Assembly: GCA_000721275.1 (NCBI GenBank)
Contig: JOFO01000005.1
Span: forward strand, 168,340-232,339
DNA from: Microtetraspora glauca
GTDB taxonomy: Bacteria; Actinomycetota; Actinomycetes; Streptomycetales; Streptomycetaceae
Length of the DNA stretch: 64,000 bases
Reading direction: 5' to 3'
Shown here: piece by piece, positions 1-64,000 of the stretch
Layout: each line of letters opens with the position of its first letter
Position numbering within the stretch: the stretch's first letter is position 1
Translations under genes and position numbers: made by a program
The notes under the pieces: model-generated
The model's input: only the letters and a program-made list of their open reading frames with translations
Databases searched by the model: none
Told to the model about the DNA's origin: nothing

Positions 1-2
1 CC

Positions 3-458
3 GTCCTGCGCCCCGGCGGCTTCGCGTCCAACGCGTTCGCCTGGGCCGAGACGGTCCGCACCCGGCGTACGGTCCTCGCCCCGTTCGGGGACGTGGCCCT
101 GCCGGTCGTCGACCCGGCGGACATCGCCGCCGTCGCGGCCGTCGCCCTGCGCGAGGACGGACACGCGGGCCGTACGTACGAGCTGACCGGCCCCGAGGCC
201 ATCAGCCCGCGCCGGCAGGCGGAGGTCCTGGCGGAGGCCCTGGGGGAGGAGGTCGCGTTCGTGGAGCTGTCCCGGGCCGAGGCACACGCCCACCTCGCCG
301 GGTTCATGCCGGAGGACGTCGTCACCGGCACCCTCGACGTCCTCGGCGTCCCGCTCCCGGAGGAGCAGAAGGTCAGCCCCGACGTGGAGGCGGTCCTCGG
401 CCGGCCGGCCGCGCCCTTCGGCGCGTGGGTGGCCCGCAACCTCCCCGCCTTCCGGTGA
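3..458 (+). CDS. NmrA/SDR-type NAD(P)-binding protein, C-terminal part
   Basis: The frame is open from the window edge to a TGA at 456-458, so the gene starts outside the window; a GTG at 93 lies inside the frame and is not the true start. About 150 C-terminal residues are present. The stretch VDPADIAAVAAVAL followed by YELTGPEAIS is the usual C-terminal pattern of NmrA-like atypical short-chain dehydrogenases (NAD(P)H:quinone reductase or redox-sensor type). The N-terminal dinucleotide-binding glycine motif is off-window, so cofactor and substrate cannot be judged. It converges on the lanthipeptide transporter genes and is probably unrelated to them. Confidence 0.8.
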   Translation, partial: VLRPGGFASNAFAWAETVRTRRTVLAPFGDVALPVVDPADIAAVAAVALREDGHAGRTYELTGPEAISPRRQAEVLAEALGEEVAFVELSRAEAHAHLAGFMPEDVVTGTLDVLGVPLPEEQKVSPDVEAVLGRPAAPFGAWVARNLPAFR

Positions 459-538
459 CCCGGGGCCGCCCCGGTCACTCGGGGCGGCCCGGGGCCACCC
501 GGTCGGCTGCCCGGGGCGGGTCGGCCACCCGCCCCGGG

Positions 539-1402
539 TCACTCGGGGCGGCCGAAGCGGCGGGCCGCCCACAGCAGCGCCAGCACGCCCGCGGCCAGCA
601 GCAGACCCGCCTCCAGAACCAGCGGCGGCTGCCGCCCCGCCCATTCGACCGTCGCCGCCGACGGCGGGCCGGGGACCCGCAGGTCGACGGAGCGGCGCAG
701 CACGTCCACGCCGTACGCGAGCGGGTTCGCGGCGGCCAGGGCCTGCGCCCACCCCGGCAGCGACCCCAGCGGGAAGAAGCCGCCGGACAGGAACAGCAGC
801 GGCATCATCACCAGGCCCAGCAGGGTGTGGAACGTCTCCGGACCGCGCAGTCCCACCGCCAGCGCCAGGGACAGCGCGGTCAGCGTGAACGAGACGAGGA
901 GCATGCCGCCGAACAGCATCACCAGCAGCACCGGGTCGTACGGCAGCCCGACCGCGCCCGCCAGCGCGAGCAGGACCGCGCCCTGCACCGCCGCCACCAG
1001 CGTCCCGCCCGCGCAGCTCCCGAGCAGCAGCGTCGTCCGCCCGACCGGGGCCATCAGCAGCTCGCGCAGGTACCCGCTCTGACGGTCCGTGATCAGCCGG
1101 ATGCCGACCATGATGGCCGGCGTCTGCACGGTCATCATCAGCATCCCCGGGTACAGGTACGTCCGGTAGCCGACGCCCAGCGCGGCCTCCGGGATCAGCG
1201 CGGCCAGGCCGCCGCCCAGCAGGAACAGGTACAGCACCGGGTGGAGCAGCATCACCGCGGTGGGCACGCGCTGCCGGGCCAGCCGCAGCAGGTCCCGGTG
1301 GACCAGGGCGTGCACCGCGCGCAGTTCGCGCCGGATCCGGGACGGACGGGACGTGCGCGGCGGGGCGGCGCCGTCGGGGCGCGTCAGCGGGAGCGTCGTC
1401 AT
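539..1402 (-). CDS. ABC-2 type transporter permease of lanthipeptide cluster (VenH-like)
   Basis: This is a 287-residue membrane protein with a short basic cytoplasmic N-terminus and about six hydrophobic segments, for example around VMLLHPVLYLFLLGGGLAAL, and the ABC-2 permease stretch LSGGFFPLGSLPGWAQALAA near the C-terminus. ABC-2 permeases pair with a separate ATPase to move drugs, polymers or peptides across the membrane. Its ATG overlaps the end of the ATPase gene by 4 bp (ATGA), so the two are translationally coupled. Placed last in the lanthipeptide operon, it is inferred to export the peptide or to give self-protection. Confidence 0.85.
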   Translation of the reverse strand: MTTLPLTRPDGAAPPRTSRPSRIRRELRAVHALVHRDLLRLARQRVPTAVMLLHPVLYLFLLGGGLAALIPEAALGVGYRTYLYPGMLMMTVQTPAIMVGIRLITDRQSGYLRELLMAPVGRTTLLLGSCAGGTLVAAVQGAVLLALAGAVGLPYDPVLLVMLFGGMLLVSFTLTALSLALAVGLRGPETFHTLLGLVMMPLLFLSGGFFPLGSLPGWAQALAAANPLAYGVDVLRRSVDLRVPGPPSAATVEWAGRQPPLVLEAGLLLAAGVLALLWAARRFGRPE

Positions 1403-2448
1403 CGGCCGCCGCCCCCCGTCCCCTCCGGACCGGTCATGCTGCGGCCGGTGTGGTGGAAGAAGACGTCGTCGAGGGTGGGCGGGGTCGCGGAGGCCGCGTG
1501 CACGGCGACGCCGTGGACCTCCAGCGCCGCGCACAGCCGGGGGATCCAGGCGCTGCCGTCCGGCACCCGCAGCCAGATCCCGTCCGCGTCCGCGTGGACC
1601 GTGCACTCCGGCGGGACGAGCAGCCGGACGACCCGGCGGGCCGCCGCGTCGTCGCTCGTCCGCAGCACCACCCGGTCGTCCCCGATCGCCGCCTTCACCC
1701 CGGACGGCGTGCCCTGCGCCACCAGCCGCCCGCCGTCGATGATCGCGAGCCGGTCGCAGTGCTCCGCCTCCTCCAGGTAGTGCGTCGTGACGAACAGCGT
1801 GCTGCCGTTCCGTTCGCGCAGGGCCCGCAGGTGCTCCCAGATCAGGGCCCGCGCGTGCGGGTCGAGGCCGGTGGTCGGCTCGTCCAGGAACAGCACACCG
1901 GGCTCGTGCAGCAGCTGGCGGGCGATCTCCAGGCGCCGCCGCATGCCGCCCGACAGGGTGCGGACCGGCGAGCGCCGCCGGTCCGCGAGACCGGCCAGGT
2001 CCAGCACCTCCGCCGTGCGGCGGCGCACGTCGGCGCGGCGGAGCCCGTACAGGCGGGCGTGGACGCGGAGGTTCTGCTCGGCCGTCAGATCGGGGTCGAG
2101 GGCGCTGTGCTGGAAGAGCAGCCCGACCCGGCGGCGCACGCGCTCGGGCTCGGCGACGACGTCGGCGCCCGCCACGGAGGCCCGGCCCGACGTGGGACGG
2201 GCGAGCGCGCACAGCAGGGCGATGGTGGTGGACTTGCCGGCGCCGTTGGGACCGAGGAAGGCGAAGGTCTCGCCCCGGCGCACGTCCAGGTCCAGGCCCC
2301 GCACCGCGTGGGTGAGGGTGCCGTCCGGTCCGCGGTAGCTCTTGACCAGCCCGCGGGTGCTGATGGCGTACGCGGCACCGGCCGGCGCGGCGGCGGGCGG
2401 GCCGGGAGCGGCGGGGGCGGTCTCGTGGTCTCGGGCGTCGAGCTGCAT
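1399..2448 (-). CDS. ABC transporter ATP-binding protein of lanthipeptide cluster (VenT-like)
   Basis: The product has 349 residues. Walker A GPNGAGKST lies at about 66-74, the signature LSGGMRRR near 168, and Walker B LFLDEPTTGLDP near 190, followed by the H-loop TTHYLEEAEHCD. It matches the DrrA/NodI-type drug or antibiotic export ATPases; a C-terminal extension of about 100 residues is common in this subfamily. It overlaps the permease start by 4 bp and lies 94 bp after the precursor-peptide gene, separated from it by a strong hairpin. It carries no peptidase C39 domain, so leader removal must be done by another protease, as is usual for class IV clusters. Confidence 0.9.
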   Translation of the reverse strand: MQLDARDHETAPAAPGPPAAAPAGAAYAISTRGLVKSYRGPDGTLTHAVRGLDLDVRRGETFAFLGPNGAGKSTTIALLCALARPTSGRASVAGADVVAEPERVRRRVGLLFQHSALDPDLTAEQNLRVHARLYGLRRADVRRRTAEVLDLAGLADRRRSPVRTLSGGMRRRLEIARQLLHEPGVLFLDEPTTGLDPHARALIWEHLRALRERNGSTLFVTTHYLEEAEHCDRLAIIDGGRLVAQGTPSGVKAAIGDDRVVLRTSDDAAARRVVRLLVPPECTVHADADGIWLRVPDGSAWIPRLCAALEVHGVAVHAASATPPTLDDVFFHHTGRSMTGPEGTGGGGR

Positions 2449-2485
2449 GGTCCGGTCCTCGTCCAGGCGGTCGGGCGGGCGGGGC

Positions 2486-2531
2486 CTCCCCCGGCCCGCG
2501 GCTGCCCCGGGACAGCCGCGGACCGGGGGAG
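2486..2531 (-). terminator. Hairpin between precursor gene and ABC genes
   Basis: A 19-bp stem with one G-T pair (arms 2486-2504 and 2513-2531) and an 8-nt loop begins 11 bp downstream of the lanA stop codon. There is no T-tract, as is common in high-GC organisms. In lanthipeptide operons such a stem-loop usually acts as a leaky terminator that keeps the precursor transcript abundant and lowers transporter expression. That role is inferred from its position. Confidence 0.75.
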
Positions 2532-2541
2532 ACGGGACGCG

Positions 2542-2697
2542 CTACGCGCAGCTCACACCGATACAGACGGTGTTGAGGAGCGTGAGCAGGCCGACGCACT
2601 CGCAGGTCGCCGCGAACGGCGCCCCGTCGACGCCGACCGGGTCGGTCTCCGGAAGGGCGTGCAGGCGGGCGAGCAGTTCGAGGTCCTGGTTCTCCAT
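2542..2697 (-). CDS. Class IV lanthipeptide precursor (venezuelin/streptocollin-like LanA)
   Basis: This 51-codon gene starts with an ATG preceded by a strong ribosome site (AGAAGGAG). The protein begins MENQDLELLARLHALPETDP, a helical leader of the type bound by class III/IV synthetases. It ends in a core of about 25 residues that contains TCECVGLLTLLNTVCIGVSC. The four cysteines and several Thr/Ser supply the partners for lanthionine or methyllanthionine rings. From memory the sequence is extremely close to the venezuelin precursor, with only conservative differences; the core boundary and the exact differences could not be checked. It sits 44 bp after lanL in the same operon. Confidence 0.93.
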   Translation of the reverse strand: MENQDLELLARLHALPETDPVGVDGAPFAATCECVGLLTLLNTVCIGVSCA

Positions 2698-2741
2698 GGC
2701 AATCTCCTTCTTCCGTGAGGTGGCGGCAGGCTCTCTGCCGC

Positions 2742-5420
2742 TCAGACCGGCTGCTGGACCATCCAGTGCCGGGGCTCAGAGGGGTGGCGCACCCGCATGA
2801 GGAACGCCAGGATTCCGGCGGATCCGTCGCTCCACCCCGTCGACACGTCCCCGTACTCGTTGGGGAAGACGACGTGGGCTCCGCGGTGGGACCGTTCGGA
2901 GACGATGAGACGGGTCAGCGCCTCGGCGCCCGCCCGGTGGGCCGGGTCGCCGGTCGCGTCGGCCAGGTCGAGCAGCAGGTCGCCGTTGCCGGCCAGGCCG
3001 TGGCACTGCGTGAGCGCGGCCCGCGAGGCCCGCTCCACCACGGCCGGCGCGGACCGGCGGGCGAGGTCGCCGAACCGGTCGTCGCCGGTCGCCCGCCACA
3101 GCCGCACCAGGAACGCGCCGATGCCGCCCGAGCCGTGGCACCAGTACGGCGCCGTGGGCACGTCCCCGGCCTGCGCAGGCCACTGCGCCGCGCCGCCCAC
3201 GTCCACGGCGTGCGCGACCAGGTGCTCGCCGGCCGCCACGGCCAGCGCGCGGTGCGCCGGGTCGCCGGTGACGGACGCGGCGGCCAGGAGGAAGCAGCCG
3301 ATGCCGGACGTGCCGTGGGCGAAGCCGAGGTACCGCTTGCCGGCCTCCTCCGCCACCGCCTCCGCCGGCACCGGCCAGCTCGCCCCGGGACCGTCGCGGT
3401 CCGCGGCGTCCGCCAGCCGGCCGGCCGCGTCCGCGACCACGGCGGCCAGGCGCGGGTCGCCGGTGCGGTGCCACAGGTGGACGGCGGCGAGCCCGCCGCC
3501 CGCCGTGCCGTGCGTGATGTCGTGGCTGGGCGTCGGCTCCTGCGGCGCGAGCGCCAGGGCCAGCGCGTGGTCGGTCAGCTTCCCGTCGCCGAGGACGCGC
3601 CCGGCCTCGTACAGCGCCCACGCGGTGCCCCGGGTGCCGAAGTGCAGACCGGGACGGGCGGACCGGGCGTCCGTGCGGTCGGCGATCCAGCGCCCCGCCG
3701 CGGCCAGCGTGTCCGGCAGGCGCGGATCGCCCGTGAGCGCGAAGTACCGGGCCAGCACCGCCAGGACACCGGCCGCGCCCTGCTGCACGGTGCACGGATC
3801 GGTCTCGCCGGCCCGCGTGGACACCGGCCACAGACGGTGGTCGTCCTCGGGCGTCATGGTGTCGACGAGGTGCCGCACGATCCCGGACACGACGGCGTCG
3901 AGGGAGGGTGGCACTGCTGTCGCCGCGTTGTCGCGCCGCGCCGGGGCGGCGGCGGAGGACGGGCTGGCCGCGGCCTCCAGGACCGCGCGGGCCCGGGCCG
4001 GGTCCCACCGGGCCTCCGGGTCGTCCCGCATCAGCCCGAGGATCACCTCCCGCATGCCGTCCGGGAGGCGTACGGACCCGGCGCAGGCGGTCAGCCAGTC
4101 GGCGAGCCGCTCCTCCGCGGGCCGGTCCGCAGGCTCCTCGTCCAGCAGGTTCGGCACCTTCCCCGTCAGGACGAAGCACACGGTGGCGCCCAGGCTGTAG
4201 GCGTCGGCCGTGGGGGAGACCGGCGCGTCCCGCAGCCGCTCGGGCGCGCTGAACCCGGGCGTCCCCACCCGCGTCGGCAGCGCCTCGTCCTCCGCCAGGA
4301 CGGCCAGCTCCAGGTCGATGAGGCGCAGTTCCCCGTCCGGGCGGACCATCACGTTGCCCGGCGTGAAGTCCCGCAGCACGCACCCGTGGGCGTGGGCCGC
4401 CGCCACCAGCTCGACCAGCCGGCCGGCCTGCGCGACCGCGGCGGTCCCGTACCGCTCGGCGCCCACGTCGCGGAAGTGCTCGGCGACCCAGGTGCGCAGC
4501 GGGACGCCCGGCACCTCCTCCTGGGCCAGGAACAGGTGCCCGCCGTGCTCGAACATCGCCAGCGGCTCCGGCGCCAGGCCGGTGCCCCGCAGCTTCTCCA
4601 GCGCCCGCGCCTCGGCGCGCAGCCAGTCGCGGACGTCGAAGCCGGAGGCGTCCGCCTCCACGTGCGGCCGGGTCTCCTTGATCACGACGGGCGCGCCGGT
4701 GCGGACGTCGCTGCCGCGGTAGACGCCGCCCTTGTTGGTGTGCCGGATCGCCTCCCGTACCGCGAACCGGCCGCCGAGCACCAGCGGACGGGCCGCCGCC
4801 CCGGCCGGGGGAGGCGCGGCGGCCGCCGGCGCGGGGAACGGGCTGACCGCCCACTCCGGCGGCGTGTACCGGCCGGTGCGCCGGTCCTCCACCGGATTGC
4901 CGTCCGGGTCCTCGACGTACCAGACCAGCAGCCCGTCGGGGCCCAGCCGGCGCCGGGCGACGAACGCGCCGTACCGGTAGTGCACCAGGCTGCCGGCCGC
5001 GTACTGCTGGTCGGACAGGATCCGCGGCCCGGCCAGGCCCCGCGTCGCCCGGTGCAGCTCCGCGGCGAGGCGGGCCGCGTCGGCGTCCGACCGCGGGTAG
5101 ACGGTGAGGAACTTCCCGGAGCTCCCCCGGGGCGTGGCGCGGGAGTTGAGCGCGCTCACCTGCTCAAGGGACCGGGCGAACTTGAACCCCGACGTGTCCC
5201 GCAGCAGTACGTCGAGGGACCGTTCCAGGACCGCCGGCGCGGAGCCTGCCGTCGCCGACACGTGGAGCTTCCACCCCTGCGTCCGCCGCTCTGCCTGGCG
5301 GGGTGCCACCCGGTACCACTGGGCGTCGGAGTCGGTCGTCCAGCGCGCGCCCGTGCCCGTGGCGTCCAGCGCTCGATGGAGGAGGTCTTCCAGAACGGTG
5401 TCGGTGGCCTGGCTCGTCAT
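2742..5420 (-). CDS. Class IV lanthionine synthetase LanL (lyase-kinase-cyclase)
   Basis: This 892-residue enzyme phosphorylates, eliminates and cyclises the Ser/Thr and Cys residues of the LanA core. Residues 1 to about 200 are the phosphothreonine lyase domain. The Ser/Thr-kinase-like domain follows, with Lys248 in VIKETRP, the catalytic loop LRDFTPGNV (Asp351, Asn356) and the metal-binding Asp369 in LIDLE. The C-terminal LanC-like cyclase runs from about 500, with WCHGSGG (Cys761) and QCHGLAG (Cys806, His807) supplying the three zinc ligands. The zinc ligands separate class IV from class III. The ATG at 5420 is preferred over the one at 5426 because GAGAGG then has proper spacing. It is the first gene of the operon. 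Confidence 0.95.
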   Translation of the reverse strand: MTSQATDTVLEDLLHRALDATGTGARWTTDSDAQWYRVAPRQAERRTQGWKLHVSATAGSAPAVLERSLDVLLRDTSGFKFARSLEQVSALNSRATPRGSSGKFLTVYPRSDADAARLAAELHRATRGLAGPRILSDQQYAAGSLVHYRYGAFVARRRLGPDGLLVWYVEDPDGNPVEDRRTGRYTPPEWAVSPFPAPAAAAPPPAGAAARPLVLGGRFAVREAIRHTNKGGVYRGSDVRTGAPVVIKETRPHVEADASGFDVRDWLRAEARALEKLRGTGLAPEPLAMFEHGGHLFLAQEEVPGVPLRTWVAEHFRDVGAERYGTAAVAQAGRLVELVAAAHAHGCVLRDFTPGNVMVRPDGELRLIDLELAVLAEDEALPTRVGTPGFSAPERLRDAPVSPTADAYSLGATVCFVLTGKVPNLLDEEPADRPAEERLADWLTACAGSVRLPDGMREVILGLMRDDPEARWDPARARAVLEAAASPSSAAAPARRDNAATAVPPSLDAVVSGIVRHLVDTMTPEDDHRLWPVSTRAGETDPCTVQQGAAGVLAVLARYFALTGDPRLPDTLAAAGRWIADRTDARSARPGLHFGTRGTAWALYEAGRVLGDGKLTDHALALALAPQEPTPSHDITHGTAGGGLAAVHLWHRTGDPRLAAVVADAAGRLADAADRDGPGASWPVPAEAVAEEAGKRYLGFAHGTSGIGCFLLAAASVTGDPAHRALAVAAGEHLVAHAVDVGGAAQWPAQAGDVPTAPYWCHGSGGIGAFLVRLWRATGDDRFGDLARRSAPAVVERASRAALTQCHGLAGNGDLLLDLADATGDPAHRAGAEALTRLIVSERSHRGAHVVFPNEYGDVSTGWSDGSAGILAFLMRVRHPSEPRHWMVQQPV

Positions 5421-5638
5421 GCCCATCCCTCTCGACTGCGGGAACCGCTGGCCGGAAGGTGCCCGGAGCACGTGCCGACCCCACACGCCCGCCCCCGGAT
5501 TCACCGGTTCCGGCGAGCGCGCGCCGGAGTTGTCCCACCGAGAGGCGCGCCCGGCGCGGAACGGCGCACAGCGGCTCGCTCGGGGGCGGTCACGGCCTTC
5601 GGGGGAGGGCGGGGAGCGGGCGGCGGGCCGTGGGGCGC

Positions 5639-5669
5639 TTGACCTTGACACGGTGACAAGGTCTTCACT
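5639..5669 (+). promoter_or_regulatory. MerR-type promoter/operator before the HEAT-MerR operon
   Basis: A 21-bp near-perfect palindrome occupies 5642-5662, with arms ACCTTG and CAAGGT and inner CAC and GTG. It overlaps a -35-like TTGACC (5639-5644), and a weak -10-like TTCACT (5664-5669) follows after 19 bp. A dyad inside an over-long 19-bp spacer is the classic arrangement that MerR proteins untwist. It lies about 30 bp before the ATG of the HEAT gene, whose operon encodes a MerR protein, so autoregulation is inferred. Confidence 0.75.
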
Positions 5670-5691
5670 GCGGGGCGAGGAGGTGGTTCCG

Positions 5692-6366
5692 ATGACCATG
5701 ACGGAACAGGACCCCGGCGGCGTACGGCGGGCTCTGCGGGCGCTGGAGGACGCGAACGCGTCGGTGCGGCTGCGGGCCGCGCTGGAGGCAGGGTCGGCGC
5801 CCGACCCGCGGTACGTGGACGCGCTGGTCGAACGGTGCGCGGTGGAGCCCGAGTTCTTCGTCCGCGACATGCTGACCTGGGCCCTGACCCGGCACCCGGT
5901 GGAGCGGACGCTGCCCCGGGTGCTCGGCGAGCTGGGGGCGGAGTCCGCGCGGGCCCGGAGCCAGGCGCTGCACACGCTCTCCAAGCTGGGGGACCCGCGG
6001 GCCTGGCCGGCGATCACCCGCGGGCACCTGACCGACGCCGACGACGAGGTGGCGCGCGCGGCCTGGCGGACGGCGGTCCTGCTGGTCCCGGACGGCGAGG
6101 AGCGGGCCCTGGCCGAGGTGCTGGCCACCCAGCTCGGACGCGGCGGGCGGGAGACGCAGCTCAGTCTCAGCCGCGCGCTGACCGGCCTCGGCTCCGTCGT
6201 CGAGCCGGTGCTGCGTGCCGCCGCACGCCACCCCGACCCCGGCGTCCGCGCGCACGCCCTCGCCACCGAGCGGCTGCTGCGCGACCCCGGCGCCGGGTTC
6301 GGGTACGCGATCGAGGAGGCGAAGCGCGTCGTGGCGCTCGGTGGCGAGGCGCCCGGGGGAGACTAG
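5692..6366 (+). CDS. HEAT-repeat protein, partner of MerR regulator
   Basis: The product has 224 residues and starts at the ATG behind GAGGAGG. It is made of about five alpha-helical HEAT or PBS-lyase-like repeats, with units such as ARSQALHTLSKLGDPRAWPA and DPGVRAHALATERLL, and has no signal peptide or membrane segment. HEAT repeats form protein-binding solenoids and no catalytic residues can be seen. The stop is 3 bp before the start of the MerR gene, so the two are cotranscribed. Because the MerR protein also ends in HEAT-like repeats, the pair may interact or share a ligand; this is inference. The cellular role is unknown. Confidence 0.85.
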   Translation: MTMTEQDPGGVRRALRALEDANASVRLRAALEAGSAPDPRYVDALVERCAVEPEFFVRDMLTWALTRHPVERTLPRVLGELGAESARARSQALHTLSKLGDPRAWPAITRGHLTDADDEVARAAWRTAVLLVPDGEERALAEVLATQLGRGGRETQLSLSRALTGLGSVVEPVLRAAARHPDPGVRAHALATERLLRDPGAGFGYAIEEAKRVVALGGEAPGGD

Positions 6367-6369
6367 GGC

Positions 6370-7374
6370 GTGTTGATCGGTGAGGTGGCACGCCGCTCCG
6401 GCGTCAGTGCCCGCATGCTCAGGCATTACGAGTCGCTCGGCCTGGTGCGGCCCTCGGGCCGCACCGGCTCCGGCTACCGGGAGTACCGCGAGGAGGACAT
6501 CCGGCGGATCTTCCACATCGAGAGCCTCCGCTCGCTGGGGCTGTCGCTGCGGGAGATCGGCCGGGCGCTTGACGACCCCGGCTTCACGCCGGAGCGGCTC
6601 GTGGGCGACCTCATCGAGCAGACCCGGGCCCGGGTGGCCGCCGAGACCGAACTGCTCACCCGGCTCCGGCGGATCGCCGCCGCCGGCCCCGCCAGCTGGG
6701 ACGACGCCCTCCAGGTCGTCGCCCTGCTCCAGGCCCTCGGCTCGGCCAGCAAGGACGCCCGCCAGCGCGCCGCGCTGTCCTCGGGCGACGAGGTCCCCGT
6801 ACCGGCGGAGGCGCTGGTCGAGGCGGCCCTCGGCGAGACGGAGCCCAATGTCGCCGGCGCCCTCCGCTGGGCGCTGGCCCGTTCCGGCGACGGCTCCGCC
6901 GCCCTCCTGGCCCGTGCGCTCGACTCCCCGTCGGCGGCGGTCCGGGAGCGGGCCGTCCGGGCCCTCGCCGCGCTCCCCGGCGACGAGGCGTCGGCCCGGC
7001 TCCACGACGCCCTCGGCCACCCCGACCCGGTGGTGCGGGGCCAGGCCGCCCTGGCGCTCGGCGGGCGCGGCGAGCCCGACGCCGCCCCGGAGCTCGTGGA
7101 GATGGTCGTGGACGGCCGGAACGACACGGACGCGGCCGACGCCCTCGGCGTCCTCGCCGCCGACGACGGCGCGGCGGACGCGATCGCGTCCCGGCTCGTC
7201 GGCCGGCTCGCCGACGCGGCCACCGGCGCGCCCGCGCGGGGCCGCCTCACCCAGGCGCTCGCCGACGTCCCCGGCCCTGTCGCGTCCCGTGCCCTCGCCG
7301 ACCTCACCGGCGACGCCGACCCCGCCGTGGCCCTGACCGCGGCCTATCTGCGCGGTCTCCGCGACCCCGGCTGA
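6370..7374 (+). CDS. MerR-family regulator with C-terminal HEAT-like repeats
   Basis: The product has 334 residues and a GTG start. Residues 1-70 form the MerR winged helix-turn-helix (MLIGEVARRSGVSARMLRHY, then GYREYREEDIRRI), followed by the dimerising coiled coil to about 110. MerR proteins normally end there in a short effector domain. Here the remaining 200 residues are alpha-helical repeats (AVRERAVRALAALPGDEASA, DPVVRGQAALALGGRGEPDA) of the HEAT type. No metal-binding cysteines are present. It is expected to bind the palindrome at 5642-5662 and control its own operon. The effector is unknown. Confidence 0.9.
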   Translation: MLIGEVARRSGVSARMLRHYESLGLVRPSGRTGSGYREYREEDIRRIFHIESLRSLGLSLREIGRALDDPGFTPERLVGDLIEQTRARVAAETELLTRLRRIAAAGPASWDDALQVVALLQALGSASKDARQRAALSSGDEVPVPAEALVEAALGETEPNVAGALRWALARSGDGSAALLARALDSPSAAVRERAVRALAALPGDEASARLHDALGHPDPVVRGQAALALGGRGEPDAAPELVEMVVDGRNDTDAADALGVLAADDGAADAIASRLVGRLADAATGAPARGRLTQALADVPGPVASRALADLTGDADPAVALTAAYLRGLRDPG

Positions 7375-7424
7375 ACGGGTGGGACGTCACCGGCGGTCTG
7401 CTTCCTTGCTGAGCGGGCCGCTCG

Positions 7425-8480
7425 TCACCGGAGGTCTCCCTCGTCCTCGGTGACCTCCCAGGTGAGGTGGCCGGCGGCGGCGAGGGAGCCGAGGAAGCCG
7501 GCCGCGTCGAACAGCTCGCCGGCCGAGGCGACCCCGGTCGTGCGGGTCCGGCCCGTGAGGATCCGGTGCACGGCCTCCACCGCGAGCGGCGCCGTCACGG
7601 CGTAGATGTCCTGGCCGGCGGCGACGGCCCGCCGGGCGGCGCCGCCGGAGCGGACGACGACGTCCACGAGGAAGGTCTGGCCGGACCGGCCGCGCTCGTC
7701 GACCGCCGTCGGCGCCGGCGTGTCCGCGCCGGTCACGCCGCCGGCCGCCTCCGTCGACATGTAGGTGCGCACCAGGGGGACCGACAGATGGCTGGGGATG
7801 GTCACGACATCGGCCATCGTGAACTCGCCGACGACCGCGCGCGGTCCCATCGGCGCGGGGAACGGCCAGGTCAGCACGGGCAGTTCGTCGGTGTGGTACT
7901 CCAGGCGCCCGTCCGCGAACCGGACCCGCCGGCCGCCCCGGCGCTCCGCCGAGACCTTGCCGGCGAGCCGGGTGCCCTCCGTGGGCTCCCAGCCGCTCAG
8001 CCCGTACGCGACGTGCGCCTCGTCCGCCGCCGTCCAGTCGCCGGCCGCGGCGGTGGCCAGCAGGTCGCCGAGACCGCCGTAGAAGGCCATCGCGGGGAGG
8101 ACCACCGTGCCCGCCTCCCGCGCGGGGCCGGCGAACCGGGCGAAGGTGTCGGCGTTGGCCTCGATCTCGGCGGCCACGTCGACGTACGGGATCCCGGCCC
8201 GCAGCGCCGCCTCGACCAGCGGCCCGGCCGTGGTCGCGAAGGGGCCCGCGCAGTTGACGACGGCGTCGGCGCCGGCCAGCGCCCGGTCGAGCGCCGCCGG
8301 GTCGTCCACCGCCGCCGGCCGCACGGCGAGACCGGGGTGCTCCTCCGCCAGCCCCTTCAGCTTCGTCGCGTCCCGTCCGGCGAGGACCGGGACGAAGCCG
8401 CGCTCCTGCAGGTGCGCCACCACGAACCGGCCCGTGTGGCCGTACGCGCCGTACACCGTCACCGTCTGTCCTGCCGCCAT
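7425..8480 (-). CDS. Saccharopine dehydrogenase-like NAD(P)-binding protein
   Basis: This 351-residue protein has an N-terminal Rossmann motif VTVYGAYGHTGRFVV and the layout of the saccharopine dehydrogenase NADP-binding family, which includes trans-acting enoyl reductases. The ATG at 8480 is chosen because the frame upstream of it has no coding character and GGGAGCG precedes this ATG. No transmembrane segment is evident. It is divergent from the GlxA-type regulator at 8600, and the 119-bp gap between them should hold both promoters, so regulation by that protein is plausible. The substrate cannot be deduced. Confidence 0.8.
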   Translation of the reverse strand: MAAGQTVTVYGAYGHTGRFVVAHLQERGFVPVLAGRDATKLKGLAEEHPGLAVRPAAVDDPAALDRALAGADAVVNCAGPFATTAGPLVEAALRAGIPYVDVAAEIEANADTFARFAGPAREAGTVVLPAMAFYGGLGDLLATAAAGDWTAADEAHVAYGLSGWEPTEGTRLAGKVSAERRGGRRVRFADGRLEYHTDELPVLTWPFPAPMGPRAVVGEFTMADVVTIPSHLSVPLVRTYMSTEAAGGVTGADTPAPTAVDERGRSGQTFLVDVVVRSGGAARRAVAAGQDIYAVTAPLAVEAVHRILTGRTRTTGVASAGELFDAAGFLGSLAAAGHLTWEVTEDEGDLR

Positions 8481-8599
8481 GAGGTATCGCTCCCGGTGCT
8501 GTGCCGCGTCCCGTCGACTGCGGCCCGTGCGACCATCCTCGAATAGTTGAAGGTGCAACGGTGAGTGTCGGAAACGACATGCCCCGTACACTTCCGGAC

Positions 8600-9562
8600 A
8601 TGACCTCCGTCGCGCTGGCCGTCACCGACGGCATGCTCCACTTCGAACTGGCCATCGCCCACGAGGTGTTCGGCTCCGCCCCCGACGCGGTGACCGTCCC
8701 CTGGTACGACCTCGCCGTCTGCGGACCCGGCCCCGTCCCCTTCGGCCCCTTCCGACTGGAGCCCGACCACGGCCTCGACCGACTCCGGGACGCCGACACC
8801 GTCGTCGTCCCAGGCTGGGCCGACGTCGACGTCCCCCCGCCCGCCGCACTCGTCGACGCCGTCCTCGCCGCCCATGCCGCCGGCGCCCGCGTCGCCTCCC
8901 TCTGCACCGGCGCCTTCGTGCTCGCCGCCGCCGGACTGCTCGACGGCCGCCGCGCCACCACCCACTGGGCCCACACCGACGCCCTGGCCGCCCGCCATCC
9001 CGCGATCCAGGTCGACCCCGACGTCCTCTACGTGGACGACGGCACCGTCCTCACCTCCGCGGGGAAGGCCGCCGCCCTCGACCTCTGCCTGCACCTGGTG
9101 CGCCTCGACCACGGCTCGTCCGTCGCCAACACCGTCGCCCGCCGGCTCGTCGTGCCGCCCCACCGGTCCGGCGGCCAGGCCCAGTTCGTCACCGCCCCGG
9201 TGCCGGACCACGAGGACCACCCGCTCACCGCCCTGTTCCCCTGGGTCGTCGCGCGCCTGGACCGGCCGCTGACCGTCGAGGACCTGGCGCGGCGGGCCGG
9301 GATGAGCTCGCGCCACCTGACCCGCCACTTCCGCGCCGCCACCGGCACCACGCCGCTGCAATGGCTGCTCGCCCAGCGGATCCGGCGCGCCCAGGAACTC
9401 CTGGAGCGCACCGACGACAGCGTCGACGCCATCGCGACGGCCACCGGCATGGGCACCGCGACGACCCTGCGCCGGCACTTCAACCGCACCCTGGGCGTCC
9501 CGCCGGACAGCTACCGGCGCACCTTCCGCACCCGCACGGCCGCCACGGCGCCGTCGCCCTGA
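8600..9562 (+). CDS. GlxA-family transcriptional regulator (DJ-1/PfpI + AraC HTH)
   Basis: The product is about 320 residues from the ATG at 8600. In-frame alternatives are the ATG at 8579 and the GTG at 8561, and none has a decisive ribosome site. Residues 1-180 are a DJ-1/PfpI-like domain with the nucleophile-elbow cysteine in SLCTGAFVLAAAGLLDGR. The last 100 residues form the AraC double helix-turn-helix (LARRAGMSSRHLTRHFRA, then AIATATGMGTATTLRRHF). Such proteins are cytoplasmic regulators that may sense a small metabolite. It is transcribed away from the saccharopine-dehydrogenase-like gene, its probable target. Confidence 0.9.
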   Translation: MTSVALAVTDGMLHFELAIAHEVFGSAPDAVTVPWYDLAVCGPGPVPFGPFRLEPDHGLDRLRDADTVVVPGWADVDVPPPAALVDAVLAAHAAGARVASLCTGAFVLAAAGLLDGRRATTHWAHTDALAARHPAIQVDPDVLYVDDGTVLTSAGKAAALDLCLHLVRLDHGSSVANTVARRLVVPPHRSGGQAQFVTAPVPDHEDHPLTALFPWVVARLDRPLTVEDLARRAGMSSRHLTRHFRAATGTTPLQWLLAQRIRRAQELLERTDDSVDAIATATGMGTATTLRRHFNRTLGVPPDSYRRTFRTRTAATAPSP

Positions 9563-9590
9563 CGACGCCGCGCCGGCCGCGACCGGTCCG

Positions 9591-11645
9591 TCAGTACGTG
9601 AGGATCCCCGGGTCCGTCACGCCGTCCGCGCCCGTCTCCACGTGCCCGGCCAGCCGCCGCACGTAGTCGGTGTGGGCGGCGGACGTGATGGTGACGTCGT
9701 ACCACCGCCCGGACGCCGAGAGCGGCACGGAGTGGGTGACGGTCGCGCCCCGGCCGACCGCCAGCGTCCGGGTGCCGCCCCCGTAGGCGTGGGTGAGGGT
9801 CACCGTCGTCGCCGGGCCGGCGTTGGTGAAGGTGAGGTCCAGGGAGCCGGTGGTGCCGTTGTGGCGGGCCGTGACCTCCGGGACGGCGGTCTTGCCGGGG
9901 GAGCGGAAGCGGCGCAGGAAGCCGTTCGGGCCGTGCACGGTGAGGTCGGTGGTGCCCTTGGAGTACCTGGTGTTCCAGGTGTCCGCGATCGACGTGCCGG
10001 CCGCCGCCGTGTACGTCCACGGGGCGTCCGTGCGGTTCGCCGACGTCACGTAGAACTGGGCGCCGGCGGCCGGGCCGCCGCTGAAGGAGAGCCGGAAGGT
10101 GCCGGCCGTGGTGTCGGCGCTGCCGTCCACGTACGGCGCGTACTTCAGCGGACGGGTCGGCTTGGCGCCGGGCTCCTGGCGCGGCATGGTGCCGACGGCC
10201 GGCGCGGTGGCCGGGAAGTCCGGGTGGCGGTCGCGGTCGGGCGGGTAGTAGCCGGCCGTGGACGGCAGCGCGACCGGCTGCGGCTGCGCGCGGGTGAAGT
10301 CGAACGCCGAGGTCAGGTCGCCGCAGACGGCCCGCCGCCACGGCGAGATCTGCGGCTCGTGGACGCCGAAGCGGCGCTCGATGAAGCGGATCACCGAGGT
10401 GTGGTCGAAGGTCTCGGAGCAGGTGTAGCCGCCGGTCGACCAGGGCGACACGACGATCATGGGGACGCGCGGCCCGAGCCCGTACGGCCCGGCGACGTAG
10501 CCCGTCTTCCCCGGGAAGTGGTCCAGCGCGGTCGGGGTCGTCGACAGGCCCTGCGCCGCCGAGGCCGGGACGTACGGCGGGACGACGTGGTCGAAGAAGC
10601 CGTCGTTCTCGTCGTACGTGATGAACAGCGCCGTACGGGCCCACACGTCCGGGTTCGAGGTCAGCGCGTCCAGCACCTGGGCGATGTACCAGGCGCCGTA
10701 GTTCGACGGCCAGTTGGAGTGCTCGGAGAACGCCTCGGGCGCGGCGATCCAGGAGACCTGCGGCAGCCGCCCGGCCTGCACGTCGGCGCGGAGCCGGTCG
10801 AAGTAGCCCTCCCCGGCCTTTGCGTTCGTGCCCGTACGGGCCTTCTCGTACAGCGGGTCGCCGGGCCGGGCGTCGCGGTAGGTGTTGAAGTACAGCAGCG
10901 AGTTGTCGCCGTAGTTGCCGCGGTACGCGTCGCTGATCCAGCCCCAGTGGCCGGCCGCGTCCAGCCCGTCGCCGACGTCCTGGTAGACCTTCCAGGAGAT
11001 CCCGGCCGCCTCCAGGCGCTCGGGGTACGTCTTCCAGCCGTATCCGGCCTCCGCGTTGTTGAGGACCGGGCCGCCGCCCGTGCCGTCGTTGCCGGTGTGA
11101 CCCGACCACAGGTAGTAGCGGTTCGGGTCGGTCGAGCCGATGAACGAGCAGTGGTAGGCGTCGCAGATCGTGAACGCGTCGGCGAGCGCGTAGTGGAAGG
11201 GGATGTCGTCCCGGGTCAGGTACGCCATCGTCGCCTTGGTCTTGGCGGGTATCCACTGGTCGTAGCGGCCGTGGTTGAACGCCTTCTGGCCGCCCGCCCA
11301 GTCGTGGTTGAGCCCCTGGAGGAACTCCATGCCGAGCCGCGCGCTCTCCGGCCGGAACGGCAGCGTCACCTTCGTGCCGTCGGCCTGGTGCCACACGGAC
11401 TTGCCGCTCGGCAGCGTGACCGGACGCGGGTCGCCGAAGCCGCGGACGCCCTTCATCGCCCCGAAGTAGTGGTCGAAGGAACGGTTCTCCTGCATGAGGA
11501 CGACGATGTGCTCGACGTCCTGGAGGGTGCCGGTCGACCCCTGCGCGGGGATCGAGGCGGCACGGGCGATGGACTCGGACAGCGCGCTGAAGGCGACGGC
11601 GCCGCCGGCGAGCTGAAGGAACCTGCGGCGATCGAGATCGGCCAT
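9591..11645 (-). CDS. TAT-exported phosphocholine-type phospholipase C
   Basis: This 684-residue enzyme starts at ATG 11645 behind GGAGGA. The N-terminus DRRRFLQLAGGAVAFSAL is a twin-arginine signal. It is followed by HIVVLMQENRSFDHYFG, the hallmark of the bacterial phospholipase C/acid phosphatase superfamily, then VSPWSTGGYTCSETFDHTS with its conserved Asp/His metal and active-site residues. The last 200 residues form beta-rich C-terminal domains typical of phosphocholine-specific enzymes. It cleaves phospholipid head groups outside the cell and may support phosphate scavenging. It stands alone; the 293-bp gap to the divergent SDR gene shows no clear phosphate box. Confidence 0.92.
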   Translation of the reverse strand: MADLDRRRFLQLAGGAVAFSALSESIARAASIPAQGSTGTLQDVEHIVVLMQENRSFDHYFGAMKGVRGFGDPRPVTLPSGKSVWHQADGTKVTLPFRPESARLGMEFLQGLNHDWAGGQKAFNHGRYDQWIPAKTKATMAYLTRDDIPFHYALADAFTICDAYHCSFIGSTDPNRYYLWSGHTGNDGTGGGPVLNNAEAGYGWKTYPERLEAAGISWKVYQDVGDGLDAAGHWGWISDAYRGNYGDNSLLYFNTYRDARPGDPLYEKARTGTNAKAGEGYFDRLRADVQAGRLPQVSWIAAPEAFSEHSNWPSNYGAWYIAQVLDALTSNPDVWARTALFITYDENDGFFDHVVPPYVPASAAQGLSTTPTALDHFPGKTGYVAGPYGLGPRVPMIVVSPWSTGGYTCSETFDHTSVIRFIERRFGVHEPQISPWRRAVCGDLTSAFDFTRAQPQPVALPSTAGYYPPDRDRHPDFPATAPAVGTMPRQEPGAKPTRPLKYAPYVDGSADTTAGTFRLSFSGGPAAGAQFYVTSANRTDAPWTYTAAAGTSIADTWNTRYSKGTTDLTVHGPNGFLRRFRSPGKTAVPEVTARHNGTTGSLDLTFTNAGPATTVTLTHAYGGGTRTLAVGRGATVTHSVPLSASGRWYDVTITSAAHTDYVRRLAGHVETGADGVTDPGILTY

Positions 11646-11938
11646 GGGGGAGCAGTCCTCCGGAAGTCGAGGGGACGGATACGGAGCGGCGGCCGGAGAC
11701 CGGCGCGGAGCGCCCCAAGAAGAGCGCCCGGGAGCCACTGGCCCACGACCGTCCCGTGACTTCCCGCTGTACACCCGGCGAAATCCCCCGGGGCGCGGGC
11801 CGCTGACGCGACGCCGAGGCCGGGGGCGGGGTGGGAGGGCCGGCCCGGCGTCGCGGGCGTGGTGACATGTCCGGACAGGTGCGGCTCGTCGTGCCGTGCG
11901 CCCTTTCCCTGGGGTGCCGGCTCCGTGAAGCTGTACGC

Positions 11939-12751
11939 ATGGACGACGACGTACGGGAACAGGACGCGCGGGACGCGTGGGGGCAGGTCGCCGTGGTGAC
12001 CGGTGCGGCGCAGGGGATCGGCCGTCAGGTCGCGGAGGCGCTGGCGGGAGAGGGGTACGCCCTCGTCCTCGCCGATCTGCGGGAGCCGGCCGGGACGCTG
12101 GAGGCGGTGCGGAAGGCCGGCGCGGAGGCGGTCGCGGTGGTCGGCGACGTGACCTCGGACGCCTGCGTGGCCGAGCTGACCGCGCGGGTCTCGGGGCGGT
12201 TCGGCCGGGTCGACGTCCTCGTCAACAACGCGGGCGTCTCCCTCCTCGCCCCCGCCGAGGAGACCACCGCCGACCAGTGGCGGCGGGTCCTGGAGGTCAA
12301 CCTCACCGGCCCCTTCCTGCTGTCGCGGGCACTGGGGCGGCTGATGCTGGAGGCGGGCGGCGGCTCGATCGTCAACATCGCCTCCATCGCCGGGCTGCAC
12401 GCCGTGGCGGACCGGGCCGCGTACAACGCGAGCAAGCACGGTCTGATCGGTCTCACGCGGACGCTCGCCGCCGAGTGGGGCGGCCGGGGCGTGCGGGTGA
12501 ACGCGGTCTGCCCCGGGTGGGTCAAGACCGAGATGGACGCCGCCGACCAGGCGTCCGGCGGCTACACGGACGCCGACATCACCGACCGGGTGCCGATGGC
12601 GCGGTTCGCCGCCCCCGGCGACATCGCCCAGGCCGTCGCCTTCCTCGCGGACCCGGCCCGGTCCGGCTTCGTCAACGGCGTCGCGCTGCCGGTCGACGGC
12701 GGCTGGACCGCCGACGCGAGCTGGAACTCCCTCCGGCTGCGCAAGCGCTGA
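11939..12751 (+). CDS. SDR-family NAD(P)-dependent oxidoreductase
   Basis: This is a 270-residue classical short-chain dehydrogenase. It shows the TGAAQGIG cofactor loop, the NNAG motif (VDVLVNNAGVSLL), the catalytic Ser in VNIASIAG, YNASK (Tyr and Lys), and a C-terminal VALPVDGGWTA typical of 3-oxoacyl-ACP-reductase-like enzymes. The ATG at 11939 has a weak ribosome site; a longer in-frame extension exists upstream but lacks SDR character. It is followed tail-to-tail by an ArsR gene. The substrate is not deducible. Confidence 0.88.
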   Translation: MDDDVREQDARDAWGQVAVVTGAAQGIGRQVAEALAGEGYALVLADLREPAGTLEAVRKAGAEAVAVVGDVTSDACVAELTARVSGRFGRVDVLVNNAGVSLLAPAEETTADQWRRVLEVNLTGPFLLSRALGRLMLEAGGGSIVNIASIAGLHAVADRAAYNASKHGLIGLTRTLAAEWGGRGVRVNAVCPGWVKTEMDAADQASGGYTDADITDRVPMARFAAPGDIAQAVAFLADPARSGFVNGVALPVDGGWTADASWNSLRLRKR

Positions 12752-12773
12752 CCCGGTGCCGGGTGCCGTCTTG

Positions 12774-13163
12774 TCATCGCTCGCGCGGCGCCGGGACGGC
12801 ACCGGCATGGGAACCGGAACCCGCGCCGGGACCGGCGTCGGCGTGGCGCAGCTCCTCCAGGAGCTCGCTCTGCCCCACCAGCAGCTCGGTGAGGATGCGG
12901 CGGGCCGCCTTCAGCAGGTCCGCCACGTCGCCGCCGGCGAGGGCGTAGCTGACCGTCGACCCCTCCCGGACGGACACCACGATGCCCGACCGGCGCAGCA
13001 CCGCGAGCTGCTGGGAGAGGTTGGACGGCTCCACCTCGATGTCCTTCAGCAGTTCCCGTACGGGCAGCGGCCCGTTCTGGAGCAGTTCCAGGACGCGGAT
13101 CCGGACCGGGTGCCCGAGCATGCGGAAGAACTCCGCCTTGGCCTGGTACAGCGGCACCTGCAC
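12774..13163 (-). CDS. ArsR/SmtB-family transcriptional regulator
   Basis: This 129-residue protein uses GTG at 13163 with GGAAGGAG upstream. The winged helix-turn-helix reads FFRMLGHPVRIRVLELL, then DIEVEPSNLSQQLAVLRRSG. No metal-binding CxC motif is visible in helix 3, so it may sense something other than a metal or use other sites. The 25-residue tail is Gly/Ala-rich and disordered. No partner transporter is next to it. A TTGAAGA/TCTTCAA dyad about 95 bp upstream is a candidate operator. Confidence 0.88.
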   Translation of the reverse strand: MQVPLYQAKAEFFRMLGHPVRIRVLELLQNGPLPVRELLKDIEVEPSNLSQQLAVLRRSGIVVSVREGSTVSYALAGGDVADLLKAARRILTELLVGQSELLEELRHADAGPGAGSGSHAGAVPAPRER

Positions 13164-13257
13164 GCGACGACACTCCTTCCATGATCCACAGCTGGCGGCC
13201 ATTGTCCCGCCTCCCGGTCCCGCCCGCCCTCGACTGATCATTTTCGGATGTGCCGAG

Positions 13258-13273
13258 TTGAAGATCTCTTCAA
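13258..13273. promoter_or_regulatory. Candidate ArsR operator dyad
   Basis: The 16-bp sequence TTGAAGATCTCTTCAA has perfect 7-bp arms around TC. It lies 95 bp upstream of the ArsR start, in the space between that gene and the roadblock gene (both on the minus strand). The form resembles ArsR/SmtB operators. The assignment rests on symmetry and position only. Confidence 0.45.
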
Positions 13274-13319
13274 GTCGAGGGCGCACGGAGCCGCGAGGAA
13301 GAAGCCGGGGGAGGGGAGG

Positions 13320-13694
13320 CTACAGCTCCAGGTCCGCCTCGATGCGCTTGAGCTGGTGCCGGGCCATGGCCAGGTTCGCCCTGCCCTTGTCCAGGACCAT
13401 GTACAGGAACAGGCCGTTGCCGCCCCGGCTCTTGATCAGCCGGATCAGGTGGTACTGGCTGTCCAGCGTGATCAGCATGTCCTCGATGCCGTCGTTGATC
13501 CCCAGCATCTCCATCGTGCGGATCTTCGCCCGGACCACGTCGGTGTTGCCTGCCGCCGCGACCGTCAGGTCGAGGTCCTTGCTCCCGCCGAGCGTGCCCA
13601 GGGCCATGCCGCTCGTGTAATCGACCAGCGCCACCCCCACACTGCCCTCGATCGACGTCATCGCCTCTTTCAGAGACGTCTCCACACTCGCCAT
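13320..13694 (-). CDS. Roadblock/LC7 domain protein (orphan)
   Basis: This 124-residue protein fits the roadblock/LC7 (MglB-like) fold, with the stretches GVALVDYTSGMALGTLGG, GIEDMLITLDSQYHLIRL and NGLFLYMVLDKGRANLAMAR. Such proteins regulate small Ras-like GTPases; in Streptomyces they usually occur in conservons with a sensor kinase, a DUF742 protein and a GTPase. None of those partners is beside it, so this is a solitary copy. The ATG at 13694 has GGGAG upstream. Confidence 0.88.
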   Translation of the reverse strand: MASVETSLKEAMTSIEGSVGVALVDYTSGMALGTLGGSKDLDLTVAAAGNTDVVRAKIRTMEMLGINDGIEDMLITLDSQYHLIRLIKSRGGNGLFLYMVLDKGRANLAMARHQLKRIEADLEL

Positions 13695-13919
13695 CTGTAG
13701 GTGCTCCCTCGGTACTCGACGGCCCGGCACGGCGACGCGTCCGCGCCCGGGCCGGGCGGTGATCACGGACGTCCCCCACTAGACACCAAGTGAGCCGCCC
13801 GCGGGGGGCTTTCGCCGGAAGACGATGCCGCGGGCATAGGACGGCACGCCGTCGCCGCGCCCCGCGCGGACCCGGACCCACCCGGGCGGGGAACGGCTCC
13901 GCCGTCCTATCGTGTGCCG

Positions 13920-14588
13920 ATGACCTCGCACTCCATCGACCGACCGGCCGACCTCGACGCCGTACGCGACTCCTACGACCGGGTCGCCGACACCTACGCC
14001 CACATGATGCTGACCGAAGGCATGGGCGACATCCGCGTCCACCCCTGGCTGAAGGCGTCCGTCGACGCGTTCGCGGACACCGTGGGGACGCTCGGGCCCG
14101 TCCTCGACGTCGGCTGCGGCCCCGGCACGGTGACCGGCTACCTCGCGGAGCGCGGACTCGACGTCTCCGGGGTGGACCTCTCGCCCCGCATGATCGAGAA
14201 CGCCCGCAGGCTCTACCCCGGGTGCCGCTTCGAGGTCGCCTCCGCCACCGAGCTCGCCCTCGGCGAGGCCACCCTCGGCGGGGTCCTCGGCTGGTGGTCG
14301 CTCTTCAACCTGCCCCGGGACGTGCTCCCCCAGGTCCTCGCCCACTTCGCGCGGGCGCTCAAGCCCGGCGGCTCGTTCCTCACCGCCACCCACGTCGGCG
14401 ACGAGGACCTGGTCCGCACCGAGGCGTACGGCGGCGTGCCCGTGCGCTGGACGACGCACAAGTGGCGGCCCGAGGCGTTCGTGGCGCTGATCGAGGAGGC
14501 CGGACTGCGGACCGTGGCCGAGCTCCGGCTCCCCGGCGACCGGTTCTCCGGGCCCGGCGTCGTCGTCATGGCCCGGAAGCCCGACTGA
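13920..14588 (+). CDS. Class I SAM-dependent methyltransferase
   Basis: This 222-residue enzyme has the SAM motif I VLDVGCGPGTVTGYLAERG at about 60-80, followed by the acidic VSGVDLSPRM. Its helical N-terminus (YDRVADTYAHMM) is typical of Methyltransf_11/25 small-molecule methylases. GTG at 13914 is an alternative start. The gene ends 89 bp before the macro-UDG-ART gene on the same strand, so cotranscription is possible, but nothing in the sequence shows a functional link. The acceptor is unknown. Confidence 0.87.
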   Translation: MTSHSIDRPADLDAVRDSYDRVADTYAHMMLTEGMGDIRVHPWLKASVDAFADTVGTLGPVLDVGCGPGTVTGYLAERGLDVSGVDLSPRMIENARRLYPGCRFEVASATELALGEATLGGVLGWWSLFNLPRDVLPQVLAHFARALKPGGSFLTATHVGDEDLVRTEAYGGVPVRWTTHKWRPEAFVALIEEAGLRTVAELRLPGDRFSGPGVVVMARKPD

Positions 14589-14677
14589 GCTTCAGGCCGG
14601 CGGCGGCCGAAGGGCGTTGTCAGTGGTGCCCGCTAGTTTCGGAGGCGTTCCAGAGGACGTTCCGACAGGGGGCTTCG

Positions 14678-17197
14678 ATGACGCACGACCAGACGGGCAC
14701 CGCGCTGCGGGTGGTACTGACGGATGTCAGCACGGCGGTGGTGGCGGCGTGGCGCGCCGCCTTCGCCGACGTGCCCGGCATCGAGATCCGGCGGGGCTCG
14801 ATCCTCGACGCCGACGTCGACGCGTGGGTCACGCCGACGAACGCGGCGGGACGGATGGACGGCGGCGTCGACGCGGCGATCAAGCGGCACCTCGGCGCCG
14901 GGATCCAGCTGCGGGTGCGGCGGGCGATCGAGGACCGGTTCGGCGGGACCATGCCCGTCGGCAGCGCGGTGTGCGTCCCGTCGGGGGCGACCGTGCCGCG
15001 CTTCGTCATCTCGACGCCGACCATGGTCGCCTCCTCGCAGAACGTGAGCGACACGCTCAACGTGGCCAAGGCCTGCGCCGCCGCCTTCCAGGCCGTCCAC
15101 CGGCAGAACCGCAAGGCACCGGGCAGCATCCGCTCCGTCGCGCTCGTCGGGATGGGCGCCCGCACCGGCCGGGTGCCGGCCCGGGTCTGCGCCAACCTGA
15201 TGTGGACCGGCTACACGCTCTTCCACGACCACTGGTTCGAGGACGACGACGAGCTGCGCGCCACCATCACCGCCCAGCTCGCGGGCATCGAGCAGACACC
15301 GCACACGACCCGGGTACGGATCACCCCGCCCCAGGGGGCACCGGCCAAAGGAGCACCGGCCAAAGGAGCGTCGGCCAAAGGGGATCCGGCCAAAGGAGTA
15401 CCGGACGGGGGAGTTCTGAGCGGCAACGCTTCCTCCGCGGCTGAACCGGGCCCGCAGCCGCAGCCGATCCAGAATCCGGCGCACCCCGCACCCTCCTCCG
15501 ACGCCGCAGGTACGACCCCCGGGAGTTCCCCCGCCATGAGCGACGCGACCGCGCCCTCCACCTCCTCGCCCGCTCCCCAGCCCGACCCGAACGACCCCCT
15601 CGCCCTCGCCGAGCTGTTCACCGGCGGCGGCGAGCCGTGGCTTCCGCTCCTCAAGCCCGTCATCGAGGCCCGCCCGGACGCCCCCCAGTTCATCGGGCCG
15701 GGCCGCAGCCCGCAGGTCGTCCCGGTCCGCGAGCTCACCTTCCAGGCGCTCAAGCCCCACCCGCCGCACAAGTGGAAGGTCGTCGTCTTCGGGCAGAACC
15801 CCTACCCGCGGCCGGAGAGCGCCACCGGCATCGCCATGTTCGACAACACGTTCAACGACTGGAAGGACAGCCAGTTCGGACGGGTCGTCAGCATCCGCTG
15901 CCTCATCAAGGCGGCGGCGATGTGGAAGTACGGCATCGCCAAGAAGACGCCCATCGCCGACGTCCGCGCCCTGCTGAAGGAGCGCGAGACCGTGCAGCCG
16001 CCCGAGTGGTTCCAGGCCATGCTCACCCAGGGCGTCCTGCTCCTCAACGCCTCGCTGACCGCCAGCGCCGACGGTGCGATGGCCACCGACCAGCACACCG
16101 GCTTCTGGCGCCCCGTCGCCGAGCGGATCGCCGAGGAGATCCTGCGCGCCAAGCAGGACGCGGAGGACCCCGAGGACCGGGGCGTCGTCTTCGCCTGGTG
16201 GGGCGCGCACGCCCGCAGCCTGAAGCGGGTCGTGCAGCGGCTGGAGAAGAAGTACCCGGGCGTCGAGGTCCGCCACCTGGACCACGCCAACCCGGCCGCC
16301 CAGGGCGACATCTTCTGCGACGGCGACCACCTCGCCACGGTCAACGACGCCCTGCTGTCCCTCGGCGCCGACCCGGTCGACTGGCTGCCGAGCAAGGGAT
16401 GGAACCAGCCCCCGGCGGGCGCCGGCACGGGCGCGGCCGGCGGATCCGGCGGGCCGGACGCCGATGTCGCCGCCCGGATGGGCGCCTTCATCGCCTCCAC
16501 GATGGAGCTCCACCAGCTGTACCTGGAGCGCCTGACCAGCGTCCGCGACGAGGGCCACGTCCTGCCGCCGCTGACCGGTGTGTTCGACACCCCGCTGATG
16601 CCGTTCGAGGACGCCGTCGGCCCCGTCACCAAGGTGCTGCGGGGCCTCGGCGGCCACATCGACCGGTCCCGCGAGTTCGGCAAGCGGCGCGCGGACGAGC
16701 AGGCCGGCGCCGGACTCTCCGCCGACGCCATCGCCGCCCTGTACCTCTACACCTGCGAGTCCGGCTTCTACCGGAACATCAACGCCGTCCTCCGCTCCCC
16801 GGACCGCGCCCGGGTGGTCCCGTACCTGCCGTACCTGCGGCTGCTCTTCGACGCGGTGGAGGCCCTGCCGGCCCGCACCGCACCGCTGTGGCGCGGCGTC
16901 GCGCTCGACCTGCGCGGCCAGTACCCGGTCGGCGAGACGGTCACCTGGTGGGGCGTCTCCTCCTGCACCTCCGAACTCGGCGTCGCCCGCTCCTTCCTCG
17001 GCAGCCGGGGCAAGCGGACCCTCTTCGAGGTGACGCCGGCCCGCGCCGTCGGCATCCGCAGCTTCTCCGCCTTCACCGGCGAGGAGGAGTACATCCTCGC
17101 CCCCGGGACCCAGCTGGAGGTCACCGACGTGAAGGCCGAACGCGGCGGCCTGTGCACGGTGAAGCTCAGGGAGGTGGACACCCGCCTGGTCTCCTGA
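14678..17197 (+). CDS. Macro domain - uracil-DNA glycosylase - ADP-ribosyltransferase fusion
   Basis: This 839-residue protein starts at an ATG behind AGGGGG. Residues 1 to about 215 are a macro (ADP-ribose-binding) domain with TPTNAAGRMDGGVDAAI (Asn55, Gly62-Asp65). A disordered linker with AxAKG repeats follows. From about 310 to 570 comes a family 1-like uracil-DNA glycosylase: GQNPYP (372-377, Asn in place of the catalytic Asp of GQDPYH), GVLLLN (Asn457, uracil recognition), VFAWWGAHA, and His536 in DHANP. After a Gly-rich linker, about 600-839 is an ADP-ribosyltransferase of the R-S-E type: Arg739 in LWRGV, SSCTS (761-765), and Glu802-x-Glu804 in GEEEYILAP. There is no signal peptide. 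NAD-dependent modification plus ADP-ribose recognition on DNA is inferred. Confidence 0.88.
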   Translation: MTHDQTGTALRVVLTDVSTAVVAAWRAAFADVPGIEIRRGSILDADVDAWVTPTNAAGRMDGGVDAAIKRHLGAGIQLRVRRAIEDRFGGTMPVGSAVCVPSGATVPRFVISTPTMVASSQNVSDTLNVAKACAAAFQAVHRQNRKAPGSIRSVALVGMGARTGRVPARVCANLMWTGYTLFHDHWFEDDDELRATITAQLAGIEQTPHTTRVRITPPQGAPAKGAPAKGASAKGDPAKGVPDGGVLSGNASSAAEPGPQPQPIQNPAHPAPSSDAAGTTPGSSPAMSDATAPSTSSPAPQPDPNDPLALAELFTGGGEPWLPLLKPVIEARPDAPQFIGPGRSPQVVPVRELTFQALKPHPPHKWKVVVFGQNPYPRPESATGIAMFDNTFNDWKDSQFGRVVSIRCLIKAAAMWKYGIAKKTPIADVRALLKERETVQPPEWFQAMLTQGVLLLNASLTASADGAMATDQHTGFWRPVAERIAEEILRAKQDAEDPEDRGVVFAWWGAHARSLKRVVQRLEKKYPGVEVRHLDHANPAAQGDIFCDGDHLATVNDALLSLGADPVDWLPSKGWNQPPAGAGTGAAGGSGGPDADVAARMGAFIASTMELHQLYLERLTSVRDEGHVLPPLTGVFDTPLMPFEDAVGPVTKVLRGLGGHIDRSREFGKRRADEQAGAGLSADAIAALYLYTCESGFYRNINAVLRSPDRARVVPYLPYLRLLFDAVEALPARTAPLWRGVALDLRGQYPVGETVTWWGVSSCTSELGVARSFLGSRGKRTLFEVTPARAVGIRSFSAFTGEEEYILAPGTQLEVTDVKAERGGLCTVKLREVDTRLVS
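15338..15397 (+). repeat. Four tandem 15-bp units in the interdomain linker
   Basis: Four copies of a 15-bp unit related to GCACCGGCCAAAGGA encode APAKG, APAKG, ASAKG and DPAKG (residues 221-240), and a degenerate fifth follows. The array joins the macro domain to the Pro/Ser-rich linker before the glycosylase domain. Its lysines make it a basic, flexible tether. Copy number could vary between strains. Confidence 0.85.
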
Positions 17198-17316
17198 CAC
17201 CGGCCGGTGTCGCCGGACGTCTGCGCCCCGGCGCCGCACGACCCGCGCCGCACGACCTGCGCCGGCCGCCCGCCTCCGCCGCCTGCCGTCCGCCGTCCGC
17301 CTCCGCCCCGCCCGGT

Positions 17317-18918
17317 TCAGCGCACCCGGGGCGTGTCGGCCAGGGCGGAGCGGGCGGCCGCCTCGGCGATTGCGCGGTCCTCCGCGACCAGGCCGATGCG
17401 GGTCCGCCGGTCGAGGACGTCGTCCGTGTCGAGGGCGCCCTCGTGCCGGACGGCCCAGACCAGTTCGGCGCCGGTGACCGGGTGACCGGGCACCACGGGC
17501 TCGGCGAGCGCCGGGTCCTCGACGCCGAGGGCGTGGACGGCCGGGGCCTCGGAGCCGTACCGGTGCACGAGGCGGGCCGGCACGTCGAGCCCGGCGAGGA
17601 CCCGTGGCGCGGCGGCGCCGACCAGCGGCACCGACGCGGTGCGGCACGGACCGGCCTCCAGGCCCCGGGCGGCCACGGCGGCGTCGACGGCGTCCTGCGC
17701 CATCCGGCGGTACGTGGTCAGCTTGCCGCCCACGACGGTGACGACCCCGTCGGGCGAGGTCAGCACCGCGTGCCGGCGCGAGATGTCGGCGGTCCGGCCC
17801 GCCGCGTCCCGGGTGTCGAGCAGGGGCCGCAGCCCGGCGAACGCGCCGACGACGTCGGTGCGCCGGACGGAGACGTCCAGCGCCGAGCCGAGCACGTCCA
17901 GCAGGAAGCCGATGTCCGTCTCGGGGACCTCCGGCACGTCCGGGACGGGGCCGTCGACCGGCTCGTCGGTGAGGCCCACGTACACCCGGCCGTCGCCCTG
18001 GGGGAGGACCAGCACGAAGCGGTTCGTCTCGCCCGGGATCGGGATGTGCAGGCCGGTGGAGAGCCGGCCCAGCGTCTCGGCGCGCAGCACCAGGTGGGTG
18101 CCGCGCGAGGGGCGTAGCCGTACGTCGCCGACGAGGCCGCCCGCCCACACCCCGGCGGCGTTGACGACGGCGCGCGCCCGGACGCGCAGCGTCTCGCCGG
18201 TGGTCTCGTCGCGCAGCAGCGCGCCGTCGCCGTGGAGTTCGAGGGCGCGGGTACGGGTCAGGACGCGGGCCCCGTGGGCCGCGGCGGTCCGCGCGATCGC
18301 GGTCACCAGGCGGGCGTCGTCGGACAGCCGCCCGTCCCAGGAGAGCAGCCCGCCGCGCAGCCCCGTCGGCCGCAGGGCCGGTGCGAGGTGGCGGGTCTCG
18401 ACGGCGGACAGGGCGCGCGGCCGGGGCAGGGTGCCGCGCGAGGTGCGCGCCCCGACCCGCAGCAGGTCGCCCGCGAGCAGCCCGGCCTGCGCGACGGCCG
18501 CCTGCGCGCGGCCGACCAGCGGGGTGAGGGGCAGCACGAACGGCTGGGCGCGCACCAGGTGGGGAGCGGTGCGCTCCATGAGGACGCCCCGCTCCACGGC
18601 GCTCTCGTGGGCGACGTCCAGTTGCCCCGAGGCGAGGTAGCGCAGCCCGCCGTGGATGAGTTTGGAGCTCCAGCGGGAGGTGCCGAACGCGAGGTCGTGG
18701 GCGTCGACCGCGACGACGCTCAGCCCCCGGGTGGCCGCGTCGAGCGCGGCCCCGGCGCCGGTGGCGCCGAGTCCGACGACGAGCACGTCGACCGGGCCGC
18801 CGGCGTCCGCCAGCCGGTCGAGTTCCCGCCGGCGGCGCTCGGCGTGCAGCGAGGAACCGGGCAGTGGGGAGCCGGGCAGCGAGGAGCCGGGCAGGGCGGT
18901 GCCGCTCGTGGGGTTCAC
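17317..18918 (-). CDS. glpD: Glycerol-3-phosphate dehydrogenase (FAD, GlpD type)
   Basis: This 533-residue flavoprotein oxidises sn-glycerol-3-phosphate to dihydroxyacetone phosphate. The FAD motif VLVVGLGATGAGAALDAA lies near residue 36, and GTSRWSSKLIHGGLRYL is the diagnostic GlpD segment. The N-terminus holds PGSS/PGSP repeats (LPGSSLPGSPLPGSSL) that look like slippage. The GTG start overlaps the TetR stop by 4 bp (GTGA), so the regulator and enzyme are coupled. The divergent FAD synthase-like and diacylglycerol kinase genes point to a glycerolipid or ether-lipid role rather than glycerol catabolism; no glpF or glpK is near. Confidence 0.92.
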   Translation of the reverse strand: MNPTSGTALPGSSLPGSPLPGSSLHAERRRRELDRLADAGGPVDVLVVGLGATGAGAALDAATRGLSVVAVDAHDLAFGTSRWSSKLIHGGLRYLASGQLDVAHESAVERGVLMERTAPHLVRAQPFVLPLTPLVGRAQAAVAQAGLLAGDLLRVGARTSRGTLPRPRALSAVETRHLAPALRPTGLRGGLLSWDGRLSDDARLVTAIARTAAAHGARVLTRTRALELHGDGALLRDETTGETLRVRARAVVNAAGVWAGGLVGDVRLRPSRGTHLVLRAETLGRLSTGLHIPIPGETNRFVLVLPQGDGRVYVGLTDEPVDGPVPDVPEVPETDIGFLLDVLGSALDVSVRRTDVVGAFAGLRPLLDTRDAAGRTADISRRHAVLTSPDGVVTVVGGKLTTYRRMAQDAVDAAVAARGLEAGPCRTASVPLVGAAAPRVLAGLDVPARLVHRYGSEAPAVHALGVEDPALAEPVVPGHPVTGAELVWAVRHEGALDTDDVLDRRTRIGLVAEDRAIAEAAARSALADTPRVR

Positions 18919-19514
18919 GGGGTGAGGGTCCTCTCCAGCAGGGTGCGCAGCTCGCCCAGGAAGGCGGCCTCGCTCAGTTCGGGATCGGTCTCGTCGGTCA
19001 TGGTGCGCAGCGAGAGCGTGAAGGACTGGACGACCAGCAGCAGGGAACGGGCCTGGAGTTCCACCCGTCCGGGCCGCACGGACCCGTCCGCGTGCCCCTC
19101 CTCCAGGGCGGTGTGGAGGAGCCCGAGCAGGGCGTCCTGGCTGGCGCCGCGCCGGTCGAGGACGTACGGCAGCAGCAGTTCCGGGTCCACATCGAGGATC
19201 TTGTGGAAGAGCGGGTGCGCCCGGAAGGCGGCGGCGCCCGCGACGAGCCCTTCGACGATGCGCTCCCGCACCGGCCGGTCGTCGTCGGGCGGGGGCATCG
19301 CCCCGGCGGCGACGCCGATCCACTCACGGGTCATCAGATCGCCGACGAGGCTGCGCACGTCGGGCCAGCGCCGGTACAGGGTCATCCGGGAGACGCCGGC
19401 GCGCCGGGCGACGTCGGTGAGGGTGGTGCGGCGCACGCCGACGGCGAGCACGCAGTCGCGTGCGGCGTCGAGCACGGGATCTGCGTCTGCATGGTTGTGA
19501 CGAATGGGCGTCAT
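18915..19514 (-). CDS. TetR-family regulator of the glycerolipid cluster
   Basis: The 199-residue product has an N-terminal helix-turn-helix LTDVARRAGVSRMTLYRRWP at about 32-51, a TetR-type ligand domain after it, and no membrane segment. It is translated first, with glpD coupled to its stop, and is divergent from the FAD oxidase-diacylglycerol kinase genes. It should repress both directions through the 74-bp intergenic space. The ligand is unknown; a lipid or acyl-CoA would fit the neighbours. Confidence 0.9.
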   Translation of the reverse strand: MTPIRHNHADADPVLDAARDCVLAVGVRRTTLTDVARRAGVSRMTLYRRWPDVRSLVGDLMTREWIGVAAGAMPPPDDDRPVRERIVEGLVAGAAAFRAHPLFHKILDVDPELLLPYVLDRRGASQDALLGLLHTALEEGHADGSVRPGRVELQARSLLLVVQSFTLSLRTMTDETDPELSEAAFLGELRTLLERTLTP

Positions 19515-19522
19515 CTGTCACA
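19496..19522. promoter_or_regulatory. Possible TetR operator dyad
   Basis: TGTGAC and GTCACA face each other across 15 bp and span the TetR start codon. The site is in the right place for autoregulation and control of the divergent operon, but the arms are only 6 bp, so this is tentative. Confidence 0.35.
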
Positions 19523-19588
19523 GTGTAATGCCAGTGCGGGCCGAGCGGCAGCGCCGCCCGTGAACCAGACCGTGAGGAACCTCTCGAA

Positions 19589-21184
19589 GTGGACATGTTG
19601 TGGAGCGGCTGGGGCGACCCGGCCAAGGCGGCCCCCCTGCCCGACGCGGTCACCGGCCTCCTGCGCGACCTGCTCGGCGTCACCCCCCGCGAAGGCGGCC
19701 CCACCGACCTCGCCGCCGTCGCACCCCCCGCCCCCGCCCTCACCGACGAGGCCCGCGCCGCGCTCCGCAAGGCCGTCGCCGCCCCCGACGGCGTTCGCGA
19801 CGACGCCGAGTCCCGCATCCGTCACACCCGCGGCAAGTCCACCCCCGACCTGCTCCGCATTCGCGCCGGCGAGGTCGACGACGTCCCCGCCGCCGTCGTC
19901 CTCCCCGCGGGACACGACGAGGTCCTCGCCGTCCTCGCCGCCTGCGCCGAACACGGCCTCGCCGCCGTCCCCTTCGGCGGCGGCACCTCCGTCGTCGGCG
20001 GCCTCGCCCCCACCACCGACCGCCCGTTCGTCGCCCTCGACCTGCGCCGCATGGACCAGCTGCTCGCCGTCGACGAGGTCTCCCGCACCGCCACCCTCCA
20101 GCCCGGCCTGCGCGGCCCCCGCTGCGAGGAACTGCTCAACGCCCGCGGCTGGACCCTCGGCCACTTCCCGCAGTCCTTCGAATGGGCCTCCGTCGGCGGC
20201 TTCGCCGCCGCCCGCTCCAGCGGCCAGGCGTCCGCCGGCTACGGACGCTTCGACGAGATGGTCCTCGGCCTCACCGTCGCCACCCCCGAAGGCACCCTGG
20301 AGACCGGCCGCGCGCCCCGCTCCGCCGCCGGCCCCGACCTCCGCCAGCTCGTCCTCGGCTCCGAAGGCGCCCTCGGCGTCATCACCGCCGTCACCGTCCG
20401 CATCCGCCCCCTCCCCGCCCGCCGCGTCTACGAGGGCTGGCGCTTCGCCTCCTTCGAGGCCGGCACCGCGGCCCTCCGCCGCCTCGCCCAGGACGGCCCC
20501 CGCCCCACCGTGCTGCGGCTCTCCGACGAGTCCGAGACCTTCGTCGGCCTCGCCCAGCCCGACGCCATCGGCAGCGGCGCGCTCCCGCCCGACCCCGGCT
20601 GCATGGCGATCGTCGGGTACGAGGGCACCGAGGAGGACACCACCGCCCGCCGTGCCGCCGCCCGCGAGGTCCTGCTCGCCTGCGACGGCACGTACCTCGG
20701 CGAGGAGCCCGGCGACCGCTGGGAGCACGGCCGCTACCACGCCCCGTACCTCCGCGACGCCCTCCTCGACGCCGGCGCCTTCGCCGAGACCCTGGAGACC
20801 GCCGCCTTCTGGTCCGCGATCCCCGGCCTCTACACCGCCGTCCGCGACGCCCTGACCACCACGCTCACCGAGGCCGGCACCCCGCCCCTCGTCATGTGCC
20901 ACATCTCGCACACCTACGAGAACGGCGCCTCCCTCTACTTCACCGTCGTCTCCGCGCAGGGCGACGACCCCGTCGCCCACTGGGAGCCGGCCAAGCGGGC
21001 CGCCAACGACGCCATCCTGACGGCAGGCGGCACCATCAGCCATCATCACGGCGTCGGCACCGACCACCGCGACTGGTACGCCCGGGAGATCGGCCCCCTG
21101 GGCATCCGCGTGCTCCAGGCCGTCAAGGCGGAGATCGACCCGTCCGGCGTGCTCAACCCCGGCGTCCTCGTCCCCGTCCGCTGA
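19589..21184 (+). CDS. FAD-binding oxidase, alkyl-DHAP synthase-like
   Basis: This 531-residue VAO-family flavoenzyme uses a GTG start 10 nt after GAGGA. The PP-loop VPFGGGTSVVGGL and FPQSFEWASVGGFAAARSSG are typical of alkyldihydroxyacetonephosphate synthase homologues. The C-terminal HHHGVGTDHRDW carries the His cluster used in that family. Alkyl-DHAP synthases make ether lipids in peroxisomes, and the bacterial homologues are mostly uncharacterised. It lies 31 bp before the diacylglycerol kinase gene and opposite glpD, whose product DHAP is one substrate of the eukaryotic pathway. An ether-lipid function is inferred; a D-lactate or D-2-hydroxyacid oxidase is the alternative. Confidence 0.88.
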   Translation: MDMLWSGWGDPAKAAPLPDAVTGLLRDLLGVTPREGGPTDLAAVAPPAPALTDEARAALRKAVAAPDGVRDDAESRIRHTRGKSTPDLLRIRAGEVDDVPAAVVLPAGHDEVLAVLAACAEHGLAAVPFGGGTSVVGGLAPTTDRPFVALDLRRMDQLLAVDEVSRTATLQPGLRGPRCEELLNARGWTLGHFPQSFEWASVGGFAAARSSGQASAGYGRFDEMVLGLTVATPEGTLETGRAPRSAAGPDLRQLVLGSEGALGVITAVTVRIRPLPARRVYEGWRFASFEAGTAALRRLAQDGPRPTVLRLSDESETFVGLAQPDAIGSGALPPDPGCMAIVGYEGTEEDTTARRAAAREVLLACDGTYLGEEPGDRWEHGRYHAPYLRDALLDAGAFAETLETAAFWSAIPGLYTAVRDALTTTLTEAGTPPLVMCHISHTYENGASLYFTVVSAQGDDPVAHWEPAKRAANDAILTAGGTISHHHGVGTDHRDWYAREIGPLGIRVLQAVKAEIDPSGVLNPGVLVPVR

Positions 21185-21215
21185 CCCCCTCTCCCGCCGC
21201 CCGGAGGTCCGATCC

Positions 21216-22097
21216 ATGCGCCAGTTCACCGCCGTCGTCAACCCCACCGCAGGGGGTTCCAGCGGCACGGCCGGCCTGCTCCCGCTGGCCCGGCTGCTCC
21301 GGGAGGCGGGCGCCGGCCTCGACACCGTCTACAGCCGCAGCCTGGAGCACGCCCGCGAACTCGCCCTGCGGGCGGGGGAGCGGGGCCACGTGGTCCTCGC
21401 CGTCGGCGGCGACGGCATGGCCGGCGGGATCGGCGGCGCGCTCAGCGGCACCGGCACGGTGCTCGGCCTCGTCCCCGCCGGCCGCGGCAACGACTTCGCC
21501 CGCGCCCTCGGACTGCCCACCGACGCCCCGGGGCTCGCCGCCGTCCTCCTCGGCGCCGAGCCCCGCGCCGTCGACACCATCGAGGTCGAGTCCGCGCGCC
21601 ACCCCCGGACCTGCGTCCTCGGCAGCGTGTACGCGGGTGTCGACGCGGTCGCCAACCGGCACGCCAACGCCTCCCGGATCCTGCGCGGCGCCGCCTCCTA
21701 CTACGCCGGCGGCCTGCGGGCCGTCCTCGCCTGGAAGCCCGCCGCCTACCGCGTCACCGTCGACGGCGTCCGCCACGAACGCACCGGCTACACGGTCGTC
21801 GCGGCCAACTCCGGCTTCTACGGCTTCGGCCGGAACATCGCCCCCGGCGCCCGCCTCGACGACGGCCTGCTCGACGTCGTCGTCATCCAGCAGGCCCCGA
21901 AGCACCTCTTCTTCACGATGATGAACGAGCTGAAGACGGGCGCGCACCTGAACCGCCCCCAGGTCGAGATCCTGCGCGGCAAGGAGATACGCGTCGAGGC
22001 CGACCGCCCCCTGCCGTACGGCGCCGACGGCGAGGTCGACGCCACCCTCCCGGTCACCCTCAGGGTCCGCCCCGGCGCCCTCCGCGTCCTCGCCTGA
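21216..22097 (+). CDS. Diacylglycerol kinase family protein (YegS/DgkB-like)
   Basis: This is a 293-residue lipid kinase with the N-terminal FTAVVNPTAGGSSG, the nucleotide-binding VLAVGGDGMAGGIGGAL (GGDG motif) and LVPAGRGNDFARALGLP. These are standard for the DAGK catalytic family, which phosphorylates diacylglycerol, sphingosine-like lipids or related alcohols at the membrane. GGAGG precedes the ATG. It follows the FAD oxidase within 31 bp as an operon, which supports a common lipid pathway. Confidence 0.92.
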   Translation: MRQFTAVVNPTAGGSSGTAGLLPLARLLREAGAGLDTVYSRSLEHARELALRAGERGHVVLAVGGDGMAGGIGGALSGTGTVLGLVPAGRGNDFARALGLPTDAPGLAAVLLGAEPRAVDTIEVESARHPRTCVLGSVYAGVDAVANRHANASRILRGAASYYAGGLRAVLAWKPAAYRVTVDGVRHERTGYTVVAANSGFYGFGRNIAPGARLDDGLLDVVVIQQAPKHLFFTMMNELKTGAHLNRPQVEILRGKEIRVEADRPLPYGADGEVDATLPVTLRVRPGALRVLA

Positions 22098-22129
22098 CCA
22101 CGCCGGACCCCAAGTCCCCGCCCGTGGCG

Positions 22130-22972
22130 TCACGGCGCCACGGGCCGGCCCGGCGGCCCGGCCAGCCGCTCCGCCAGGAACGCGAGGATCTCGTCCCGGG
22201 CCCGCACGGTCGGATGACCCTCCTCGTCCACCAGATGCGCCGTCACCACGCTGTGCGCGCACCCCACGACCTCCCGGAAGAACGGCGGCGGGTCCGGGTG
22301 CGCCGCGCCGGCGGGCAGCACCCGCCCGTCGAACGCGTCCCCCAGGAGCGCCCGGTACGCGGCGAACCGCCGGCCCGTGCACCACCGGTCGCCCTCGAAC
22401 CGGTACGCCAGCACCTTCAGCCCGTCCCGCCGCACCCGCTCCGCCACCGCCGCGGCGTCCTCCGCGCCGAGTTCGAGCCCGCCGGGATCGTCGAGCGGCA
22501 GCGACGGATGGTTCACCACCGGCGCCACCACCGCCGGCTCCAGCGTCATCGACAGCGCGAAGTTCCCGGTGAAGCACAGCCCGACCGCCCCCACCCCCGG
22601 CCCGCCCCGCTCCGCGTGCGCCGCCCGCGCCAGCCCCCGCAGCCACCCCACCACCGGACTCGTCCCGCCGCCGGCGAACGCCCGGAACTCGGCGGCCACA
22701 CACGCCCGCCGCACCACCGTCCCGGCCGCCTCCGCCCGCGGATAGGCCCCGTCGACCCCGAACAGCGACGGCAGGTACACCGAGAACCCCGCCTCCCTGA
22801 CCCACCGCGCGAACCGCGCCACGTCCGGGCTGATCCCCGGCATCTCCGGCATGACCACCACAGCCGGCCCCGCCCCCGACACGTACACGCGCTTGCTCAC
22901 GCCCTCCACCACGACGTCCCGGCGCGCGAAGTCGTCCAGCGGATCGTCGTCCTGCCTCCGTGTGCTTCCCAT
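22130..22972 (-). CDS. Dienelactone hydrolase family protein
   Basis: This 280-residue alpha/beta hydrolase has a Cys nucleophile elbow (VGLCFTGNFAL) and a C-terminal His in DEEGHPTV, the layout of dienelactone hydrolases. These open cyclic esters or act on related small esters in the cytoplasm. There is no signal peptide. It is divergent from the GlxA regulator at 23087 with a 114-bp gap and is its likely target. The substrate is unknown. Confidence 0.87.
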   Translation of the reverse strand: MGSTRRQDDDPLDDFARRDVVVEGVSKRVYVSGAGPAVVVMPEMPGISPDVARFARWVREAGFSVYLPSLFGVDGAYPRAEAAGTVVRRACVAAEFRAFAGGGTSPVVGWLRGLARAAHAERGGPGVGAVGLCFTGNFALSMTLEPAVVAPVVNHPSLPLDDPGGLELGAEDAAAVAERVRRDGLKVLAYRFEGDRWCTGRRFAAYRALLGDAFDGRVLPAGAAHPDPPPFFREVVGCAHSVVTAHLVDEEGHPTVRARDEILAFLAERLAGPPGRPVAP

Positions 22973-23086
22973 ACGGGCAGGATGAGGGGGCAGCGGCCCC
23001 CGGAGAACCGGCGATATCGCCGGATCTCCGGGTCATCCCGCCACCCGCACCCGTTCCGCCGTTCCACCGACCCGCCGGAGGCACGC

Positions 23087-24103
23087 ATGACCAGTCCCCT
23101 GCGCGTGAGCGTGCTGGCCTACCCCGGCTGCTTCGCGTCCGAGGTCTTCGGCGTGCCCGACCTGCTGACGATGGCCGCGCACGTCGCCGCCGCCCAGGGC
23201 CGGCCGGAGCCCGCGTACGACACCGCCGTGGTCTCCCCGCGCCGCCGCGTCCACGCCTCCGGCGGCTCCCGCATCGACGTCTCCGCCCTCCGCCCCGCCG
23301 ACGTCCTCGTCGTCCCCGGCTTCGAACCGGCCCCCGGGCCCGACCCCGACGCGACCCTCGGCCGCCTCGCGCCCGAGACCGCGGCCATCCGGGACCACGC
23401 CGAGGCCGGCACCGCTGTCGTGTCGATCTGCGTCGGCGCCTACCTCCTCGCCGAGGCCGGCCTGCTCCACGGCCGCGAGGCCACCACCAGCTGGCTGTAC
23501 GCCGACCGCTTCGCCCGCCGCTACCCCGACGTCCGGACGCGCCCCGACCGCCTGGTGGTGACCGACCGCGGAGTGACCACCACCGCCGCCTTCAGCGCCA
23601 TGTACGACTTCGCCCTCGGCCTCGTCCGCGACCACGACGGCCCCCGCGTCGCCCGCGGCACCGCCCGCGTCGCCCTCCTCGACGACACCCGCGCCACCCA
23701 GACCCCGTACGTCGACCCGGACCTCCTCCCGGCGACCGGCCACGCGTTCTCCGCCGCCGTCATGCGCCGCCTCGACCAGAACCTCGCCGCCCGCTACGAC
23801 CTCCCGGCCCTCGCCCGCGAGTTCGGCGTCAGCACCCGCACCCTGCTGCGCCGCTTCCGCGCCGAGACCGGCCGCACCCCCCTCGCCCACCTCCAGGCCG
23901 CGCGCGTCCGCCGCGCCCGCCACCTCCTGGAGACCACCGACCGGACCGTCGCCGCCATCGCCGCCGCCGTCGGCTACCGCGACCCCGGCACCTTCACCGC
24001 CCTCTTCGTCCGCCACACCGGCCGCCGCCCCAGTGCCTGCCGCGCCCCGCAGACCCCGGCCCCGGAGCACCGCGCCGCGGAAGGACGTCAGGGCGAGGCG
24101 TAA
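23087..24103 (+). CDS. GlxA-family transcriptional regulator (DJ-1/PfpI + AraC HTH)
   Basis: The product has 338 residues and an ATG behind CCGGAGG. The DJ-1-like domain carries its Cys in SICVGAYLLAEAGLLHGR. The AraC helix-turn-helix pair (LAREFGVSTRTLLRRFRA, then IAAAVGYRDPGTFTALF) ends near 325. It resembles the regulator at 8600 but is not a recent duplicate. It is divergent from the dienelactone hydrolase and overlaps the WYL regulator tail-to-tail by 16 bp. Confidence 0.9.
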   Translation: MTSPLRVSVLAYPGCFASEVFGVPDLLTMAAHVAAAQGRPEPAYDTAVVSPRRRVHASGGSRIDVSALRPADVLVVPGFEPAPGPDPDATLGRLAPETAAIRDHAEAGTAVVSICVGAYLLAEAGLLHGREATTSWLYADRFARRYPDVRTRPDRLVVTDRGVTTTAAFSAMYDFALGLVRDHDGPRVARGTARVALLDDTRATQTPYVDPDLLPATGHAFSAAVMRRLDQNLAARYDLPALAREFGVSTRTLLRRFRAETGRTPLAHLQAARVRRARHLLETTDRTVAAIAAAVGYRDPGTFTALFVRHTGRRPSACRAPQTPAPEHRAAEGRQGEA

Positions 24104-25059
24104 CGGGCCGCCAGCCCGGCCGCCCGGTCGCGCAGCGCGGCACGCAGCGACGGCGGCGCCAGCGCCTCCGCGTCCGCGCCGAGCCGCCACAGCGCCCACT
24201 CGGCGTGCCGCGCGTCCTGGAAGACGACCTCCAGCCGCAGCCGGCCGTCCTCCTTCGGCTCCTCCGCGCGGACCGCGAGCACCGTGTCCAGCAGCTCCTC
24301 CCGGCGCGCCGGGTCCAGCAGCAGCGGCACGGTCACGTGGTCGCCGCCGGACAGGAACCGCGCCGACCGCTCCCGCCAGATCCGGTCCAGATCGACCTGG
24401 CCGGGCCGCTCCGCCGCCTCGGGCAGCTCCTCGGCGGCGAGGACCCGCGACAGCCGGTACGTCCGGTCCTCGCCGGACCGCGTGGCCAGCAGGTACGACG
24501 TGTCGCGCACGGTCACCAGGCCGATCGGGTCCACGGTGCGCCAGCGCGGGGACTGGCCCACGGCCGCGTAGCGCAGCCGCAGCTTGCGCCCGGCGAGCAC
24601 GGCCCGCCGGACCGCGCCCATCGTGCCGCCCGGGACCTCCTCGGCGACCGTCCGCCGGGCGAGGAGGTCGGTCTCGGGCTCGACCAGGAAGCGCCGGGCC
24701 GCGTCGCTCGCGGTGGCCTGGTGGGTCTCGGGCAGCGCGTCGATCACCTTCCGCATCGCCGAGGCGAGGGCCGAACCGAGGCCGAACGCCCGCTCCGCGC
24801 GCCCCGTTCCGGCGGTCAGCAGGGCCAGGGCCTCCTCGTGGTTGAGGCCGGTCAGCTCGGTGCGGAATCCGGGCAACAGGGCGAAGCCGCCGTGCCGGCC
24901 GCGCTCGGCGTACACCGGGACCCCGGCCGCGGACAGCGCCTCGATGTCGCGCAGCACCGTCCGGGTGGACACCTCCAGTTCGCGGGCGAGCGCCCCGGCC
25001 GTCATCCGGCCGTGCCGGCGCAGCAGGAGGACGAGGGACACCAGCCGGTCGGCGCGCAT
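24088..25059 (-). CDS. WYL-domain transcriptional regulator
   Basis: The product has 323 residues. The N-terminal HTH_11 region reads MRADRLVSLVLLLRRHGRMT, then ELEVSTRTVLRDIEALSAAG. The WYL domain follows (VLAGRKLRLRYAA, then PIGLVTVRDTSYLLATRSG), with a C-terminal WCX-like extension. Such proteins respond to nucleic-acid or other ligands and occur as regulators in defence and DNA-damage settings as well as metabolism. It is divergent from the RidA gene with a 117-bp gap and may regulate it. Confidence 0.9.
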   Translation of the reverse strand: MRADRLVSLVLLLRRHGRMTAGALARELEVSTRTVLRDIEALSAAGVPVYAERGRHGGFALLPGFRTELTGLNHEEALALLTAGTGRAERAFGLGSALASAMRKVIDALPETHQATASDAARRFLVEPETDLLARRTVAEEVPGGTMGAVRRAVLAGRKLRLRYAAVGQSPRWRTVDPIGLVTVRDTSYLLATRSGEDRTYRLSRVLAAEELPEAAERPGQVDLDRIWRERSARFLSGGDHVTVPLLLDPARREELLDTVLAVRAEEPKEDGRLRLEVVFQDARHAEWALWRLGADAEALAPPSLRAALRDRAAGLAARYASP

Positions 25060-25176
25060 GCGGAAGACCGTACCGAATACATGACACAGGGTGTCGTGAT
25101 GCCCGGAGAGGCTTCCTCCCAGGGACGACGTCCCTCAACGCACCCGTCGAGACGACACGAGACGAACGGAGCCGGC

Positions 25177-25578
25177 ATGACACTGCGACGTACGGCGGTC
25201 AACCCCGTGACATGGTCGGTGGAGAAGGGCTTCCACCAGGGCGAGGTGGTATCCGGCCAGACCCGCACCCTGTACCTCTCCGGCCAGACCGCGATGAGCG
25301 AGAAGGGCGAGCCCCTGCACGACGGCGACATGGCCGCGCAGCTGGCGCTGAGCGCCGACAACGTGGAGGCGGTGCTGGCGGAGGCCGGCATGAGCCTCGC
25401 GAACCTCGTCCGCCTGAACGTCTACACGACCGACGTCGACCTGCTGTTCCAGCACTACGGCGTGCTGGCGGCCCGGCTGGCCGCCGCGGGCGTGGCGCCC
25501 ACGACCACGATGCTCGGCGTGACGCGCCTGGCGATCCCCGGCCAGCTGGTCGAACTGGAAGGCACGGCGGTCGACTGA
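25177..25578 (+). CDS. RidA family protein (YjgF/YER057c/UK114)
   Basis: The 133-residue product contains LYLSGQTAMSEKGEPLHDGD, an N-terminal RidA hallmark, and VRLNVYTTDVDLLFQHY, and ends PGQLVELEGTAVD. The Arg that ordinary RidA enzymes use for imine/enamine deamination falls where this protein reads TTTMLGVTRLAIPGQLVELE, so it may belong to a RidA subgroup with altered activity. It is followed directly by a strong bidirectional hairpin. Confidence 0.85.
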   Translation: MTLRRTAVNPVTWSVEKGFHQGEVVSGQTRTLYLSGQTAMSEKGEPLHDGDMAAQLALSADNVEAVLAEAGMSLANLVRLNVYTTDVDLLFQHYGVLAARLAAAGVAPTTTMLGVTRLAIPGQLVELEGTAVD

Positions 25579-25590
25579 CCCGCCGTCACC

Positions 25591-25632
25591 CCGCCGCCCG
25601 CCGCCGGAGAACCCTCCGGCGGCGGGCGGCGG
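25591..25632. terminator. Bidirectional hairpin terminator
   Basis: A perfect 19-bp GC-only stem (25591-25609 and 25614-25632) closes a 4-nt AACC loop. It fills the gap between the convergent RidA gene and the 132-residue hypothetical gene, so it can end transcription from both sides. Confidence 0.9.
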
Positions 25633-25635
25633 CGC

Positions 25636-26034
25636 TTACCGGCCGGCGGGCACGCGCAGCGCCCGGCAGGAGCGGAGGGCCATGTCGACGAGTTCCGGGA
25701 GACCGGCGGACGGCATGAGCGCGGCGAGCCGGTGCATCGCCAGCGCCGCCTCCCACGCCGAGGCCCGGGCGGGCGAGCCGTGCCAGCAGACGGCGTCGAG
25801 CCGTGACCAGAGGTGGGCGCCGAACCCCAGATGAATCGTTCCTGCCCTGGCGGTCTCCTCGTCCAGCGCCCCGCGCACCGCCGTCAGGAACGTCACGGCG
25901 TCCTCCGGCCCCAGGGCGTCCACCACGATCCGCAGATAGGGCGCGATGAGCACGGTCGCCTCCGGCCACCCGGCCTCGTCGCCGCATCGTTCGCGCAGGT
26001 GTCCGTACAGCGGGTGTTCCATGTCATGGGTCAT
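25636..26034 (-). CDS. Hypothetical protein, 132 residues
   Basis: This soluble, mostly helical protein starts MTHDMEHPLYGHLRERCGDE. Coding third-position GC bias supports it, and a MTHDM alternative of four residues exists at the start. No domain, metal motif or signal peptide is recognised. The C-terminal part (MALRSCRALRVPAG) abuts the bidirectional terminator. Its function is unknown. Confidence 0.7.
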   Translation of the reverse strand: MTHDMEHPLYGHLRERCGDEAGWPEATVLIAPYLRIVVDALGPEDAVTFLTAVRGALDEETARAGTIHLGFGAHLWSRLDAVCWHGSPARASAWEAALAMHRLAALMPSAGLPELVDMALRSCRALRVPAGR

Positions 26035-26187
26035 GGAACGAGAGATACGTTTCGCTCGCGGGTCTCACCGGCGACGACACGCGGAATGCCCGCCCCGCCG
26101 CTCGGATGGACGGCGGACGACGACGCGCGCCCCCGCCGCCGCGCCGACGAGCACCGCGCGGACCACGCGCCGGCCGCGCGCCGGACC

Positions 26188-26276
26188 CGCGCATGGCTCC
26201 GCACACTCCCCGCGCATGGCTCCGCACACTCCCGCGCTGACCCGCGGAGTCCCCGCGTATGGCTCCGCGCAGCCCC
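26188..26276. repeat. 23-bp tandem duplication plus a diverged copy in a non-coding gap
   Basis: The 456-bp gap from 26035 to 26489 holds no convincing gene; its open frames are Arg/Ala/Pro-rich with no homology I know. Inside it, a 23-bp unit (core CATGGCTCCGCACACTCCC) is perfectly duplicated at 26188-26210 and 26211-26233. A third, diverged copy lies at 26254-26276. It looks like recent slippage in spacer DNA. Confidence 0.75.
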
Positions 26277-26489
26277 CGGGCAGTCTCCACGCAGGCCCCG
26301 CCGAAGGCCGCGCGCGGACCTCGCCCCGCCCCCCGCTGCCGACGTCGCGACACCGCGCGGCCTCGGCCGAAGGGGTGACAGACCGCCAACACGCGGCGCC
26401 CGCCGATTCGGCGGATCGATTCGCCTGCCGCCTCGCTTCGTAAGGTGACCTCTGCCTTCTCGATCATCTTTCGAAGGGATCATCCGCCC

Positions 26490-26852
26490 ATGAAGCTGCG
26501 CAGCACCCTCGGCGCCTCGCTCGGCGCCCTCGCCCTCGTCCTGTCCACGGCCGGCTCGGCCCACGCCGCCCAGGGCGAGTTCCACTACAAGTACGTCGAC
26601 GGCTTCGGCCAGGAGCGTCACGTCACCCTGCACGACCCGCACAGCGGCAAGTGCGTCAACCTCTACGCCGTCGGCGACGAGGACGCGCTCCCCGGCTACG
26701 GCCCCCACAACAACACCGACACCGCCGTCACCGTCTACGTCGGCGCCGGCTGCGAGGGCGACTCGTGGCGCCTCAAGGCCCACGGCAAGCCCGCCAAGGA
26801 CACCCTGGAACTGCGTTCCCTCCGCTTCGACGCCCCCGCCGCCGCCCAGTAG
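26490..26852 (+). CDS. Small secreted protein, 120 residues
   Basis: The N-terminus has a clear Sec signal peptide (MKLRSTLGASLGALALVLST, cleavage expected after SAHA), leaving a mature protein of about 95 residues. It has two cysteines (KCVNLY and GCEGDSW) able to form a disulfide, and a beta-rich middle. GAAGGGA precedes the ATG. Similar small exported proteins of unknown function are common in Streptomyces. It is followed by a strong terminator and stands alone. Confidence 0.85.
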   Translation: MKLRSTLGASLGALALVLSTAGSAHAAQGEFHYKYVDGFGQERHVTLHDPHSGKCVNLYAVGDEDALPGYGPHNNTDTAVTVYVGAGCEGDSWRLKAHGKPAKDTLELRSLRFDAPAAAQ

Positions 26853-26866
26853 CGGCCACCGGCACC

Positions 26867-26903
26867 CGAAGGGCCGCCCCGAGCGCGCGGGGGCGGCCCT
26901 TCG
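26867..26903 (+). terminator. Hairpin terminator after the small secreted protein
   Basis: A perfect 14-bp stem (26867-26880 with 26890-26903; arm CGAAGGGCCGCCCC) and a 9-nt loop begin 15 bp after the stop codon. Confidence 0.85.
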
Positions 26904-27021
26904 CCCTGCCGGGGGAACACCGCGAAGGACGCCCCGGAGACCCCCCGAGGTGTGGTTCCCTCGGAAGACGCGCCCCCGGCGCGCCAACCGGCGAACCCCT
27001 ACCCGAGGTGGTCTTCTCCCG

Positions 27022-27582
27022 ATGCGTAACGTGACCTATTCGATGGGCGTCTCAGTCGACGGCTACATCGTGGGACCCGACGGCGACTTCGACTGGACGG
27101 ACCCCGGCCAGGCGGACTTCCGCTTCATCATGGACGAGATCCGCGGCGTCGGCGTCCACCTGATGGGCCGGCGCCTGTACGAGACGATGCTCTACTGGGA
27201 GAACGTCGACCTGGACACCCTGGAGCCCATCGAACAGGAGTGGGCGGCGCTCTGGAACCCGATCCCCAAGGTCGTCTTCTCCCGGACGCTCACGACGGTC
27301 CAGGGCAACGCCCGCCTCGCCACCGGCGGCCTGGCCGAGGAGATCGCCCGCCTCCGCGCCGAGCCCGGCGACGGCGACATCGCCCTCGGCGGCGCCGACC
27401 TCGCCGCACAGGCCGCCGCCCTGGACCTCATCGACGAATACCGCGCCAGGATCTACCCGGTGCTCGTCGGCGGCGGCATCCCGTTCTACCCGAGGGACGA
27501 ACGCAAGGTCGACCTCGACCTCGTCGACACCCGGACGTTCGGCGACCGCACGGTCTACGTCCGCTACCGCGTCAAGCACTGA
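27022..27582 (+). CDS. Dihydrofolate reductase family protein (RibD C-terminal-like)
   Basis: The 186-residue product begins RNVTYSMGVSVDGYIVGPDG and contains HLMGRRLYETM and DIALGGADLAAQAAALDLID. This is the standard pattern of the RibD_C/DHFR-like reductases found widely in Streptomyces. They bind NADPH, and most have no proven substrate; no other folate or riboflavin gene is near. It converges with the DinB-like gene, leaving a 10-bp gap. Confidence 0.9.
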   Translation: MRNVTYSMGVSVDGYIVGPDGDFDWTDPGQADFRFIMDEIRGVGVHLMGRRLYETMLYWENVDLDTLEPIEQEWAALWNPIPKVVFSRTLTTVQGNARLATGGLAEEIARLRAEPGDGDIALGGADLAAQAAALDLIDEYRARIYPVLVGGGIPFYPRDERKVDLDLVDTRTFGDRTVYVRYRVKH

Positions 27583-27592
27583 CGCCGGGGCG

Positions 27593-28144
27593 TCACCGCG
27601 GAGGGTCCTCGCCCGTCAGGCCGTCGACAGACTCGCGGATCAGGTCGGCGTGGCCGGCGTGGCGGGCGTACTCCTCGACGAGGTCGAGGAGGATGCGCCG
27701 CAGGTTGGGGCGCTCCCCGCCGCGGGTGGTGTACGCCCCGAGCTGGTCCAGGCCGCCCGCGGCGAGGGCCTCCGCCACGACGGCGCGGGAGCGGGCGACC
27801 GACTCCCGCCAGAGGGCGAGCAGTTCCTCAGGGGAGTCCTCTGCCGCGGAGCGGTAGTCCCAGTCGGGCGTGCTGTCCCAGTCGACGGCGTCCCACGGGG
27901 CGCCGACGGGAGCGCCGAGCCACAGGCGGGCGAAGTGCCGGTCCTCCACGTGCGCCAGGTGCTTGAGGAGACCGCCCAGGGTGACGGCGGACGTGCCGAG
28001 CGTGGCGCGCAGACCGGCCGCGTCCAGTCCGGAACACTTCCAGGCCACGGTCGCCCGCTGGCGTTCGAGCGCCCCCAGGACGGCGTCCGCCTCGGTACCG
28101 GCGAGCGGGGGTTCGGGCCACGTCGAGACGTCGAATGCAGTCAT
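27593..28144 (-). CDS. DinB/DUF664 mycothiol-transferase-like protein
   Basis: The 183-residue helical-bundle protein begins with an FDVSTWPEPPLAGTEADAVL segment and carries LLKHLAHVEDRHFARLWLG and EEYARHAGHADLIRE. The His residues in these two segments form the usual metal triad of the DinB/YfiT fold. The DUF664 subgroup in actinobacteria is linked to mycothiol- or bacillithiol-type transfer reactions. The substrate is unknown. Confidence 0.88.
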   Translation of the reverse strand: MTAFDVSTWPEPPLAGTEADAVLGALERQRATVAWKCSGLDAAGLRATLGTSAVTLGGLLKHLAHVEDRHFARLWLGAPVGAPWDAVDWDSTPDWDYRSAAEDSPEELLALWRESVARSRAVVAEALAAGGLDQLGAYTTRGGERPNLRRILLDLVEEYARHAGHADLIRESVDGLTGEDPPR

Positions 28145-28277
28145 GGGCGCAGACGTTAACCCACGACACGGACACGCCGTCCTCCTACGTCCGCCACGTC
28201 CGCACCGGCGTACTCATGCCGCACTCTGAGTACGCGAGCGGTACCCGGCGGAACGGGGGTCCGGTGGGATGGGCCCC

Positions 28278-28895
28278 ATGAGCAGCACGCCGCCCGCCCC
28301 CGCCGCGCCCGTCCCCGCCACGCCCGCCCCCGACCCGCGCCCGCGCCATCGCTTCCGCCTCGCCGCACTGACCCTCGGCACGGTGGCGACCGTCGGACTG
28401 ATCGCGCTGCTCGCCGCCGGATGCGAGTCCCTGGCCGGCGGCCCCGTACGGTCCGAGGCGGCGTTCCGCGCGCACCTGCGGCACACCGAGGAGGCCGGCG
28501 AGGCGGCCGTACGGCTGATCGGCGCCGACCCCGCGGCCGTGATCGCCCAGAAGGAGCTCGGCGGAGCCTCCTGCAAGGACGAGTTCGGCTCGGACGGGCA
28601 GGGCGTCACCCGGGACCAGCCCGTCGTCACGTGGCGGCCTGACTTCGCTGACACCGCCCGGTACCGCGCCGCCCTCGACACCCTCCGGAACGCGTGGTCG
28701 GCGCGCGGACTGGACGTCGAGGAAATCCCCGCCCGCGAGCAGGGCGAGCCGGGCGCCGGCCTGGCGGGCGTCAGCACGACGGACGACCGCGGCATCGCGG
28801 TGTCCCTGCGCCCCGACTGGTACACCGGCGAACCGGTCCTGACGGCCGACGGCGGCTGCGTACGGCACCAGGGCCACCTCGTCGCGTGGGACTGA
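28278..28895 (+). CDS. Hypothetical membrane-anchored lipoprotein
   Basis: The product has 205 residues from ATG 28278; ATG 28269 is an alternative but has no room for a ribosome site. A Pro-rich N-terminus precedes one hydrophobic helix ending in a lipobox-like LLAAGC (about residue 47), so it may be lipid-anchored. The outer part contains two more cysteines (ASCKDEF and GGCVRH) and no known domain. Comparable orphan lipoproteins are frequent in Streptomyces. Confidence 0.75.
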   Translation: MSSTPPAPAAPVPATPAPDPRPRHRFRLAALTLGTVATVGLIALLAAGCESLAGGPVRSEAAFRAHLRHTEEAGEAAVRLIGADPAAVIAQKELGGASCKDEFGSDGQGVTRDQPVVTWRPDFADTARYRAALDTLRNAWSARGLDVEEIPAREQGEPGAGLAGVSTTDDRGIAVSLRPDWYTGEPVLTADGGCVRHQGHLVAWD

Positions 28896-29024
28896 CCGCG
28901 CGGACCCGCCCCCACGCGCCGCACGGGGAGGGCGGCTCCCCGGCGCCGTGAGCCCACGGGTTACGCTGCCCGGGCACCCGCCGGAACCTTCCGGCACGCC
29001 CCGTACGAAAGCGACACCGACCCG

Positions 29025-29708
29025 ATGGCCTCCCCGCTCCCCGCACACCGCGCGGCACGCGCGCGTGGCGTCGGGCGCGGACTCGGGGCCTCGGCCGTCG
29101 CCGCGCTGTGCGTCCTGCTGCCCATGACCGGACACTTGCTGACGCAGGGTCACCTGCCGCGGTGGGCGCTGCTCTCCGCGCTCGTCGGCGGACCGGCCGC
29201 CGGCGCCTGCCTGCTGTCCCGGCGGCGCCTGACCGACCCGCAACTGCTCGCCGCGCTCGTCGGCGCCCAGCTCGCCTACCAGGCCGCCTACGCCGTACCC
29301 GGCGTGTGCGCCCTCGCCGGACTGCCCGGCGGCGACACGACGGCGACGGCGGGTCACGCCGCCACGGCCGGCGCCCCGCCCGAGGCGTTCCTGGCGGGAC
29401 ACCTGATCACCCTCGTCCTCGCCGTGCGCCTCCTCGGTGTCGCCCAGCGGCTGCGCCGGCACACCGAACCCGTCCTCGCCGTCGTCGCCGCGCTCCTCGG
29501 CTTCCTCTGGCCGCTCCTCACCGACCGGTCCACCGGCCCCGCCCCGGCGCGCCGCCCCGCCGACGTACGGCTCCCGCACTCCGCTCTCGTCCCGCAGCCG
29601 GTCACCGGCCGGGCACCGCCGCGCCGCCCGCGTGGCCCCCTCGGCCACGTCCCGCGCCACGACCGGGCCGAGACCCGTCCGTCGCCTCCGTACGCCCTCG
29701 CGGCGTAG
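29025..29708 (+). CDS. Hypothetical polytopic membrane protein beside copper genes
   Basis: This 227-residue protein has about four to five hydrophobic segments (for example VGRGLGASAVAALCVLLPM and FLAGHLITLVLAVRLLGVA) and an Arg/Pro-rich cytoplasmic tail of 60 residues. It contains several His residues on loops. It lies 81 bp before the CopC-like gene on the same strand, so it may belong to the former copper operon, where comparable membrane proteins of unknown function occur. No direct copper motif is seen. Confidence 0.75.
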   Translation: MASPLPAHRAARARGVGRGLGASAVAALCVLLPMTGHLLTQGHLPRWALLSALVGGPAAGACLLSRRRLTDPQLLAALVGAQLAYQAAYAVPGVCALAGLPGGDTTATAGHAATAGAPPEAFLAGHLITLVLAVRLLGVAQRLRRHTEPVLAVVAALLGFLWPLLTDRSTGPAPARRPADVRLPHSALVPQPVTGRAPPRRPRGPLGHVPRHDRAETRPSPPYALAA

Positions 29709-29789
29709 CGGGGGAGGGGAGGGCGGACTCGGCGCTGCCCGACCCGCGCGCCTTCCGCGGCGGGTCCCGCCCAGAGAGCCCATCCCTCC

Positions 29790-30206
29790 GTGCACCCTCG
29801 ACCGCCGAGGCGGCGTGCCGTCCGTACGACCGCACGCCTTCTCTTCCTCTCCCTCGCTCCGGCCGCCGCGTCCCCCGTCTGGCTCCCGCCGACGCCCGCC
29901 GCCGCGCACACCGACCTCGTCTCCGGCACCCCGGCCCCCGGAGCGTCCCTCGACGCACCCCCGCCGCGCATCGGCCTCACCTTCAGCGACGCCATGACCG
30001 AGCGGTACGCCAAGGTGGCGCTCACCGCCCCCGACGGCAGCTCCGCCGGCCAGGGCGCCCCGGCCGTCGCCGGGCGGACGGCGACCCTGACCGTACGCCC
30101 CGGACCCGGCGCCGCCGGCGCGCTCGCCGTAGCCGCCCTGGGCGGTGTCGCCCTGGCCGCCGCCGTCCTGGCGGTCCGGCCGCGGAGGTCCCGTCGTGCC
30201 CGCTGA
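29790..30206 (+). pseudogene. CopC-like copper-binding protein with internal deletion
   Basis: The reading frame encodes 138 residues: a signal peptide, AAAHTDLVSGTPAPGASLDA (mature N-terminus with the copper-ligand His), IGLTFSDAMTERYAKVALTA, then VRPGPGAAGALAVAAL leading straight into the C-terminal membrane helix. Normal CopC proteins have about 40 more residues here (the YTVxYRVVSADGHPVSG region), which carry the second copper-ligand segment. The frame is kept, so a shortened protein may still be made, but it lacks part of the copper site and of the beta barrel. It overlaps the copD-like gene by 11 bp. Confidence 0.75.
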
Positions 30207-31652
30207 CCTGGGTCGCGCCCCACGCCCTTCGGCCGTCATCGCCGGGACCGGCCTGCTCGCAGTCGCCGTCACCGCCGGCAGCCTGGGGGTGCTCGGCGGC
30301 GGGGCGGGGCCGGTTCCGGGGATCGCGGGCTCCGGCGCCCTCACGGACTGGGGGCTTCCGGTCGCCTGCGTGACCGCCGACGCCGCCTCGACCGCCACCG
30401 GCGTGGCCGCGCTCGTCGCCACCGCGGGACTCGGCGTCACCACGGTCCGCTGGGCGAGGGCCGTCCTCGCGCTCGCCGTCGCCGGCGTCCTGCCGCCCGC
30501 GTTCACCGGGCACGCCGCCGGCGCGGCGAACCACGACGCCGCCGTCACCGCCCTCGCCCTGCACGTCGCCGGGGTGGCGCTGGGGACCGGCGGCCTCGCG
30601 TTCCTCGTCGTGGCCGCGCCGCGCCGCGAGGACGGCCTTGCCGTCGCGGCCCGGCGCTTCAGCGTCCTGGCAGGCGGCGCCTTCCTCGCCGTCGCCGCGA
30701 GCGGCGCGGTCGGCGCCGTCGTGCGCCTGCCGTCCTGGAGCGCGCTCCTCACCACCGCGTACGGCGTGCTGGTCACCGTGAAGCTCGGCGCGCTGCTCGT
30801 CCTGGGCGCGTGCGGCCGGTGGCACCGCCGCCGCACCCTCGCCGCGCTCGCCGCGGGCGGCAGGAGACCGTTCCTGAGGCTCGTGGGCGGCGAGGTGCTG
30901 CTGATGAGCGCGGCGACGGGTCTGGCCGTCGGCCTCTCCCGTACCCCGCCCCCCGCGTCCGGCGGCGCGCTCACCCCGGCCGGGGAACTGCTCGGCTTCC
31001 CGGTGCCGCCGCCGCTCGGCGACTTCCCCTGGACACCGCTCCTCACCCCGTGGCACTTCGACCCGCTGTTCGCCTTCGGCACCGGCGCCGCCGGGCTGCT
31101 GTACGCCGCCGGGGTGCGCAAGCTCCGCGCCCGCGGCGACGCGTGGCCGGTCGGCAGAACCGTCGCGTGGACGGCCGGACTGGCGGTCACCGTGCTCGCG
31201 ACGATGAGCGGACTGGCCGTCTACGGCAAGGTCATGATGAGCGTCCCCATGGGCCAGCACATGATCCTGGCGATGACGGTCCCGATCCTCCTCGTCCTGG
31301 GCGCACCGGCCACCCTCGCGCTGCGCGCGCTGCCCGCCGCCGCTGCGGGCGGCCCCGACGGGCCCCGCGAACGGCTGCTCCGGCTCCTGCACAGCCGGTA
31401 CGTGAAGGTCCTCTCACGCCCGGTGACGGCGAGCGCCCTCTTCATCGGCAGCGCCTTCGCCGTCTTGACGCCCGCGAGGCGAGACGGGTCGACCGCCAGA
31501 TCGACCGCGGCGACGCCAACGACCCGCTGGCCGCCTACAACGCCTACCTCGCCGCCCTCCACGCCCGCGACCGCCCACCCCGCCCGCCCCAGCCCACGCC
31601 TCCGGCAGTCCCCTCCCCCTCCGTTCCCTCCTCACCCACCGAGGCATCATGA
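30196..31652 (+). pseudogene. CopD-CtaG-like copper protein, internally deleted and frameshifted
   Basis: From GTG 30196 (GGAGG upstream) the frame encodes a CopD domain and the start of a CtaG (cytochrome oxidase assembly) domain, about 423 residues with many membrane helices, up to SALFIGSAFAVLTP. There the expected CtaG helices are missing. The recognisable C-terminal tail REARRVDRQIDRGDANDPLA resumes in another frame near 31470 and ends at 31652, where its TGA overlaps the ATG of the DsbA-like gene. The original frame instead runs on to 32367. More than 100 residues appear to be lost together with the frame. A CtaG function is very unlikely. Confidence 0.8.
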
Positions 31653-32317
31653 CCAAGCTGAAGAAGAACCTCCTCGCCGCCGCCGTCCTCGTCGCCGCGC
31701 TGGCCGTCGCGTTCGGCTCCTTCCTCCTCTTCGCGCCGCAGGACGGCACGACGGCCCTCGACACCGAAGCCGCCGTCGACGCCCGCCCCGTCCGCGACTC
31801 CAGCCACCGGCTCACCTCGCCACGGAAAAGCGAGCTGACGGTCGTGGAGTTCCTCGACTTCGAATGCGAGGGCTGCGGCGCCGCGTACCCCGTCGTGGAA
31901 CGGCTGCGCGGCGAGTACGGCGACCGCGTCACGTTCGTCGCCCGCTACTTCCCGATGCCCGGCCACCGCAACAGCACGACCGCCGCGCTCGCGGTCGAAG
32001 CGGCGGCCCAGCAGGGCGCGTTCGAGGCGATGTACGCGAGGATGTTCGCCACCCAGAAGCAGTGGGGCGAGGCGAAGGAGTCCAAGGCGGCCCTCTTCCG
32101 CACGTACGCCGCCGCCCTCGGCCTGGACCTGACCCGGTACGACGCCGCCGTGAAGGCGCCGGAGACGCGCCGCCGGGTGGAGGCGGACCAGCGCGACGGC
32201 CTCGGCCTCGGCGTCCAAGGCACCCCGACCTTCTTCCTCGACGGAATCAAGATCCAGACCCCGGGCTCGTACGAGCAGTTCAAGGCCCTGATCGACGCGA
32301 GGCTCGCGGCCCGATGA
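31649..32317 (+). CDS. DsbA-like thioredoxin-fold oxidoreductase, membrane-anchored
   Basis: The 222-residue product has an N-terminal signal or anchor helix (LLAAAVLVAALAVAFGSFLL) and a thioredoxin fold with the active-site motif Cys73-Glu-Gly-Cys76. The cis-Pro is in GVQGTPTFFLDGI. It should act outside the membrane in thiol oxidation or metal-centre assembly. Its ATG overlaps the stop of the copD-ctaG remnant (ATGA), showing former translational coupling; the frameshift upstream now breaks that coupling. The gene itself looks intact. Confidence 0.9.
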   Translation: MTKLKKNLLAAAVLVAALAVAFGSFLLFAPQDGTTALDTEAAVDARPVRDSSHRLTSPRKSELTVVEFLDFECEGCGAAYPVVERLRGEYGDRVTFVARYFPMPGHRNSTTAALAVEAAAQQGAFEAMYARMFATQKQWGEAKESKAALFRTYAAALGLDLTRYDAAVKAPETRRRVEADQRDGLGLGVQGTPTFFLDGIKIQTPGSYEQFKALIDARLAAR

Positions 32318-32490
32318 GGCCGAAGGAGTCGCTGAGCGACGCCCTCGCGCGGTCCAGGGAGGGGTGAGCGCCGGCGGAACCCCCGGCGGCCCGCGCGGCA
32401 ACCACCCCGCGTGAGCCGGGGGTTGGCCCCACCCCCGGAAGGCCCGGTGACGGGATGGGCCGCAGCGGAGCCGCCCGGCAGGCTGACGCC

Positions 32491-34029
32491 ATGACAACAA
32501 CACACCGTGTCCGTACGTCACTTGCCGCCTCCGCCCTGTCCGTCGCCGCCGTCGCCTCCGCCGTCCTCGCCGGCCTCGTCGCCACCGGAGCTTCCGCGAA
32601 CGCGACGGGCGCCGCCGCGCCCGGCGGCCCGCTGCGGTGGGGCGCGTGTCCCGCCTCCGTCCAGCCGGCCGACGGGCAGCAGTGCGCGACCCTGTCCGTG
32701 CCGCTCGACCACGCCGACCCCGGAGGACCGCGCGTCGAACTCGCCGTCTCCCGCCTGGCGAGCACCCGCCCCGAGGCCCGGCGCGGCACGCTGCTCGTCA
32801 TCCCGGGCGGGCCCGGGGGCTCCGGGGTGCAGCGGCTCGCGCAGAAGGGAGCCGCGCTCGCGAAGGAGACCGGCGGGGCGTACGACCTCGTGGCGTTCGA
32901 CCCGCGCGGGGTCGGCGGCTCGGCGAAGGCGCGGTGCGGGCTCGCGGAGGAGGACCGGCGGATGGTGACCCTGCGGTCCTGGCCGGCCGCCGACGGCTCG
33001 ATCGGCGCCAACGTCGAGCGGGCCCGGCGGATCGCCGACGCCTGCGCCCGCGACAGCGGCCCCCTGCTGCGCAGCCTCACCACCGCCCACCAGGTGCGGG
33101 ACATGGAGCTGCTGCGGCGGGCGCTCGGCGAGGAGAAGCTGTCGGCGTGGGCCACCTCGTACGGCGCCTATGCCGCCGCCCGGTACGCGCAGGAGTACCC
33201 CGGGCGCACCGACCGCTGGGTCCTGGACAGCAGCGCCGATCCGGACCCGCGCCGCGTCGCGTACGGCTGGCTCGCCGACATGGCGCGGGGCGCCGAGGAC
33301 CGCTTCCCGGACTTCGCCGCCTGGGCGTCCCACCCCGACCGCGCGGCGGACGGGCTGCGCCTGGCCGGCACCCCGGAGGGCGTACGGGCGCTGGTCCTCG
33401 ACCTCGCCGCGCGACTGGACCGGACGCCCCGGGCCACCGCCGTCCCGGGCGCGCCGCTCACCGGCGCGGCGTTCCGGCAGGCGCTCCAGAGCGCGCTCTA
33501 CTCGGACGCCGCCTTCCCCGGTTTCGCGCGGCTCACCGCCCAGGCCCTGGACCCGCGGGGCGTGCCCGTCCTGCCGCCCGAGCTGTCCGGCCCGATGCCC
33601 GACGAGGCGGCCGCCGTCACCGTGGGCGTCATCTGCAACGACGTCGACTGGCCCCGCTCGGTGCCGGCGTACGCCCGCGCGGTGGCCGCGGACCGTATCC
33701 GGCACCCGCTCACCGGCGGCATGCCCGTCAACGTCACGCCCTGTGCGTTCTGGAAGGGCGGCGCGGTCGAGAAGCCGGTCCGGATCACCGACGACGGCCC
33801 GTCGAACATCCTCATGATCCAGAACCTGCGGGACCCGGCGACCCCGCACTCCTCCGGCCTCAGGTTGCGCGAGGCGCTCGGCGACCGCGCCCGGATGGTG
33901 TCGGTCGACCGGGGCGGCCACGGCTCCTACCTGGTGAGCGCGGGCGGAACGGGGAACGCCTGCGGCGACCGGACCGTCACCCGCTTCCTGCTGACGGGCG
34001 CACGACCGCCGGCGGACGTCCGCTGCTGA
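32491..34029 (+). CDS. Secreted S33/Tap-like alpha/beta hydrolase
   Basis: This 512-residue exported enzyme has a signal peptide ending near residue 37 and the oxyanion region LLVIPGGPGGSGVQ. Its nucleophile elbow is AWATSYGAY with Ser223, where most Tap enzymes have GISYG. The C-terminal lid domain includes NLRDPATPHSSGLRLREALG, and the catalytic His is in DRGGHGSYL. It matches tripeptidyl aminopeptidase/proteinase precursors of Streptomyces, which remove N-terminal tripeptides from secreted proteins. It stands alone and converges on the hydrolase at 34054. Confidence 0.9.
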   Translation: MTTTHRVRTSLAASALSVAAVASAVLAGLVATGASANATGAAAPGGPLRWGACPASVQPADGQQCATLSVPLDHADPGGPRVELAVSRLASTRPEARRGTLLVIPGGPGGSGVQRLAQKGAALAKETGGAYDLVAFDPRGVGGSAKARCGLAEEDRRMVTLRSWPAADGSIGANVERARRIADACARDSGPLLRSLTTAHQVRDMELLRRALGEEKLSAWATSYGAYAAARYAQEYPGRTDRWVLDSSADPDPRRVAYGWLADMARGAEDRFPDFAAWASHPDRAADGLRLAGTPEGVRALVLDLAARLDRTPRATAVPGAPLTGAAFRQALQSALYSDAAFPGFARLTAQALDPRGVPVLPPELSGPMPDEAAAVTVGVICNDVDWPRSVPAYARAVAADRIRHPLTGGMPVNVTPCAFWKGGAVEKPVRITDDGPSNILMIQNLRDPATPHSSGLRLREALGDRARMVSVDRGGHGSYLVSAGGTGNACGDRTVTRFLLTGARPPADVRC

Positions 34030-34053
34030 CCGCGGCACCGCCCTCCCGCCCCC

Positions 34054-34839
34054 TCACAGTGAGCCGAGAAACCCTCCCACCACGGCGGCGAACTCCGCCG
34101 GCACCGTCTCGTGGACGGTGTGCCCGGCGGGCAGCTCGACGAGCCGGCTGCGGGGCCGCCGGGCCACCATCTCCCGCGCGTGCCGCGCGCTGAGCACCTG
34201 GCTGCGGCTGCCCCGGACGAGGAGGGCGGGGCAGTCGCCGGCGAGCCAGTCGCTCCAGTGGTCGCCGTTGAGGAGCCGCTGCGAGGTCACCATGTCCTCG
34301 GGTGCGAAGGCGAGACCCCAGCCGTCGGCGTGCTCGCGGACGGCGTCCCCGAGGTAGACAGCCGACGCGCCGAGCCCTTCCAGCAGCTCGGCGCGGGTGG
34401 CGGCCCGGCGCGGCCACGACAGGCCGAAGGACAGGTCGTCGTCGACGACGGCGCCGATGTCCTCGACGACCAGCGCCGCCACGAGACCGGGATACCGGGC
34501 GGCCAGCTGGTAGGCGTTGACGCCGCCCAGGGAGTGACCGAGGACGACCGCGCCGGCGATGCCCAGATGGTCCAGCAGCGCGGCGGCGTCCTCGACGTAC
34601 CCCGTACGGGAGAACTCCGGGGGACGGTCGGAGCGTCCGTGTCCGCGCTGGTCGGGCGCGACGACGCGCCAGCCGGCGCCGAGCTCCCGGGCCAGCCGCG
34701 TGAACGTCCGCCCTTCACCGAAGTGCCCGTGCAGGGCCAGCAGAGGACGGCCCGGACCCCCGAAGTCCAGATAGGACAGACGGCGCCCCGAGACCGTCAG
34801 CGCGGCCCGTACCGGCTCGGGCGAGAGGGACGACGTCAC
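34054..34839 (-). CDS. Alpha/beta hydrolase
   Basis: This 261-residue cytoplasmic hydrolase has the HGHFGEG oxyanion strand, a GHSLGG nucleophile elbow (Ser about residue 101), and the catalytic His in LPAGHTVHE near the C-terminus. The GTG start overlaps the NUDIX stop by 4 bp (GTGA), giving a coupled pair. Its substrate is not deducible; the pairing with a NUDIX hydrolase suggests metabolite clean-up. Confidence 0.9.
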   Translation of the reverse strand: MTSSLSPEPVRAALTVSGRRLSYLDFGGPGRPLLALHGHFGEGRTFTRLARELGAGWRVVAPDQRGHGRSDRPPEFSRTGYVEDAAALLDHLGIAGAVVLGHSLGGVNAYQLAARYPGLVAALVVEDIGAVVDDDLSFGLSWPRRAATRAELLEGLGASAVYLGDAVREHADGWGLAFAPEDMVTSQRLLNGDHWSDWLAGDCPALLVRGSRSQVLSARHAREMVARRPRSRLVELPAGHTVHETVPAEFAAVVGGFLGSL

Positions 34840-35468
34840 GCCTGGCACCTCCGTCCGGCGTCCTGGAGCTTGCGGGTGAAGCGGTGCATGTGCGGATCGA
34901 GCTGGTCGAGGGATTCCTGGAGCACCTGCTCCTCCGTCAGCCACCTGATCGCGGCGAACTCGCCCCGGTCGAAGGACGTGACGGAGCCCGCGTCCGCGGC
35001 GAGCACGTACCACAGCGACACGTCGGTGTGCGGGTCCGCGCCCCGGGTGCGGGTGACGGTGAGGAAGAACGGCCGCTCGCCCGTGACCGACGCCGCGGTC
35101 GCCTCGATGGCCAGCTCCTCCCGGCACTCCCGCACCACCGCGTCCCACGGATCCTCGTCCGGCTCCACGTGCCCACCCGCCGGCAGCCACAGCCCCGCCT
35201 TCCGGTGCGCGGACAACAGCAGCCGCCCCCGCGCCTCGTCGCGGACGACGAAGTAGCACACCAGATGCATCGCCGGCACATCAGGCGCCCGCACCCGGTA
35301 GAGCGGCGCCCCGCCCGCGATCCACTCGGTGGCGGCGGCCAGATGGTCCCGCTCCAGCTCATCCCAAGGCTCGATGGCCCCCACCACCTGCAACAACCGC
35401 GCACGTGCCCGGTCGGTGCGGGTGCGGGTGCGGGGGCGGGCGGAAGGCGGGGCGTCGTTCGCGGTCAT
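34836..35468 (-). CDS. NUDIX hydrolase
   Basis: The 210-residue product has the NUDIX helix in diverged form (GGHVEPDEDPWDAVVRECRE, then EEL). It hydrolyses nucleoside diphosphates linked to another moiety. The ATG at 35468 directly follows GGGGAG, too close for a ribosome site, but a CAGTCT -10-like box lies about 7 nt upstream, so a leaderless transcript is likely. The frame is also open upstream into the YrhB gene without a stop, so a fused product is possible. It is coupled to the downstream hydrolase. Confidence 0.88.
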   Translation of the reverse strand: MTANDAPPSARPRTRTRTDRARARLLQVVGAIEPWDELERDHLAAATEWIAGGAPLYRVRAPDVPAMHLVCYFVVRDEARGRLLLSAHRKAGLWLPAGGHVEPDEDPWDAVVRECREELAIEATAASVTGERPFFLTVTRTRGADPHTDVSLWYVLAADAGSVTSFDRGEFAAIRWLTEEQVLQESLDQLDPHMHRFTRKLQDAGRRCQA

Positions 35469-36080
35469 CTCCCCAGACTGACAGGGGGGTCTGACATCGC
35501 CCCGCGCGGCGGCTTCTGGTGGCCGTGCCCCAGGCGCGGCTCCGCGGATGGTCACCACGGACGGCCCGGCAGGCGGCACCAGCTCCCTGGAGGAGACCTC
35601 GACAAGGTGCGCGGGAGCATCGCCACCCTGCAAGGCGGATACGTACTCGATGACCTGAGCAGGGGAGAGCCCCGGCACTTGCCGGCGCAGGGTGTGCATG
35701 GCGAAGATCCGCCCACGAGCGTCTGCCGCCGCCCGGACCTCGTCGTGCAGATCGTCCACCGCGGTCCGCGCGACCTGCCCCCGAATACGGCCTCGATAGT
35801 CCGCCTCCCACGCGCCCGACATCGCGTCGACGACACCGATCCGGTGCAGGCTTCCGTCGACGCGGTCGACCAGGTACGGCCCGTTCCCGGCCAGCGCGGC
35901 GCTCGGGTCCCGGGTGCGCAGGTACTCCTCGGACGTCCAGGAAACGATCCACACCAGTTCATGCCGCTTCACATGCGACACCGCCATGCGGATCGGGACC
36001 ATCCCCAGGGACAGCTCCCGCTGGTAGACGCGTTCCAGCTCTTCTTCGACGAGGTGAACCGCGGCATCCCGTTCGATCAC
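35469..36080 (-). CDS. YrhB/Imm35 domain protein without its own stop codon
   Basis: From GTG 36080 the frame encodes VIERDAAVHLVEEELERVYQ, then HELVWIVSWTSEEYLRTRDP and NGPYLVDRVDG. This is the YrhB (immunity protein 35) fold, seen as polymorphic-toxin immunity proteins and as orphans in Streptomyces. A second helical half (VARTAVDDLHDEVRAAADAR, then IEYVSALQGGDAPAHLVEV) follows. No stop codon separates it from the NUDIX gene, so the full frame would give a 414-residue fusion. No toxin gene is beside it. Confidence 0.7.
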
Positions 36081-36151
36081 TCCGGCAGCATCTCGTACGG
36101 CCCGGACAGCCACCACCGAGTTTCCCCGAGCCGGGGGAGCCGTCACCCGAG

Positions 36152-36562
36152 CTACAAGTACACCCGCCACCACCGGTCGCCCTCAGCGCGCGCCACCTCG
36201 GCGTCGTACTGACCCGCATCGAAGTGGAGCTCCGGCGGAGGGTGCGGCACCGCGGTGTGCGCAGGCCACGGAACCTCCCAGTCCGACCACTGCACGATCT
36301 CCCCGAACCTCTGCACCACCACCGTCAGGAAGCCGCAGCAGCCACCCGTGCAGTCCGGTTCTCCCAGCTCCAGGCGGCGCGCCTCGCCGGTCGCCCGGAG
36401 AGGGCTGGGCCGACCGGCCGGCAGCGCCTCCGCCGCGTACGGCCCGCGGCCACCGTGACCGACCGCCTCCTCGACCACGTCCTCTCCGTTGACCCAGAAC
36501 CGCACCTGGGCGGAGAACCGCGGCCCCGGCGGCAACACACTGATCTCCAGACGATCGAACAT
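36152..36562 (-). CDS. Conserved hypothetical protein, 136 residues
   Basis: The protein begins MFDRLEISVLPPGPRFSAQV and has a beta-rich N-terminus. Its Cys cluster DCTGGCCGFLTVVV could bind a metal or form a disulfide, and the C-terminus is acidic and aromatic. A TAGGCT -10-like box 8 nt before the ATG suggests a leaderless transcript. I recall similar proteins in Streptomyces without assigned function. Confidence 0.78.
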   Translation of the reverse strand: MFDRLEISVLPPGPRFSAQVRFWVNGEDVVEEAVGHGGRGPYAAEALPAGRPSPLRATGEARRLELGEPDCTGGCCGFLTVVVQRFGEIVQWSDWEVPWPAHTAVPHPPPELHFDAGQYDAEVARAEGDRWWRVYL

Positions 36563-36566
36563 CCCG

Positions 36567-36885
36567 CCAGCCTACGGGAGTGTGCCGTCGTCGCCTCCGC
36601 GAGCGGGAAGACGGCGTCGACGTGGGCGCGGAGGGCGCCCGAGGCGACCGGCTCGGCGACGGCGTTCATGCCGGAGTGGTCCGCTGCCACGAGCAGGGTC
36701 TCGACGCGCCCCCCGCGCGGCGGCCTTCGCGGCCTCGTCCGGATCCGTCCCCGGCAGGAGCGACACGAGCACGCCGCCCGGCCGCAGGACGTCGAGGAAA
36801 GGAGCCGGGTGTCGACGGACAGGGGGTCGAGCACCATGCCGACGTCCTGGACGACGTCGCGGAAGTCGGTCGTAAGCCGCTTCAC
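36567..36885 (-). pseudogene. Zinc-type alcohol dehydrogenase/quinone reductase remnant
   Basis: Three frames together give the C-terminal half of an NADP-dependent MDR oxidoreductase. One frame has TDFRDVVQDVGMVLDPLSVD, the second MLVSLLPGTDPDEAAKAAARG, and the third RVETLLVAADHSGMNAVAEP then LRAHVDAVFPLAEATTAHS. Two frameshifts (near 36770-36800 and 36710-36730) and the missing N-terminal half show it is dead. It lies just upstream of the ArsR-MFS pair, divergently, and was probably once regulated with it. Confidence 0.85.
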
Positions 36886-36911
36886 ATGGAGATCCCCCCG
36901 CAGCGAAGTCC

Positions 36912-36975
36912 TTCGCGGAGAGTTCTTCGCAAAGACTTCTTCGCGAAGAACTCTTTGCGAAGAAGTCTCCGCGAA
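36912..36975. promoter_or_regulatory. 64-bp nested palindrome before arsR-MFS
   Basis: Arms 36912-36935 and 36952-36975 are 24-bp inverted repeats with a single mismatch. The 16-bp centre is itself a dyad (TTCTTCGCGAAGAA). The motif CTTCGC/GCGAAG recurs about six times. It ends 14 bp before the arsR start, overlapping the likely promoter, and faces the oxidoreductase remnant on the other side. Such an array fits cooperative binding by the ArsR-type protein; this is inferred. Confidence 0.8.
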
Positions 36976-36989
36976 CTACCTTGTCTCGT

Positions 36990-37661
36990 ATGGCAGATGA
37001 AGCAGAAGCACCCCACGGCGACGCGCCGACCGCCCTCGTCCGGAGCGTGCCCGCCGCCCCAGACGCTGTCGTCCTGGACGCGAAGGGGCTGCGCGCCCTG
37101 GCTCACCCCGTACGCGTGCAGTTGGTCGGTGAGCTGCGCAAGTACGGGCCCTCGACGGCGACGCGCCTGGCGGAGCGGCTGGGGGTGAACTCCGGTACGG
37201 CCAGTTACCATCTGCGGCAGCTCGGCGCGGCCGGGTTCGTCGAGGAGGACGCCGAGCGCGGCAACGCGCGGGAGCGCTGGTGGCGTTCGGTGCACCGGAC
37301 GACGTGGTTCGACGACCCGGAACTCGCGGACCGCGAGCCCGAGGCCGCGCTGGCGTACCAGCAGTCCGTCGCCGCGATCTATGCCCTGCGCACCCAGCAG
37401 GCCCTGAACAGCCTCCGGACCATGCCGCGCGCGTGGCGTGGCACCCTCGACCTCAGCGACTGGGCCCTGCGGCTCACGCCCGAGGAAACCGTCCGGCTGT
37501 ACCGGGAGGTGGCGGAGGTCATCGGACGCTACCGGCGAGACGTACCGGAGTCGGCGGCCGACGCCCCCGAAGGCGCCGAACGAGTCGCCGTGATCACTCA
37601 GTTCCTGCCCGAACTGGACGTTCCCGCCCCGCAGGAGCCGCGAGGAGGCCCGACGCCATGA
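36990..37661 (+). CDS. ArsR-type winged-helix regulator
   Basis: The product has 223 residues. The winged helix is LRALAHPVRVQLVGELRKYG, then LAERLGVNSGTASYHLRQLG at about 35-95; the remaining half is a helical domain of unknown ligand. The start has no ribosome site, but TACCTT lies 7 nt before the ATG, so translation is probably leaderless. The stop overlaps the MFS gene start by 4 bp, and the 64-bp palindrome upstream is the likely operator. Confidence 0.9.
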   Translation: MADEAEAPHGDAPTALVRSVPAAPDAVVLDAKGLRALAHPVRVQLVGELRKYGPSTATRLAERLGVNSGTASYHLRQLGAAGFVEEDAERGNARERWWRSVHRTTWFDDPELADREPEAALAYQQSVAAIYALRTQQALNSLRTMPRAWRGTLDLSDWALRLTPEETVRLYREVAEVIGRYRRDVPESAADAPEGAERVAVITQFLPELDVPAPQEPRGGPTP

Positions 37662-38974
37662 CCGACGACACGCCGGAGAGGGAGGGAAGCTCCGAGGGTG
37701 ACACGTCGGGCCCGCGCTCCTTACGCCCGCTGGCCGGAGTGCTCGCCGCCATGGCGGTCTCGCTGACCGGCACCCGGATATCCGTCGTCGCCCTGCCGTG
37801 GTTCGTCCTTGTCACGACCGGCAGCGCCACCCGCACCGGCCTGGTCGCCTTCTGCGAGATGGCCCCGTACGTGATCGTGAAGGCGTTCACCGGGCCGCTG
37901 GTCGACCGCGTCGGTCCACGGGCCGTCTCCTGGACCACGGATCTCGCCAGCGCGACCGCCGCCGCGGCGGTACCTCTGCTCCATGCTCTGGACCTGCTGA
38001 CCTTTCCCCTTCTTCTGGTCCTGGTCGCGCTCATCGGCGCGGCGCGCGGGCCGGGGGACCTGGCCAAGGAGGTCATGGTCCCGGAGGCGGCCGAGCGCGG
38101 CAGGGTTCCGCTGGAGCGGGCCACCGGGCTCTCCGGAGTGGTCGAGCGCCTTGCTTCGACTGTCGGCCTGGCGGTCGGCGGGCTCCTGGTCACGCTGCTC
38201 GGGCCCGTGACCGGTCTCGCCGTCAACGCGGCCTGCTTCGCCGCCGGGTCGGTGCTCATCGCGTACGCGCTGCCGCGTGACGCCGGGCGTGCGGCGGACG
38301 GAGCAGGCTCCCCCACCGTCGAGCCGGAAGGCTACTGGCAACGGTTCGGCGAGGGCCTGGCCTTCCTGCGCGGCGACCGGCTGCTGCTCACGGTCGTCGT
38401 CATGTGCGGCCTCACCAATCTGCTGGACGCCGCGCTGGCTTCGGTCCTCGTTCCCGTCTGGGCCAAGGAGTCCGGTCACGGGCCCGCCGCGATCGGTCTG
38501 GCGGGCAGCGTCATGGGGGCCACGGCGGTGGGCGGGAGCCTCATCGCCGCGCTGGTCGCGCACCGGCTGCGGCGGCGGATGGTCGTGCTCGGCGGATTCC
38601 TGCTCGTGGGGGCGCCCCGCTTCCTGATCCTCGCCGCCGACGCCCCGCTGGGCGCCGTCCTGGCCGTCTTCGCGGTCGGCGGATTCGGCGCCGGCTTCGT
38701 CAACCCCGTCCTCGGAGCCGTCCTCGTCGAGCGCGTGCCGCGCAGGATGCTCGGCCGGGTCAACGCACTCGGCGACGCGCTGTCCTGGGCGGGCATCCCG
38801 CTCGGAGGTCTCCTCGCCGGCGCGGCGGTCGCCTCCGCCGGACTCCTCCCGGTCCTGCTGGCCTGCGGAGCCGCGTACTTCCTCACCACGAACCTGGCCG
38901 GACTGCGCCCGGAATGGCGCGAGATGGACCGGACACGCGGCCGAGGCGCCGCACAGTCACACGCGGCGACCTGA
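37658..38974 (+). CDS. MFS transporter
   Basis: This 438-residue membrane protein has about 12 predicted helices. The loop after helix 2 is GPLVDRVGPRAVSW, a variant of the MFS motif A. The central cytoplasmic loop includes YWQRFGEGLAFLRGD. It fits the MFS_3/enterobactin-exporter-like group of drug and metabolite efflux pumps. ATGA overlap with arsR makes them one operon, so the regulator probably senses the pump substrate. A hairpin at 39018-39045 ends the operon. Confidence 0.9.
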   Translation: MTDDTPEREGSSEGDTSGPRSLRPLAGVLAAMAVSLTGTRISVVALPWFVLVTTGSATRTGLVAFCEMAPYVIVKAFTGPLVDRVGPRAVSWTTDLASATAAAAVPLLHALDLLTFPLLLVLVALIGAARGPGDLAKEVMVPEAAERGRVPLERATGLSGVVERLASTVGLAVGGLLVTLLGPVTGLAVNAACFAAGSVLIAYALPRDAGRAADGAGSPTVEPEGYWQRFGEGLAFLRGDRLLLTVVVMCGLTNLLDAALASVLVPVWAKESGHGPAAIGLAGSVMGATAVGGSLIAALVAHRLRRRMVVLGGFLLVGAPRFLILAADAPLGAVLAVFAVGGFGAGFVNPVLGAVLVERVPRRMLGRVNALGDALSWAGIPLGGLLAGAAVASAGLLPVLLACGAAYFLTTNLAGLRPEWREMDRTRGRGAAQSHAAT

Positions 38975-39017
38975 GGGCAGGGCGTCCGGTTGGACAGGTT
39001 GTGACGGGAAGGCGCGA

Positions 39018-39045
39018 GGGCCCGGGGCGGTGGTGCCCCGGGCCC
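39018..39045. terminator. Hairpin terminator between MFS and subtilisin genes
   Basis: A perfect 11-bp stem (arm GGGCCCGGGGC) with a 6-nt GGTGGT loop lies 43 bp past the MFS stop and 24 bp past the convergent protease stop. It can serve both. Confidence 0.85.
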
Positions 39046-39069
39046 ACGTGGGTGGTGTGCGGCAGCTGG

Positions 39070-40269
39070 CTACAGGCCGCCGGTGTAGAGCAGCTTGTTG
39101 GGGGAGCCGGGGCTGACGTTCGTCAGCAGGTCCTTCGACGACTGCTCGTCGAGCCACGCGGCGACCTCGGCCGGCGTCGCCGTCGGGTGCGCGGCCTTGT
39201 ACAGCGCGGCGACACCGGCGACGTGCGGCGCCGCCATCGACGTACCGTTCAGCGCGACCGAACCGCCGCCCATCCGCGCCGACACGATGTCCTGGCCGGG
39301 CGCGTAGATCTCCACGCAGCGGCCGTAGTTGGAGAAGGACGTCTCCTCGTCCCACGCGTTCGACGCGGCGACCGTCACGGTGCCCTCCGCCGAGGCGGGC
39401 GAGACCGTGCAGGCGTCCTTCGCGCTGTTGCCGGCCGCGATGACGGGCAGCACGCCCGCCGCGCTGAGCGCCGTCGCCGCGTTGTTCAGGGCCGTGGACC
39501 GGTCGCCGCCCAGGGAGCCGTTCAGGACGGCGGGCTGCTTGGCGTTCCGCGCGACCCAGTCGAACCCGGCGATCATCCCCGAGTACGAGCCGCGCCCGTC
39601 GCAGCCGAGCACGCGGACGCTCACCAGGTTGGCCTTCCGGGCGACGCCGTACGTGCTGCCGCCGACGGTGCCGGCCACGTGCGTGCCGTGCCCGTTGCAG
39701 TCCTGCCCGGCGCGCCCGTCGCCCATGGCGTCGAAGCCGAACGTGGCCCGGCCGCCGAACTCGTCGTGGGCGTAGTCGATGCCGGTGTCGAGGATGTACC
39801 CGGTGACGCCGGCGCCGCTGCCCTCGGTGGTGAAGTCGTTGTCGAGCGGCAGGTTCCACTGGTCGATGCGGTCCAGGCCCCAGGAGTTGGCCGGGCTGCG
39901 GTCGTCGGCCGGGACGGCGGGTTGCGGCGGCGCGAGCGTCACCGCGTCCTGCTCGACGGAGGTCACGCCGGGCGTCTTGCGGACGATGTCCAGCTGCGCG
40001 GTCGTGAGGGGTACGGCGAACCCGTTGAGGGCCTTCTCGTAGACGAACGTCGGCTTCAGCTTCAGGCGCTCGGCGGCCTTGGCGGCGTCGACGGTCCGGT
40101 CCAGCGTCACGATGTACTTGCCGGGCACCGCGTTGGCGGCGGTGACGAGCGGCGCGAGACCGGGCTCCGGGACGGCCGCGGCGGAGCCGTACGCCGTCGC
40201 GCTCGGAGCGGAGAGGGCCAGCGCGGACAGGGCGGCACTCGCGAGAGCGAGTCTGGTACGTGTGTTCAC
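39070..40269 (-). CDS. Secreted subtilisin-like serine protease (S8)
   Basis: The 399-residue preproenzyme has a signal peptide to about residue 27 and an inhibitor I9 propeptide at about 50-112. The catalytic domain shows Asp161 (ILDTGIDYAH), His194 (CNGHGTHVAG), oxyanion Asn in VIAAGNSA, and Ser344 (LNGTSMAAPHVAG). It resembles the proteinase-K-like extracellular proteases of Streptomyces, with four cysteines in the mature part. It stands alone. Confidence 0.95.
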   Translation of the reverse strand: MNTRTRLALASAALSALALSAPSATAYGSAAAVPEPGLAPLVTAANAVPGKYIVTLDRTVDAAKAAERLKLKPTFVYEKALNGFAVPLTTAQLDIVRKTPGVTSVEQDAVTLAPPQPAVPADDRSPANSWGLDRIDQWNLPLDNDFTTEGSGAGVTGYILDTGIDYAHDEFGGRATFGFDAMGDGRAGQDCNGHGTHVAGTVGGSTYGVARKANLVSVRVLGCDGRGSYSGMIAGFDWVARNAKQPAVLNGSLGGDRSTALNNAATALSAAGVLPVIAAGNSAKDACTVSPASAEGTVTVAASNAWDEETSFSNYGRCVEIYAPGQDIVSARMGGGSVALNGTSMAAPHVAGVAALYKAAHPTATPAEVAAWLDEQSSKDLLTNVSPGSPNKLLYTGGL

Positions 40270-40431
40270 GGAGGTGAGGGCATCATGCAGAAACGATCAC
40301 CTTCTAGGACATCCGCTGACTATTCGGGTGGATGAACGAAACATCACCGCAATGCCGCTATGGCTGCGGTGGTGGGGGCCGCCGTCCCGTCGGCCGTTCC
40401 GCCGGTCGGGCGCGCGTGAGAAGATCCCCGC

Positions 40432-40719
40432 ATGAGTGGCGACCTGGAAGTGAGTGCCCTGGCGATCAACGTCACGATCCCCGAGGAACTGCGCTGGACG
40501 GACACCCGGCGAGGTGAGGCGTTCACCCTCACCACCCTCAACGTCCGGCTGCTGCCGGACGGACACCTCGCCGTGAAGGCGTACGGCCGGCCCGTGGCCG
40601 GAGGCCGGGGCGCGTACGTCTCGTTCCCCGTCCCCGACAAGCCCGAGCTGGCGACCCTCGTCTCCGAGGCGGCGGGCCGCGCCGGCACCCTCTGGGCCGC
40701 CCACCGCGGCCTCGGCTGA
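40432..40719 (+). CDS. Conserved hypothetical protein, 95 residues
   Basis: This soluble alpha/beta protein contains LRWTDTRRGEAFTLTTLNVR and LPDGHLAVKAYGRPVAGGRG, with no motif I recognise. AAGATC sits close before the ATG and there is no ribosome site, so a leaderless start is likely. Its coding GC bias is normal for the window. It converges on a TetR gene across 99 bp that holds short CCCGCGCACC direct repeats. Confidence 0.75.
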   Translation: MSGDLEVSALAINVTIPEELRWTDTRRGEAFTLTTLNVRLLPDGHLAVKAYGRPVAGGRGAYVSFPVPDKPELATLVSEAAGRAGTLWAAHRGLG

Positions 40720-40818
40720 CCGGACCGGCATCCCGCCCGCGCACCCCATCCGCCCGCGCACCCCCATCCACCCGCGCGCCACCGCGCCCCGCACCCGCCC
40801 GCGAGCCCCCGCACCCGA

Positions 40819-41379
40819 TCACGGGCGTAGGGCCGCGGCGACCAGCCCCTCCAGCGCCTCGCGCGGTACGTCGCCGCCGCTCACGAGCCGGTCGAACACC
40901 AGGCCGTCGACGCAGGTCAGCAGCGTGTGCGTACGGTTGTCCAGATCCGGGACGCCCCGGCCGGCGAGGAACAGGCGGACGGCCTCGCGGCCCGCGTTCT
41001 CGCGCGGGACCAGCAGCTCGCGCAGCTCCGGGTCGCGCACGCTCTCGACGGCGCAGGCGTACCGCGCCAGCGAGCGGCGGCGCCCCTCCCCGGTGAGGCG
41101 GCGGCGCGCGAGCAGCGCCAGACCGTCCACCACCTCCCCGACGGTACGGAGCACCGGCAATTCCTCCGCCACGGCGCCGAGTTCCGCCTGGTCGCGCTCG
41201 ACGAGCCGGGTGACGAGGCCGGTGAGCAGCGCGGCCCGGGTGCGGTAGTACGCCGACGTGGTGCCGGCCGGCAGCGCGGCGCGCCGGTCGACGGCCCGGT
41301 GGGTCAGGCCGCGGATGCCTTCGTCGGCGAGGACGTCGAGAGCCGCGTCCGCGAGGAGAGTGCGTCGGTCGGAAGCCAT
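40819..41379 (-). CDS. TetR-family regulator of FAD monooxygenase
   Basis: The product has 186 residues. The helix-turn-helix lies at about 20-50 (IRGLTHRAVDRRAALPAGTT, then SAYYRTRAALL). The C-terminal domain is of the TetR_C type seen in regulators of FAD monooxygenases. It is divergent from the monooxygenase, and the 73-bp gap carries two matching 16-bp operators, so it almost certainly controls both genes. Confidence 0.92.
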   Translation of the reverse strand: MASDRRTLLADAALDVLADEGIRGLTHRAVDRRAALPAGTTSAYYRTRAALLTGLVTRLVERDQAELGAVAEELPVLRTVGEVVDGLALLARRRLTGEGRRRSLARYACAVESVRDPELRELLVPRENAGREAVRLFLAGRGVPDLDNRTHTLLTCVDGLVFDRLVSGGDVPREALEGLVAAALRP

Positions 41380-41387
41380 ACCCCTCT

Positions 41388-41437
41388 TTCTACACCTGTA
41401 GAGGTTCGGTTAGCCTCGTTCTTCTACAGATGTAGAA
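41388..41437. promoter_or_regulatory. Twin TetR operators and promoter
   Basis: Site 1 (41388-41403, TTCTACACCTGTAGAG) and site 2 (41422-41437, TTCTACAGATGTAGAA) are the same 7-2-7 palindrome; site 2 is perfect and site 1 has one mismatch. Between them lies TAGCCT (41411-41416), a good -10 for the monooxygenase direction. Binding at both sites would block the promoters of both divergent genes. Confidence 0.9.
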
Positions 41438-41452
41438 AGGCGAGGGTTCGGC

Positions 41453-42649
41453 ATGGGCAACACAGCAGTGGTCGTCGGCGGCGGCATCGGCGGACTGGCC
41501 GCCGCCATCGGACTGCGCCGCGTCGGCTGGGAGGTGACCGTCGTCGAGCGCGCACCCGTGCTCGACGACGCCGGCGCGGGCATCTCGCTGGCCGCCAACG
41601 GCCTGCGCGCCCTGGACGCCCTGGGCGTCGGCACGGCGATACGCGAGGCGTCGCGGGGCCAGTACAGCGGCGGCACCCGCACCCCGAGCGGCCGGTGGCT
41701 GACCCACATGGACGGCGCGGCGCTGGAGCGGGCGGTCGGCACCCCGATCATGGGCATCCCCCGCTCCACCCTGCACCGGCTGCTGCGCGACGCCCTGCCC
41801 GCCGACGCGCTCCTGATCGGCGCGGAGGTGGAGTCGGTCACGGGCTGGGAGGAACCCGGCCCCGACACGCGTAACCCCACCACCGCACCCGGACCCCTGC
41901 GCGTCCGGTGCGCCGGCGGCCGGGTCCTCGACGCCGACCTCGTCGTCGCCGCCGACGGCATCGGCAGCACACTCCGCCGCCTCCTCTTCCCCGCCCACCC
42001 CGGCCCGGTCTACAGCGGCTCGACCGTGCTCCGCGCCCTCACCGAGAAGCCGGTCGACCCGCGCACCGACTTCGAGCTGACCTGGGGCCGCGGTGCCGAG
42101 TTCGGGCACATCGCGTTCACCGACGGACGGGCCGAGTGGCACGCCGTCCTGAACCTCCCCGCCGGCGTACGGTTCCCCGACCCGCTGGCCGAACTGCGCC
42201 GGCGCTTCCACGGCTGGCACGACCCGATCCCCGCGCTGCTCGACGCGACCCGTCCCGAAGCCGTCCTCCACCACGACGTCAACGAACTCCTCACCCCCCT
42301 CCCGTCGTACGCCGTCGGCCGCGTCGCCCTGCTCGGCGACGCCGCCCACGCGATGACCCCGCACCTCGGGCAGGGCGCCTGCCAGGCGCTGGAGGACGCG
42401 GTCGCCCTGGCCGCCGCCCTCGCCGCCGCGCCCACCGTCGAGTCGGCGCTGGCCCGCTACGACGCCGAACGCCGCCCGCGCAGCCAGGCGGTCGCGCGCG
42501 CCGCCCGGCAGGCCGGCCGGATGGGCCAGCAACTCGCCCACCCCGTGGCCGTCGCCCTCCGCAACACGGCGATGCGGCTCACACCGTCCCGCACCGCGAC
42601 CCGCATGATCCTCCGCCACCACACCTGGGTCCCGCCCCGACTCGCCTGA
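41453..42649 (+). CDS. FAD-dependent monooxygenase (PHBH/UbiH-like)
   Basis: The 398-residue flavoprotein has the N-terminal GxGxxG motif AVVVGGGIGGLAAAIGLRR and the DG motif VVAADGIGSTLRRLLF. The second FAD motif is LLGDAAHAMTPHLGQGACQA, near 300. These enzymes hydroxylate aromatic or similar substrates with NAD(P)H and oxygen. It is induced through the divergent TetR protein, which suggests a xenobiotic or antibiotic substrate. Confidence 0.93.
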   Translation: MGNTAVVVGGGIGGLAAAIGLRRVGWEVTVVERAPVLDDAGAGISLAANGLRALDALGVGTAIREASRGQYSGGTRTPSGRWLTHMDGAALERAVGTPIMGIPRSTLHRLLRDALPADALLIGAEVESVTGWEEPGPDTRNPTTAPGPLRVRCAGGRVLDADLVVAADGIGSTLRRLLFPAHPGPVYSGSTVLRALTEKPVDPRTDFELTWGRGAEFGHIAFTDGRAEWHAVLNLPAGVRFPDPLAELRRRFHGWHDPIPALLDATRPEAVLHHDVNELLTPLPSYAVGRVALLGDAAHAMTPHLGQGACQALEDAVALAAALAAAPTVESALARYDAERRPRSQAVARAARQAGRMGQQLAHPVAVALRNTAMRLTPSRTATRMILRHHTWVPPRLA

Positions 42650-42954
42650 AGCGCGGCGCCCGGCTCCGGCGGCGTACGACCGGGTCCGGATCCGGACGCC
42701 AGGAATGCGACGGCTCCGGACCGGATGACGCGCGGTATACGACCCGGCCCCGGATCCGGACGGGCGCGCGCAATGCGCCCCGCTCCGGATCCGACGGGAG
42801 TCGTACGCGAGGCCCCGCCGTACGACCAGGGGCCGACCCGCAGAGGTGGCCCCAGCTCCGACGACACCGCCCGCCCGCCGGAACCATCGTGGCCGCATGA
42901 CCCCGACGACGACCACAACCGCCCCTCCCACCCAGCCCCAGGCGTCCACCGCAC

Positions 42955-43080
42955 CTCAGCAACGGCACCGTCAAGACCCACATCGGCCGCCTGCTCAGCA
43001 AACTCGGCGCACGCGACCGCGCCCAACTGGTCATCCACGCCTACGAATCGGGTCTCGTCGGCACCACGGACGCCCCGTGA
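42955..43080 (+). pseudogene. LuxR/NarL-type HTH remnant
   Basis: The frame LSNGTVKTHIGRLLSKLGAR, then DRAQLVIHAYESGLVGTT up to the TGA at 43078-43080, is the end of a NarL/FixJ response-regulator DNA-binding domain. Upstream of 42955 the frame is Pro/Arg-rich with no homology, so receiver domain, start and promoter are gone. The 640-bp gap (42650-43290) otherwise holds short repeats around TCCGGATCCGGAC (about 42687-42820) and no other gene I can support. Confidence 0.7.
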
Positions 43081-43290
43081 GCGGCAGGGCAGGGCCGGCC
43101 ACGTGACCGGACAGCCCCCGCGTGGTCACCCGATCAGCCGCACAGCGCCGACGGGCGGTGCCTTCTGCCGGGGGGTTCGACACCGCCGGGTGGCGCAGGG
43201 CGGCTCGCCCGGACCGGCGGTGGGCGGGCGGTACGCCGAAGCTGGACGGGTCGGCGCGTTCGGTCGCCGGTCCGTCCAGGAGGTCCCCGC

Positions 43291-44526
43291 ATGCCCCGAT
43301 CCGCCCCGGCCCCGCGCCCGTACCGCCGCCCGCGCCGCGCCGCCGTCACCGCGCTGCTCGTCGCCGCCGTCCTGACCGCCCCCGCCCTCCCGTACGCCAC
43401 CGCGGGCGAACGGCCCGCCCCGCGCGCCGGCGCGGCCGGCGGCGGTCAGGACGAGGAGCTGCGGCGCGCCCTCGCGGACCTCGTCGCCGCCCCCGGCGGA
43501 CCGCCCGGCGCGATCGCCGTGCTCACCCGGGACGGCGTCCGGGAGGTCTACCGGGCCGGCACCGCCGAGGTCGGCACGGCGAGGCCGCCCCGCCCGCACG
43601 ACCACATGCGGATCGCGAGCGCCGCCAAGGCGTTCAGCGGGGCTGTCGCCCTCGGTCTCGTGGACCGCGGAGCGCTCCGCCTGGACACCACACTCGGACA
43701 GCGGCTGCCGCATCTTCCTTCCAGCTGGCATTCCGTGACACTTCGTCAACTGCTCCAGCACACCAGCGGCCTCCCCGACTTCAGCAAGAGCGAGCGCTTC
43801 CAGGCGATCGTCCGCGCCGACCCCCGCCACCGCTTCGACTCCCGGCGCCTGCTGGAGTTCGTCGCCGACCAGGGACTCGCGTTCCCGCCCGGCAGCCGGT
43901 ACGCCTACTCGAACTCCGACAACATCGCCGTCGCCCTCATGGCCGAAGAGGCCACCGGGCAGCGGTACGAGGACCTTCTGAAGGAGCTCGTGTACCGCCC
44001 GCTCGGCCTGCGCGACACCAGCCTCCCGTCCGGCTTCCGGATGCCCCGGCCGTACCTCCACGGCTACGACACCGCTCCCGGCGAGGCACCCGAGGACGTC
44101 AGCGAGGCGGTCAGCGCCTCCGGCGCCTGGGCCTCCGGGGGGATCGTCTCCACCCCCGCCGACCTGGGCACCTTCTTCGGCGGCTACGCGGGGCCCGCCC
44201 TGCTGTCCCCGGTGACCCGGCACGCGCAGACCCGCTTCGTCCCCGGCGACTCCCAGCCGGCCGGCCCGGGCGTGAACGCGGCGGGCCTGGGCCTCTTCCG
44301 CTACGCCACCCGCTGCGGCACCGTCCTCGGCCACACCGGGAACACCCCCGGCTACACCCAGTTCGCCGCCGCCACCCCGGACGGCCGGCGCACCGTGACG
44401 GTCTCCGTCACCAGCCAGGTCCCGCTCGACCCCGCGCTGCTCCGCCGCCTGCGCGCCGCCGAGGAGCGCTTCGTCTGCGCGCTCCTGGAGGAGGCACCCG
44501 GCGGCTACGGCGACGACGCGGCCTGA
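43291..44526 (+). CDS. Secreted serine hydrolase (beta-lactamase/DD-peptidase family)
   Basis: This 411-residue S12-type enzyme has a signal peptide (AAVTALLVAAVLTAPALPYA), the Ser110-Ala-Ala-Lys113 catalytic motif, YSNSDN as the second motif and HTGNTPGYTQF as the third. It matches the D-alanyl-D-alanine carboxypeptidase/esterase group common in Streptomyces culture supernatants. It ends 34 bp before a strong hairpin and stands alone. Confidence 0.93.
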   Translation: MPRSAPAPRPYRRPRRAAVTALLVAAVLTAPALPYATAGERPAPRAGAAGGGQDEELRRALADLVAAPGGPPGAIAVLTRDGVREVYRAGTAEVGTARPPRPHDHMRIASAAKAFSGAVALGLVDRGALRLDTTLGQRLPHLPSSWHSVTLRQLLQHTSGLPDFSKSERFQAIVRADPRHRFDSRRLLEFVADQGLAFPPGSRYAYSNSDNIAVALMAEEATGQRYEDLLKELVYRPLGLRDTSLPSGFRMPRPYLHGYDTAPGEAPEDVSEAVSASGAWASGGIVSTPADLGTFFGGYAGPALLSPVTRHAQTRFVPGDSQPAGPGVNAAGLGLFRYATRCGTVLGHTGNTPGYTQFAAATPDGRRTVTVSVTSQVPLDPALLRRLRAAEERFVCALLEEAPGGYGDDAA

Positions 44527-44559
44527 GCGGCAACGCAACCGCCCGCCCGGACATACGGG

Positions 44560-44602
44560 CCGGGCCGGACGGTGCCGTGGCTGCGACCACCGTCCGGCCC
44601 GG
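44560..44602 (+). terminator. Hairpin terminator after serine hydrolase
   Basis: A perfect 14-bp stem (44560-44573 with 44589-44602; arm CCGGGCCGGACGGT) and a 15-nt loop follow the stop codon by 33 bp. Confidence 0.85.
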
Positions 44603-44609
44603 AGTTCAT

Positions 44610-44680
44610 GGGGCGAGGCGAAAGAGGGGGAGAGGGAGAAGGCGGAGGGGGGAGGGGGAGGGGGAAGGGGTGGCGAGGGC
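44610..44680. repeat. Polypurine tract
   Basis: About 70 bases are nearly all purine on the plus strand, broken by only a few C and T, with many G4-G6 runs. It lies between the hydrolase terminator and the end of the L32 gene. Such tracts can form G-quadruplex or triplex structures; on the minus strand it would be C/T-rich RNA just after the rpmF stop codon. Confidence 0.8.
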
Positions 44681-44696
44681 GGGTCCGCCTGTGACC

Positions 44697-44861
44697 CTAC
44701 GGGCGGACCAGACCGCGCTCGTACGCCTTCACCAGCCGCTGCGGCACCTGGTGGACGACCCCGTCGACGGTGACCGCGACCAGCTGCGGCGTGCTCGCCT
44801 TCCACTGGGCGCGGCGGTGACGGGTGTTGCTGCGGGACATCTTCCGCTTGGGGACGGCCAT
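44697..44861 (-). CDS. rpmF: 50S ribosomal protein L32, zinc-free paralogue
   Basis: The 54-residue protein begins [20 protein letters not shown] and ends [10 protein letters not shown], clear L32. The four zinc-ligand cysteines of the zinc-binding form are absent, so this is the C-minus version made under zinc starvation to free zinc. It starts 44 bp from the Zur-like box at 44905-44921 and is the only gene on that promoter before a gap. Confidence 0.95.
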
Positions 44862-44904
44862 GGTGGGGCTCTTCTCTGTCCGGGGATCGACCAGGCGACC
44901 CTAT

Positions 44905-44921
44905 ATGAAAACGAATGTCAT
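44905..44921. promoter_or_regulatory. Zur-like box upstream of rpmF
   Basis: The 17-bp site ATGAAAACGAATGTCAT has the ATGA/TCAT ends and A/T-rich centre of actinobacterial Zur operators, in a local AT-rich patch (CTATATGAAAACG) unlike the surrounding sequence. With zinc bound, Zur should block rpmF transcription. Confidence 0.82.
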
Positions 44922-45005
44922 TAACAAAGCGCAGGCGGCAAGGCCGGCGGACGGGCCGCGGCGCACGGCATGCGCACGCGGCTCGTCCATCCGTTCAGCC
45001 ATCCG

Positions 45006-45311
45006 TCACCAGGAGGACTTGGTCACCCCCGGCAGGAACCCGGCATGCGCCTGCTCCCGCGTGCGGACCCGCGAGAGCCCGAACTGCCGCAGGTAGCCGC
45101 GCGGTCGGCCGTCGACGCTGTCGCGGTTGCGTACGCGGGTGGCGCTGGCGTCGCGCGGCTGCCGGCGCAGCTCCGCCAGGGCGGCCTCGCGGTCGGCCGG
45201 CGGGGTGGACGGGCGGCGGATGATCTCCTTCAGCTCCGCCCGCCGCGCGGCGTACCGCTCGACGACCCGCTTGCGGCGCTCGTTCCGCGCGATCTTGCTC
45301 TTCTTCGCCAT
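45006..45311 (-). CDS. rpsN: 30S ribosomal protein S14, zinc-free paralogue
   Basis: The 101-residue protein begins [20 protein letters not shown] and ends in [20 protein letters not shown], then [10 protein letters not shown], the long S14 form without the CxxC zinc motifs. The ATG shares one base with the rpmB stop (TGATG), so it is translated as the second gene of an rpmB-rpsN operon under the Zur box at 45587. Confidence 0.95.
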
Positions 45312-45547
45312 CAGACCTTCCCTCCCCGCGCGCGGATCCGGGCCACGGCGGCCTCGATGCCGATCGCGTCCACCGTCTTGATCGCCCGGGCGCTCAGCGT
45401 CAGGCGCACGTGGCGCCCCTCGCTGGGCAGCCAGTAGCGCTTGCGCTGGATGTTGGGGTCGAAGCGGCGCGAGGTGCGCCGGTGCGAGTGGGAGATGGTG
45501 TTGCCGAATCCCGGCTTGGCGCCGGTCAGTTGGCAGTGTGCGGACAT
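45311..45547 (-). CDS. rpmB: 50S ribosomal protein L28, zinc-free paralogue
   Basis: The 78-residue protein has [20 protein letters not shown] at the N-terminus and [20 protein letters not shown], standard L28. It keeps one cysteine (residue 4) but not the four needed for zinc. The start is 40 bp from the Zur-like box shared with the divergent rpmG. Confidence 0.95.
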
Positions 45548-45586
45548 GGGTGGGGCGTCCCTTCTCACAGTCCAGTGGTGCTGGAA

Positions 45587-45603
45587 ATGGAAATCATTGT
45601 CAT
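45587..45603. promoter_or_regulatory. Zur-like box between rpmB and rpmG operons
   Basis: The 17-bp site ATGGAAATCATTGTCAT matches the box upstream of rpmF in its ends and centre. It touches the -10 TATACT (45603-45608) of rpmG, and the rpmB start is 40 bp away on the other strand, so one site can silence both operons. Confidence 0.87.
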
Positions 45604-45615
45604 ATACTAGCGGCC

Positions 45616-45780
45616 ATGGCACGCAACGAGATCCGCCCCGTCATCAAGCTCCGCTCCACCGCCGGCACCGGCTTCACCTACGTGACGCGCAAGAACCGCC
45701 GCAACGACCCCGACCGGATGGTGCTCCGCAAGTACGACCCCGTCGCCCGGCGCCACGTGGACTTCCGCGAAGAGCGCTGA
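45616..45780 (+). CDS. rpmG: 50S ribosomal protein L33, zinc-free paralogue
   Basis: The 54-residue protein begins [20 protein letters not shown] and contains [21 protein letters not shown]33 without its CxxC pairs. There is no ribosome site; TATACT stands 7 nt before the ATG, so the transcript is predicted to be leaderless. It heads the rpmG-rpmE-cobW-rpsR operon. Confidence 0.95.
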
Positions 45781-45823
45781 CCCCACACCCCCTTCACCCG
45801 ACCCGCCCCCGAAAGGCCCTGCC

Positions 45824-46069
45824 ATGAAGCCCGGAATCCACCCCGCCTACGAGCCCGTCGTCTTCCGCGACTCCGCCTCCGGCACCGCGTTCCTCACCCG
45901 CTCCACCATGACCAGCGACAAGACCATCGAATGGGAGGACGGCAACACCTACCCCGTCGTCGACGTGGAGATCTCCTCCGCGAGCCACCCCTTCTACACG
46001 GGCACGGCCCGGGTGCTCGACACCGCCGGCCGCGTCGAGAAGTTCCAGCGCCGCTACGGAGCCCGCTGA
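45824..46069 (+). CDS. rpmE2: 50S ribosomal protein L31 type B (zinc-free)
   Basis: The 81-residue protein begins [20 protein letters not shown] and contains [21 protein letters not shown]31 type B lacking the cysteines of the zinc form. It follows rpmG by 43 bp, and its stop overlaps the CobW-like start by one base (TGATG). Confidence 0.96.
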
Positions 46070-47226
46070 TGGGACACCCGTACGCCCCCCAGCTCCCGGT
46101 CGTGATCGTCGCCGGCCTGCACGCCGACGCGCGGACCGAGGTCGTCGACCGGCTCCTGCGGGCCGTCCCCGGCAGCGTGGCGCTCCACCACGACCTGGCG
46201 GCGGCGCCCGACGGCAGCGTCGCCCGCACCGTCCGCGACGCCGACGGCACCGTCTCCCGCGGAGACACCCCTCTCGTCAACGACTGCGCCTGCTGCGCCC
46301 TCCGCGAGGACCTCGTCCCCGAACTCCTGCGGCTCGCCGACGGCGGCCTCACCCGCCTCGCCGTCGTCGAACTCTGGGACTCCGTCGAGCCGAAGGCCAT
46401 GGCCGAGGTCATCGCCGGACACGCCGGCGACCGGCTCGCCCTGACCAACGTCATCACCGCCGTCGACCCCGCGCTCGTCCTGCCCTGCCTCGCCAACGGC
46501 GACGACCTCGCCGAAGCCGGCCTCGCCGCGGCGGCCACCGACCAGCGGACCGTCGGCGACACCTGGGCCCGGCAGCTGGAGTACGCCCCCGTCCTCGCCG
46601 TCATCGACAACGACGCCGCCGACGACGAGGACCACGCCCTCCTCGCCCAGCTGCACCCCACGGCCCTCCGCGTACCGGCGGCCTCGCCCGAACTCGCCCG
46701 GATCGCCCTCGCCGGCTTCGACGTGGAAGCGGCCGCCGCCGCCCAGCACCCCGCCTGCGCCCTCCTGCCCCAGGAGGCCGACGAGGCCGGGGTCGCCACC
46801 CTCGTCTGGCACCGCAGGCGCCCCTTCCACCCCGAGCGCCTCTACCAGGCGCTGGAGGACCTGTGCTGCGCCGCCGCCCGGAGCCGCGGCCGGTTCTGGC
46901 TCGCCGACCGCCCCGACACCCTGCTCGCCTGGGACGCGGCCGGCGGCGCGCTCAGCGTCGAGAACGCCGGCCCCTGGCTGGCGTCCCTGCCCGACGCCGC
47001 CTGGGAACTGGTCCCGCCCGTACGGCGGGCGGCGGCGGCCCTGGACTGGCACCCCGAGCACGGCGACTGCTGCCAGCACCTCGTCTTCACGTCACCCGGC
47101 CTCGACCGCGACGGCCTGGAACGCCTGCTGGACTCCTGCCTCCTCACGGACGCCGAGTACGCCTCGGGCCGCGAGGCGTGGAAGAACCTCCCCGCCGCCT
47201 TCGACACCCTCCTCGACGCGGCCTGA
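46069..47226 (+). CDS. CobW/ZigA-like zinc metallochaperone with degenerate P-loop
   Basis: The 385-residue protein has the CxCC metal motif of COG0523 proteins ([12 protein letters not shown], Cys73/75/76) and the C-terminal CobW domain ([13 protein letters not shown]). The P-loop expected near residue 15 (GFLGAGKTT type) reads [13 protein letters not shown], so GTP binding at that site is doubtful. Within a Zur operon, COG0523 proteins are thought to hand scarce zinc to essential enzymes. The same variant is, from memory, usual in Streptomyces zinc operons. Confidence 0.9.
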
Positions 47227-47273
47227 CCCACCCCCCTGTACGACCCCCGACCTCCCCAAGGAGAGACGCCCCC

Positions 47274-47510
47274 ATGGCCCGACGCCAGGACCCCCGCAAG
47301 CCCGTCAAGAGCCGCCCGAACCCCCTCGGCGCCGCCGGGATCACGTACATCGACTACAAGGACACCGACCTGCTGCGGAAGTTCATCTCCGACCGCGGCA
47401 AGATCCGCAGCCGCCGCGTCACCCGCGTGACCGCCCAGCAGCAGCGCGCCCTCGCCACCGCCATCAAGAACGCCCGCGAGATGGCGCTCCTGCCGTACAC
47501 CGGCCGCTGA
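47274..47510 (+). CDS. rpsR: 30S ribosomal protein S18, zinc-free paralogue
   Basis: The 78-residue protein contains [20 protein letters not shown] and [20 protein letters not shown], then YTGR at the end, S18. It lacks the CxxC present in zinc-binding actinobacterial S18. AAGGAG precedes the ATG. It is the last gene of the Zur operon and is followed by a hairpin. Confidence 0.95.
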
Positions 47511-47527
47511 CATCGCCGGCGCCCCGC

Positions 47528-47566
47528 CCGGGCGGACCTCACGGACGCGCCGGGAGGTCCGCCCGG
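47528..47566. terminator. Hairpin terminator after rpsR
   Basis: A 13-bp perfect stem (47528-47540 with 47554-47566; arm CCGGGCGGACCTC) fills most of the gap between rpsR and the convergent VOC gene. Confidence 0.82.
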
Positions 47567-47570
47567 CCGT

Positions 47571-48014
47571 CTACCGCCCCCAGGTGCGGGAGCAGAGGAC
47601 CAGGCGGTAGCCGTCCGGGTCCTCGACGGTCACGCCGTACTCGTCCCAGTACGGGTTCCGCGACACGACCCGGGTGCCGCCGGCGGCCACCAGCCGCTCG
47701 ACCAGGGCCTCGTCCGGCGGCTCGCCCAGGTAGACGACGAACAGGTCCTCGACCGTGGGCGCCGGGTCCAGGGGATCCGCCGGGTCGCGGGTGAGCTCGA
47801 AGTGCCAGCCGCCGCCCTCCGGGCCGACCATGAGCAGGTCGTGCTTGCCCGGCTCGCTCGCGGTGGACCGCCAGAGCACCGCCAGCCCCAGCCCGCCGAC
47901 GTAGAAGCGCTCGGCGGCGGCGAGGTCCCGCGAAGGGCGGGCGACCCGGACGTGGGTGGTGGGCGTGATCGCGTGGACGCCGTCGGTGGCGGCGTTCGGC
48001 TGCGTGTCGGTCAT
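47571..48014 (-). CDS. VOC-superfamily (glyoxalase-like) protein
   Basis: The 147-residue protein has two beta-alpha-beta-beta-beta modules. HVRVARPSRDLAAAERFYVG starts the first and EYGVTVEDPDGYRLVLCSR ends the second; the metal ligands would be His21, the Glu in WHFELTRDP and the C-terminal Asp/Glu positions. Such proteins act as lyases, dioxygenases or antibiotic-binding proteins. It is divergent from a DeoR regulator. Confidence 0.88.
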   Translation of the reverse strand: MTDTQPNAATDGVHAITPTTHVRVARPSRDLAAAERFYVGGLGLAVLWRSTASEPGKHDLLMVGPEGGGWHFELTRDPADPLDPAPTVEDLFVVYLGEPPDEALVERLVAAGGTRVVSRNPYWDEYGVTVEDPDGYRLVLCSRTWGR

Positions 48015-48098
48015 GGGACGACCTTACGATCACGGGCCCGGGCCGGGAGTAGGGTGGGCCGACACGGTGCGGGTCGGAGGGCGAAGGAGTTCCGGGGC

Positions 48099-48905
48099 AT
48101 GTCCAAGCGGGAGAGGTGGAACACGCTCCTCGAACTGCTCGCGGCCGCGGGCAGGCTGGAGGTCGAGGAGACCGCCGCGGCGCTGGACGTCTCGGCCGCG
48201 ACGATCCGGCGCGACCTCGACGAGCTCGCGGAGCAGCGGATGCTGGTCCGGACCCGCGGCGGCGCCGTCGCGCACGGCGTCTCGTACGAGCTGCCCCTGC
48301 GCTACAAGTCGTCCCGCCACGCCTCCGAGAAGCAGCGGATCGCCGCCGCGGCCGTCGAACTCGTCGGCGAGGGCGAGGTCGTGGGCCTCAACGGCGGGAC
48401 CACCACGACCGAGGTGGCCCGCGCGCTCGCCCTGCGGGTCGGCGGAGGCCGGCACGAGACGCCGGACGCGGCGGACGTCACGGCCCCCGTCTTCACCGTC
48501 GTGACCAACGCCCTCAACATCGCCGGCGAACTCGCCGTGCGTCCCCAGGTGAAGCTCGTCGTCACCGGCGGCGTGGCCCGCCCCCAGACGTACGAACTGG
48601 TCGGCCCGCTGACCGCCGGAGTGCTCAACGAGGTCGTCCTCGACGTCGCCGTCCTGGGCGTCGACGCCCTCGACCCGCGGCTCGGCCTGATGACACGCCA
48701 GGAGGACGAGGCGAGCATCAGCAGGCTGTTCGCGGAGCGCGCCCAGCGGGTCGTCGTGGCCGCGGACTCGTCGAAGCTGGGCCGGCGGGCCTTCGCCCGC
48801 ATCTGCGGACTCGACGCCGTGGACGTCGTCGTCACCGACGCCGACGCCCCGGCGGACGCGGTCGCCCGCCTGGAGGACGCCGGCATCAAGGTCCTGAAGG
48901 TCTGA
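48099..48905 (+). CDS. DeoR-family transcriptional regulator
   Basis: The product has 268 residues. The DeoR helix-turn-helix reads RLEVEETAAALDVSAATIRR, then DLDELAEQRM. The C-terminal sugar-phosphate isomerase-like sensor includes EVVGLNGGTTTTEVARAL and ADSSKLGRRAFARI. It belongs to the AgaR type that responds to phosphosugars, which suits the adjacent GH109-like N-acetylgalactosaminidase and carbohydrate-binding protein at 48917-51449, with which it converges. Confidence 0.92.
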   Translation: MSKRERWNTLLELLAAAGRLEVEETAAALDVSAATIRRDLDELAEQRMLVRTRGGAVAHGVSYELPLRYKSSRHASEKQRIAAAAVELVGEGEVVGLNGGTTTTEVARALALRVGGGRHETPDAADVTAPVFTVVTNALNIAGELAVRPQVKLVVTGGVARPQTYELVGPLTAGVLNEVVLDVAVLGVDALDPRLGLMTRQEDEASISRLFAERAQRVVVAADSSKLGRRAFARICGLDAVDVVVTDADAPADAVARLEDAGIKVLKV

Positions 48906-48916
48906 CGGCCTCAGGG

Positions 48917-49969
48917 TCAGGGGGCGATCGCCATGTCGAAGACGTGGACGTTCCCGTTGGCCGGCAGCACCACGAACTCCACCTGCTTCGCGGGGTCGAG
49001 CGGCACCGAGTGGGCGAAGACGCGGTACGCGATCCCCGCGTTGCCGTACCCGCTCGGCCGGTTGCGGCCGTCGCTCGACGCGACGAGGGTCGCGCCGTGG
49101 GCGTTCGCGGGGTCGAAGGACCAGTTCGGGAAGCCGATCACGCCGGTCCCGCTCGTCCCGTCCGTGTAGTACACGGTCACCGTGCCGGACGCCCCGCTCG
49201 TGACGCCCGAGCCGAGCAGGACCAGCCGGCTGCCCTTACCGGACAGCGCCACGGCCTGGCCCGCGGCGGAGACGTTGTTCCTGGTGCCGCTCGGGACGTC
49301 CGGCCAGCGGAGCGTGGCGCCGAGGGCCGTGACGGGCTCCCCGGGGCGCAGGCCGGCGTCGGCGAGCTTCTGTGCGGAGAAGCTGTTGCCCTCGCCGTCG
49401 TAGTCGCCCGGCCGGGTGTCGCTCTCGTCGGTCACGCCCACGTTGTTGTAGGCGGCGGCCAGGTTCGGCAGGGGAGTACCGCTGCGCTGGGTGCGCGTCG
49501 CGGTGGCGGAACCGGCGCCGTCGCCGCCCCGGTACGTGGCCGTCGCGGTGAACGTGCGCACGGTGAACCCGGCGCGCGGCTCCGGCACCTGGATCCGGAA
49601 CGAGGCCACGGCGGAGGCACCGGGGGCGAGTACCCCGTCCACCTCGACGGCCGACGGCTGCACCGCCCAGCCGACGGGCCCGCCGAAGGTCACCTTCAGC
49701 CCGCGCATCCGCTCCGGCCCGGCGTTCGTGACGGTCACCTTCACCGTCGAGATGGCCGGCCCGTTCAGGTCGACGGGGGAGATGGCCACCTCGGTCCCGG
49801 CGGTGACGGGCCGGCTCGGGGACGGAGCCGAGGCGGCCACGCTGGTGGCGACAGGGGTGGTGACCGGGGTGGTGGCGGTGGCCGGCGAGGCCGGGGCGAA
49901 AGCGAGGGCACCCGCCACGGCCAGCGCCCCGAGCGTTCTCAGCGATCCGGACAGTCCTGCTGGTCTCAC
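48917..49969 (-). CDS. Secreted NEW3-domain protein with glycosidase-type C-terminal module
   Basis: The 350-residue product has a GTG start behind GAAGGAG and a signal peptide (SLRTLGALAVAGALAFAPAS). A NEW3 immunoglobulin-like domain (VKVTVTNAGPERMRGLKVTF) lies at about 60-155. The C-terminal module NNVGVTDESDTRPGDYDGEG, then FSAQKLADAGLRPGE is often found at the end of bacterial alpha-L-fucosidases and mannosidases. No catalytic domain is present, so it is probably a carbohydrate-binding or accessory protein. It follows the GH109-like gene by 34 bp as an operon. Confidence 0.85.
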   Translation of the reverse strand: MRPAGLSGSLRTLGALAVAGALAFAPASPATATTPVTTPVATSVAASAPSPSRPVTAGTEVAISPVDLNGPAISTVKVTVTNAGPERMRGLKVTFGGPVGWAVQPSAVEVDGVLAPGASAVASFRIQVPEPRAGFTVRTFTATATYRGGDGAGSATATRTQRSGTPLPNLAAAYNNVGVTDESDTRPGDYDGEGNSFSAQKLADAGLRPGEPVTALGATLRWPDVPSGTRNNVSAAGQAVALSGKGSRLVLLGSGVTSGASGTVTVYYTDGTSGTGVIGFPNWSFDPANAHGATLVASSDGRNRPSGYGNAGIAYRVFAHSVPLDPAKQVEFVVLPANGNVHVFDMAIAP

Positions 49970-50003
49970 GTGCTGCTCCTTCGGGGGAGGGGAGGAGGCC
50001 GCG

Positions 50004-51449
50004 TCAGGCGACGGGGGGCATCTCGGTGACGCGCGAGTCGAGGCCCGTACGGAGGTTGACCCAGGCGCCACGCGTGAAGTCGGGGATCTCCACCGGACGT
50101 CCCTTCGCCGCCAGGGACATGACACTCAAGGGGACGGGGGCGCACCAGGCGGCGGAGTCGTACACGTCGATGTCGGGCACCAGACCGGCCCGCATGAGCT
50201 GCACGGTCCGCCACTGCAGCACGTAGTCCATGCCGCCGTGGCCGCCGTTGTTGGCGGCGTCGTCACCGATCTTCTTCCACAGCCAGTGGTCGAACTCCTT
50301 GCGGTACGAGCCGAAGTCTCGCCACGCGTGCCCGCTGTGGTCGGGCTCCACGTAGATCCGTCCGCCGCCGGCCGACACCACGCCCGCGTAGTCCTCGAAG
50401 ATCCCGCGCGTGCCGGCGAGGCTGTTGATCCGGCTGTACGGGCGCGGCGAGCTCACGTCGTGCTCGGCGCGGATGATCCGGCCCTTCGCCGTCTCGATCA
50501 GACAGGTGACCAGGTCGCCGTTGACGTACGTCTCCCGCCACGACGGGTGGTTCGCGGGGACGAACCGCGCCCGGTAGTCGGCCAGGCCCCTCGGTTCCGT
50601 CGCGGTGGCGGTCAGCGTGGTCATCCGGTCGCCGCGGTTGATGTCCATGGCCGCCGCGATCGGCGCCAGGCCGTGCATGGCGTAGAAGGACGCGGTGCTG
50701 CGGGTGTGCCACAGGCGGCGCCACGCGTCGGTGTAGTACGTGTCGGAGAACAGCAGCGCGCGCAGGTCGTGCAGGTAGCCGCCGTGCCCGTTGGTGAGGT
50801 CGCCGAACAGGCCTTCGTGCGCCATCTTCAGCATGGCGAGCTCGTTCCGGCCGTAGCTGCAGTTCTCCGAGAGCATGAGGTGCCGGCGGGTGCGCTCGGA
50901 GGTGTCGACGAGGTCCCACAGCTCGTCCAGCTCGGTGGCGATGGGCAGTTCGACGATCACGTGCTTGCCGGCGAGCAGCGCGGCCTTGCCCTGCTCGTAG
51001 TGGAACTCCCAGGGGGTCGCGATGTAGACGAGGTCGATGTCGTCGCGTTCCAGCATCCGCGCGTAGGCGTCGGCGGAGCCGCCGTACTCGGCCGGGCGGG
51101 GCTTGCCGGCGGCGGCGAGCCGGTCGGCGGTCCGCGTGGCCCGGTCGGCCCGGACGTCGCAGACGGCGGTGACGACGCAGCCGGGGACGACGGACCAGCC
51201 CGTGGTCATCCCCGAGCCGCGGTTGCCGAGTCCGATCACCCCGACCCGGACCGTCCGGTGCACGGGATACGGCACGTCGATCATGGACTTCTGTCCCGGC
51301 CGCCGCGGCGGCACGGGAGCCGCCGCGGGCGCGGCGGTCGCCGCTGCTGCGGCGGCGGAAGAGGCCCCGGCCCCGGTGGCGAGCGCCCCGGTGGTCGCCA
51401 GAGCACCCCCCAGGAGCAGGCGGCGTGAGACGGCGCGGAAATCGGACAT
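50004..51449 (-). CDS. TAT-exported GH109-type Gfo/Idh/MocA glycosidase
   Basis: The product is about 481 residues from ATG 51449; ATG 51458 is an alternative but too near GAGGAG. The twin-arginine signal is AVSRRLLLGGALATTGALAT. The Rossmann motif VRVGVIGLGNRGSGM binds NAD, and GKHVIVELPIATELDELWDL is the family hallmark. GH109 enzymes cleave alpha-N-acetylgalactosamine by an NAD-dependent redox mechanism. Being TAT-exported fits a protein that folds with its cofactor. It is co-oriented with the NEW3 gene, with DeoR downstream. Confidence 0.9.
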   Translation of the reverse strand: MSDFRAVSRRLLLGGALATTGALATGAGASSAAAAAATAAPAAAPVPPRRPGQKSMIDVPYPVHRTVRVGVIGLGNRGSGMTTGWSVVPGCVVTAVCDVRADRATRTADRLAAAGKPRPAEYGGSADAYARMLERDDIDLVYIATPWEFHYEQGKAALLAGKHVIVELPIATELDELWDLVDTSERTRRHLMLSENCSYGRNELAMLKMAHEGLFGDLTNGHGGYLHDLRALLFSDTYYTDAWRRLWHTRSTASFYAMHGLAPIAAAMDINRGDRMTTLTATATEPRGLADYRARFVPANHPSWRETYVNGDLVTCLIETAKGRIIRAEHDVSSPRPYSRINSLAGTRGIFEDYAGVVSAGGGRIYVEPDHSGHAWRDFGSYRKEFDHWLWKKIGDDAANNGGHGGMDYVLQWRTVQLMRAGLVPDIDVYDSAAWCAPVPLSVMSLAAKGRPVEIPDFTRGAWVNLRTGLDSRVTEMPPVA

Positions 51450-51695
51450 GTTCGTCATCGCTCCTCGGTCCGTACGGGCGGCGGGTGCGGCAACGACTCT
51501 GACGGGGCGGTCGCAGGCATGTCAATAGATGCTCAGAACCCTGCCGTTCGAAGCATTCGCGAGCAACAACGGCGCGGAATCACGCATGTACGAGGCGGCC
51601 GAGGGCACTGATGAGGGAACCGTTCCGCGCCGACGCACGCGAACCCGCGTCAAAACGGCGTGCACCGAGACACGAGGAGGCCGCACACTCCCCGC

Positions 51696-52208
51696 ATGGC
51701 CTCCACACCCCCGGTCCGCTTCCGCGATCCGCGCAGCAGGGAAGTCGACTTCCTCCGCTCGATCATGGTCCGCTGCCCGGCCTGCGCGCGCTGCGCCCGC
51801 GTCGTCCCGGCGCCCGTCGCGGACGCCGGCCCCGGCGGCGGCAGGACGCCGTTCCTGCCGCGCCGCCTGGTGTGCCGGGGCTGCGGACTGTCGCGCGGGG
51901 GGAGCGGGCAGGTCGTCAGGCGGTACGGCCGCACGGACGCGCCGATGACCGACCCGTACGTCGGTGCGGCCCTGTGGCTCCAGACGGAGACGCGGCACGG
52001 CCGCCTGTGGGCGTACGACCTCGCCCACCTCGACCTGCTCCACCGGTTCGTCCGGGCATCGTTGCGCGAGCGGGCGCCCTGGTACGACACGGGCCAGAAG
52101 ATGACATTGATCGCGCGCCTCCCCGCCTGGATCAAACACGCGAAGAACCGCGACGAGATCCTGCGCGCCCTCGCCCGCATGCGGCGGTCGCTCGTCGACG
52201 CGGGGTGA
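51696..52208 (+). CDS. Zinc-ribbon-like hypothetical protein
   Basis: The 170-residue product (ATG 51696; a GTG at 51660 is in frame) begins ASTPPVRFRDPRSREVDFLR. It carries two cysteine pairs, CPACARC and RLVCRGCGL, separated by about 30 residues, suggesting one zinc ribbon. The C-terminal half has WLQTETRHGRLWAYDLAHLD and a basic helical end, which I recall from orphan TFIIB-type zinc-ribbon proteins in Gram-positive genomes. The role is unknown. The 247-bp gap before it is AT-richer near 51525-51550 and holds the promoters. Confidence 0.82.
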   Translation: MASTPPVRFRDPRSREVDFLRSIMVRCPACARCARVVPAPVADAGPGGGRTPFLPRRLVCRGCGLSRGGSGQVVRRYGRTDAPMTDPYVGAALWLQTETRHGRLWAYDLAHLDLLHRFVRASLRERAPWYDTGQKMTLIARLPAWIKHAKNRDEILRALARMRRSLVDAG

Positions 52209-52283
52209 CACCGCACACCCCAGACCGTTTCCGACCCGCCGCCGTCTCATGCCCTCCTGATCCGCCCCACTAGCATGACGGCC

Positions 52284-55200
52284 ATGACGACGGCGCAGGT
52301 GGGAGAGGCGGAACGACTGCTGCGGGCGTGGACCGCGCCAGGCCGGCCCGCGCGGGACGCCGACACCCCGAGCGGCACCGACGCCGCCCTGCGAGCCGTG
52401 GAACAGGCGCGCCCCGCCCGCTCGGTGGCCGCCAGGGTCACGGAGGCGGGAGGAGCGGACGACAAGACGTCAGCGGTTCTATGGGAATTGACGGAGCGTC
52501 ACCTCGCAGGCGCCCCCACCCGCTGGAGCACCCTGCACGACGCGCTGACGGGACACCGGGGCACCCTCCCCGACCTGCTGGCCACCCACCTGCCGCCACT
52601 GCCACAGCCGCAGCTGCAGAGACAGTCGCAGTCCCCGTCGGCCCATCGCCCGGCGCACCCGCCCGCACCCCCCGTCACCTCCCGCGCGCCGCGTCCCCCC
52701 GCGCCCCGCAGCGTCCACCTCACCCTCGGCCTCCTCCTGGCCCACACCGCACCGCAGCACGCCGCCGCCGCGCTCGCGGCACTGCCCGAGCGGGTCACGA
52801 CGGAACTCCTGGCCGGCGGGGCCCTCCCGGCACCCGCCCTCGTCACCGCCGTGCTCGACCACGGCGACACCCGCACCCGGGCCGCCCTCGCCCGCCACCC
52901 CCGCCTCGACGCCCGCGTCCTCGCCCGGCTGGCCGAGGCCGGCGACCCCGAGGTCACCGCCGCCGTCTACCGCAACCCGCGCACCACCCCGTCGCTGCGC
53001 CGCGCCATCGCGCACCGGATCGACACCGCACCGCTCGACGCGACCCTCCGCGCCGAGCTGACGGCGCCGCGCGGCGACATCCCCCGCACCTGGCTCACCC
53101 CGCTGCTCGGCTCGGGCGACCCGCAGCTCGTCGCGACGGCCCTGCGCGGAGGCGTCGTCCGCCGGGTCGCCCAGGAGTACGCCCTGCTGAGGGTCTGGGA
53201 GCGGAACGGCCCGGAGGCCGTACGTGCCCTGCTCGCCACCCCCGCCGTCGCCACGGGGCTGAGCCAGGCCACCGTCGACACCGTCACCGAAGCCCTCGCG
53301 GCTCCGGACGGCGAGGGTCCCCGCCTCCTGCGCGAGCGGGGCGAGCCGTACGAGGACCCGGCCCGGCTGCCCGCGCTCCTCGCCACCGCCCGCGGCACCA
53401 GCACCCTGCGCGACCTGCTGTCCGAGCCGTACGTCCACGACCTCGACGCCCTCGCCGCCGCTCACGCCGAGACCCCCTTCATGCCCCGGGCGTGCGAGGA
53501 GCTGGCCCGCCACGAAGCCGCGACGGACGCGCAGCGCCACGCGTTCCGGCTCAGCGTGCTCAACGAGCCGTGGCGCGCCGGAGGCCGCCGCGCCGGCAAC
53601 ACCACCCCGCCCGCGCGCCGCCTCGCGGAGGAGGAACTCGACGGGAGCGCCGCCGACTGGGCGGAGGGCATGGCGTCGGCCGGGCTCCTCGACCCCGTCG
53701 ACCTGATCGCCACCGCCCGCCCCGCCGCCCACGCCCTGGCCGCACTCGCCCGCCTCGCCGACCGCGACCTGCTCACCCCCGAGACGATCACCGACCTGAC
53801 CGCCCGCACCACGACACACCTGGGGGACCAGGCCGCCGCCTGGGCGGTCCTCGACACCCTGCTTCCCGAACACTCCGGCACCCTGGCCGAGTTGATCGCC
53901 GAGGCGGGCACGCGGGCAACCGCAGGCGAGGCGCCGCCGCCCACTGAGCGTCCCACCCCGCCGACACGACCGACCGAGCAGCCCTCGCCCGCGCTGCCCG
54001 TCACACCGCCTCCACCCGTTCCCGCGCCCCGCCGCCCCCTCCACCGCCGCGACCAGGCCGACGCCGTCGCCGCGCTCGACCTCCTGTACTCCCTCGCGCC
54101 GCCGGACGCGCCCCGCCCGGACGACCCCGGCCTGCTGCGTACCCTCCGCGCCTACGCGCCCGCGCCCGCCCCCACCCTCGCCGAGCTGCGCACCCGGCCA
54201 CCCGAAACCCACGGCTCCGGCGCAGGCCACACGGAACGCGCCTACGTCGAGGGCGTGTTGCCCGCAGAGGAACTGCTCGCCCTGCTCCCGGCCCGCCGTC
54301 TGCTCCTGCTGCCGCACGACTGGCGCCGGCTCGCGTTCGCCACCGCGTGGCGGAACGCGCTCGCCCGCACCCTCCACGCCACGCTCGGCACCGATCCCGA
54401 TGCCTGGCTCCGCCTCGCCGCGACCGTGACCGCCTCCGAAGCCGCCTCGGAAGGACTGACCTGGGCGCAGCTGCTGGAGCGGTGCACCGGCTCCGGCACG
54501 GCCCCGCCACCACCCGTCGACGCGGCCACCGGCAGGCCCCGGCCGTCCACCCCCGACGAGGCCCTCCGACTGCTGGAGCGCGGCGACCACCTGTGGGCCT
54601 GGCCGGAGGGCACCCTGCTGTGCCTCGCCGACCCGGACGTCGTCGCCGCCGTCCTGCCGCGCCTCGGCCCGGACGGCCCCTGGCTGCTCGCCGCGTACCT
54701 CCTCCGTTACGACGACACCCCGCGTACCGCCCTCGACCGGCTGCTCGCGGACCGCGACCCCGACGCGCTGCGCGTCCTTGCCGCCCAGTCCCGGTGGATG
54801 AGGCGGAGCGGCGGGGTCGAGCGCCTGGTCGACCTGGACGATCCCGAGGTCGACCTCACCCTCCTGCGGCAGGGAACCCGCCGCCCCGTCACCCACCGCA
54901 TCGTGACCCGTTCGCGGCCCGCCGAGGGTGCTCCGTCCCTGGGCGCCCGCGTGCTCGCCGCGTGGCGCGCCGACGGTTCCGCGCGCCCGCCCGGCGGCCT
55001 CATGTGGCTGTGCTCGGCCGAACCCGACCTCGTCGAGGAACTGCTCGCACGGGAGGGCGCGAAGCTCGTCCTCGGGCACCAACTCCGCGGCTGCCTCAGC
55101 CTGTACGAGCACGGCGGACCGGACCGCCTGGCGCGGCTCGTGGCCCGGGACGCGCTCGGCCGCACCGCCACGACCGTCTGCGCCAAGGCCCTGGCCTCCG

Positions 55201-55829
55201 CCGATCCCGCCGCCGTCCTGCGCGCCCGCCTCGACCGCGAACTGGCGCCCGGGAAACTGGTCCGGAAGCTGCGGCGCGCCCGCACCGCCGCCCACACCCG
55301 CGACCTCCTCACGTCGCTCCCGCCCGGCGAGCCCGTCGACTGGACCGCCCTCGAAGCCGCCCACGCCGAGGAACCGCTCCCGCACTGGCAGGACATCGTC
55401 CGCCTGGACGGCGCCCCCGACGACGTACGCCTGCGCCACGCGGCCCTGCTGCCCGAGCCCGGCCCCGACGGCCTGCCCGGCGGCGTACGGGTCACCCGCG
55501 AGCGGGCACGGCACGGCCTCGGCGACCACTTCCCCTGCGCCCCCACCACCCAGCTGGACGGCCTGCTCACGGCCGGCCTCCTCGCCGCCCACGACCTCCT
55601 CCACCTCGCGGCCCCGGCCGCCCGGCTGCTCGCCTACCTCGGCGCCGCGGCCCGCCGCACCGACGCCCCGCCCCAGACCGCCGAGGCCCGCACCGCCCTC
55701 GCGGAACTCGTCCGCACAGGCCCTGGCACCGACCCCACGGCCTGGCGCCGCATCGCCGACCGTCTCACCGGCCTCGACCCGGAGTGGAACCCCGTCTCGA
55801 CGGTGAGCGACCTGCTCACCGTTCCCTGA
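52284..55829 (+). CDS. Large Leu-rich-variant repeat protein, 1181 residues
   Basis: The ATG at 52284 has TAGCAT exactly 7 nt before it, so a leaderless start is favoured over ATG 52275. The protein is cytoplasmic, Ala/Leu/Arg-rich and almost all helical. Residues about 190-260 show LRV/HEAT-like units (ARHPRLDARVLARLAEAGDP, then TAAVYRNPRTTPSLRRAI). Pro-rich linkers split it near 115-145 and 555-590. I see no catalytic motif, signal or membrane helix. I recall it only as a conserved hypothetical of streptomycetes. It stands alone. Confidence 0.83.
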   Translation: MTTAQVGEAERLLRAWTAPGRPARDADTPSGTDAALRAVEQARPARSVAARVTEAGGADDKTSAVLWELTERHLAGAPTRWSTLHDALTGHRGTLPDLLATHLPPLPQPQLQRQSQSPSAHRPAHPPAPPVTSRAPRPPAPRSVHLTLGLLLAHTAPQHAAAALAALPERVTTELLAGGALPAPALVTAVLDHGDTRTRAALARHPRLDARVLARLAEAGDPEVTAAVYRNPRTTPSLRRAIAHRIDTAPLDATLRAELTAPRGDIPRTWLTPLLGSGDPQLVATALRGGVVRRVAQEYALLRVWERNGPEAVRALLATPAVATGLSQATVDTVTEALAAPDGEGPRLLRERGEPYEDPARLPALLATARGTSTLRDLLSEPYVHDLDALAAAHAETPFMPRACEELARHEAATDAQRHAFRLSVLNEPWRAGGRRAGNTTPPARRLAEEELDGSAADWAEGMASAGLLDPVDLIATARPAAHALAALARLADRDLLTPETITDLTARTTTHLGDQAAAWAVLDTLLPEHSGTLAELIAEAGTRATAGEAPPPTERPTPPTRPTEQPSPALPVTPPPPVPAPRRPLHRRDQADAVAALDLLYSLAPPDAPRPDDPGLLRTLRAYAPAPAPTLAELRTRPPETHGSGAGHTERAYVEGVLPAEELLALLPARRLLLLPHDWRRLAFATAWRNALARTLHATLGTDPDAWLRLAATVTASEAASEGLTWAQLLERCTGSGTAPPPPVDAATGRPRPSTPDEALRLLERGDHLWAWPEGTLLCLADPDVVAAVLPRLGPDGPWLLAAYLLRYDDTPRTALDRLLADRDPDALRVLAAQSRWMRRSGGVERLVDLDDPEVDLTLLRQGTRRPVTHRIVTRSRPAEGAPSLGARVLAAWRADGSARPPGGLMWLCSAEPDLVEELLAREGAKLVLGHQLRGCLSLYEHGGPDRLARLVARDALGRTATTVCAKALASADPAAVLRARLDRELAPGKLVRKLRRARTAAHTRDLLTSLPPGEPVDWTALEAAHAEEPLPHWQDIVRLDGAPDDVRLRHAALLPEPGPDGLPGGVRVTRERARHGLGDHFPCAPTTQLDGLLTAGLLAAHDLLHLAAPAARLLAYLGAAARRTDAPPQTAEARTALAELVRTGPGTDPTAWRRIADRLTGLDPEWNPVSTVSDLLTVP

Positions 55830-55923
55830 AGCGCCACACACCAGGAGCAACCACACGCCACGACCAACCACCCTCCCCGGATAACGAGTTGCCCGGCGAG
55901 GCCCCGACTCCGACGATGACGCC

Positions 55924-56739
55924 GTGACCCACTCACACTCACACGGACAGCAGCCCCACCCCGCCCCCTCCAGCAGCCCCGACGCCGCCCGCCCGGTCGC
56001 CCTGGTGACCGGCGTCGGCCGCACCGTCGGCATCGGCGCGAGCGTGGCGCTGCGCCTGGCCCGGTCCGGCTGGGACATCGCCTTCACGTACTGGACGCCG
56101 TACGACGCCCGGATGCCCTGGGGCGCCGAGGCCGACGCGCCGGACGCCATCGCCCGGGCCCTCGCGGACCACGGCGCCGAGACGGCGGCGGTGGAGGCGG
56201 ACCTCGCGGACCCGGACGCGCCCGAGCACGTCTTCGACGAGGTCGAGCAGCGGCTCGGCGGCGTCACCGGCCTGGTGATGTGCCACTGCGAGTCGGTCGA
56301 CTCCGGCCTCCTCGACACGACCCTGGAGAGCTTCGACCGCCACTTCGCCGTGAACGCGCGCGCCACCTGGCTGCTGATCCGCGCCTACGGCCGCCGCTTC
56401 GCCGGTACGCCGGGCACGGGCAGGATCATCAGCCTCACCAGCGACCACACGGTCGGCAATCTCCCGTACGGGGCCAGCAAGGGCGCCATGGACCGCATCA
56501 CGCTCGCCGCCGCCCACGAACTCGCCCACCTCGGCGTCACGGCCAACGCCGTCAACCCCGGCCCCGTCGACACCGGTTGGATGACCGAAGACCTCCGGGA
56601 ACACATCCGCGCCCACACCCCGCTGAGCCGCCTCGGCACCCCGCAGGACACGGCGCACCTCGTGGACTTCCTGTGCTCGCCGGAAGGCCAGTGGATCAAC
56701 GGCCAACTCCTCAAGAGCAACGGCGGCCTGGCCGGCTGA
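55924..56739 (+). CDS. SDR-family oxidoreductase
   Basis: The 271-residue product has a His/Pro-rich N-terminus (HSHSHGQQPHPAP) before the core. The cofactor loop is VALVTGVGRTVGIGASVAL, with wider glycine spacing than classical SDRs and nearer the divergent, enoyl-reductase-like type. YGASKGAMDRI gives the active-site Tyr and Lys; the NNAG position reads MCHCES, so the usual Asn support is missing. It ends INGQLLKSNGGLAG. It converges on the AraC gene. Confidence 0.85.
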   Translation: MTHSHSHGQQPHPAPSSSPDAARPVALVTGVGRTVGIGASVALRLARSGWDIAFTYWTPYDARMPWGAEADAPDAIARALADHGAETAAVEADLADPDAPEHVFDEVEQRLGGVTGLVMCHCESVDSGLLDTTLESFDRHFAVNARATWLLIRAYGRRFAGTPGTGRIISLTSDHTVGNLPYGASKGAMDRITLAAAHELAHLGVTANAVNPGPVDTGWMTEDLREHIRAHTPLSRLGTPQDTAHLVDFLCSPEGQWINGQLLKSNGGLAG

Positions 56740-56754
56740 CGACCCTCCGACCGC

Positions 56755-57528
56755 TCAACCGGCACAGCCCGAAGCCGCCTTCGGCATCCGGACCGCCCGA
56801 GCCCCAGGCGTGTACCCGAAGGCACGACGGAAGACGCCGATGAAGGTGCTGGCGGACGACCAGCCGCACCGGTGGGCCACGGCGGTCACGGGCAGACCGT
56901 CGGCCAGCAGCACGAGCGCGTGGTGCAGTCTGATCTGGGTGCGCCACTGCGGATACGTGAGCCCGAGCTCGGCGCGCAGATGGCGCGACAGGGTGCGGGG
57001 ACTGGCGCCGATCTGCCGCCCGAGTTCGTCGAGCGACCGGTTGTCCGCCGGGTCCGCGCACAGGACGGCGTGGAGCTCCCGGAGCAGCGGACCGGCGGGC
57101 GTCGGCAGGTGCAGCGGCTGCTCGGGGGAGACCGTGAGCTGGTCGAGCAGGACGGCGCGCAGCCGCCGACGGGGCGGACTGTCGTCCTCGGGGGTGCGCG
57201 TGTAGGCGACGATGAGTTCCCGCAGGAGCGGGCTGACGGCGAGGACGGCCGGCCCGTCGAGACCGAGCGGATTCACCTCGGCGGGCAGCCCGACGAGGTG
57301 CAGGTCGAGTGCGCCGTGCGCCTGGTGCCGGTGGACGGTGCCCGCCGGGATCCAGATCGCGCGCGTCGCCGGCGCGACCCACGAACCGGCGTCGGTCGTC
57401 ACCGCGAGGGCGCCCTGCCCGGCGTAGGCGATCTGGTGGTCGTCGTGCCGGTGCGCGTCGATCGTGCCGCCGGACGCGAGACGCCGCGTCCGGGTCGGCG
57501 CGACAGGAGTGTGGCGGACTTTCTGCAT
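56755..57528 (-). CDS. AraC-family transcriptional regulator (cupin + HTH)
   Basis: The product has about 257 residues from ATG 57528. The N-terminal cupin includes IDAHRHDDHQIAYAGQGALA and AIWIPAGTVHRHQA. The C-terminal AraC domain includes GRQIGASPRTLSRHLRAELG and RCGWSSASTFIGVFRRAFGY. TAGATT stands 8 nt before the ATG, suggesting a short or absent leader. It is divergent from an MFS exporter gene only 46 bp away and probably controls it. Confidence 0.9.
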   Translation of the reverse strand: MQKVRHTPVAPTRTRRLASGGTIDAHRHDDHQIAYAGQGALAVTTDAGSWVAPATRAIWIPAGTVHRHQAHGALDLHLVGLPAEVNPLGLDGPAVLAVSPLLRELIVAYTRTPEDDSPPRRRLRAVLLDQLTVSPEQPLHLPTPAGPLLRELHAVLCADPADNRSLDELGRQIGASPRTLSRHLRAELGLTYPQWRTQIRLHHALVLLADGLPVTAVAHRCGWSSASTFIGVFRRAFGYTPGARAVRMPKAASGCAG

Positions 57529-57574
57529 CACCTGGCAATCTACCGAAAGCGCGACACCGCCCGTCTCTCCCAGC

Positions 57575-58786
57575 ATGGGACGGGTGCGAACGAACGTGCA
57601 AACGCACCCCTCGATCCCCCTGCTGGCCGTGGGCCACGCCTGCGTCGACGTCTACCAGGGCGCCGTCGCGGCGCTGATCCCGTACTTCGTGGCCGAACGC
57701 CACTACACCCACGCGGTCGCCTCCGGTCTCGTCCTGGCCGCGTCCCTCCTCTCCTCGGTGGCCCAGCCGCTCTTCGGCGCGCTCACCGACCGGTGGCCGC
57801 TGCCGTGGCTGCTGCCCGTGAGCACGCTGCTCAGCGGTGCCGGCATCGCGCTGAGCGGCCTGGCCGACTCGTACGGATGGACGCTGTTCTTCATGGCGGT
57901 CTCCGGCGTCGGCGTGGCCGCCTACCACCCGGAATCCGCCCGCGTGGCCCGCCTGGCCGCAGGAGGCAGCCACCGCGCGATGGCCGGCTTCTCCCTCGGC
58001 GGCACCCTCGGCTTCGCGCTCGCCCCGCTCCTCGTGTCCGCCGTCATCGGCCAGGGCTCCCTCCGCTGGACCCCGGTCCTGGCCCTGCCCGCCCTCGCGG
58101 GCGCCGCCCTGACCGTCCCCGTACTCCAGCTGTACACCCGCCCCCGAAGCCGTACCGCCCACACACCCAAGGCCGGAGGCACCGACGACGTGGCGTCGTT
58201 CGTCCGCCTGTCCCTGGCGGTCGTCTGCCGCTCCGTCGTCTTCACCGGCCTGAGCACCTTCCTCGCCCTCCACGCCCGAGAGCGCACCGGCGGCAGCGCC
58301 ACCGCCGGAACCGTCGCCCTGTTCCTGCTCTTCCTGGGCGGCGCGATCGGCTCCGTGCTCGGCGGCGCCCTGGCCGACCGCTACGACCGGGTCCGGGTCT
58401 GCCGCTGGTCGTACCTCCTCACCATCGTCGCCGTCGCGGGCGTCATCCACGCACCCGCCCCCGCCCTCTACCTCTGCGCGGCGCTCACCTCCGTCGGCCT
58501 GTATGTCCCCTTCTCCCTCCAGGTCACCCTCGGCCAGGACTACCTGCCCTCCCGCACCGGCACCGCCGCCGGCGTCACCCTCGGCCTCACCGTCAGCATC
58601 GGCGGCCTCATCAGCCCCGTCCTGGGCCGCCTGGCCGACGCGACCACCCTCCGCACCGCCCTCACCCCCCTCATCGCCATGCCCGCCCTGAGCTGGCTCC
58701 TCTTCCGCACTCTCCCGGAACCGCCCGCACCAGCACCCTCACCCGACCACACGCGGAAGGGCCCCCTACGAGCCGGAGATCCCTGA
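57575..58786 (+). CDS. MFS transporter, fosmidomycin-resistance (Fsr) type
   Basis: The 403-residue, 12-helix protein begins with HACVDVYQGAVAALIPYFVA and carries FGALTDRWPLPWLLP between helices 2 and 3, and AAYHPESARVARLAAGGSHR; these are typical of Fsr-like drug exporters. The ATG at 57575 lacks a strong ribosome site. The divergent AraC regulator shares its promoter region. Export of an antibiotic or sugar-like compound is inferred. Confidence 0.88.
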   Translation: MGRVRTNVQTHPSIPLLAVGHACVDVYQGAVAALIPYFVAERHYTHAVASGLVLAASLLSSVAQPLFGALTDRWPLPWLLPVSTLLSGAGIALSGLADSYGWTLFFMAVSGVGVAAYHPESARVARLAAGGSHRAMAGFSLGGTLGFALAPLLVSAVIGQGSLRWTPVLALPALAGAALTVPVLQLYTRPRSRTAHTPKAGGTDDVASFVRLSLAVVCRSVVFTGLSTFLALHARERTGGSATAGTVALFLLFLGGAIGSVLGGALADRYDRVRVCRWSYLLTIVAVAGVIHAPAPALYLCAALTSVGLYVPFSLQVTLGQDYLPSRTGTAAGVTLGLTVSIGGLISPVLGRLADATTLRTALTPLIAMPALSWLLFRTLPEPPAPAPSPDHTRKGPLRAGDP

Positions 58787-58889
58787 CGCGGCGAACACCG
58801 CCACAACGACCACGAACCGACGCCCGCACACACGCTCCGAGGCACCCCCCCCGCGCCGGGCACACGCGCCCACCCACCGCCCAGCGCGG

Positions 58890-59918
58890 CTACCCGGCGG
58901 ACGCGCCAGGAGCGCGCCCGTCCTGCGACTCCTGCGCACGGGCCGCCACCAACCGCAGGAACTTCTCCAGCAACTCCACCTTGAAGTCGCTCCCGCCGTT
59001 GCCCTCCTCCTCCGCCCACACCACGGTGGTGCCCACCCGGGCGAGGGCCTGACCCATACGGCGGGAGACCTCGAAGGCGGCGGACTCCTGACCGAGCGCC
59101 GGTACGGCCAGCGGCTTGGCCTCCGTGTTCCCCTGAGGCTCCGAGATGAGCTCCGCATAGACGCGCCCGGCGTCGTCGGCGGAGGCGCAGGCGACGACAC
59201 CGAAGTTCACGGACTGGCTGGACGGCCCGTCGAACGACGACCGAGCCACATGCAGAATCCCGTCGCAAGACGTCGCCAGGAACTCGCACGCCCCGCTCCC
59301 CGAGGTGAGCGACGGCTCGGAAGCGAGCGCCCAACCGGCCGGCATGCTGTGCAGGTCGGGGGCGGCCGCCTTCACCACCTCAGGATCCGAGAGAACGGCG
59401 ACCCGCCCCCCGGAGCCCGATCCGGACCACCCGCCCTCGCCCTCGTCGCCACCGGTGAGCCCGGCGAGCCCGTAGATCGCCAGCGCCAGCACGACGACCA
59501 CCGCGACGAGGGCGAGGAGCGCCGCAGGATCCCCCTTCCGGATCCTGGTGACCGCCTGGTCGCCGAGAACGAAGGTCCCGCGCGCCCGGGCACTCCGGTC
59601 GATGTGGATGCTCCCGATGTTCGTCGGCGGATGCGCGGGTTTGGGCGGCGCCAGCAGGCTCGCCAGGTACGCCGCGAACGCCGGGTCCTCCGCCAGCACC
59701 CCCGCCAGCTTCTCCCGCAGCCGGTCCCGCGCGTCGGCGTCGTCGGGCGCCTGCTCGACCGCCTCCAGCGCCTCCGGCCCCTGATCGACACCGCGCAGCC
59801 GCCCGCGTACCAACTCCACCGCCATGCCGCCGACCGCGCCACCGGCCCCGGCCACCGCGGCACTCCCGGCCTGAGCGACCAGCCCCACCACGGCACCCGC
59901 CAGATCCACCCCGCTCAC
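58890..59918 (-). CDS. Membrane-anchored hypothetical protein
   Basis: The product has 342 residues from GTG 59918 (GAGAGG upstream; GTG 59951 is in frame). A helical N-terminal domain (VDLAGAVVGLVAQAGSAAVA) and a Pro-rich hinge precede NIGSIHIDRSARARGTFVLG. One transmembrane helix near 158-178 (LLALVAVVVVLALAIYGLAG) and an outer domain of about 150 residues with three cysteines follow. The N-terminal half resembles those placed before effector domains in actinobacterial signalling proteins, so a sensor role is possible but unproven. Confidence 0.78.
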   Translation of the reverse strand: MSGVDLAGAVVGLVAQAGSAAVAGAGGAVGGMAVELVRGRLRGVDQGPEALEAVEQAPDDADARDRLREKLAGVLAEDPAFAAYLASLLAPPKPAHPPTNIGSIHIDRSARARGTFVLGDQAVTRIRKGDPAALLALVAVVVVLALAIYGLAGLTGGDEGEGGWSGSGSGGRVAVLSDPEVVKAAAPDLHSMPAGWALASEPSLTSGSGACEFLATSCDGILHVARSSFDGPSSQSVNFGVVACASADDAGRVYAELISEPQGNTEAKPLAVPALGQESAAFEVSRRMGQALARVGTTVVWAEEEGNGGSDFKVELLEKFLRLVAARAQESQDGRAPGASAG

Positions 59919-60052
59919 CGCCCGCCCCCACCTCTCCGAAAAGCCCAACACCCCTTATCGGTAAGGTGGTTGATCCCCTGAGCGCCGCGAAGGAAACCCA
60001 GGGGACCACAGCGGACCGTCAGGCGCCCCCGTCAAGGGCCATGGCCCTGACC

Positions 60053-61237
60053 TCAGGGCCGGTGGAACCGAACCTCCGGATGCGCCGGATCCGGCCCGTC
60101 GAGCAGCGGCTGCTCCCTGTCCCGCAGATGCTCGTCGAAGAACGCGCCGACATACGCGCGCGTGACGGCCACGGCACGGTCCGCGGCGAGGTCGCCGTAA
60201 GGGAGCCCGAGGTGGCGCAGCAGCACGGGCGCGTCGGAGAAGCCGAGGTGATCGGCCCCGTCGACGGTCAGCCAGTACGAGTCCTCCCCGCCCACCCCCT
60301 TCCAGGTGGCGTCCCAGGACGTGTCCTCGCCACCCGGCCGGTGGAACTCACCGGTCCCCAGCATCAGGAACGGACGCCCGCCGAGACCGCCGGCCGGCAG
60401 CGAGTCCCAGAAGGTGCCGTCCATGTTCACCCCGGCGTCGATCCGCCGGTCGGCGGCCATGGCGGGAACTGCGCTCGCGCCGCCGATCGAATGCCCGGCC
60501 ATGCCGATCCGCCGCGCGTCGATGGACGACGCGTACTTCCAGGCGGGCCGGGGACCGGTCAGCCGGTCCAGCACGAACCGGGTGTCGTCGGCCCGGGTCC
60601 CGGTCACCAGCGAACCCTTGGACCAGCCGTTCTCCTCCATCACCGTGCACGCCACGCAGGTCAGGGCGCGCCCGTCGGGGACCGACGTACCGGCCGACTC
60701 GTAGGCGTGGTCGATCGAGGCGACGACGTACCCGCGGGAGGCGAGATCCTCGGCGAGGCTGGTCAGCGTGTACCGCCCCATGCCGAACCCGGGCGAGAGC
60801 ACCACCAGCGGATGCCGCCCCGGCGCGGGACGGGCGTCGACGGCGCTGTACGTACGGATCCGGGCCACGTCCCGCTTCAGCGCGGGATCGTCGACCGGCA
60901 CGTCATCGAGCAGCAGCCGCACCTCGTCCCGGGTGGCGTACGGCACCGGCCGCCCCGCCGCACGCGCGGCGGGGTAGTGCATCGTGACCATGAGCTCGCG
61001 CCCGCCGGCCGTGGGCACCCAGGGATCGGTCCGCGACCGGTCCACGAGGTACAGGACCGAACTCCCCACCCCGTACGCCCCGGTGGGCGCCGGCATCCGC
61101 AGCCGCTCCCCCTCCTGATCACGCACGGCCCCGGAGGCCCCCGAGGAAACGTCAGCGGCGGTGGCGGTCGCGGCGGCAGGTAACGCGACGGCGCAAGCGA
61201 GAAGGGCGGCGGCGGCCGCCCGCATCATCTTCTTCAT
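60053..61237 (-). CDS. Secreted alpha/beta hydrolase (PAF-acetylhydrolase/lipase-like)
   Basis: The 394-residue exported enzyme has a signal peptide (MKKMMRAAAAALLACAVALP). VVLSPGFGMGRYTLTSLAED holds the oxyanion loop, GMAGHSIGGASAV the Ser nucleophile, and TVDGADHLGFSD the catalytic His. TAGCGT lies 7 nt before the ATG, so the transcript is probably leaderless. It resembles the platelet-activating-factor acetylhydrolase-like and cutinase-like lipases of Streptomyces. Next to it lies IS debris. Confidence 0.9.
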   Translation of the reverse strand: MKKMMRAAAAALLACAVALPAAATATAADVSSGASGAVRDQEGERLRMPAPTGAYGVGSSVLYLVDRSRTDPWVPTAGGRELMVTMHYPAARAAGRPVPYATRDEVRLLLDDVPVDDPALKRDVARIRTYSAVDARPAPGRHPLVVLSPGFGMGRYTLTSLAEDLASRGYVVASIDHAYESAGTSVPDGRALTCVACTVMEENGWSKGSLVTGTRADDTRFVLDRLTGPRPAWKYASSIDARRIGMAGHSIGGASAVPAMAADRRIDAGVNMDGTFWDSLPAGGLGGRPFLMLGTGEFHRPGGEDTSWDATWKGVGGEDSYWLTVDGADHLGFSDAPVLLRHLGLPYGDLAADRAVAVTRAYVGAFFDEHLRDREQPLLDGPDPAHPEVRFHRP

Positions 61238-61335
61238 GCCCCAGACGCTACGACCCCCACCCACCCCCCGACGTCCCCCCAAGGTCGCAACCCACCCCAC
61301 CCCTCGTACAACCCCGGTCGGACGGCAACCCCGCC

Positions 61336-61476
61336 AGCTCACGCCGCAACGAGATCGCCCGAACGACCAACCGGTTCAAGAACTCCCTGGCCCTCGAGAC
61401 CCGCTACCGACAAACGGCCAACATCCTCCACGGCATTGTCACCACTGCAGCGATCCAGCTAAGGCCTCAGTGCTGA
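61336..61476 (+). pseudogene. IS5-family transposase C-terminal fragment
   Basis: The frame SRRNEIARTTNRFKNSLALE, then TRYRQTANILHGIVTTAAIQ with a stop at 61474-61476 is the C-terminal end of an IS5/IS112-like DDE transposase (the RRNEIERTINRxK... region). No start and no DDE core lie upstream. About 120 bp further on, another IS fragment follows, so this is the edge of a decayed insertion zone. Confidence 0.75.
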
Positions 61477-61592
61477 CCGGCGCCCCGGGAAGAGTCGCCA
61501 GGGGATGCGAAGCCGGCGGCAGGAACGCTTCATGACGGATCCCGCGCCAAAGTCCGCTGACGAGCACGCTGATCATTGACCGCGAGGAGGGC

Positions 61593-61842
61593 CGAGGCGA
61601 TCAACGGGGTGCTGGGGCGGCCGTGGACGGGGGCTCCGCGGCGTGATCTGCCCGAGCAGTGGTACGCACTTTCGCAGACCGCCTAGGAGGGGTTCGCCAG
61701 CCGGGAAGCGGAGGGGACCCGGGCGAAGCTGCTCGAACACGTCCAGTTCCGCGACGACGGGGTGGGCCGGTCGGAGTGGAACGTCGCCGCCGACACCAAG
61801 GTCCACCGTCCCCATCAACACGCCGTCGGCAGCCAGGTACGA
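61593..61842 (+). pseudogene. IS5-family transposase N-terminal fragment with nonsense codon
   Basis: The frame EAINGVLGRPWTGAPRRDLP is followed by EQWYALSQTA, an in-frame TAG at 61683-61685, then EGFASREAEGTRAKLLEHVQ and VGRSEWNVAADTKVHRPHQH. It aligns in mind with IS112/IS5 transposases from the INGVLFRLRTG... start to the VDSTVxRAHQHAAG segment. The rest of the element is absent, as gene 62030 starts soon after. Confidence 0.82.
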
Positions 61843-62029
61843 ACTCAAAGGTCCGGGCCTCAACCAGCTGCATCCGGACCCGGCCACTCCGAGGCGGGCT
61901 GACGTCATTCCCGAGCGGGAACGCCACCACGCCTTCGAACCCCTCGCCGCATCCTCGTTCGAGGACTTCTCGCCGCCGAGGTACGTCGGCGTTGGCCGCT
62001 GTGTCAGCGATGCTTGCCACCCTGGGCCC

Positions 62030-62605
62030 ATGGATAAGAAGACGTTCTGGGCGTTGATGGATCAGCTCAGCTGCCGCGCGGGTGACCGGCCCGAACGACT
62101 GGAGTGGCTGCGCGGAGAGCTTCGCCACCAGCCAGCCGCCGCAGCCGTGACGTTTCAGGCGTACGTGGAGGCTGCGTGCGCTGACGTCACCATGGCGGCG
62201 CTGGAGCGAGCGGTGAGGCAGATCGAGGGCGGCTTGTGCTCGGACGACGGTTTCGACTACTTCGCGCTCTGGCTGGTAGCCCAGGGACAAAGGACATACG
62301 AGGCAGTGCTCGCCGACCCGGACCGCCTCGCTGATGTCGCGGAGGTGCAGGCTCTGGCGGGACGGCCCCCACAGCAGTGGCGTGACGACGAAAGGCCTGA
62401 ATGGGAAGAGCTCGACTACGTAGCCCAAGAGGTGTACGCCGAACTGACGGGCCAAGCAGACGACTGCACCGAAGCGTTCTACGAGGCCTTGGACGCCGTC
62501 CAGGAGACAGGGATGCGACTGAGAACCGGGATCGTCACCAAGGCCGGGCAGCGCACCGAAACGCCCCGACTCGACGCCCTCTTCCCTGTAGGCACCAGTA
62601 CCTGA
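62030..62605 (+). CDS. DUF4240 domain protein
   Basis: The 191-residue protein starts DKKTFWALMDQLSCRAGDRP, the usual DUF4240 N-terminus. It includes GFDYFALWLVAQGQRTYEAV and EELDYVAQEVYAELTG. It is cytoplasmic and acidic, with no catalytic motif known. DUF4240 proteins occur beside polymorphic-toxin and immunity loci as well as alone. GC content is slightly lower than neighbours, and IS remnants lie on both sides, which suggests transfer. Confidence 0.85.
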   Translation: MDKKTFWALMDQLSCRAGDRPERLEWLRGELRHQPAAAAVTFQAYVEAACADVTMAALERAVRQIEGGLCSDDGFDYFALWLVAQGQRTYEAVLADPDRLADVAEVQALAGRPPQQWRDDERPEWEELDYVAQEVYAELTGQADDCTEAFYEALDAVQETGMRLRTGIVTKAGQRTETPRLDALFPVGTST

Positions 62606-62745
62606 CTGTCACGCGTCCTGATGTCGCTGGCTTGGGTCCTGCCCATCACAGCTTCGGCCGCCGAGGGTCGTCGACCGCCGACCTGGGCAGTGCGACAGGG
62701 GGCCTAGACGTCGCTCTCAGAGCCTGACCGTCCGTTCAGCCGCGC

Positions 62746-63266
62746 ATGACCGATCTCGTTGCGCGACTGGCGCCGCCGGCAGCGATCACGCGTCCGCAGG
62801 GTGGTGGACGACGGCGGGCAGGGGACCGTGACGCTCTGGCGGTGATCACCTTCGTGGCGACCTCAGGCTGCACGTGGCTGCAGCTGCCCTCAGCGTTCGA
62901 TCCCACCCGACCCGCGTTCCGCCGCCGGTTCGCCCCAGTGGCGTCGGCACCGGGCCTGGGCCAGGCTCCACTGGACGCGCGGCATCCTGCGCATCCGGTC
63001 CCGCCGCGGCCCTCAGCGCCGGAGGCTGGCGCCACTGCACGCGCACAAGGGATACGACGACAACCGCGCCGATGGCTGCGCCGGCTGCGCATCCGCCACC
63101 GGGTCGGCAGGCATCGCTGCCTGGTTGTAAGCACTGTGTCCTGACAAGCGGGCTGCCGACGCCTCCACCAGCGGTACGAGCGCAAGGTGGAGGACGTCCC
63201 GTCTTTGCCGGCATAGCCGCGCCCCTGATCGGCTACCGCCGCCTGGCGGCCCTGCTCACGGCCTGA
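62746..63266 (+). pseudogene. Decayed IS5-family transposase
   Basis: The start MTDLVARLAPPAAITRPQGG and TFVATSGCTWLQLPSAF are typical of the IS5 (IS1647-like) transposases of Streptomyces. After about 100 codons the frame is lost; LHAHKGYDDNR (for KLHADKGYD), then RRWLRRLRIRHRVGRHR, then GIAAPLIGYRRLAALLTA appear in different frames. Large internal pieces with the DDE residues are missing and several frameshifts are needed. The end overlaps the gene at 63256 by 11 bp. Confidence 0.85.
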
Positions 63267-63588
63267 GCCGGTCCTGCTGCGCGTCGAAACAGACCAGCCC
63301 CATGGACTCCGCCACGGCCGCTGCGTAGGCCGACGCCTCCTCGGCCATGCTCCACCGCATGGCGAAGTAGATCAGCGGACCGGTCGACCAAGGCGAGGTG
63401 TCCTCTTCGTCCTCGGTGAGATCGCACCACCGCTCGAGCAACGCGGCCACGTACCCCGCGATGCGTTCGGACGGAGGCTCCTCCACTTCGCCGTCGATGT
63501 ACCGGTCGAACAGGCTGCTGAAGACCCGACCGGCAGCCTTGTCATCCGCCGGCCTCTCGCCTTCCCAAACAGCCAGGTCGTAGCTCAT
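63256..63588 (-). CDS. Conserved hypothetical protein, 110 residues
   Basis: The protein begins SYDLAVWEGERPADDKAAGR and carries FSSLFDRYIDGEVEEPPSER and DTSPWSTGPLIYFAMRWSMA. It is acidic, soluble and of a type I recall widely in Streptomyces, often close to toxin-immunity-like genes. GAGTCT about 7 nt before the ATG suggests a leaderless transcript. It survived intact although the IS remnant reaches its 3' end. Confidence 0.8.
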   Translation of the reverse strand: MSYDLAVWEGERPADDKAAGRVFSSLFDRYIDGEVEEPPSERIAGYVAALLERWCDLTEDEEDTSPWSTGPLIYFAMRWSMAEEASAYAAAVAESMGLVCFDAQQDRLRP

Positions 63589-64000
63589 GCCCCGCAGACT
63601 CCCACTCCGCCCCCAGCCAGAGGGAACGACGTCAATACGCGTCGTGGCACTCCTGGCTGTCCGGTGAGAGAACGAGATGACGACGCCCGTGATGTCGGCG
63701 CCGGCACCAACGGCCGGCGGTGCCCGCCTTCGACCTGGAGGCCGCCGTCGTGCTGCCCCAGGCCATGAAGGCTTCACGAGGAGGCCGCGAGCATGATCGG
63801 CTGAGCGGCCTGGAGCGAGGGAGGGGGCTCAGCTCCGTGAGTTGACAGAGGTGTACCCCATGCGTAGTCTCCTCCGAGTTGTCCGACGTGAGCACCGACT
63901 TCGGTCGGCCCCGGACAGCCATTCCGCAAGAACCTCCGAGCCTGACGGCTGCGATTCGTCGTGCCGTTCTGCTTTCCGTGCGTTTTTGCGAAATGAGGAA
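63589..64000. other. Unassigned terminal stretch
   Basis: The last 412 bases have lower GC and weaker codon bias than the rest. The open frames (for example a 96-residue one on the minus strand at 63632-63922) lack coding character or family resemblance. Given the IS remnants next to it, this may be decayed mobile DNA cut by the window edge. Confidence 0.5.

Follow-up and report, generated by a model that had tools for sequence, protein, structure and literature searches.

A fused macro, uracil-DNA glycosylase-fold and ADP-ribosyltransferase protein of Microtetraspora glauca behind a DNA-damage-type promoter motif

Signalling DNA damage by ADP-ribosylation is characteristic of eukaryotes, whose PARP1/PARG-type systems use an H-Y-E ADP-ribosyltransferase (ART) and poly-ADP-ribose. 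In bacteria, DarT/DarG and DarT-NADAR couple an ART to a macrodomain partner in a nucleic-acid context. The Streptomyces coelicolor macrodomain hydrolase SCO6735 is described, in passages of three papers (PMC5087735, PMC9411070, PMC11833690), as DNA-damage-linked, UV-inducible, TARG1/ALC1-like and controlled by a RecA-NDp promoter.

The gene reported here resembles each of these systems in part. Like DarT/DarG it couples an ART to a macro domain, and it differs in having a PF01129 ART with R-S-ExE residues, a uracil-DNA glycosylase (UDG)-fold module, a DNA-damage promoter motif, and fused or other gene layouts. Its Pfam hits up to an E value of 1 are ART, Macro, Macro_2 and DUF6213, with no DarT family, and no PADLOC model matches the protein. 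With SCO6735 it shares a Streptomyces macrodomain gene behind a RecA-NDp promoter motif, a possible difference being the TARG1/ALC1-like character given for SCO6735 in those passages; two of the SCO6735 papers (PMC5087735, PMC9411070) use neither "glycosylase" nor "operon" in the main text. As in PARP1/PARG, DNA-lesion binding, an ART and a macro-type reader or eraser would be joined, and WWE domains occur in both; here, however, the ART is R-S-E (ART2.2-like) rather than H-Y-E, the putative reader has a UDG fold, and mono- rather than poly-ADP-ribose is expected.

The window (the whole 64,000-nucleotide stretch of contig JOFO01000005.1 that was analysed) carries the three modules in a single open reading frame (Table 1). 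A first-pass annotation had proposed the order macro, UDG and R-S-E ART in one chain; Pfam, profile and fold matches confirm this content and order. Its statement that it knew of no described protein with this domain order stands in so far as a search of the open-access literature found no paper on the architecture. The protein itself is not unique: relatives are encoded at no fewer than 207 loci of named genomes, of which 80 were examined, and with the window included 28 of 81 copies are fused. Chimerism or misassembly is ruled out, because fused copies recur in 27 named-genome loci besides the window. The macro gene adjoins UDG-ART in all 79 copies whose contig reaches the macro position, which supports the proposed functional tie between macro and ART parts.

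Table 1. Positions of the gene, its modules and associated sequence features in the window
Feature	Position	Strand	Basis or remark
RecA-NDp/PafBC-type promoter motif, TTGTCAGTG-N8-TAGTTT	14617..14639	+	sequence match to published consensus
Macro-UDG-ART fusion gene	14678..17197	+	839 aa plus stop
Macro domain (M), residues 1-210	14678..15307	+	Pfam Macro, phrog_2613
TPTNAAGRMDGGVD in macro domain	14831-14872	+	
Pro/Ala/Gly-rich linker, predicted disordered	15308..15592	+	pLDDT <50 at residues 221-299
Stretch aligned with +1 site of relative L019	15428..15445	+	low-complexity, approximate alignment; no TTT CGY, frame open
Candidate internal start ATG (MSDAT) for UDG-ART alone, GGGAG upstream	15536..15538	+	
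UDG-fold domain, residues 306-573	15593..16396	+	profile and structural matches, model
UDG motif A GQNPYPR, catalytic Asp replaced by Asn374	15791..15811	+	alignment; low model confidence here
UDG motif B HANPAA, His536	16283..16300	+	His in 47/56 rows
ART domain, residues 623-839	16544..17194	+	structural match
ART catalytic-site Arg739 (LWRG)	16892..16894	+	48/48 rows
ART Ser762 (SSCTS)	16961..16963	+	48/48 rows
ART ExE motif, Glu802 and Glu804	17081..17089	+	both Glu in 47/47 rows

The motif upstream of the gene matches the published RecA-NDp/PafBC consensus, tTGTCRgtg-8nt-TannnT (PMC5656591). Of 79 copies, 71 carry its strict form upstream of the macro gene, with one other occurrence in 1.63 Mb, which supports the likely DNA-damage link suggested earlier. 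The window's own genome holds 14 matches against none for a mirrored control, and the motif is found there upstream of recA, ruvC and a separate canonical ung. Embleya and Nonomuraea carry a TTGTCGGTG-N8-TATNNT form upstream of the macro gene. Only a few divergent copies have a damage-type motif on the UDG-ART side, so UDG-ART may not itself be induced in that layout. A study of S. venezuelae reports an initial search by which the PafBC motif of M. smegmatis seemed not to be conserved in that species (PMC9380542), which counts against a DNA-damage reading. From the motif we infer that the gene is induced by DNA damage via PafBC.

The reading we favour, with a probability of roughly 0.4, is that of a DNA-damage-induced ADP-ribosylation device. 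DNA damage would switch the gene on through PafBC; the UDG module would bind DNA at flipped-out, uracil or abasic sites, cleave there inefficiently if at all, and bring the ART to the lesion; the ART would use NAD to mono-ADP-ribosylate arginines of proteins located there; and the macro module would read or remove the mark, limiting the reaction. In lineages with separate frames, a +1 shift at UCC_UUU_CGY would yield macro-UDG-ART fusion as a fixed share of the product, the rest being free macro protein, and in the lineage of the window the fusion would have become obligate.

The 81 copies comprise 28 fused, 23 divergent and 27 tandem arrangements with a +1 offset, the other three being one tandem in-frame copy with a stop and two cut by contig ends. 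That macro and ART genes go together whether fused, tandem or divergent would also suit a toxin-antitoxin or abortive device, in which UDG-ART stops the growth of heavily damaged or infected cells while the macro protein acts as antitoxin, present in excess where its gene is separate or frameshift-limited. We regard this as unlikely, albeit the strongest competitor. A frameshift would leave more free macro protein than fusion, and toxin ARTs such as 6drh are among the fold matches of the ART. The distribution is likewise patchy: an exact motif-A DNA pattern finds the gene in 17 of 199 genomes of the genus, and a second pattern set raises this to at least 20, both being lower bounds given that three of the six genomes of the second set are not among the 17. 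Such patchiness is more to be expected of an accessory or defence gene than of core signalling. Against a toxin-antitoxin device, the 28 fused copies hold both parts in one chain, which is unusual for a releasable antitoxin, the promoter motif is one common to repair genes, and the protein lacks a PADLOC match. Nor was a conserved operon partner found: no neighbour family called by a crude ORF caller occurs in more than 11 of the 81 loci once ORFs overlapping the macro gene are set aside; judged by position, the two largest neighbour clusters (40 and 36 loci) are the macro gene itself and ORFs on its opposite strand. The first-pass annotation suggested a look for defence-island neighbours: three of ten neighbours match PADLOC models (Csa3/DpdD, mad2 and mad1), in our judgement by general HTH and methyltransferase similarity only, as seen with Pfam. 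Spread by phages or plasmids was considered and rejected, since 16 phage records match the macro part only, at below 60% identity, no relative lies on a viral contig, and one of 43 matched plasmid records covers at least 80% of the query.

In the tandem relatives the macro frame terminates inside the region aligned to the window's linker at 15308..15592 (alignment with L019 and L021), and in 20 of the 27 the macro stop is preceded by UCC_UUU_CGY, a candidate programmed +1 frameshift site. Ten of these carry UCC_UUU_CGU, identical to the nine-base core of the influenza A PA-X site, and ten UCC_UUU_CGC; passages of a review give the PA-X site and describe UUU_Ynn as prone to +1 shifting in bacteria (PMC5009743). 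Unlike PA-X, the candidate site here is bacterial, would link two domains and is absent from the window copy. TTT occupies the shift position in 23 of 27 tandem copies, compared with 8 of 737 Phe codons elsewhere in the same genes (the Fisher test on these counts treats related species as independent). The linker read in the UDG-ART frame contains no stop in 1264 codons, 973 of them before any in-frame ATG, versus 34 and 13 stops in the other frames, and across 13 spacer lengths all 27 copies keep one phase, versus 6/8/9 over the three phases in divergent copies. Sequencing error is excluded as the source of the layout by 27 copies that are all +1. A hairpin, AAAGG..CCTTT, is excluded as a general cause of the conserved TTT: inspected by eye, the L048-type clade and L040 lack its 5' arm and keep TTT. 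Counting against a frameshift, four of the 27 copies, all near the window copy, lack TTT, and the pre-ATG linker has a weak codon-position bias (GC 0.735/0.734/0.80 versus 0.687/0.497/0.943 in M). The main text of the GeneTack survey of prokaryotic frameshifts contains neither "macro" nor "ADP-ribos" (PMC3711429).

Macro and UDG-ART of the tandem copies could instead be two separately initiated genes of one operon, a distinctly improbable alternative. UDG-ART opens with an in-frame ATG in 19 of the 27 tandem copies, while GTG could serve in the others inspected; GGGAG-like sites precede the start in the sequences inspected; all 23 of the 23 divergent copies have an ATG or GTG placed 13-16 codons ahead of the UDG match; and no downstream RNA structure is seen at the tandem junctions (mean z +0.49). 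Relatedness and triplet-repeat indels could also account for part of the phase conservation. These points are opposed by the constant phase, the stop-free +1 frame and the near-exclusive TTT, and by the fused copies L009, L013 and L015, in which the 38 codons ahead of the UDG match include neither ATG nor GTG. The ATG listed in Table 1 is the sole in-frame ATG or GTG of the window linker.

A conserved shift site with an open downstream frame is found in the tandem relatives only. The window copy is in frame, without a +1 site, and is a derived fusion. In favour of a frameshift in relatives, in-frame fusion has occurred repeatedly on the tree, "fused" accounting for eight changes (five forced), of which one may be a non-fusion because L025 was scored as fused though a stop separates M and UDG-ART. 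The first-pass annotation has neither the DNA-damage promoter motif nor, for the relatives, the split and divergent arrangements and the +1 site, all of which lay outside what its reader could see.

The ART is assigned to the R-S-E class (PF01129; R, S, (E/Q)xE) by Pfam, alignment and fold, and these residues are invariant in the aligned rows. Its best structural match is ART2.2, which we take to be an arginine ART. The ExE motif denotes arginine-type specificity, while pierisin-type guanine ARTs carry QxE. Fold and motif point rather to protein arginine than to DNA as the predicted target. The macro module is recovered by Pfam Macro (2e-10, 41.1 bits against a gathering threshold of 22) and phrog_2613 (7.9e-33), and N55, G62, G63 and D65 are invariant in 29 aligned rows. 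Its profile matches 7ny6/macroH2A1.1 best in the PDB, and weakly (5e-4). Neither the invariant residues nor this match places the module with the MacroD or the ALC1/TARG1 type of hydrolytic macrodomain. SCO6735 and DarG do not appear by name among the 16 PDB matches of the profile with E values up to 0.1, and a single-sequence search reaches 5m31, presumably a DarG-type entry, at only 0.98. We know of no macro-domain hydrolase acting on arginine-linked ADP-ribose; the macro module may thus be unable to erase the mark of an arginine-type ART. Passages of two papers name Asp/Glu esters, phosphate, thymidine and 2'-OH links as substrates (PMC7050489, PMC11833690).

A slimmer chance still is given to an ART that modifies DNA, with the UDG module flipping a base or holding an abasic site, the ART adding ADP-ribose, and the macro module removing it as DarG and SCO6735 do for thymidine. 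Retention of the UDG fold and its pocket would suit such a target, as would the existence of a Streptomyces macrodomain hydrolase for DNA-linked ADP-ribose, SCO6735, described in passages of one paper (PMC9411070). The ExE motif in place of QxE, the ART2.2 match and the failure of the macro searches to name SCO6735 or DarG, or to reach 5m31 with more than a marginal score, speak against it.

The UDG assignment comes from both profile and structure matches, the nearest PDB entry being 5x3g, the Nitratifractor UNG. It shares its fold and the greater part of motifs A and B with family 1 enzymes. Unlike in these, the catalytic Asp of GQDPYH is replaced by N/S/A/T/C in 39 of 40 usable rows, or 40 of 41 if row P0307, aligned there by chance, is counted; the window and 29 of the 40 rows have Asn there, and 10 have Ser, Ala, Thr or Cys. 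Tyr376, Asn457 and mostly His536 of the pocket are retained. An ordinary uracil-removing enzyme is not supported, given this loss, and the best reading of the modules is a UDG that would serve as DNA reader beside an ART that would be the active writer. We found no activity value for an Asp-to-Asn family 1 UDG in the literature. SMUG1 and MUG enzymes use Asn at the catalytic position, and with the Tyr and Asn pocket residues kept this could make the module a working glycosylase, a base-excision enzyme tied to ADP-ribose signalling, which we consider the least probable alternative, since 10 of the 40 rows carry Ser, Ala, Thr or Cys instead and the same genome has a canonical ung (GQDPYH).

Returning to the damage-induced device, the domain set may be a bacterial counterpart of animal ADP-ribose damage signalling because it sits behind a DNA-damage-type promoter. 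In its full form this proposal, to which we hold more tentatively than to the device itself, would comprise a PafBC-induced, disarmed UDG as lesion reader aiming an arginine ART, a macro reader or eraser and, in many species, a PA-X-like +1 shift setting the writer-to-eraser ratio; the reader-writer core would extend to other bacterial phyla and to algae, in which a WWE domain can be joined to the reader. If correct, it would offer a testable counterpart of eukaryotic signalling in culturable Streptomyces, a function for a large family annotated by automatic means, an example of a UDG fold converted from catalysis to reading, and a cellular bacterial gene using the influenza PA-X shift core, for which the fused and divergent versions found in nature would serve as controls. 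UDG-ART relatives are present in records of other bacterial phyla and of algae, and in two sequences (P0181 and P0182) the UDG-like part is joined to a WWE domain.

The best 80 of the 207 relatives found in a scan of named genomes were kept for layout work and, together with the window copy, classified by domain-wise tblastn. The macro and UDG-ART parts share a single frame in 29 of the 81 copies; 27 are tandem, with UDG-ART in the +1 frame after the macro gene, 23 are divergent, with the macro gene directly upstream on the opposite strand, and two reach a contig end before the macro. The macro gene adjoins UDG-ART in every copy where it is visible (79/79). One single-frame copy, at locus L025, has a stop between macro and UDG-ART; there are therefore 28 true fusions, the window copy among them. 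The fused layout also occurs in another Streptomyces plasmid record, and the divergent layout in Embleya and Nonomuraea records.

Catalytic residues were counted in the alignment of relatives (A1), using rows with letters at each position. The family-1 UDG Asp position is occupied by Asn (29), Ser (6), Ala (3), Thr (1), Cys (1), and Asp (1). After removal of P0307, a Ser row aligned there by chance, Asp is absent in 39 of 40 rows, the sole Asp row (P0242) being an outside UDG 26–27% identical to the query. The UDG motif-A Tyr (40/41), pocket Asn (56/58), and motif-B His (47/56) are retained, and the ART Arg and second Ser (48/48 each) and both ExE Glu residues (47/47) are invariant. Selection therefore preserves the chemistry of the ART and the pocket of the UDG, but not the latter's catalytic Asp. 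In the macro domain, N55, G62, G63, and D65 are invariant (29 rows), which we take to be the pattern of the MacroD catalytic-loop residues.

Upstream of the window gene lies a motif of the published form tTGTCRgtg-8nt-TannnT (PMC5656591); it is named RecA-NDp, and is used by PafBC (PMC6789036). In 71 of the 79 copies, the strict pattern lies no more than 130 nt upstream of the macro gene; a single further match falls elsewhere in 1,626,832 bp (both strands). Of the eight copies without it, L047 has only 33 nt upstream and seven have weaker forms (11 to 14 of 17 positions). On the UDG-ART side, only a few of the divergent copies have a motif of this kind; in L035 and L076, the intergenic region holds a second one, damage-promoter-like but weaker, that faces UDG-ART.

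The window's own genome contains 14 pattern matches, including that of the window gene, versus none for a mirrored control, and its recA, ruvC, and ung genes are preceded by the motif. Pfam searches of proteins downstream of ten matches (L082, L092, and L093 were left out) returned RecA, RuvC, UDG, and TerD, with six proteins lacking a hit. Four such proteins, directly downstream of motifs, are candidate new members of the DNA-damage regulon (see table). The motif is present in all 21 Streptomyces genomes searched (this one and 20 of the genus) and the mirrored control in none, although for S. venezuelae an initial search is reported to have suggested a lack of conservation of the mycobacterial PafBC motif (PMC9380542).

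Coordinates of the promoter motif and of frames without a Pfam match
Feature	Sequence	Coordinates	Strand
RecA-NDp motif	window	14617-14639	
Frame of 148 aa	window	13323-13766	-
Downstream of own-genome motif	L089	1572-2471	
Downstream of own-genome motif	L090	156-1493	
Downstream of own-genome motif	L094	1570-1893	
Downstream of own-genome motif	L083	1530-2894	

On the combined evidence of the promoter motif, an ART that is intact, and a UDG fold that is disarmed, we favor a reading in which the protein would act as a damage-induced, DNA-guided ADP-ribosylation device. A toxin–antitoxin device is the main rival. An ART that modifies DNA is a weaker proposal, as is a UDG that is still active. 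Macro hydrolases are not known to cleave arginine-linked ADP-ribose, so the macro part could be a reader. The links that such hydrolases are described as cleaving are those to Asp/Glu, phosphate, thymidine, or 2′-OH (PMC7050489 and PMC11833690). No paper describing the macro–UDG–ART architecture was found in an open-access library, and the main text of PMC9503650 makes no mention of uracil, UDG, or glycosylase.

Because the window copy is nested in the tandem clade of the tree (sets of 5 and 8 rows, support 99/89 and 100/100), its fusion is a derived state. With L025 counted as fused, this state requires eight changes on the tree, five of them forced by well-supported branches. When tandem relatives were compared with fused ones in seven pairs, their linker lengths differed by 2 modulo 3, which follows from how the classes are defined, and L033 aligns closely with L002 across the shift site.

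Sequence patterns in the tandem relatives point to a candidate +1 frameshift at UCC UUU CGY. The macro frame ends in UCC UUU CGY NNN UGA in 20 of 27 tandem copies; UUU CGY is found in 22, and the exact UCC UUU CGU in 10. TTT occupies the slip position in 23 copies (TTC, CCC, TCC, and CTG in the others); the preceding codon is TCC in 21 of the 27, and the following one CGC in 13 and CGT in 10. Outside the slip position, the macro and UDG-ART frames of the tandem set hold 737 Phe codons, of which 8 are TTT (Fisher p 4e-36, relatives taken as independent). The influenza PA-X site has the same core, and a review notes the tendency of UUU_Ynn to shift +1 in bacteria (PMC5009743). Across 1264 linker codons the UDG-ART frame contains no stops, and 973 of these codons precede any in-frame ATG; the other two frames contain 34 and 13 stops. 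Distances from macro stop to UDG match take 13 values in a single phase (27/27), for which common descent and triplet-repeat indels may account in part; the phases in divergent copies number 6, 8, and 9 of 23. The site pattern finds six more genomes (6/199) with the +1 layout and stop-free linkers, two of which match loci of the existing set exactly in their macro DNA.

Several observations speak against the frameshift: an in-frame UDG-ART ATG in 19 of 27 copies (with a possible GTG start in others), weak codon-position bias in the linker, four tandem copies near the window copy whose shift site lacks TTT (L020, L022, L026, and L034), and the absence of RNA structure downstream of the site. 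We consider it unlikely that the tandem macro and UDG-ART are separately initiated genes with no frameshift. No paper describing such a Streptomyces frameshift was found in an open-access library.

A search with the window protein identified 1070 proteins at E<=1e-3 (7997 scored). All 120 proteins among the matches listed contain both Pfam domains, and those that have a source name are Streptomyces, except one labelled just Actinobacteria. The exact DNA pattern encoding FGQNPYPR hits 17 of 199 genus genomes, the window's own included, and the shift-site pattern adds three; the family is thus patchily present, in at least 20/199. By crude ORF calling, and apart from ORFs overlapping the macro gene, no neighbor family exceeds 11 of the 81 loci. 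Pfam assigns the genes around the window gene to a methyltransferase, regulators, and metabolic enzymes. PADLOC matches among ten neighbors are Csa3 and a weak DpdD on one ArsR-type regulator, mad2 on the methyltransferase, and mad1 on a TetR-type regulator, and look like general domain similarity. A protein cluster that seems to correspond to the 148-residue frame recurs close to the gene in 5 of the 81 loci. Macro domains about 32% identical occur in phage records H10–H15; those of H12–H15, from Salmonella phages, are annotated as tail fibre or macro protein, and phrog_14717 is a tail family.

Records labelled Planctomycetota, Acidobacteria, and Sandaracinaceae contain UDG-ART or UDG-like relatives that lack a macro part of their own, as do algal or protist sources (among them Gracilaria, Prymnesium, an MMETSP transcript, and a pair of neighboring symbB, presumably Symbiodinium, gene models). 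Several relatives outside Actinomycetota are fragments, and metagenome-assembled ones may be bin contamination. In proteins P0181 and P0182, a WWE domain precedes the UDG-like part (1.6e-8 and 4.4e-9), in which motif A reads GQCPYP and GQNSYP.
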